A stretch of 20,831 bases of DNA from contig CAIRYF010000103.1 in the NCBI GenBank assembly GCA_903882725.1, forward strand, positions 1 to 20,831, given 5' to 3'. The notes under the pieces were generated by a model that was not told the DNA's origin, did no database searches, and was given only the letters and a program-made list of their open reading frames with translations. Shown one piece after another: positions 1 through 20,831 of this stretch (the first letter of the stretch is position 1; each line of letters opens with the position of its first letter). The translations under genes were made by a program, and so were the position numbers. This DNA comes from an uncultured Simplicispira sp. Its GTDB lineage: Bacteria > Pseudomonadota > Gammaproteobacteria > Burkholderiales > Burkholderiaceae_C.

Positions 1-374
1 CCCATCTCTTTGGCGATACGTGCAATTACCGGTGCGGCACCGGTGCCCGTGCCACCGCCCATGCCAGCGGTAATGAACAACATATGTGCGCCTTGGATGG
101 CGCTGCGAATGTCTGCTTCTGCCGCTTCAGCAGCATCGCGGCCTTTATCGGGCTTGCTGCCGGCACCTAGGCCGCTTTGGCCGAGTTGGATGATGCGGTG
201 TGCAGAACTGCGTGTCAGCGCTTGCGCGTCGGTGTTGGCACTGACGAACTCCACGCCTTGTACGCTGTGCGCAATCATGTGCTCAACAGCGTTGCCGCCA
301 CCACCGCCCACACCAATCACTTTGATCTGTGTGCCTTGGTTAAATTCTTCGGCTTCGATCATTTCGATGGACAT
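1..374 (-). CDS. ftsZ: Cell division protein FtsZ, N-terminal 124 codons (cut by window edge)
   Basis: FtsZ is the tubulin-like GTPase that polymerises into the Z ring and recruits the divisome at midcell. The visible part starts [16 protein letters not shown], then shows the N-terminal nucleotide-binding glycine run [12 protein letters not shown] (about residues 19-30), the NTDAQAL segment, and the tubulin signature GGGTGTG near residue 105, followed by [13 protein letters not shown] at the edge. The T7 loop, the C-terminal domain and the FtsA/ZipA-binding tail lie outside the window. The start is the ATG at 372-374, preceded by AGGAG with seven bases of spacing. The gene follows ftsA after a 150-base gap, the largest gap between genes in the cluster, which fits a promoter of its own. 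I see nothing unusual in the visible residues. Confidence 0.98.
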
Positions 375-524
375 CTTGGAGCTCCTGTAACTAACAGATA
401 TATAAAACAGTAAAAAGATAAAGCAGTAAACGGGTACGCAATGACTGGCGTGATACGCATGAAAAGACCTCGGGACGCCATCGAGTGAGGTACAAAGGCC
501 TGACCCAAGAGGTGTTTGACATGA
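375..524 (-). promoter_or_regulatory. ftsA-ftsZ intergenic region, possible ftsZ promoter
   Basis: This 150-base gap sits in an otherwise gapless cluster. Read towards ftsZ, its last 50 bases are AT-rich, with a TATATA box at about 399-404 and several TTTACT-like hexamers upstream, but none at an ideal 16-18 base spacing. A good ribosome binding site (AGGAG) lies just before ftsZ. In related bacteria ftsZ is often expressed partly from its own promoter, so one here is plausible. The exact boxes are not established by the sequence. Confidence 0.3.
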
Positions 525-1754
525 TTAAAAATTACCCACAATAAAGTCTTTGAAACGACCAAAAGCGGTCTGCACTGAGCCGCTTTTTTGTGCCACTTTA
601 AAACCCCGTAAGCGTGCCAAGCGCGCTTCTTCTAGCAATCCCATCACGGTGGCAGCACGCGGCTGCGCCACCATGTCAGATAAGGCGCTGGAATACTTAG
701 GAATGCCACGGCGCACCGGTTTTAAGAAAATGTCCTCGCCCAGTTCCACCATGCCTGGCATGACCACACTGCCACCAGTGAGCACAATGCCGGACGACAA
801 CACTTCTTCAAACCCCGACTCCCGAATAACTTGCTGTACCAGTGAAAAAATCTCTTCTACACGCGGCTCAATCACGCCTGCCAATGCTTGCTTGCTGATC
901 ATACGTGGGCTGCGGTCGCCCAAACCCGGAACTTCGACCTGTGCTTCAGGGTCTGCCAGCAGTTGTTTGGCGTAGCCGCTCTCTACTTTGATGTCTTCAG
1001 CATCTTTGGTAGGGGTACGCAGCGCCATAGCGATATCGCTGGTGATAAGGTCGCCAGCGATGGGGATAACGGCTGTATGGCGAATAGCTCCACCAGTAAA
1101 AATGGCCACATCAGTGGTGCCTGCACCAATATCTACCAGCGCTACGCCCAACTCGCGCTCATCGTCGGTCAACACCGCTTGGCTCGATGCCAGCGGGTTA
1201 AGTAGCAGTTGCTCGACCTCTAAGCCGCAGCGGCGCACGCATTTGATGATATTTTCAGCAGCGCTTTGGGCACCAGTGACGATGTGGATTTTGGCCTCCA
1301 AACGGATGCCGCTCATGCCAATAGGTTCCTTTACATCTTGGCCGTCTATTACAAACTCTTGCGGCTCCACCAGCAGCAAACGTTGGTCGCTGGAAATGTT
1401 GATGGCTTTTGCCGTCTCCACCACCCGCGCCACGTCAGCAGCCGTCACCTCTTTGTCTTTGACGGCCACCATGCCGCTGGAGTTAAGTCCCCGGATATGG
1501 CTGCCAGTGATGCCGGTGTAGACGCGCTGAATTTTGCAGTCAGCCATCAGCTCGGCTTCTTTGAGCGCCATCTGAATGCTCTGCACCGTGGCGTCGATAT
1601 TGACCACCACACCGCGTTTAAGGCCGTTGCTGGGCGCTACGCCCAAGCCTGCTAGCTTGAGTGCGCCGTTGGGCAACACCTCGGCAACCACAGCCATAAT
1701 TTTGGCTGTGCCGATGTCCAGCCCTACCACCACATCTTTGTATTCTCTTGCCAT
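525..1754 (-). CDS. ftsA: Cell division protein FtsA, actin-like membrane anchor of the Z ring
   Basis: FtsA is an actin/HSP70-fold ATPase that tethers FtsZ filaments to the inner membrane and recruits later division proteins. The 409 residues match the usual length. The phosphate-1 motif is VGLDIGTAKI (10-19) and the phosphate-2 motif is DIGAGTTD (208-215). The adenosine motif GIVLTGGSVVMPG lies in the C-terminal third. The FtsA-specific 1C subdomain falls roughly at residues 85-165. The protein ends in a short amphipathic helix (GRFKDFIVGNF) that serves as membrane anchor in this family. The start ATG at 1752-1754 has only a weak, distant AAGG upstream, so translation may depend on ftsQ, whose stop lies 32 bases upstream. 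The 3-prime end contains a perfect 8-bp inverted repeat, listed separately. Confidence 0.98.
   Translation of the reverse strand: MAREYKDVVVGLDIGTAKIMAVVAEVLPNGALKLAGLGVAPSNGLKRGVVVNIDATVQSIQMALKEAELMADCKIQRVYTGITGSHIRGLNSSGMVAVKDKEVTAADVARVVETAKAINISSDQRLLLVEPQEFVIDGQDVKEPIGMSGIRLEAKIHIVTGAQSAAENIIKCVRRCGLEVEQLLLNPLASSQAVLTDDERELGVALVDIGAGTTDVAIFTGGAIRHTAVIPIAGDLITSDIAMALRTPTKDAEDIKVESGYAKQLLADPEAQVEVPGLGDRSPRMISKQALAGVIEPRVEEIFSLVQQVIRESGFEEVLSSGIVLTGGSVVMPGMVELGEDIFLKPVRRGIPKYSSALSDMVAQPRAATVMGLLEEARLARLRGFKVAQKSGSVQTAFGRFKDFIVGNF
561..587. terminator. Inverted repeat with T-run inside the 3-prime end of ftsA
   Basis: AAAAGCGG (561-568) and CCGCTTTT (580-587) form a perfect 8-bp stem around an 11-base loop. 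On the plus strand it continues into two further T residues; on the minus strand, the sense of ftsA, it ends in four T residues and then GG. It resembles a short bidirectional terminator or attenuator but lies inside the last 25 codons of ftsA. It could lower read-through into ftsZ, or be a by-product of the coding sequence. Confidence 0.3.
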
Positions 1755-1786
1755 ATCCGTGTCTGCCTTTTGTTCTTGTATTTTGC

Positions 1787-2581
1787 CTACTTGCGCGCAG
1801 CTGTCGCGCCATCGGACGCCACAGTAGTCACACCGCGCAAACGCAAGGCGTAGCCGCCGGTGTGGCGCAGATCGGCGAACTCCAGCGAATCTGCACGGCG
1901 CCGGTGTTGCGCCGCCACTTGCGCTAGCGTGCGCGTAAAACGCTGGGTGCGCTGCAGCACCTCTTCACTCGATCCCCCTCCCAGTTCAACCACCGCCCCA
2001 CCATCGAGCACCGCATTCCAGCCGCCGCGCCCTGAGAGCGTGAGCGACTCGATCTTCATGTCTAAAGCCGTAAATGCCGGCTGCAGCAAGGCGTACATCT
2101 GCAACACTTGGGCAGCGTAACCCTCGGGGCCATCGAGGCGCGGCAGATCATCTTCCTCGGTATCTTCACCGTTGGCTTCAAATACTTCACCCTGTTGATT
2201 CAACATGGCGTTGCCACTCTCGCCACCCCAGTGCGCCGTAGCGTGGTGCTCCTGCAACACTACGCGCAGTGTGCGTGGATATTCGCGGTGTATTTGTGCG
2301 CTGCGCACCCAAGGCACTTGCTCAAAGGCGTCGCGCGCTGCACCCAGGTTGATGGTAAAAAAATTGCCCACCAACTGCGGTGCCACATTGGCGCGCAGCG
2401 TGACGGCGTTGTTGTGTACAAGTTCACCCTGCACCACGATGCGCCCAATGGCAAAAGCCGGATGGCGCACCACCCACCATGCACCCGCTGCCAGCACCAA
2501 AAGAACGCAAGCCATGAATACCAGCGACGCGGCCAGATTCATAAACTTGACGTCCAAGGGTGCGGGCAGCCCAGGGTTCAT
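1787..2581 (-). CDS. ftsQ: Cell division protein FtsQ
   Basis: FtsQ is a bitopic inner-membrane protein that joins FtsL and FtsB in the complex controlling septal synthase activation. The 264 residues show a short cytoplasmic N-terminus ([13 protein letters not shown]), one transmembrane helix at about 14-36, and a periplasmic POTRA domain from about 43 to 112 ([10 protein letters not shown] to [10 protein letters not shown]). The beta domain that binds FtsB follows. I chose the ATG at 2579-2581 because it overlaps the ddlB stop as ATGA, like the neighbouring junctions, and yields the expected short cytoplasmic tail. An upstream in-frame ATG at 2659 would add 26 residues lying wholly inside ddlB and is unlikely. 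The length is close to the family norm. Confidence 0.95.
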
Positions 2582-3576
2582 GCAAGCGAGCCCTCCGTCC
2601 CGGCGGGGCAGGCTCCCTGTGGGGTGTCCAGCGTGGCGCTGACCAGCAGACGCAGACACAGATCTTCATAGCTGATGCCAGCGGCGCGCGCCGACATGGG
2701 CACCAGTGAATGCCCAGTCATGCCGGGCGAGGTGTTGATCTCTAACAAAAACGGCTGACGGTCGCTGGCGCGCACCATGATGTCAGCCCGCGCCCAACCC
2801 CGGCAGCCCAGCGAACGGTACGCTGCCACCACCACGCGGGCAATTTCGCGCTCCTCGGCCTCGGGCAAACCGCTGGGGCAGTGGTATTGCGTGTCGTCAG
2901 TGAAGTATTTGTTTTGGTAGTCGTAATTGCCTTGGGGCGCGACGATGCGGATCAGCGGCAGGGCCTGCGCGCTGGCACCTTCGCCCAGCACCGGGCAAGT
3001 GGTTTCGTCGCCAGCAATGAACTGTTCGCACAGCACTTCGGGGTCGTAGCGCGCGGCCAAGGCGTAGGCTTGGGCGCACTCGGCGTCGGTGTAGACCTTG
3101 GTCAGGCCGATGGTCGAGCCTTCGCGCGCGGGTTTGACGATCATCGGCGCGCCCAGTGCCAGCAGCGCGCGCTCGGTGTCAGCCGGGCTATCGACCAAGC
3201 GCCAGTCGGGTGTAGGCAAACCATCGGCGCGCCACAGGCGCTTGGTCATGATTTTGTCCATGGCAATGCTCGACGCCAGCACGCCGGAGCCGGTATAGGG
3301 AATGCCCATCAACTCCAGCGCGCCCTGCACCGTGCCGTCCTCGCCGTGGCGGCCATGCAAGGCAATAAAACAGCGCGCATACCCCTGCTGCTGCAACACA
3401 TTAAGGCTGGTGTGGGCCGGGTCAAAGGCGTGTGCATCCACACCGCGCGTGCGCAGCGCTTGCAGCACGCCGCTGCCGGACATGATTGAAACTTCGCGCT
3501 CGGCCGATGCGCCGCCCATCAGAACGGCGACCTTGCCCAACGCGGCAATGTCTATTTTTGAGTCAAATAAGGTCAT
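2578..3576 (-). CDS. ddlB: D-alanine--D-alanine ligase
   Basis: The enzyme joins two D-alanines with ATP in the cytoplasm to make the dipeptide that MurF adds to the UDP-MurNAc-tripeptide. The 332-residue protein is an ATP-grasp ligase. It has an N-terminal domain with [17 protein letters not shown] (about 14-30), [14 protein letters not shown], and [20 protein letters not shown]. The central ATP-grasp region carries [13 protein letters not shown] and the C-terminal metal-binding strand carries [15 protein letters not shown]. The Ser in EREVSIMSG and the Tyr in NYDYQNKYF sit where the family keeps its active-site residues. It overlaps murC upstream and ftsQ downstream by four bases each. That location identifies it as the dcw-linked DdlB. 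A second Ddl elsewhere cannot be excluded. Confidence 0.97.
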
Positions 3577-5006
3577 AACGCGCTCCCATCCAGCGCCAGT
3601 AGCTCGCTATTTTGTAGCAGATCTGCGATTTTTGCGGCAACTGTCCCAATGGTTCCTGCGCCCATACACAGCACGACGTCACCCGCGCGCGCATTGTCCG
3701 CTATGGTCTGTGGTAAATCTGCCACATTGGCCACAAATAGCGGCTCTACCCGACCGGCCAAGCGCAACGCGCGCGCCAGCGCCCGGCCATCGGCACCGAC
3801 GATGGGTGCCTCGCCAGCGGCGTAGACCTCGGTCAACAGCACCGCATCGGCATGGCCCAAAACCTCGATGAAATCTTCAAAACAATCGCGGGTACGGGTA
3901 TAGCGGTGCGGCTGAAACGCCAACACCAAGCGCTGGCCCGGAAAAGCACCGCGCGCCGCCGCCAGCGTGGCCGCCATCTCCACCGGATGATGGCCGTAGT
4001 CGTCGATGATGGTGAAATGGCCGCCCCCGTGCGCCGGCAAATCGCCATAGCGCTGAAAACGCCGACCCACCCCCTTGAAACTGGCCAGCGCGCGCAGCAC
4101 TGCGGCGTCGTCAATGCCCAGCTCCACCGCCACCGCCATCGCCGCCAGCGCGTTGAGCACATTGTGATCACCCGCCAAGTTCAGCACCACGTCCATATCT
4201 GGCAGGCTGACGCCATTGCGCCGCTGCACTGTAAAGTGCATTTGCCCAGCCACGGCACGCACGTTGACGGCGCGCACCTGTGCCTCGGCACTGAAGCCGT
4301 AACTGGTCACCGGGCGGGCGATTTGGTCAAGGATGTCGCGCACGGCAGCGTCGTCAATGCAGACAATGGCAGCGCCATAAAACGGCATCCGGTGCAAAAA
4401 CTCGACAAACGCCTTTTTCAAGCGGCCAAAGTCGTGGCCGTAGGTTTCCATGTGGTCGGCGTCGATGTTGGTCACCACTGCCATCACCGGCAGCAGGTTC
4501 AAGAACGAGGCGTCGGACTCGTCGGCTTCGACAATGATGTAGTCGCCTTGGCCCAGCCGCGCATTGGCACCAGCGCTGTTGAGACGCCCACCAATCACAA
4601 ACGTCGGATCCAAGTCGGCCTCGGCCAGCACGCTGGTGACTAGGCTGGTTGTCGTGGTTTTGCCGTGCGCGCCAGCAATAGCAATGCCGCGCTTAAGGCG
4701 CATCAACTCGGCCAGCATCAGTGCGCGCGGCACGACCGGGATTTTTTTCTCACGCGCGGCCAGCACTTCGGGGTTGTCGGCCCGCACTGCGGTTGAAGTA
4801 ACGACGGCATCCGCGCCAGCGATGTGCGCCGCCGCGTGGCCAACGTGGATAGCTATGCCCAACGTTTGCAGCCGACGCAGCACCGCGCTGTCGGCCAAGT
4901 CGGAACCGGTGACGGCATAGCCCAGGTTGTGCATGACTTCGGCAATGCCGCTCATGCCCGAGCCGCCAATGCCAACAAAATGGATGTGGTGGATAGCGTG
5001 CTTCAT
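3573..5006 (-). CDS. murC: UDP-N-acetylmuramate--L-alanine ligase
   Basis: MurC adds L-alanine to UDP-MurNAc with ATP, the first amino-acid step of the stem peptide. The 477 residues comprise an N-terminal UDP-binding Rossmann domain ([16 protein letters not shown], about 9-24), a central ATPase domain with the P-loop AGAHGKTTT (111-119) and [13 protein letters not shown], and a C-terminal ligase domain with DDYGHHPVE and [11 protein letters not shown]. The start is the ATG at 5004-5006, overlapping the murG stop as ATGA. An upstream ATG adding six residues inside murG is less likely. The C-terminal tail (about 463-473, [10 protein letters not shown]) is encoded by a copy of the dispersed repeat described below, so the extreme end of this MurC may be recently remodelled; the catalytic parts look intact. 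Confidence 0.97.
3588..3618 (-). repeat. Dispersed repeat copy in the 3-prime end of murC
   Basis: Read on the minus strand from 3618, this begins GCTACAAAATA, has AGC at position 15 and GGCGCT at 22. These are the same landmarks at the same spacing as the copies in murG and murE. By hand count 20 of the first 28 bases match the murG copy. It encodes [11 protein letters not shown] within the last 15 codons of MurC, in the same reading phase as the murG and murE copies. Similarity fades beyond position 28, towards the murC stop. Confidence 0.7.
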
Positions 5007-6091
5007 GCGGCCAGTGCCTCGCACGCGGCAACCACTTCGTGGGTAGCGTTGATTTTTTGCATCTTTTTGGCCTCTAGCGCCCTGTTTATAAGCGCTGTGC
5101 GCTCCATATTTTGTAGCATTTGAGCTAATCCTTGTGCTGTCATATCGCGCTGCTGTAGTAGCCAGCCGCCGCCCGCCTGCACCAAAAATTGTGCGTTGGT
5201 GGTTTGGTGGTCGTCCACCGCCGACGGAAACGGCACAAACACCGCCGCCGCGCCAACGGCAGCAATTTCAGTGACCGTGCTGGCACCGGCGCGGCAGACG
5301 ATGATGTCCGCCGCCGCAAACGCGCTGGCGGTGTCGTCAATGAAAGGGGTGAGTTCGGCCTCGACACCGGCGGCGGCGTAGTTGGCGCGCAGGGCGTCAA
5401 TTTGCGCCGCACCGCTTTGGTGCGTGACCAACGGACGCTGCTGTGCGGGAATCAGCGCCAGCGCCTGCGGCACGATGTCGTTGAGCGCGCGCGCGCCCAA
5501 ACTGCCACCAACCACCAACAGGCGCAGCGGCCCGCTGCGCCCGGCAAAGCGCTCGATGGGCCCGGGCTGCTGGGTGAAAGCGGCGCGCAGCGGATTGCCG
5601 ACCCAAGCAGCGTGCGCAAAAACGTTCGGAAAGGCAGTAAACACCCGCGACGCCACCCGCGCCAGCAGCTTGTTGGCCATGCCAGCGACAGAGTTTTGTT
5701 CGTGCAGCACCAGCGGCGTGCCCGCCAGTCGCGCCATCATGCCGCCCGGAAAGCTGATGTAGCCGCCCAAGCCGACGACCACATCGGGCTGCACCCGCCG
5801 CACCACGGCACGCGCCTGCCAAAACGCCCGCGCCAGCCGCAGCGGCAAACGCAGCAGCGTCATCACACCTTTGCCGCGCACGCCAGAAAAATCAATCGTC
5901 TCCAGCGCAAAGCCGTGCGCGGGCACGATGCGCGCCTCCATGCTGGCCGGTGCGCCCAGCCAATGCACGCGCCAGCCACGCGCGCGCAGCTCTTGGGCGA
6001 CGGCCAGTCCCGGAAAAATATGGCCGCCGGTGCCACCGGCCATGATCAGCGCGGTTTTGCCCTGGACAGGGTTGTGGGGTGCTGTTGTCAT
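5003..6091 (-). CDS. murG: Undecaprenyldiphospho-muramoylpentapeptide beta-N-acetylglucosaminyltransferase
   Basis: MurG transfers GlcNAc from UDP-GlcNAc to lipid I at the inner face of the cytoplasmic membrane, giving lipid II. The 362 residues have a GT-B fold. The glycine loop [10 protein letters not shown] is at 19-28. [12 protein letters not shown] (about 130-141) precedes the linker, a second glycine loop [12 protein letters not shown] lies at about 194-205, and the donor-site region runs from [11 protein letters not shown] to [16 protein letters not shown]. The start ATG overlaps the ftsW stop as ATGA. A longer in-frame opening up to 6397 reads through ftsW and is rejected because the G-loop would then lie far from the N-terminus. 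Residues 326-335 ([10 protein letters not shown]) and the following segment come from a full-length dispersed repeat. Confidence 0.97.
5055..5117 (-). repeat. Dispersed 63-bp repeat, full-length copy inside murG
   Basis: Read from 5117 downward, the copy has GCTACAAAATA at 1, AGC at 15, AGCGCTTAT at 22, GCGCT at 38, AGAGGCC at 43, GAT at 55 and CAAAA at 59-63. AGCGC and GCGCT form inverted arms at fwd 5076-5096. The intergenic copy at 16674-16736 has the same landmarks with no indel over 63 bases (38 of 63 identical by hand count). Here the repeat is read through as part of MurG, encoding about residues 325-346. Confidence 0.75.
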
Positions 6092-7389
6092 GCCGAACCC
6101 CCGTGGCTGCGCGCCGAGGCGGAGGTGCTGTCGCCTGCGCGCATCAGCAGTTTGTTTTCGTAGTCGATGCGAAACACCACTGCCAGCGCCACCATGTTCA
6201 TCAAAATGGCCGAGCCGCCAAAGCTCATGAGCGGCAGCGTCAAGCCCTTGGTGGGCAGCGCGCCCAAGTTCACACCGACATTGATGAAGGCCTGAAAACC
6301 CATCCAGATAGCCACGCCTTGCGCTACCAAACCGGCAAACACGCGGTCGAGCGAAATGGCTTGGCGGCCAATGTTCATGATGCGCCGCGTCATCCACAAA
6401 AACAGCAGCAGCAGGGTGAGTACGCCCATCAGGCCAAATTCTTCGCCAATCACGGCGACCATGAAGTCGGTGTGCGCCTCGGGCAGCCAGTGCAGTTTTT
6501 CAACGCTGCCGCCCAAACCAACGCCAAACACCTCACCACGGCCAATAGCGATCAGCGAATGCGTCAGCTGGTAACCCTTGGCCAAGGCATTGTTCTCGCT
6601 CCACGGGTCAAGATAAGCAAAAATGCGCGCGCGCCGGTAGTCGTTAAAGGCAATCATCAGCCCAAAGGCCGACACCAGCACCGTGCCAATCATGATGAAC
6701 ATACGGATGTTGACGCCGCCCAAAAACAAAATACCCATGGCAACCACGGCAATCACCATGAATGCGCCCATGTCTGGCTCGGCCAACAGCAGTGCCCCCA
6801 CCAAGCCCACCGCTATCCCCATCGGTAGCACGGCGCGAAAAAAATGCTCTTTGACATCCATTTTGCGGCACATATAGTCGGCGGCGTAAATCAGCACGGA
6901 AAACTTGGCCAGCTCTGATGGCTGAAAATTCATCACCCCCAGCGACAACCAGCGCCGCGCGCCGTTGACCACCGTGCCCACGTGCGGCACCAACACCAGC
7001 ATCAACAGACCGATCGACACCACAAACAGCACGCGCGCCGAACGCTCCCAAGTGGACATAGAAATCTGAAACGTCAGCAGCGCGACAACCAAGCCAATCG
7101 CCAGCGACATCGCATGGCGCACCAAAAAATGCGTTGGTGCAATCTTGCCAAAGCGCGGGTTCTGCGGCATAGCAATCGAGGCCGAATACACCATCACCAG
7201 CCCCCAGGCCAGCAGCGCCACCACCACCCACAGCAGCGTTTGGTCAAACCCCAGTACGTGTGCTGGCGTGGCCGTGGTGCGGCGATATTCCATGCCGCCC
7301 ACGCGCACCGGCAGCACATCCACCGCCTTGCTGGGCAGGCCACCAAACCAGCTACTTAGGCGTGCAAAAGCGTTGGGCCTCTTGCTCAT
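6088..7389 (-). CDS. ftsW: SEDS peptidoglycan glycosyltransferase FtsW
   Basis: FtsW polymerises lipid II into glycan strands at the septum together with FtsI. The 433 residues form a polytopic membrane protein with about ten predicted helices after a roughly 55-residue cytoplasmic N-terminus. Typical SEDS segments are visible: YSASIAMP after the first helix, [24 protein letters not shown]-region equivalents around [58 protein letters not shown], and the C-terminal [14 protein letters not shown]. The start ATG at 7387-7389 overlaps the murD stop as ATGA; earlier in-frame ATGs lie inside murD. It sits directly upstream of murG in a coupled arrangement. It is distinguished from RodA by this position and by the FtsW-type C-terminus. 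Confidence 0.97.
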
Positions 7390-9023
7390 GGCGCTCCTTC
7401 TAGCGTCTGACCGGCGTCCAGTGCCAGTGCCTGCACTGCTGCACAAAAGACCTGCGCGCGGTGCCCATAGCCGTTAAACATATCAAAACTTGCGCAAGCG
7501 GGCGACAGCAGCACTGCGTCGCCGGGGCGAGCGTGCTGCGCCGCCATGCGTACCGCTTGCGCCATATCAGAGGCGTCTAGCAGTGGCACACCGGCGTGCG
7601 CCAGCGCACTGCGGATCAGTGGTGCATCGCGGCCTATCAGCACCACCACACGGGCGTAGCGTGCTACCGGTACGGCCAGCGGGGCAAAGTCTTGCCCCTT
7701 GCCATCACCGCCCAAAATCACGGCTATGCGCCGCTCGGCACCCAGCCCAGCCAGCGCAGCCGCAGTAGCGCCGACGTTGGTGCCCTTGCTGTCATCAAAG
7801 TATTCAAGGCCATCGAGCAGGCCGATAGACTGCACGCGGTGCGGCTCGCCGCAATATTCGCGCAGGCCGTACAGCATGGGAGCCAGCGCGCACCCCGCAG
7901 CGTGTGCCAGTGCCAGCGCGGCCAGTGCGTTGGTGGCGTTGTGTCGACCCCGAATGCGCAGGGCATCTGCTGGCATCAGGCGCTGGATATGCAGCGGCTC
8001 GATCTCGATGCTGGCGCCGACTCCAGTATGGGTGCCGCGCGTGCGCCGCTGGGGCGTGTCATCTGCCGGCTGTGCGCGCACCAGCCAGGCCATGCCGTTG
8101 ACGGTTTCAATGCCAAAGTCACCAGGACGCTGGGGCAGGTCAGCGCCAAAAGTGGTGTAGCTGCGCCACTGTGATTTTTGTGATTTTTGTGATTTTTGTG
8201 ATTTTTGTGATTTTTGTGATTTTTGTGATTTGACCCGGGGAGGCTCAGGCAACATGGCCATCACCGTCGGGTCTTCGCGGTGAAGCACCAGCAGCGCCTC
8301 ATGGCCAAAAATGCGCGCTTTGGCACCCGCATAGGCAGCCAAGCTGCCGTGCCAGTCCAAATGGTCTTGCGTCACGTTGAGCACCACCCCAGCGGTGGGC
8401 TCAAAGTTATCCACCCCATCGGCAGCAGCATCAAGCTGAAAACTCGACAACTCCAGCACCCACACCGCTGGCAGCGTGCCTGCGTTCAGGTGCGTTGTCA
8501 GAGTGTCCAGCAGCGTGGGGCCGATATTGCCTGCCACGGCCACGGACTGGCCTGCACGATCGACCAGTTGGCGCGTCAGCGACGTCACCGTGGTTTTGCC
8601 ATTGGTGCCAGTGATGGCCAGCACCGCCGGTGCATAGCCTTGCGTGGTGCGCAAACTGCGCAGCGCCATAGAATATAGGCTTAATTCGCCTCCAACCCTT
8701 ATTCCATCTGCGCTTGCAGCTATTAAAACAGAAGCGATACTGGCGGGACTCAAACCGGGCGAACGGTAGATGGCATCCAACCCTTGGCCTGTTACCAGAG
8801 CAGCATCCAAGGTGCCTGCCACAAAGCGCACCTGCGCCATCTCAGCCTGCAAAGCGGCCAGCTGTGGCGGTGCCATGCGCGTGTCGGCCACCGTGACTTG
8901 CGCACCGCAGCGCACGCACCAGCGCGCCATGGCCAAGCCAGAATCGCCCAAGCCCAACACCAAAACCTTGCGGCCTTGCAAAGGAGTCATCAGGTCTTGT
9001 ACGGGGGAGAAGTCGGTGTTCAT
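7386..9023 (-). CDS. murD: UDP-N-acetylmuramoyl-L-alanine--D-glutamate ligase, with Lys-Ser-Gln repeat insert
   Basis: MurD adds D-glutamate to UDP-MurNAc-L-Ala. The 545 residues are long for the family (E. coli MurD has 438). The N-terminal Rossmann domain begins [17 protein letters not shown] (about 19-35), the P-loop is TGTNGKTTV (138-146), ELSSFQLD and [24 protein letters not shown] follow, and the C-terminal domain shows [30 protein letters not shown] and [11 protein letters not shown]. Residues 265-285 are seven consecutive KSQ triplets from a 9-bp microsatellite. They lie in the central domain between [13 protein letters not shown] and a variable stretch (about 286-350), which accounts for much of the extra length. 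The start overlaps the mraY stop as [12 protein letters not shown], 11 residues later, is an alternative start. Residues 97-107 may derive from the dispersed repeat. Confidence 0.96.
8172..8231 (-). repeat. 9-bp tandem repeat (six full units plus a part) inside murD
   Basis: On the plus strand the unit TGATTTTTG occurs six times without error from 8172 to 8225, followed by a partial TGATTT. On the coding strand each unit reads AAA TCA CAA, that is Lys-Ser-Gln, giving seven KSQ triplets, the last ending in CAG. Because the unit is nine bases, gain or loss of units keeps murD in frame. The A+T-rich composition contrasts sharply with the GC-rich flanks. Confidence 0.97.
8703..8735 (-). repeat. 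Possible diverged dispersed-repeat copy in murD
   Basis: Read from 8735 on the minus strand it has GCT at 1, AGCTGC at 15 and AAGCGC at 21, the same spacing as the murG, murE, murC and intergenic copies, but the bases between differ and the reading phase is different. The segment encodes [12 protein letters not shown] with codons TTA, ATA and AGG, which stand out in this GC-rich gene. The local AT-richness extends to about 8675. A chance match is possible. Confidence 0.35.
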
Positions 9024-10198
9024 CGTAATTTCAAGGTGGATAGACCCACCAAGCACAGCAGCATGGTGATGATCCAAAAGCGCACCACCACCTGCGTTTC
9101 TTTCCAGCCACTCTTTTCAAAGTGATGGTGCAAGGGGGCCATTTTCAAAATACGCCGACCTTCGCCGTATTTCTTTTTGGTGTATTTGAACCACATCACC
9201 TGCAACATCACCGAAATAGCTTCGACAACAAAAATGCCGCCCATGATGGCCAGCACGATTTCTTGGCGCACGATGACGGCAATCGTGCCCAGCGCCGCGC
9301 CCAGCGCCAGCGCACCGACGTCGCCCATAAACACCTGCGCCGGATGGGTGTTAAACCACAAAAAGGCCAGTCCGGCACCGGTCATGGCAGCACAAAAAAT
9401 CAGCAACTCGCCCGAACCCGGAATGTGCGGAAACAGCAAATACTTGGAGTACACCGTGCTGCCGACCACATACGCAAACACGCCCAGCGACGAGCCGACC
9501 ATCACCACCGGCATGATGGCCAAACCGTCGAGCCCGTCGGTCAGGTTGACGGCGTTGCTGGAGCCGACAATCACCAAATAGGTCAGGATGACAAAGCCCA
9601 GCACGCCCAGCGGGTAGCTGACTTCTTTAAAAAACGGCAGCAACAAACCGGCCTGCGCTGGCAAATCCACATCCAGCCCCGAACGCACCCACGAGACAAA
9701 CAGCCCTAGCACCTTGTAGTTGGAGCTCTCAGAGATGCTGAACACCAAATACAGCGCCGCCAGCAGGCCAACAATGGACTGCCACATATATTTCTCGCGC
9801 GAGCGCATTCCGTTGGGGTCTTTGTTGACCACCTTGCGCCAGTCGTCCACCCAGCCAATGGCACCAAAGCCCAGCATTACCAGCAGCACGATCCAGATAA
9901 AGCGGTTGGACAGGTCGGCCCACAGCAGGGTGGAGACCGTGATCGCCAGCAAAATCAGCACCCCGCCCATGGTGGGCGTGCCGCTTTTGACCAGATGCGT
10001 TTCCATGCCGTTGGTGCGGATAGGCTGGCCAATTTTGAGTTCTGCCAAGCGCGCAATGACGCGCGGGCCAGCGATCAGGCCAATCAGCAGCGCCGTCAGC
10101 GCCGCCAGCACGGCGCGCAGCGTCAGGTACTGAAAGACACGAAAAAAACCAAAATCGCTGGAGACGCTTTGCAGCCACTGCGCCAACCACATCAGCAT
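9020..10198 (-). CDS. mraY: Phospho-N-acetylmuramoyl-pentapeptide transferase
   Basis: MraY moves phospho-MurNAc-pentapeptide from UDP to undecaprenyl phosphate in the inner membrane, forming lipid I. The 392 residues give a ten-helix integral membrane protein. Family motifs in order are SGTPTMGG (72-79), the aspartate-rich GWVDDWRK (115-122), [13 protein letters not shown] (215-227), [16 protein letters not shown] (285-300) and the cytoplasmic loop MAPLHHHFE (353-361), which includes the conserved histidine triplet. The 392-residue length, with an extra segment after WVDDWRK, is what I expect in betaproteobacteria. The start ATG at 10196-10198 overlaps the murF stop by seven bases (ATGCTGA). 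A second ATG two codons in is possible. The gene overlaps murD downstream by four bases. Confidence 0.97.
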
Positions 10199-11610
10199 GG
10201 AGCGCTCCCAGCCATGGCGTCCAGCGCATCCAGTGCATCCAGCACTTGTTCCATCTTCATAAACCGCGATCCCTTTACCAGCACGCTGCCCACCGTGGGC
10301 CACTGCGCTTGCAGCGCTGCTTGCAGCTGCGCCATGTTGTCAAAATGCCGCCCTGCGCCAAAAGCGGCGCTGGCGTGGGCCGATTGCACGCCCAGCGTGA
10401 ACAGCTGCTCAATGCCGCAAGCGCGCGCGTGGGCACCGGCCTCGGTGTGAAACTGCGGCCCTTGGTCGCCGACTTCGCCCATGTCGCCCATCACCAGCAG
10501 GCGCGGCGCGGGCAGCTCGGCCAGCACGGCAATGGCGGCGTGCATCGAGTCGGGGTTAGCGTTGTAGCTGTCGTCCACCACAGTGATGTGGCGCGCGCCG
10601 CGCTGCACGCCAAAAGCGCGTGAACGGCCTTTGACCGGAACAAACGCCGTCAGCCCTTGCGCAATGGCGGCCAGTGGCACGCCAGCGGCCAGTGCGCAAG
10701 CCGTGGCCGCCAGCGCATTGCGCACGTTGTGGCGTCCGGCAATCGCCAGCGTGCAAGCCAGCGCGCCTTGCGGCGTGGCGATGCGCACCTGCCACGCGCT
10801 GCCTTGCCAGTGGGCTTGGATGCAATGCACGTCAGCGCCCCCATCGTCGGCAGCGCCAAAGGTGATGCAGCGGCGCGCGCCCGCCAGAGCGCGCCACAGC
10901 GCGGTGTAGGCGTCACCCGCCGGAAACACTGCCACGCCGTCGGCTGGCAAAGCCGCCAGCACGCTGCCGTTTTCTTCGGCCACGGCCTGCACGGTGTGCA
11001 TGAATTCAAGGTGCTCGCGCTGCGCGTTGTTGACCAGCGCCACCGTCGGCTGCGCCATGGCGGCCAGCTGGGCGATTTCGCCGGGGTGGTTCATGCCCAG
11101 CTCAACCACGGCGATGCGATGCTCTGGCGTCAGGCGCAGCAAGGTGTGCGGCACGCCAATGGCATTGTTGAAATTGCCTTGCGTCGCCAGCGCCGCACTG
11201 CCAGCGTGCGCCGCCAAAATGGAGGCCAGCATCTGCGTGACGGTGGTTTTACCGTTGCTGCCGGTGACCGCTATCAACGGCAAGCCACACTGCGCGCGCC
11301 AGCCCGCCGCCAACGCGCCCAGCGCCAGCAAGGTGTCGGGTACTTCAATGCCAGCCAAACCAGCCGCTTGCAAACCGCCGTGCGCCAGCGCCGCCACAGT
11401 GCCAGCTTGGGCGGCTTGGGGTAAAAATTGGTGGGCGTCAAAGCGCTCGCCCCGCAAAGCGACGAACAAATCGCCCGCTTGCAGACTGCGGCTGTCGGTG
11501 TGGACGCGCGAAAAATAAACCGTGGCGCTGGTGCCATCGCCCACGAGGCGGGCCTGGGGAATGCGCTGCTGAATCAACTCCAGCGCCTGTTGCAAGCTCA
11601 TCATGCTCAT
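10192..11610 (-). CDS. murF: UDP-N-acetylmuramoyl-tripeptide--D-alanyl-D-alanine ligase
   Basis: MurF adds the D-Ala-D-Ala dipeptide made by DdlB to UDP-MurNAc-tripeptide, completing the cytoplasmic precursor. The 472 residues start with the MurF-type N-terminal domain ([20 protein letters not shown], about 36-55). The P-loop TGSNGKTTV is at 116-124, followed by [16 protein letters not shown] and [13 protein letters not shown]. The C-terminal domain carries [32 protein letters not shown] and [13 protein letters not shown]. It begins immediately after the murE stop with no gap. The ATGs at codons 1, 3 and 4 are all possible starts; the first is placed eight bases after a GAGAAAG purine run. 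All residues expected for catalysis appear present. Confidence 0.96.
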
Positions 11611-13098
11611 TCAAATACTTTCTCGGGCTTGCAGCGCCGCACGCGCTTGGGCCATGTCTGAGAACGGCCGGCGCACGCCCGCCGTCTCTTGGTAATCTTC
11701 GTGTCCTTTGCCAGCAATCAACACCACGTCGCGGGCGTCGGCCTCGGTCAGCGCCAGCGCAATCGCTCTAGCGCGGTCCACTTCGACGCGCACGGTTTGG
11801 CCGGCAATCGTGCCTTGCAGCACTTGGTGCAGGATGTGCGCCGGGTCTTCGCTGCGCGGGTTGTCGCTGGTCAGCACCACCCAGTCCGCATGGTGCTGCG
11901 CGGCAGCGCCCATTAACGGGCGTTTGCTGGCGTCGCGGTCGCCGCCGCAACCAAACACACACCACAGCTGGCCGCCACGCTCTTGCGCCAGCGGGCGCAA
12001 GGCGCGCAGCACTTGTTGCAGCGCGTCCGGCGTGTGCGCGTAGTCCACCGCCACCAGCGGCTGACCCGCTAGCACAATGCGCTCCATGCGCCCCGGCACC
12101 GGCAACAGACTGGCGCAGGCCGATACCGCGCGTGCCAGCGGCACGCCCAGCGCACGCAAAGCGGCAATCACCCCGAGCAGGTTGGAGACGTTGTAGTCGC
12201 CGATCAGCGCAGTTTGCAGCGCATGGCGCTCGCCGCCTTCGACCACCGTAAAGCGCAGTCCCGTGTCGCCAAAGCCTATATCTTGTGCTTGCAGCCGCGC
12301 GCTGCGGTGCATCGACACGCTCCACACCTCCAAGCTGCGCGCTGCCAGTGCCGCGTGCAGCGCAGCGCCGTGGGCATCGTCGATGTTGATCACTGCCGCT
12401 TGCAAACCCGGCCAGTCAAACAGCGCCACTTTGGACTGCCAATAGGCGTCCATGTTGCCGTGGTAGTCAAGGTGGTCTTGCGTGAAGTTAGTAAACACGC
12501 CCACGCGAATGCGTGTGCCCGCCAGCCGGTGCTCGGCCAAGCCAATCGACGAAGCTTCGATGGCGCAGCTGCGCACGCCAGCATCCACAAACTGGCGAAA
12601 TGCGCGCTGCAAGCGCACTGGGTCGGGCGTGGTCATGCCGGTGTTTTCGAGCTGCGGAGGCACTCCCATGCCCAAAGTGCCCACTAGCCCGCATGGAATA
12701 AGCGCTTTCAGCTCACATTTTTGTAGCGCATCAGCCAGCCACCAAGCGCTGCTGGTTTTGCCATTGGTGCCGGTAAAGGCCACCACATGGAGTGACTGCG
12801 AAGGCTGGCCAAACCACTGCGCGGCAATGTCGCCGGTAGCGGCTTTCAAATCGGTCAGCGCGGCCATGGGCGCACCAGCAAAGTCAAACGCCTCGACACC
12901 AACTTGCTCCACCAAGCAGGCGCTGGCACCGCGTGCGGTGGCGCTGGCAACATGGGCGCGGCCATCGGTGGCGGCACCCGGCCAGGCAATAAAGCCGTCA
13001 CCCGGGGCAATCAGGCGGCTGTCGGTGTGCAGCGTGCCGGTGACGCGCTGGCGCAGCCACTGCACCGCCGCGCGGGCGTTATCCAACAACGGGGGCAT
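11611..13098 (-). CDS. murE: UDP-N-acetylmuramoyl-L-alanyl-D-glutamate--2,6-diaminopimelate ligase
   Basis: MurE adds meso-diaminopimelate to UDP-MurNAc-L-Ala-D-Glu. The 495 residues contain HTDSRLIAPGDGFIAWPGAATDGR in the UDP-binding domain (about 24-47), the P-loop TGTNGKTS (109-116), TTPDPVRLQ, EASSIGLAEHRL and FTNFTQDHLDYHG. The C-terminal domain has VDYAHTPDAL, GCGGDRDASKRPLMG and DNPR (412-415); DNPR marks the diaminopimelate-specific rather than lysine-specific enzymes, so the cell wall is of the usual Gram-negative type. It abuts ftsI (TAA then ATG) with GAGGAG as ribosome binding site. Residues 125-134 (LQKCELKALI), just after the P-loop helix, are encoded by a dispersed repeat copy in a place where family members vary. 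Confidence 0.97.
   Translation of the reverse strand: MPPLLDNARAAVQWLRQRVTGTLHTDSRLIAPGDGFIAWPGAATDGRAHVASATARGASACLVEQVGVEAFDFAGAPMAALTDLKAATGDIAAQWFGQPSQSLHVVAFTGTNGKTSSAWWLADALQKCELKALIPCGLVGTLGMGVPPQLENTGMTTPDPVRLQRAFRQFVDAGVRSCAIEASSIGLAEHRLAGTRIRVGVFTNFTQDHLDYHGNMDAYWQSKVALFDWPGLQAAVINIDDAHGAALHAALAARSLEVWSVSMHRSARLQAQDIGFGDTGLRFTVVEGGERHALQTALIGDYNVSNLLGVIAALRALGVPLARAVSACASLLPVPGRMERIVLAGQPLVAVDYAHTPDALQQVLRALRPLAQERGGQLWCVFGCGGDRDASKRPLMGAAAQHHADWVVLTSDNPRSEDPAHILHQVLQGTIAGQTVRVEVDRARAIALALTEADARDVVLIAGKGHEDYQETAGVRRPFSDMAQARAALQARESI
12695..12727 (-). repeat. Dispersed repeat copy inside murE
   Basis: Read from 12727 on the minus strand it starts GCTACAAAA, has AGC at 15 and AGCGCTTAT at 22. 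By hand count 23 of 33 bases match the murG copy with no gap. It encodes ALQKCELKALI in the same reading phase as the murG and murC copies. A weaker match (GGGCT at 38, AGTGGGC at 43) may extend it to full length, but that part also encodes the conserved GLVGTLG of MurE, so it may be coincidence. Confidence 0.7.
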
Positions 13099-14844
13099 TT
13101 ACAAAGTCTCCTCGGCCACGTCAGCGACGATTTGCGGCTTGACGGCCATGTCTGGCGGCACGCCCATCATGCGCAGGGTTTGCTGCACCACCTCGCTGAA
13201 CACCGGCGCGGCGACGGTGCCGCCGTAATAAGTGCCGTTGTTGGGCTCGTCCACCATCACCGCGACGATGATGCGCGGCTTGTCGATGGGTGCCATGCCG
13301 GTAAACCAAGCGCGGTATTTGCCGGTGGCGTAGGTTTTGCCAATTTGCTTGCGCGCCGTGCCCGATTTGCCGCCGACCGAATAGCCCTGCGTTTGTGCGC
13401 GCTGCCCAGTGCCGCCGGGGCCAGCAGCCATTTGCAGCATCTTGCGCACTTGGGCAGCGGTTTGCGGTGTAAACACTGGCACGCCCATAGCCGGCTGGTC
13501 GCTCTTGAGCATGGTGGCGGTAATGATTTGGCCGTCGTGGGCAAACACGGTGTACGAGCGCGCCATTTGAAACAGGCTGGCCGACAAACCATAGCCATAT
13601 GACATGGTGGCTTGCTCAATCGGGCGCCAGGTTTTGTAGGCACGCAAGCGGCCACTGACAGCGCCCGGAAAGGCAATTTGCGGCTTTTGCCCAAAACCGG
13701 CGGCTGAGAAGGTCTCCCACATCTCGCGCGCTGGCATTTGCATCGCCAACTTGGTGGTGCCAACGTTGCTGGACTTTTGAATCACGCCTTCAACTGTCAA
13801 TACGCCGTAGTTGTGCGTATCGGAGATGGTCGAGCCGGTAATAGTGACACGTCCCGGGGTGGTATCGACCACCGTACCGGGGCGCACCCGACCGCTATTG
13901 AGTGCCAAGCCAATCGTGAACGGCTTCATGGTCGAGCCAGGCTCAAAGGTGTCTGTCAGGGCGCGGTTGCGCAGTTGTTCGCCGGTCAGATTTTGGCGTT
14001 TGTCGGGCGCATAGCTGGGGTAATTGGCCAACGCCAGCACTTCGCCGGTGATGGCGTCCAGCACCACCACACTGCCCGCCTTGGCCTTATGCGCAATCAC
14101 TTGGTCACGCAGTTTTTGGTAGGCAAAAAACTGCACTTTGCTGTCGATGGACAGCTGCATATCGCGCCCATCCATGGGCGGCACGATTTCACCCACGCCT
14201 TCGACGACGCGGCCCATGCGATCTTTGATGACGCGGCGCGAACCAGCCTTGCCAGCCAACAGGTCGTTAAAGGCCAACTCCATGCCTTCTTGGCCCTTGT
14301 CTTCAACGTTGGTAAAACCGACGACATGGGCACTCGACTCGCCCTCGGGGTATTGGCGTTTGTATTCTTTGCGCAGGTAAATGCCCGCAATGCCCAGCGC
14401 GGTGATTTTCTCGCCCACATCCCAGTCCAACTGGCGCTTGAGCCAGACGAAGGTTTTATCTTCTTCGGCCAGCTTGGCGATCAGGCTGGGCAGCGGTGTC
14501 TCCATCAGCTTGGCCAGCTCTTTGAGCTGGGCACGCACCTGCGGATCGTCTTGTTTAACGTCTTCAGGAATAGCCCAAATGCTGGCTGCAGGGACACTGG
14601 AGGCCAGAATTAAGCCGTTGCGGTCAAGCAACTTGCCCCGGTAAGCAGGCAAATCTAGCGTGCGGGCAAAGCGCACCTCACCTTGGCGCTGAAAGAAGGC
14701 GTTGTCTATCACTTGCACATACGCAGCACGCGCACCCAAGCCTAAAAACGCAGTCGCAATCACCCCAACAATGAGCTTGCTGCGTCCCGGCGGTGTCTTG
14801 CTTGCCAGCAGTGGGCTGGAGGTGTAGCGGATGCTGCGACTCAT
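13099..14844 (-). CDS. ftsI: Septal peptidoglycan transpeptidase FtsI (PBP3)
   Basis: FtsI is the class B penicillin-binding protein that cross-links septal peptidoglycan made by FtsW. The 581 residues show a short cytoplasmic tail, one transmembrane helix at about 23-40, and a pedestal domain beginning near ARTLDLPAYRGKLLDRNGLILA (60-81) with the family's RG and DRNG signatures. The transpeptidase domain carries STMK with catalytic Ser304 (304-307), SSN (358-360) and KSGT (493-496). The start ATG overlaps the ftsL stop as ATGA, matching an FtsL-FtsI partnership in the septal synthase complex. The stop abuts murE. All three penicillin-binding motifs are intact, so the enzyme should be active and beta-lactam sensitive; this last point is family knowledge. 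Confidence 0.98.
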   Translation of the reverse strand: MSRSIRYTSSPLLASKTPPGRSKLIVGVIATAFLGLGARAAYVQVIDNAFFQRQGEVRFARTLDLPAYRGKLLDRNGLILASSVPAASIWAIPEDVKQDDPQVRAQLKELAKLMETPLPSLIAKLAEEDKTFVWLKRQLDWDVGEKITALGIAGIYLRKEYKRQYPEGESSAHVVGFTNVEDKGQEGMELAFNDLLAGKAGSRRVIKDRMGRVVEGVGEIVPPMDGRDMQLSIDSKVQFFAYQKLRDQVIAHKAKAGSVVVLDAITGEVLALANYPSYAPDKRQNLTGEQLRNRALTDTFEPGSTMKPFTIGLALNSGRVRPGTVVDTTPGRVTITGSTISDTHNYGVLTVEGVIQKSSNVGTTKLAMQMPAREMWETFSAAGFGQKPQIAFPGAVSGRLRAYKTWRPIEQATMSYGYGLSASLFQMARSYTVFAHDGQIITATMLKSDQPAMGVPVFTPQTAAQVRKMLQMAAGPGGTGQRAQTQGYSVGGKSGTARKQIGKTYATGKYRAWFTGMAPIDKPRIIVAVMVDEPNNGTYYGGTVAAPVFSEVVQQTLRMMGVPPDMAVKPQIVADVAEETL

Positions 14845-15152
14845 GGCGCCTCTTTCTTTGGCGCTGCAACGGCAGCGCCAGCTGCGGCAGACGCATCGCG
14901 GACATATTCAGTAATCGACGGCGTGGCCGTGCGCATATGCAACTGCGTGTGTGCCAACGTTTCTACCCGCAATGGCGTGGCCTGGGCACGCTTGTCTACC
15001 CGCAGGCGTTCGTGCTCTAGTTCTAGGCGGCGCGCTTCGCTTTGGGCGCGGTCAAGCTCGGTGTAAAGCAGGCGCGAGTCGTATTGGATGCGCACCAAAT
15101 ACAAGGCACTGGCCAGCACTGCCAGCAGCAGCAACAGGTTCAGGCGCATCAT
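14841..15152 (-). CDS. ftsL: Cell division protein FtsL
   Basis: FtsL is a small bitopic protein that forms a coiled coil with FtsB and, with FtsQ, controls activation of FtsW-FtsI. The 103 residues begin with an almost all-hydrophobic helix (MMRLNLLLLLAVLASALYLV, 1-20). A charged heptad-rich periplasmic segment follows (about 25-60, DSRLLYTELDRAQSEARRLE) that should form the coiled coil. The tail ends in an Ala/Lys-rich stretch (AAVAAPKKEAP). The start is the first of two consecutive ATGs at 15150-15152, preceded by AAGGAG at good spacing. It lies 31 bases after the rsmH stop. Identification rests on position and architecture, since FtsL sequences are poorly conserved. Confidence 0.92.
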   Translation of the reverse strand: MMRLNLLLLLAVLASALYLVRIQYDSRLLYTELDRAQSEARRLELEHERLRVDKRAQATPLRVETLAHTQLHMRTATPSITEYVRDASAAAGAAVAAPKKEAP

Positions 15153-15183
15153 GCACAGCTCCTTTGCCTCAGCACAGCCAGGT

Positions 15184-16113
15184 TCATGCAGGCACCTGTG
15201 TGCGCTCGGCCACGCGCATCACAGCGCTGCGCGAACGCGGATTGACTGCTACTTCGGCGGCGCTGGGTTTGATGCGCGCCAGCGCCTTCAGGCGCATCGG
15301 CTGGGGCAGCGCAAACGGCGCGCGCCGGTCGTAGACCTCTTTGGAGTGCTCGGCAATGAACTGCTTGACGATGCGGTCTTCAAGCGAATGAAAGCTAATC
15401 ACCACCAAACGCCCGCCCGGTTGCAACACCGACAGGCTGGCCGCTAGTGCTTGTTGCAGTTCTTGCAACTCGGCATTGATGAAAATCCGAAAAGCCTGAA
15501 AGGTGCGTGTGGCCGGATTTTGGCCTGCCTCGCGGGTCTTGACCGTGCCAGCCACGAGGTCGGCCAACTCGGCGGTAGTAGCAAGCGGGCCACGCTCTTG
15601 TCGGCGAGCAACAATCGCCTTTGCAATGGGGCCAGCAAACCGTTCTTCACCATATTCACGTATTACCTCTGCAATCTGTCCAACCTCAGCGCTTGCCAGC
15701 CACTGCGCCACGCTTTCGCCGCGCGTGGTGTCCATGCGCATATCCAGCGGGCCATCAAAGCGAAAACTAAAGCCGCGCTCAGGACTGTCAATTTGGGGGG
15801 AACTCACACCCAAATCCATCAACACCCCGCAGGCGCTGGCGGGCTCTAGGTCGGCCAAGTGGCGAAAGCCCTCGTGGCGAATTGAAAAACGCGCGTCCTC
15901 GATAAGCGCTGCGGCGCTGACAGCTTCGGGGTCTTTGTCAAATGCCAACAACTGCCCTTGTGGGCCTAAGCGCGCAAGAATGTGGCGCGAGTGGCCGCCT
16001 CGGCCAAAGGTGGCGTCAATCCAAGTGCCTTGCGCCAGCGCTTGGGCACCAGCTAGCAAAGCCTCAACAGCTTCGTTGAGCAGCACAGTGGTGTGTGGTC
16101 GAGGTTCGGTCAT
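15184..16113 (-). CDS. rsmH: 16S rRNA (cytosine(1402)-N(4))-methyltransferase RsmH
   Basis: RsmH (formerly MraW) methylates N4 of C1402 in 16S rRNA using S-adenosylmethionine and is normally the second gene of dcw clusters. The 309 residues show [14 protein letters not shown] (7-20), the SAM-binding glycine motif [14 protein letters not shown] (33-46), AFDKDPEAV, the motif [14 protein letters not shown] and the C-terminal [16 protein letters not shown] segment, followed by RRAPFALP and [11 protein letters not shown]. The length is typical. The start ATG at 16111-16113 forms an ATGA overlap with the stop of the mraZ remnant and has AAAGG about eight bases upstream. With mraZ gone, rsmH is the first intact gene of the cluster. 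Confidence 0.97.
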
Positions 16114-16310
16114 GCGGTGCCTTTAGAAAGCAAAGGCAGTGGGGCAATGCGTTCGCAAAATTTTTCCCATTCGGGACGGGGAAAAACCATAAGGCATCCG
16201 TGGGTGTTTGGTAGGGGGCATTTGGCCTGAAACACAGACAGATGCCTCGCCCTTGGTTTTGACTGATTTAAGCGGAAAGAAGCACAACGAAGCACAACCA
16301 AGGGGCTATT
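16110..16310 (-). pseudogene. mraZ: Decayed mraZ (transcriptional regulator MraZ) fragment
   Basis: MraZ is normally a protein of about 140-150 residues with two SpoVT/AbrB-like domains that binds DNA repeats upstream of its own gene and is the first gene of the dcw cluster. Here, translating the minus strand from about 16203, the peptide HGCLMVFPRPEWEKFCERIAPLPL matches the characteristic middle of the MraZ N-terminal domain as I know it. The preceding piece, KTKGEASVCVSGQMPPTKHP (16260-16201), is in another frame and matches the earlier part (family pattern DAKGRLSV, SGQ, TKHP). The frame breaks at about 16198-16206, where the family would read TKHPHGCL. Upstream of KTKGEASV similarity fades and a stop lies near 16308. 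After APLPL only LSKGTA remains before the TGA, so the second AbrB domain and C-terminus are absent. No intact product can be made. Confidence 0.8.
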
Positions 16311-16320
16311 TTCCCACTTT
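16279..16320 (-). promoter_or_regulatory. Possible decayed MraZ operator with 10-bp tandem
   Basis: On the minus strand the segment starts AAAGTGGGAAAA at 16320. On the plus strand GAAGCACAAC is perfectly repeated at 16279-16288 and 16289-16298. MraZ operators known elsewhere are direct repeats of short TGGG- or AAAGTG-type boxes with about ten-base periodicity. One good box remains here; the tandem is not a clear box and may overlap the eroded mraZ start. I could not place a convincing dcw promoter near it. Confidence 0.25.
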
Positions 16321-16504
16321 ATGGCAATTTCCCGCACTGTATCAGGAAATGAATCCAAACTGCCTGCTAAAGAAGCCGCTTATCTCAACAAAATCAAGGG
16401 CTTAGAACCTGAATTGTAGGCGCACAATAACAAATATCTCTACGCAGAAAGGCAGTTAGCGCGTGCGATGAGAAACGCTTTGTCCCTGCAAAATATTCGG
16501 GTAA
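16311..16504. other. Gene-free, AT-richer stretch with interrupted peptide fragments
   Basis: Nothing intact is visible. In one plus frame from 16321 the sequence reads MAISRTVSGNESKLPAKEAAY and continues LNKIKGLEPEL to a TAG at 16417-16419. It then carries on in the same frame as AHNNKYLYAERQLARAMRNA to another TAG near 16510. The charged, helix-like composition suggests the remains of a coding sequence, but I recognise no family and there is no ribosome binding site. The base composition is less GC-rich than the genes on either side, which could mean foreign or long-unselected DNA. Confidence 0.35.
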
Positions 16505-16680
16505 TCCCGTAGTGCGGGTCTGCCAATCACGCCTTGGATCGCCAAGTTCGGCACTCAAAAGGCCGCATCCAAGCACCCGCGCGCCGGTGCCGTGTGGGCG
16601 GGCGAATACAACAGCGTCTGGCTGGCGGCCACCGGGCTGTTCTCGCGCCCCAGCCACTGCACTGACAGCTATAGCTATTG
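16505..16680 (+). pseudogene. Open tail of an unidentified gene without a start
   Basis: A plus-strand frame is open from just after a TAA at about 16502-16504 to a TGA at 16678-16680. It reads GLPITPWIAKFGTQKAASKH, then PRAGAVWAGEYNSVWLAATG, then LFSRPSHCTD. The GC-rich third positions and regular amino-acid use look like genuine coding sequence, and the final SYSY plus stop fall inside the dispersed repeat copy, as if the repeat had truncated or capped the gene. No start codon with a ribosome binding site is visible. I do not recognise the family. A competing minus-strand opening over the same bases has less natural composition. It could also be a chance frame. Confidence 0.3.
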
Positions 16681-16736
16681 AAATAATAGCTAATAGCGCT
16701 TGACTACATTGCCTCAGAGGCCTATTTGATTCAAAA
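16674..16736 (+). repeat. Dispersed 63-bp repeat, intergenic full-length copy
   Basis: The copy starts GCTATTGAAATAATAGC, with AGCGCTT at position 22, GCCTC at 38, AGAGGCC at 43, GAT at 55 and CAAAA at 59-63. All landmarks share register with the murG copy. It contains inverted repeats CTATT/AATAG (16675-16689) and GCCTC-A-GAGGC (16711-16721). It overlaps the likely promoter of the ABC operon and the stop of the orphan frame upstream. Confidence 0.75.
16700..16728 (+). promoter_or_regulatory. Probable sigma-70 promoter of the ABC importer operon
   Basis: TTGACT (16700-16705) and TATTTG (16723-16728) are separated by 17 bases, giving a good -35 and a mediocre -10 about 40 bases before the ATPase start. 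Both boxes lie within the dispersed repeat. The spacer contains the perfect palindrome GCCTC-A-GAGGC, which could be an operator or just part of the repeat. Confidence 0.45.
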
Positions 16737-16767
16737 GGTAACCGCAAACTGAGAGACAATCGCGGCC

Positions 16768-18345
16768 ATGCGTTTTTCTGCCCCGTCTCCGTCTTTGACT
16801 CCGACTCCTTCTTCTGCCATAGGCCCACCGGCGCGGCTGCAACTAAGCGGCATCACCAAGCGCTACCCGGCAGTGGTGGCCAACAACGCCGTCTCGCTGA
16901 CCGTGCAGCCGGGCGAGATCCACGCCGTGCTGGGCGAAAACGGCGCGGGCAAATCGACGCTGATGAAAATTATTTACGGCGCGGTGCAGCCCGACGCGGG
17001 CAGCATTTGCTTTGACGGCCAGCCGGTGCAGGTGCGCAACCCGCACGCGGCGCGCGCGCTGGGCATTGCCATGGTGTTTCAGCATTTCAGCCTGTTTGGC
17101 ACGCTGTCGGTGGCCGAGAATGTTTGGCTGGGGCTGGACAAAAGCCAGCGCTTATCCGAGGTGACCGAGCGCATCACTGCCACAGCGGCGCAATACGGCC
17201 TGGACATTGACCCGCTGCGCCCGGTGCATACCCTGTGCGTAGGCGAGATGCAGCGCGTCGAAATCATCCGCGCCTTGCTGACCACGCCCAAGCTGCTTAT
17301 CTTGGACGAGCCGACCTCGGTGCTGACGCCGCAGGCGGTCGAAAAGCTGTTTGTCGTGCTGCGCAAAATTGCATCGCAGGGTTGCAGCATTTTGTATATC
17401 AGCCACAAGCTGCACGAGATTCGATCTTTATGTACTGCCTGCACCGTGCTGCGCGGCGGAGAGGTGACGGGGGTGTGCAATCCGGCGCAAGAGTCCAACG
17501 CCTCGCTCTCGCGCCTGATGATTGGTGCCGAGCCGCCCGAGCTGCTGCACCGCCCCATCCACGCGGGCGCAGTGGTGCTGGGGGTGCAAGACTTGCACTT
17601 GGCGCGCACCGATCCGTTTGGTGTCGATTTGGTCGGCGTGCAATTGCAGGTGCGCGCGGGCGAGGTGGTGGGCATTGCCGGGGTCTCTGGCAATGGGCAA
17701 AAAGAATTGCTGTACGCGCTGTCGGGCGAAGACCTGCGCGCCGCGCCAGCGATGGTGCAGTTGGCCGGGCAGAGCGCTGGACAGCTAGACCCGCGCGCAC
17801 GCCGAGCACTGGGCCTGCACTTTGTGCCCGAAGAGCGCTTGGGCCGGGGCGCAGTGCCTGGCATGGGACTGGCGCACAACCTGCTGCTGACGCGCAGCGA
17901 AGCACTGGGAGCGGGCGGCTGGATTCGCATGGGCCAGTTGCAAGCGCAGGCGCGCGCCATCATTGAGCGCTTTCAGGTCAAGGCCGCTGGGCCGCAGGCA
18001 GCGGCGCAGTCGCTGTCGGGCGGCAATTTGCAAAAATTTATTGTCGGGCGCGAGATAGATGCCCATCCCAGCGTGCTCATCGTCTCGCAGCCGACTTGGG
18101 GCGTGGACGTAGGCGCAGCGCAGCAAATTCGCGCGGCGATTTTGGCGCTGCGTGATGCCGGTTGCGCCGTGCTGGTGTTCAGTGAAGAACTCGATGAATT
18201 GTTTGACCTGAGCGACCGCTTGCACGTCATGGCCAAAGGGCATTTGTCGCCGTCACTGGATCGCGCCGACGCCACTGTCGAGCGCCTGGGCAAATGGATT
18301 AGCGGCCTGTGGCACACAGCAACCGAGGAGGCGCAGCCATGCTGA
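16768..18345 (+). CDS. BMP-family ABC importer, double ATP-binding protein
   Basis: This cytoplasmic ATPase energises import of the substrate delivered by the lipoprotein encoded downstream. The 525 residues contain two nucleotide-binding domains. The first has Walker A GENGAGKST (56-64), Q-loop VFQHFSLF, signature LCVGEMQR (156-163), Walker B LLILDEP (176-182) and H-loop His213. The second has a degenerate Walker A GVSGNGQKE (305-313), a canonical signature LSGGNLQK (416-423) and a degenerate Walker B LIVSQPTWGVDVG (437-449), the usual pattern for ribose/nucleoside-type dimers such as the NupA/YufO group. The signature Cys157, where Ser is usual, is odd. The first 23 residues are Pro/Ser-rich and the ribosome binding site is weak (GAGAG), so a later start cannot be excluded. 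The stop overlaps the next gene by seven bases. Substrate is inferred, probably purine nucleosides. Confidence 0.93.
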   Translation: MRFSAPSPSLTPTPSSAIGPPARLQLSGITKRYPAVVANNAVSLTVQPGEIHAVLGENGAGKSTLMKIIYGAVQPDAGSICFDGQPVQVRNPHAARALGIAMVFQHFSLFGTLSVAENVWLGLDKSQRLSEVTERITATAAQYGLDIDPLRPVHTLCVGEMQRVEIIRALLTTPKLLILDEPTSVLTPQAVEKLFVVLRKIASQGCSILYISHKLHEIRSLCTACTVLRGGEVTGVCNPAQESNASLSRLMIGAEPPELLHRPIHAGAVVLGVQDLHLARTDPFGVDLVGVQLQVRAGEVVGIAGVSGNGQKELLYALSGEDLRAAPAMVQLAGQSAGQLDPRARRALGLHFVPEERLGRGAVPGMGLAHNLLLTRSEALGAGGWIRMGQLQAQARAIIERFQVKAAGPQAAAQSLSGGNLQKFIVGREIDAHPSVLIVSQPTWGVDVGAAQQIRAAILALRDAGCAVLVFSEELDELFDLSDRLHVMAKGHLSPSLDRADATVERLGKWISGLWHTATEEAQPC

Positions 18346-19421
18346 AGTTGGAACCGCGTTCGCAGCCGTCACGCGCTTGGAGTTATGGCTCGCCGCTGTT
18401 GGCGTTGGCGATCACGGTGCTGATCGGCGTGGCCTTGTTTGCCGCCTTGGGCAAAGACCCGGTGCGCGGTTTGCAGGTGTTTTTTTGGGAGCCGATCCGC
18501 TCGTCGTATGCGCTGGGCGAGTTGCTGCTCAAGGCGACGCCGCTGCTGCTGATTGCGCTCGGACTGGCAGTGTGCTTTCGCTCCAACATTTGGAACATTG
18601 GTGCCGAAGGGCAGTTCGTCATGGGCGCGATTGCCGCTGGCGGCGTGGCGCTGCTGGCCGACAAAACCACCGGCGGCTGGATCATGCCGGGGGTGCTGCT
18701 GGCCGGGGTCTTGGGCGGCATGGTCTGGGCCGCACTGGTGGCGCTGCTGCGCGAGCGCTTCAACGCCAACGAGATTTTGGTCAGCCTGATGCTGGTGTAC
18801 GTGGCGACGCTGGTGCTCAGTTACTTGGTGTTTGGCCCGTGGAAAGACCCCATGGGCTACAACTTTCCGCAAACCAAAACCTTTGAAAAAGCCGCCCTGG
18901 TGCCGCGCCTGATGGCCGGTTCACGCCTGAATTGGGGCTTGCCGCTGGCGCTGGCAGCCGCTGCTGCGCTGTGGGTGTTTTTGTTTCGCACTCGGGCAGG
19001 CTTTGCCTTGCTGGTGGGCGGTTTGGCACCGGCAGCGGCGCGTTATGCCGGTTTTTCGTCGCGGCGCACGCTGTGGACGGCGTTGTTAATTTCGGGCGGT
19101 GCGGCCGGTTTGGCCGGGGCGCTGGAAGTGGCCGGGCCAGTTGGCCAGTTGACGCCGTATGTGCCAGCGGGCTACGGCTTTGCCGCCATCATCGTTGCCT
19201 TTGTCGGGCGGCTGCACCCGGTCGGCATGGTGTTTTCGGCGCTGTTGATGAGTATGTTGTACATCGGCGGCGAGCTGGCGCAGTCGCGCATGGGCCTGCC
19301 CAAGTCGCTGACGGGCGTGTTTCAAGGGCTGCTGCTGTTTACGCTGTTGGCGTGCGACACCTTGATTGCCTACCGCCTGCGCTGGGTGCGCCGCGCACCC
19401 ACCTTAAAGGGAGGGCACTGA
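18339..19421 (+). CDS. BMP-family ABC importer, permease 1
   Basis: This is an inner-membrane permease of the BPD_transp_2 (branched-chain amino acid/ribose/nucleoside) family. The 360 residues hold about eight to ten hydrophobic helices, starting at 17-45 after a short cytoplasmic tail. The motif SNIWNIGAEGQFVMGAIAAG (about 86-105) is typical of the YufP/NupB-type permeases. The cytoplasmic coupling segment around AAARYAGFSSRRT would dock on the ATPase. GYGFAAIIVAFVGRLHPVGM near 285-305 is also characteristic. The ATG at 18339 overlaps the ATPase stop (ATGCTGA) and has GAGGAG upstream, so the two are translationally coupled. It should pair with permease 2 as a heterodimer. Comparison with the guanosine and purine nucleoside transporters of this family suggests nucleosides, but the substrate cannot be read from the sequence. 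Confidence 0.93.
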   Translation: MLKLEPRSQPSRAWSYGSPLLALAITVLIGVALFAALGKDPVRGLQVFFWEPIRSSYALGELLLKATPLLLIALGLAVCFRSNIWNIGAEGQFVMGAIAAGGVALLADKTTGGWIMPGVLLAGVLGGMVWAALVALLRERFNANEILVSLMLVYVATLVLSYLVFGPWKDPMGYNFPQTKTFEKAALVPRLMAGSRLNWGLPLALAAAAALWVFLFRTRAGFALLVGGLAPAAARYAGFSSRRTLWTALLISGGAAGLAGALEVAGPVGQLTPYVPAGYGFAAIIVAFVGRLHPVGMVFSALLMSMLYIGGELAQSRMGLPKSLTGVFQGLLLFTLLACDTLIAYRLRWVRRAPTLKGGH

Positions 19422-19422
19422 G

Positions 19423-20343
19423 ATGGAGTCTTACGCGCTGCTGATTGCCGCCACCCTGAGCGCTGGCACCGTGCTGGCCTTGGCTGCTTTGGGTTTGCTC
19501 ATTAACGAAAAAGCCGGTGTCGTCAACTTGGGGGCCGAAGGTTTGATGCTGTGCGCCGCCATTGCCGGTTTTGCCACCGTAGTGCATACCGGCAACACCT
19601 GGCTGGGCTTTGCGGCAGGCATGGCGGCGGGGGCGCTGCTGGCGGGCGTTTTTGGCTTGCTGGTGATTTGGTTGGGCACCAACCAATACGCCACCGGCTT
19701 GGCCTTAAGTTTGTTTGGCGTCGGCTTTTCAGCCTTTGTCGGCATCAACTACGTGCAGGCCAAACTGCCCGAGTTGCCCAAATACGCCATCCCGCTGCTG
19801 GGCGATGTGCCGCTGCTGGGCCCGGCGCTGTTTCGCCAGCACCCGCTGGTGTATGCAGCCATGCTGCTGGCGGGCGGGTTGGTGTGGTTTTTGTACCGCA
19901 CCCGGGCCGGTTTGGTGCTGCGCTCGGTCGGCGAGTCGCCCGAGTCGGCGCACGCGCTGGGTTATCCGGTGCGGCGCATTCGCTTGGCCGCCGTGATGGC
20001 GGGCGGCGCGCTGTGCGGCTTGGCCGGTGCCTACATCTCCACGGTGTACACGCCGCTGTGGGTCGAGGGCATGGTGGCAGGGCGCGGCTGGATTGCGCTG
20101 GCGCTGACGACGTTTGCCACCTGGCGTCCGGCGCGGGTGTTGCTGGGAGCCTATTTGTTTGGCGGCGTGACCATGCTGCAGTTTCATTTGCAGGCTTCGG
20201 GTGTGCAGGTGGCCAGCCAGTTGCTGTCGATGCTGCCGTATGTCGCCACCATCGTGGTGCTGGCGCTGATCTCGCGCAACCCGGCGTGGATTCGTATCAA
20301 TATGCCAACCTCGCTGGGCAAGCCGTTTTATCCCGGCGCTTGA
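19423..20343 (+). CDS. BMP-family ABC importer, permease 2
   Basis: This is the second permease of the importer, of the YufQ/NupC type. The 306 residues start almost directly with membrane helices (YALLIAATLSAGTVLALAAL) and carry INEKAGVVNLGAEGLMLCAA (about 28-47), the equivalent of the SNIWNIGAEG motif in permease 1. GTNQYATGLALSLFGVGF follows near 86. The coupling segment VGESPESAHALGYPVRRIR (about 167-185) is the EAA-like loop expected to contact the ATPase. The C-terminus ends with PAWIRINMPTSLGKPFYPGA, a tail I associate with this group. One base separates the previous stop from this ATG, with AAAGGGAGGG as a strong ribosome binding site. No anomalies are seen. Confidence 0.94.
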   Translation: MESYALLIAATLSAGTVLALAALGLLINEKAGVVNLGAEGLMLCAAIAGFATVVHTGNTWLGFAAGMAAGALLAGVFGLLVIWLGTNQYATGLALSLFGVGFSAFVGINYVQAKLPELPKYAIPLLGDVPLLGPALFRQHPLVYAAMLLAGGLVWFLYRTRAGLVLRSVGESPESAHALGYPVRRIRLAAVMAGGALCGLAGAYISTVYTPLWVEGMVAGRGWIALALTTFATWRPARVLLGAYLFGGVTMLQFHLQASGVQVASQLLSMLPYVATIVVLALISRNPAWIRINMPTSLGKPFYPGA

Positions 20344-20364
20344 AGTTTTTTAAAGGAAAAATCC

Positions 20365-20831
20365 ATGACAAATTTGCACAAACGCGCAGCACTGCTCAAA
20401 GTAGCTGCGTTGACAGCGGTGACGGCGGCTGCCTTGGTCGGCTGCGGCAAAAAAGAAGCGCCGGTGGCCGCTCCCGCAGCACCGGCGACTGACGTTGCGC
20501 CAGCCAAGCCCGCACCGCTGAAAATTGCTTTTGCCTACGTCGGCCCAGTCGGCGATGGCGGCTGGTCGTATGCCCACGACAACGCACGCAAAGCGCTAGA
20601 AAAAGAGTTTGGCGACAAAATTGACGCCTCTACCTACGTCGAGAGCGTGCCCGAGTCCGCCGACGCCGAGCGGGTGCTGCGCGACTTTGTCGGCCAAGGT
20701 GCCAAGCTGGTGTTTGGCACCACCTTTGGCTACATGGAGTCGATGGTCAAAGTGGCCGCCGACAGCCCAGATGTCAAGTTTGAGCACGCCACCGGCTACA
20801 AAACTGCCAACAACCTGCGCATTTACGACAG
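20365..20831 (+). CDS. BMP-family substrate-binding lipoprotein (cut by window edge)
   Basis: This lipoprotein should capture the substrate in the periplasm and hand it to the two permeases. The first 155 codons are visible. A signal peptide (MTNLHKRAALLKVAALTAVT) ends in the lipobox LVGC with lipidated Cys27, and an Ala/Pro-rich linker follows to about residue 50. The BMP/PnrA-like fold then begins with LKIAFAYVGPVGDGGWSYAH and continues with SADAERVLRDFVGQGAKLVF, GTTFGYMESM and HATGYKTANN at the edge. This start pattern (FVYVGPVGDGGWTY type) is typical of Bmp family proteins. It follows permease 2 after 21 bases, with AAAGGA as ribosome binding site. The ligand-binding C-terminal half is outside the window, so purine nucleoside binding is an inference from the family. 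Confidence 0.93.
   Translation, partial: MTNLHKRAALLKVAALTAVTAAALVGCGKKEAPVAAPAAPATDVAPAKPAPLKIAFAYVGPVGDGGWSYAHDNARKALEKEFGDKIDASTYVESVPESADAERVLRDFVGQGAKLVFGTTFGYMESMVKVAADSPDVKFEHATGYKTANNLRIYD

Follow-up and report, generated by a model that had tools for sequence, protein, structure and literature searches.

A dispersed 63-bp motif between and within genes of Simplicispira and related genera, including murG

Motif copies in the window and in the family

The DNA studied here, referred to as the window, is a stretch of 20,831 nucleotides from an uncultured Simplicispira sp. (assembly GCA_903882725.1, contig CAIRYF010000103.1, positions 1 to 20,831 of the forward strand). The genome to which it belongs (G000) comprises 2.02 Mb in 481 contigs and is 67.5% complete. 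Using our own gene calls and a profile of a 63-bp motif (model R1), the following genes and motif copies were identified:

2578..3576, minus strand: ddl, D-alanine--D-alanine ligase (own gene call; NF002378, 412.3 bits, cut-off 243); its start lies inside the copy at the murC end
3556..3618, minus strand: degenerate motif copy spanning the murC 3' end and the ddl start (20.8 bits under R1)
3573..5006, minus strand: murC (own gene call; TIGR01082, 543.3 bits, cut-off 335)
5003..6091, minus strand: murG (own gene call; TIGR01133, 332.6 bits, cut-off 250)
5055..5117, minus strand: motif copy in murG, residues 325-346 (38.1 bits under R1, E 6e-8 in the window; codon phase 2; in place, length unchanged)
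7386..9056, minus strand: murD (own gene call; TIGR01087, 337.6 bits, cut-off 212)
8673..8735, minus strand: motif copy in murD (41.7 bits under R1; codon phase 0; in place)
11611..13086, minus strand: murE (own gene call; TIGR01085, 455.9 bits, cut-off 257)
12665..12727, minus strand: motif copy in murE, in a loop of variable length (29.3 bits under R1; codon phase 2)
16674..16736, plus strand: intergenic motif copy, near consensus (65.8 bits under R1, but a member of the training set)

A sequence-only reading of the window had claimed that the murG copy, read on the minus strand from 5117, matches 16674-16736 without gaps at 38 of 63 positions, and we obtained the same count; the residue range that it gave, 325-346, is correct for the 362-aa MurG of our gene call. 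With 16674-16736 as query against the window (both strands, ungapped) the top non-self matches were those read from 5117 and from 3618 on the minus strand, with 38 identities each, the next one having 31, and BLAST of 16660-16750 against G000 gave 20 places at E ≤ 10, self counted. R1 was built from 18 aligned copies, i.e. 17 from other contigs and the copy at 16674, with the murG copy excluded, and the search of the window with this model gave the five copies above in total. The copy at the murC end encodes the C-terminal tail of MurC.

Two further features of the window are as follows. The murD gene holds a 9-bp tandem array, TGTGATTTT, of about seven units in whole codons (8161-8241). Moreover, alignment of positions 16100-16760 to the close relative G014 ends near 16570, and the continuation seen in the relatives G013, G005 and G010 sits on another contig of the same genome (L061), which places the 16674 copy near a rearrangement.

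The same reading had mentioned short palindromic repeats between genes of Comamonadaceae. Our data support a dispersed repeat family in Comamonadaceae-type genomes, and the motif given in the consulted part of an earlier report (PMC5217627), which fits the core of this family, bears out such repeats. Specifically, G000 carries at least 150 copies (training copies counted): the profile search gave 932 first-look candidates, of which the best 150 were scored, all at E ≤ 1.6e-4. The density is approximately one copy per 7 kb in the stretches sampled (109 copies of ≥ 10 bits in 741 kb), and at E ≤ 1 the number of matches in 400 kb of the complete same-genus genome G009 was 63, including a small number where one place was matched on both strands. 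The matches have a GC content of 30-54%. We also surveyed 80 genomes of the family, a single one for each genus and the own included, with stricter filters and the best 66 candidates scored per genome, so that weak copies may have escaped. At E ≤ 0.01, matches are present in 33 of these genomes and absent from 47; ten or more occur in 25 (including 10 with at least 66) and 1 to 7 in the other 8. Matches were also found in 8 of 13 further genomes. The exact core pattern is present in at least 118 stretches among the matches listed, and the named records with it include Acidovorax, Simplicispira, Giesbergeria, Paenacidovorax, Polaromonas, Rhodoferax, Extensimonas, Comamonas and Ottowia.

The 27 coding and the 61 intergenic copies of ≥ 12 bits have a common consensus, roughly GCTATTAAAATAATAGCTGCTAGCGCTT.......AAGCGCTAGAGGCCAATTT, with an uncorrected information of 56.0 and 55.4 bits, respectively, a likeness that is partly by construction since both sets were picked by one model. 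The motif is sharply bounded, with information near zero a few bases beyond the 63 bp, and its core is palindromic (an inverted repeat; see e.g. the copy at L089:4255-4317, AGCGCTTATCTCATAAGCG).

Copies within genes: frequency, length and codon usage

The sample of 741 kb was drawn from G009, G006 and the window and has 641 gene calls from our own simple caller (89% coding). In it, 57 of the 109 copies of ≥ 10 bits are intergenic, 20 lie across gene edges and 32 within genes, the latter (approximately 30%) on both strands and in several phases. Enrichment over a shuffled control, the absence of which the sequence-only reading would have taken as refuting, was evident: genes scored alone gave 35 hits of ≥ 10 bits vs 1.0 on average and at most 3 in ten synonymous-codon shuffles, and at 15 bits there were 26 coding hits vs a shuffle mean of 0.2. 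Genes with a copy in the own genome are murG, murD, murE, the murC end and pgi (58.7 bits), while those in G009 or G006 include dapF, cobS, the type I restriction gene hsdR, the genes for an MBL-fold protein, a penicillin-binding protein and an acyl-CoA dehydrogenase, comEC, an rlmI-like gene (for which the best model stays under its cut-off) and others. The in-frame read-through of the repeat suggested for MurG is confirmed and applies likewise to other proteins. The comEC gene, which encodes a DNA-internalisation function, has its coding copy at L076:7006-7068, and the copy in the hsdR gene is antisense (L323:4760-4811).

MurG was found in 24 of 26 same-genus genomes (own included), and together with 49 sequences from other genera these gave 73 rows, all of which are gap-free over the motif codons, with or without the motif. 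Distant rows read e.g. LADLLAGLTREALLAMATKARALSRP with GC-rich codons and repeat-bearing rows e.g. MLQNTERTALVDKALKAKNMQK with CTA CAA AAT and similar codons. A recent insertion into murG is thereby ruled out. The proposal that a small mobile element had entered murG was not borne out either, family-free relatives having the same number of residues at 325-346. According to the earlier reading the proposal would fall if MurG of repeat-free relatives had the same residues there; the number is the same and the residues are partly so (e.g. MILNMQRPALLEKALKAKAMEK in G041, which has 0 matches), by which the proposal falls as far as an insertion is concerned. The murG copy is old, its likeness being common to the genus. 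The change in murG was in place and possibly came about by copying over existing sequence or by base-by-base drift to the motif.

To extend the comparison, three outgroups with 0 matches each (G041, G064 and G126) were used; an orthologue covering the site was available for 13 of 35 coding hits (9 distinct genes, with L313_4226 being a doubtful gene call). The motif residues show no indel relative to at least one outgroup in MurG, MurD (gap-free vs G041, G064 and G126), the RlmI-like protein, the MBL-fold protein and the L318 protein. The RlmI-like site already resembles the motif translation in an outgroup (AAFFEAAIARAIRARSLFEIQ in G064 vs APFFIAACARAISARGRFDIQ). Other sites do differ in length. 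DapF and MurE differ from the outgroups by up to 4 residues at the motif, and around the copy two solved DapF structures have 10-11 residues fewer. The MurE loop of the own genome exceeds that of 5 of 7 repeat-free orthologues by 4 residues, has about the length of the G064 loop and falls short of the G041 loop by 4; as we read the alignment, the MurE motif lies in two registers across genera. Of the 7 repeat-free MurC orthologues, 6 have a shorter tail and the one from G041 has a tail as long as here, and the Wzy-type protein has about 14 residues more than G041 at its copy, which is insert-like.

The codons of murG in repeat-bearing genomes match the motif beyond the need of the protein. The motif score (PSSM) of murG in the own genome is 46.5 vs 10.5±6.7 for a synonymous null (z 5.4; 0 of 2000 as high). 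In same-genus loci (19-21 rows per gene), where a codon was taken as rare if it makes up ≤ 13% of its family, a rare codon is kept in 10 or more rows in 16 of the 1906 codon columns of murC, murD, murE and murG, and 11 of these 16 fall inside the motif copies (80 codons), as do all 5 CTA/TTA columns. The synonymous identity of the motif windows gives a weaker result than the rare codons: it is moderately high, with rank 12 of 345 in murG and 16 of 472 in murC, and 72 of 533 in murD and 99 of 486 in murE.

Presence of the motif in murG is associated with presence of the family. Taking genomes with ten or more matches as family-bearing and those with two or fewer as family-free (one row with 4 was set aside), and a score > 10 with < 1% of the null versions as high as a motif call, MurG carries the motif in 18 of the 29 family-bearing genomes and in none of the 21 family-free ones, counts that ignore kinship; by this cut-off 11 of the 29 family-bearing genomes are without it. 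With own-genus rows removed and the score alone used, the contrast persists at all cut-offs from 0 to 30 (Fisher p 1e-6 to 1e-3), with 1 of 21 family-free MurG passing at cut-offs 0 and 5. A kinship test over the starred branches left four independent pairs, in which on average 2.9 had the same direction, 0 the opposite direction and 1.1 no difference; the sign test on these was not significant, the pairs being too few. In one pair (support 99), L251 with 58 copies and L258 with none, the MurG scores are 20.5 and 7.2, respectively, the latter not above the null. In loci from 20 other genera, the best murE score exceeds 0 in 9 of 13 family-bearing vs 0 of 7 family-free loci and that of murD in 8 of 13 vs 0 of 7, where three murD rows (one bearing, two free) miss the site; murC was left out of this scoring as its copy extends beyond the gene.

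Chance or the demands of the protein might produce such a likeness in murG, and the MurG residues are in fact partly conserved in repeat-free relatives. We nevertheless reject this explanation, the probability of which we judge to be negligible: real genes with shuffled codons give almost no hits, the murG score stands far above the synonymous null, and the motif is missing from MurG of all family-free genomes. Taken together, the lack of gaps in MurG, the kept rare codons and the association with the family argue for a DNA-level motif held in place rather than a recent mobile insert, and in essential genes such as murG the motif seems to owe its upkeep to the DNA, not to the protein.

Genomic positions and candidate origins

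Several positions of the motif are old and shared. A spacer copy is present at the L061 site in the own genome, G013, G005 and G010 (the neighbouring genes look like hslV and hslU), and the four mur sites are common across the genus. The 59 intergenic copies are distributed over 18 convergent, 37 tandem and 4 divergent gaps, for which 10.3, 42.9 and 19.9 kb, respectively, are available; the copies hence favour convergent over divergent gaps.

These data bear on whether the motif is a functional chromosomal site under ordinary selection, e.g. for a nucleoid or chromosome-organising protein, a terminator or an RNA-processing signal, with no part played by biased uptake. Shared positions throughout the genus, the richness of convergent gaps and the palindromic core are in keeping with such a site, but the share of copies within genes, where they occupy either strand and various phases, is not, nor is the patchy distribution (any match in 33 of 80 genera and ten or more in 25, based on the best 66 candidates per genome); on balance we find it doubtful. 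Two specific candidates were rejected. Along G009, no replication polarity was apparent by eye in the 62 copies listed of 150 matches, which speaks against a polar site of the KOPS or Chi type. A structured RNA or hairpin element was likewise discarded, as the Watson-Crick pairs in the stems are at or near independence (13 pairs, 61 intergenic copies) and Rfam gave 0 hits at gathering scores within the window.

An old mobile palindromic element (REP/RAYT-, MITE- or RPE-like), with the coding copies as old inserts or remnants, would account for the sharp boundaries, the inverted-repeat core and the extra residues of the Wzy-type protein. It would also fit the RAYT-like genes: in 3 of 11 loci (G014, G005 and G002) the gene end with the stop codon overlaps a copy, and in G005 a second copy lies 59 bp before its start. 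The copies in these three genomes are:

L357:1682-1737: copy at a RAYT-like gene
L359:4467-4518 and 5274-5325: copies at a RAYT-like gene
L360:3910-3966: copy at a RAYT-like gene

A past link between the motif and the RAYT-like gene is therefore possible. Yet no copy was found at the gene in the other 8 of 11 loci examined, and the gene is present in 78 of 80 genomes (E ≤ 1e-20), i.e. regardless of the family, which occurs in 33. Syntenic spacers between G009 and G006, a small comparison, point both ways. In each direction 3 copies are shared and 1 is absent; one spacer is 50 bp longer with the copy (89 vs 39 bp), as expected for a mobile element, while for one absent copy the gap is nearly unchanged (266 vs 270 bp). 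Among the coding copies for which an orthologue exists, 2 are shared and 3 fall to < 12 bits in one direction, and 2 are shared and 1 falls to < 12 bits in the reverse direction (left out were 11 and 7 non-syntenic spacers, 4 and 4 coding copies lacking an orthologue and 1 contig end). Further points against a mobile element are the MurG, MurD, RlmI-like and MBL copies without change of length, stop codons in the consensus in the two frames mostly used (same strand, by eye), rare codons kept genus-wide, stem pairs no more complementary than independence predicts, and the old positions shared across relatives such as the L061 spacer site. Overall, we consider a mobile origin unlikely.

The in-place coding copies could also result from templated overwriting, in which the repeat, as single-stranded copies, would anneal wherever the sequence is partly similar and replace it, with later copies re-converting old ones. 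The mechanism would be of a kind with gene conversion or short-patch illegitimate recombination. Both the target of the RlmI-like gene, which is motif-like already in G064, and the MurE motif in two registers in different genera agree with this. However, the few close comparisons revealed no such event, and none of the papers listed under the name of the mechanism was relevant; this explanation therefore appears quite improbable to us.

Comparison with known systems and a possible uptake signal

The closest motif described is GCTTAT(N)5AAGCG of Acidovorax ebreus TPSY, present in 114 copies, 107 of which are intergenic and 5 in genes, and for which the consulted part of the report proposes no function (PMC5217627). 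By description of the A. ebreus sequence, this pair fits the core of the copies here, e.g. L089:4255-4317, and the gene orientations around the motif (convergent/divergent/co-oriented) are 44/4/59 in A. ebreus and 18/4/37 here (A. ebreus values from the same part of PMC5217627). That part gives a 16-bp core only, compared with 63 bp here, and analyses neither in-frame copies nor relatives (PMC5217627). It also lists a motif in Polaromonas naphthalenivorans, ATAGCT(N)22CAAAAG, with 18 of 125 copies in genes (PMC5217627), which may be a relative of the present family. The core strings of our motif had no match in the literature searched, and our searches, covering the reports in part, revealed no earlier account of the whole motif, of its copies in coding sequence or of their upkeep.

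Rickettsia palindromic elements (RPE) are short palindromic repeats, in some cases read through inside genes, where they lengthen the protein. The murG and murD copies, compared by description, differ from these in having no gain of length. RPE are mentioned in passages of PMC3733652, together with the REP elements that go with RAYT transposases, which are abundant, small and palindromic, some of them in genes. The motif may resemble the latter in lying at the end of 3 of 11 RAYT-like genes, but its copies are longer, the RAYT-like gene is present regardless of the family, and the GTAG tag was not noticed (REP traits as in those passages of PMC3733652); that the consensus ends are neither GTAG nor CGTC was noted in passing. 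The Beta-proteobacterial repeat element BRE is dispersed in Bordetella and some Comamonadaceae with some copies in genes, and in Bordetella is 75-91 bp long and 69% GC on average, with some loci in tandem, according to the part of PMC3110155 consulted. Its high GC content (69% vs 30-54% here) sets it apart from the motif by description (PMC3110155, same part).

The uptake sequences of Neisseria (DUS) and Pasteurellaceae (USS) are 10-12 bp long, number hundreds of copies or more and are present within genes as well as between them (PMC2346458, as far as the text consulted extends). The motif is alike in its hundreds of copies or more and its over-representation in both coding and noncoding DNA (PMC2346458, same text); no general orientation bias is reported there for DUS/USS, and none was seen for the motif (PMC2346458). 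Length-neutral coding copies of the DUS/USS type are represented here by MurG, MurD, the RlmI-like protein, MBL and L318, but not by DapF, MurE, the MurC tail and the Wzy-type protein. The motif departs from DUS/USS in length, with conservation over 63 bp instead of 10-12.

Since its traits together come closest to those of DNA uptake sequences, as described in the consulted text of PMC2346458, we rank biased uptake with recombination first and tentatively suggest that the motif marks self-DNA for recognition in natural transformation, a signal to which coding sites would be drawn by biased uptake. The 63-bp motif, at fixed places between and within genes, would then be maintained by a process acting on DNA through a putative trans-acting recogniser. 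Alleles nearer to the motif would be taken up and recombined more often, and allelic replacement would pull tolerant coding sites to the motif at unchanged length, a molecular drive comparable to that of Neisseria DUS and Pasteurellaceae USS. Where the recogniser is lost, the coding copies would drift back to ordinary codons. Several data stand against this reading: 63 bp is far over 10-12 bp (PMC2346458, in the portion seen) and difficult to assemble through point mutations only; lengths differ at the motif in DapF, MurE, the MurC tail and the Wzy-type protein; one spacer is 50 bp longer with the copy, and a copy lies at the RAYT-like end in 3 of 11 genomes; 11 of 29 family-bearing MurG are without the motif, and the identity of the synonymous windows is only moderately high. 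In view of the length differences in some genes and the copies at RAYT-like gene ends, the other readings were retained. No report on an uptake sequence in Comamonadaceae was found in the literature searched.

Interspersed repeats of bacteria are commonly regarded as debris that lies between genes and is often mobile. The present family differs in that a 63-bp sequence seems to be held at the DNA level in essential genes, across a genus and in several further genera, and whether one gene bears it is associated with whether the genome at large does. Two questions thereby become testable, namely which factor recognises the motif and to what extent a signal in DNA can determine the sequence of a protein. 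If the motif is an uptake signal, self-DNA recognition would extend beyond Neisseriaceae and Pasteurellaceae to a large environmental family. In its widest form, which we put forward as speculation that is rather unlikely to hold in full, many genera would carry a 63-bp uptake or recombination signal for self-DNA, much longer than the known ones, that by molecular drive reshapes MurG, MurD, Pgi and even ComEC in place and is erased from the same codons once its recogniser is lost.

Finally, the exact core pattern is also present in 4 stretches of the IMG/VR collection. Reading frames beside the motif in two of these resemble Rha-type genes. Two IMG/VR contigs, L095 and L096, have similar sequence around a motif copy, possibly representing a shared prophage site.
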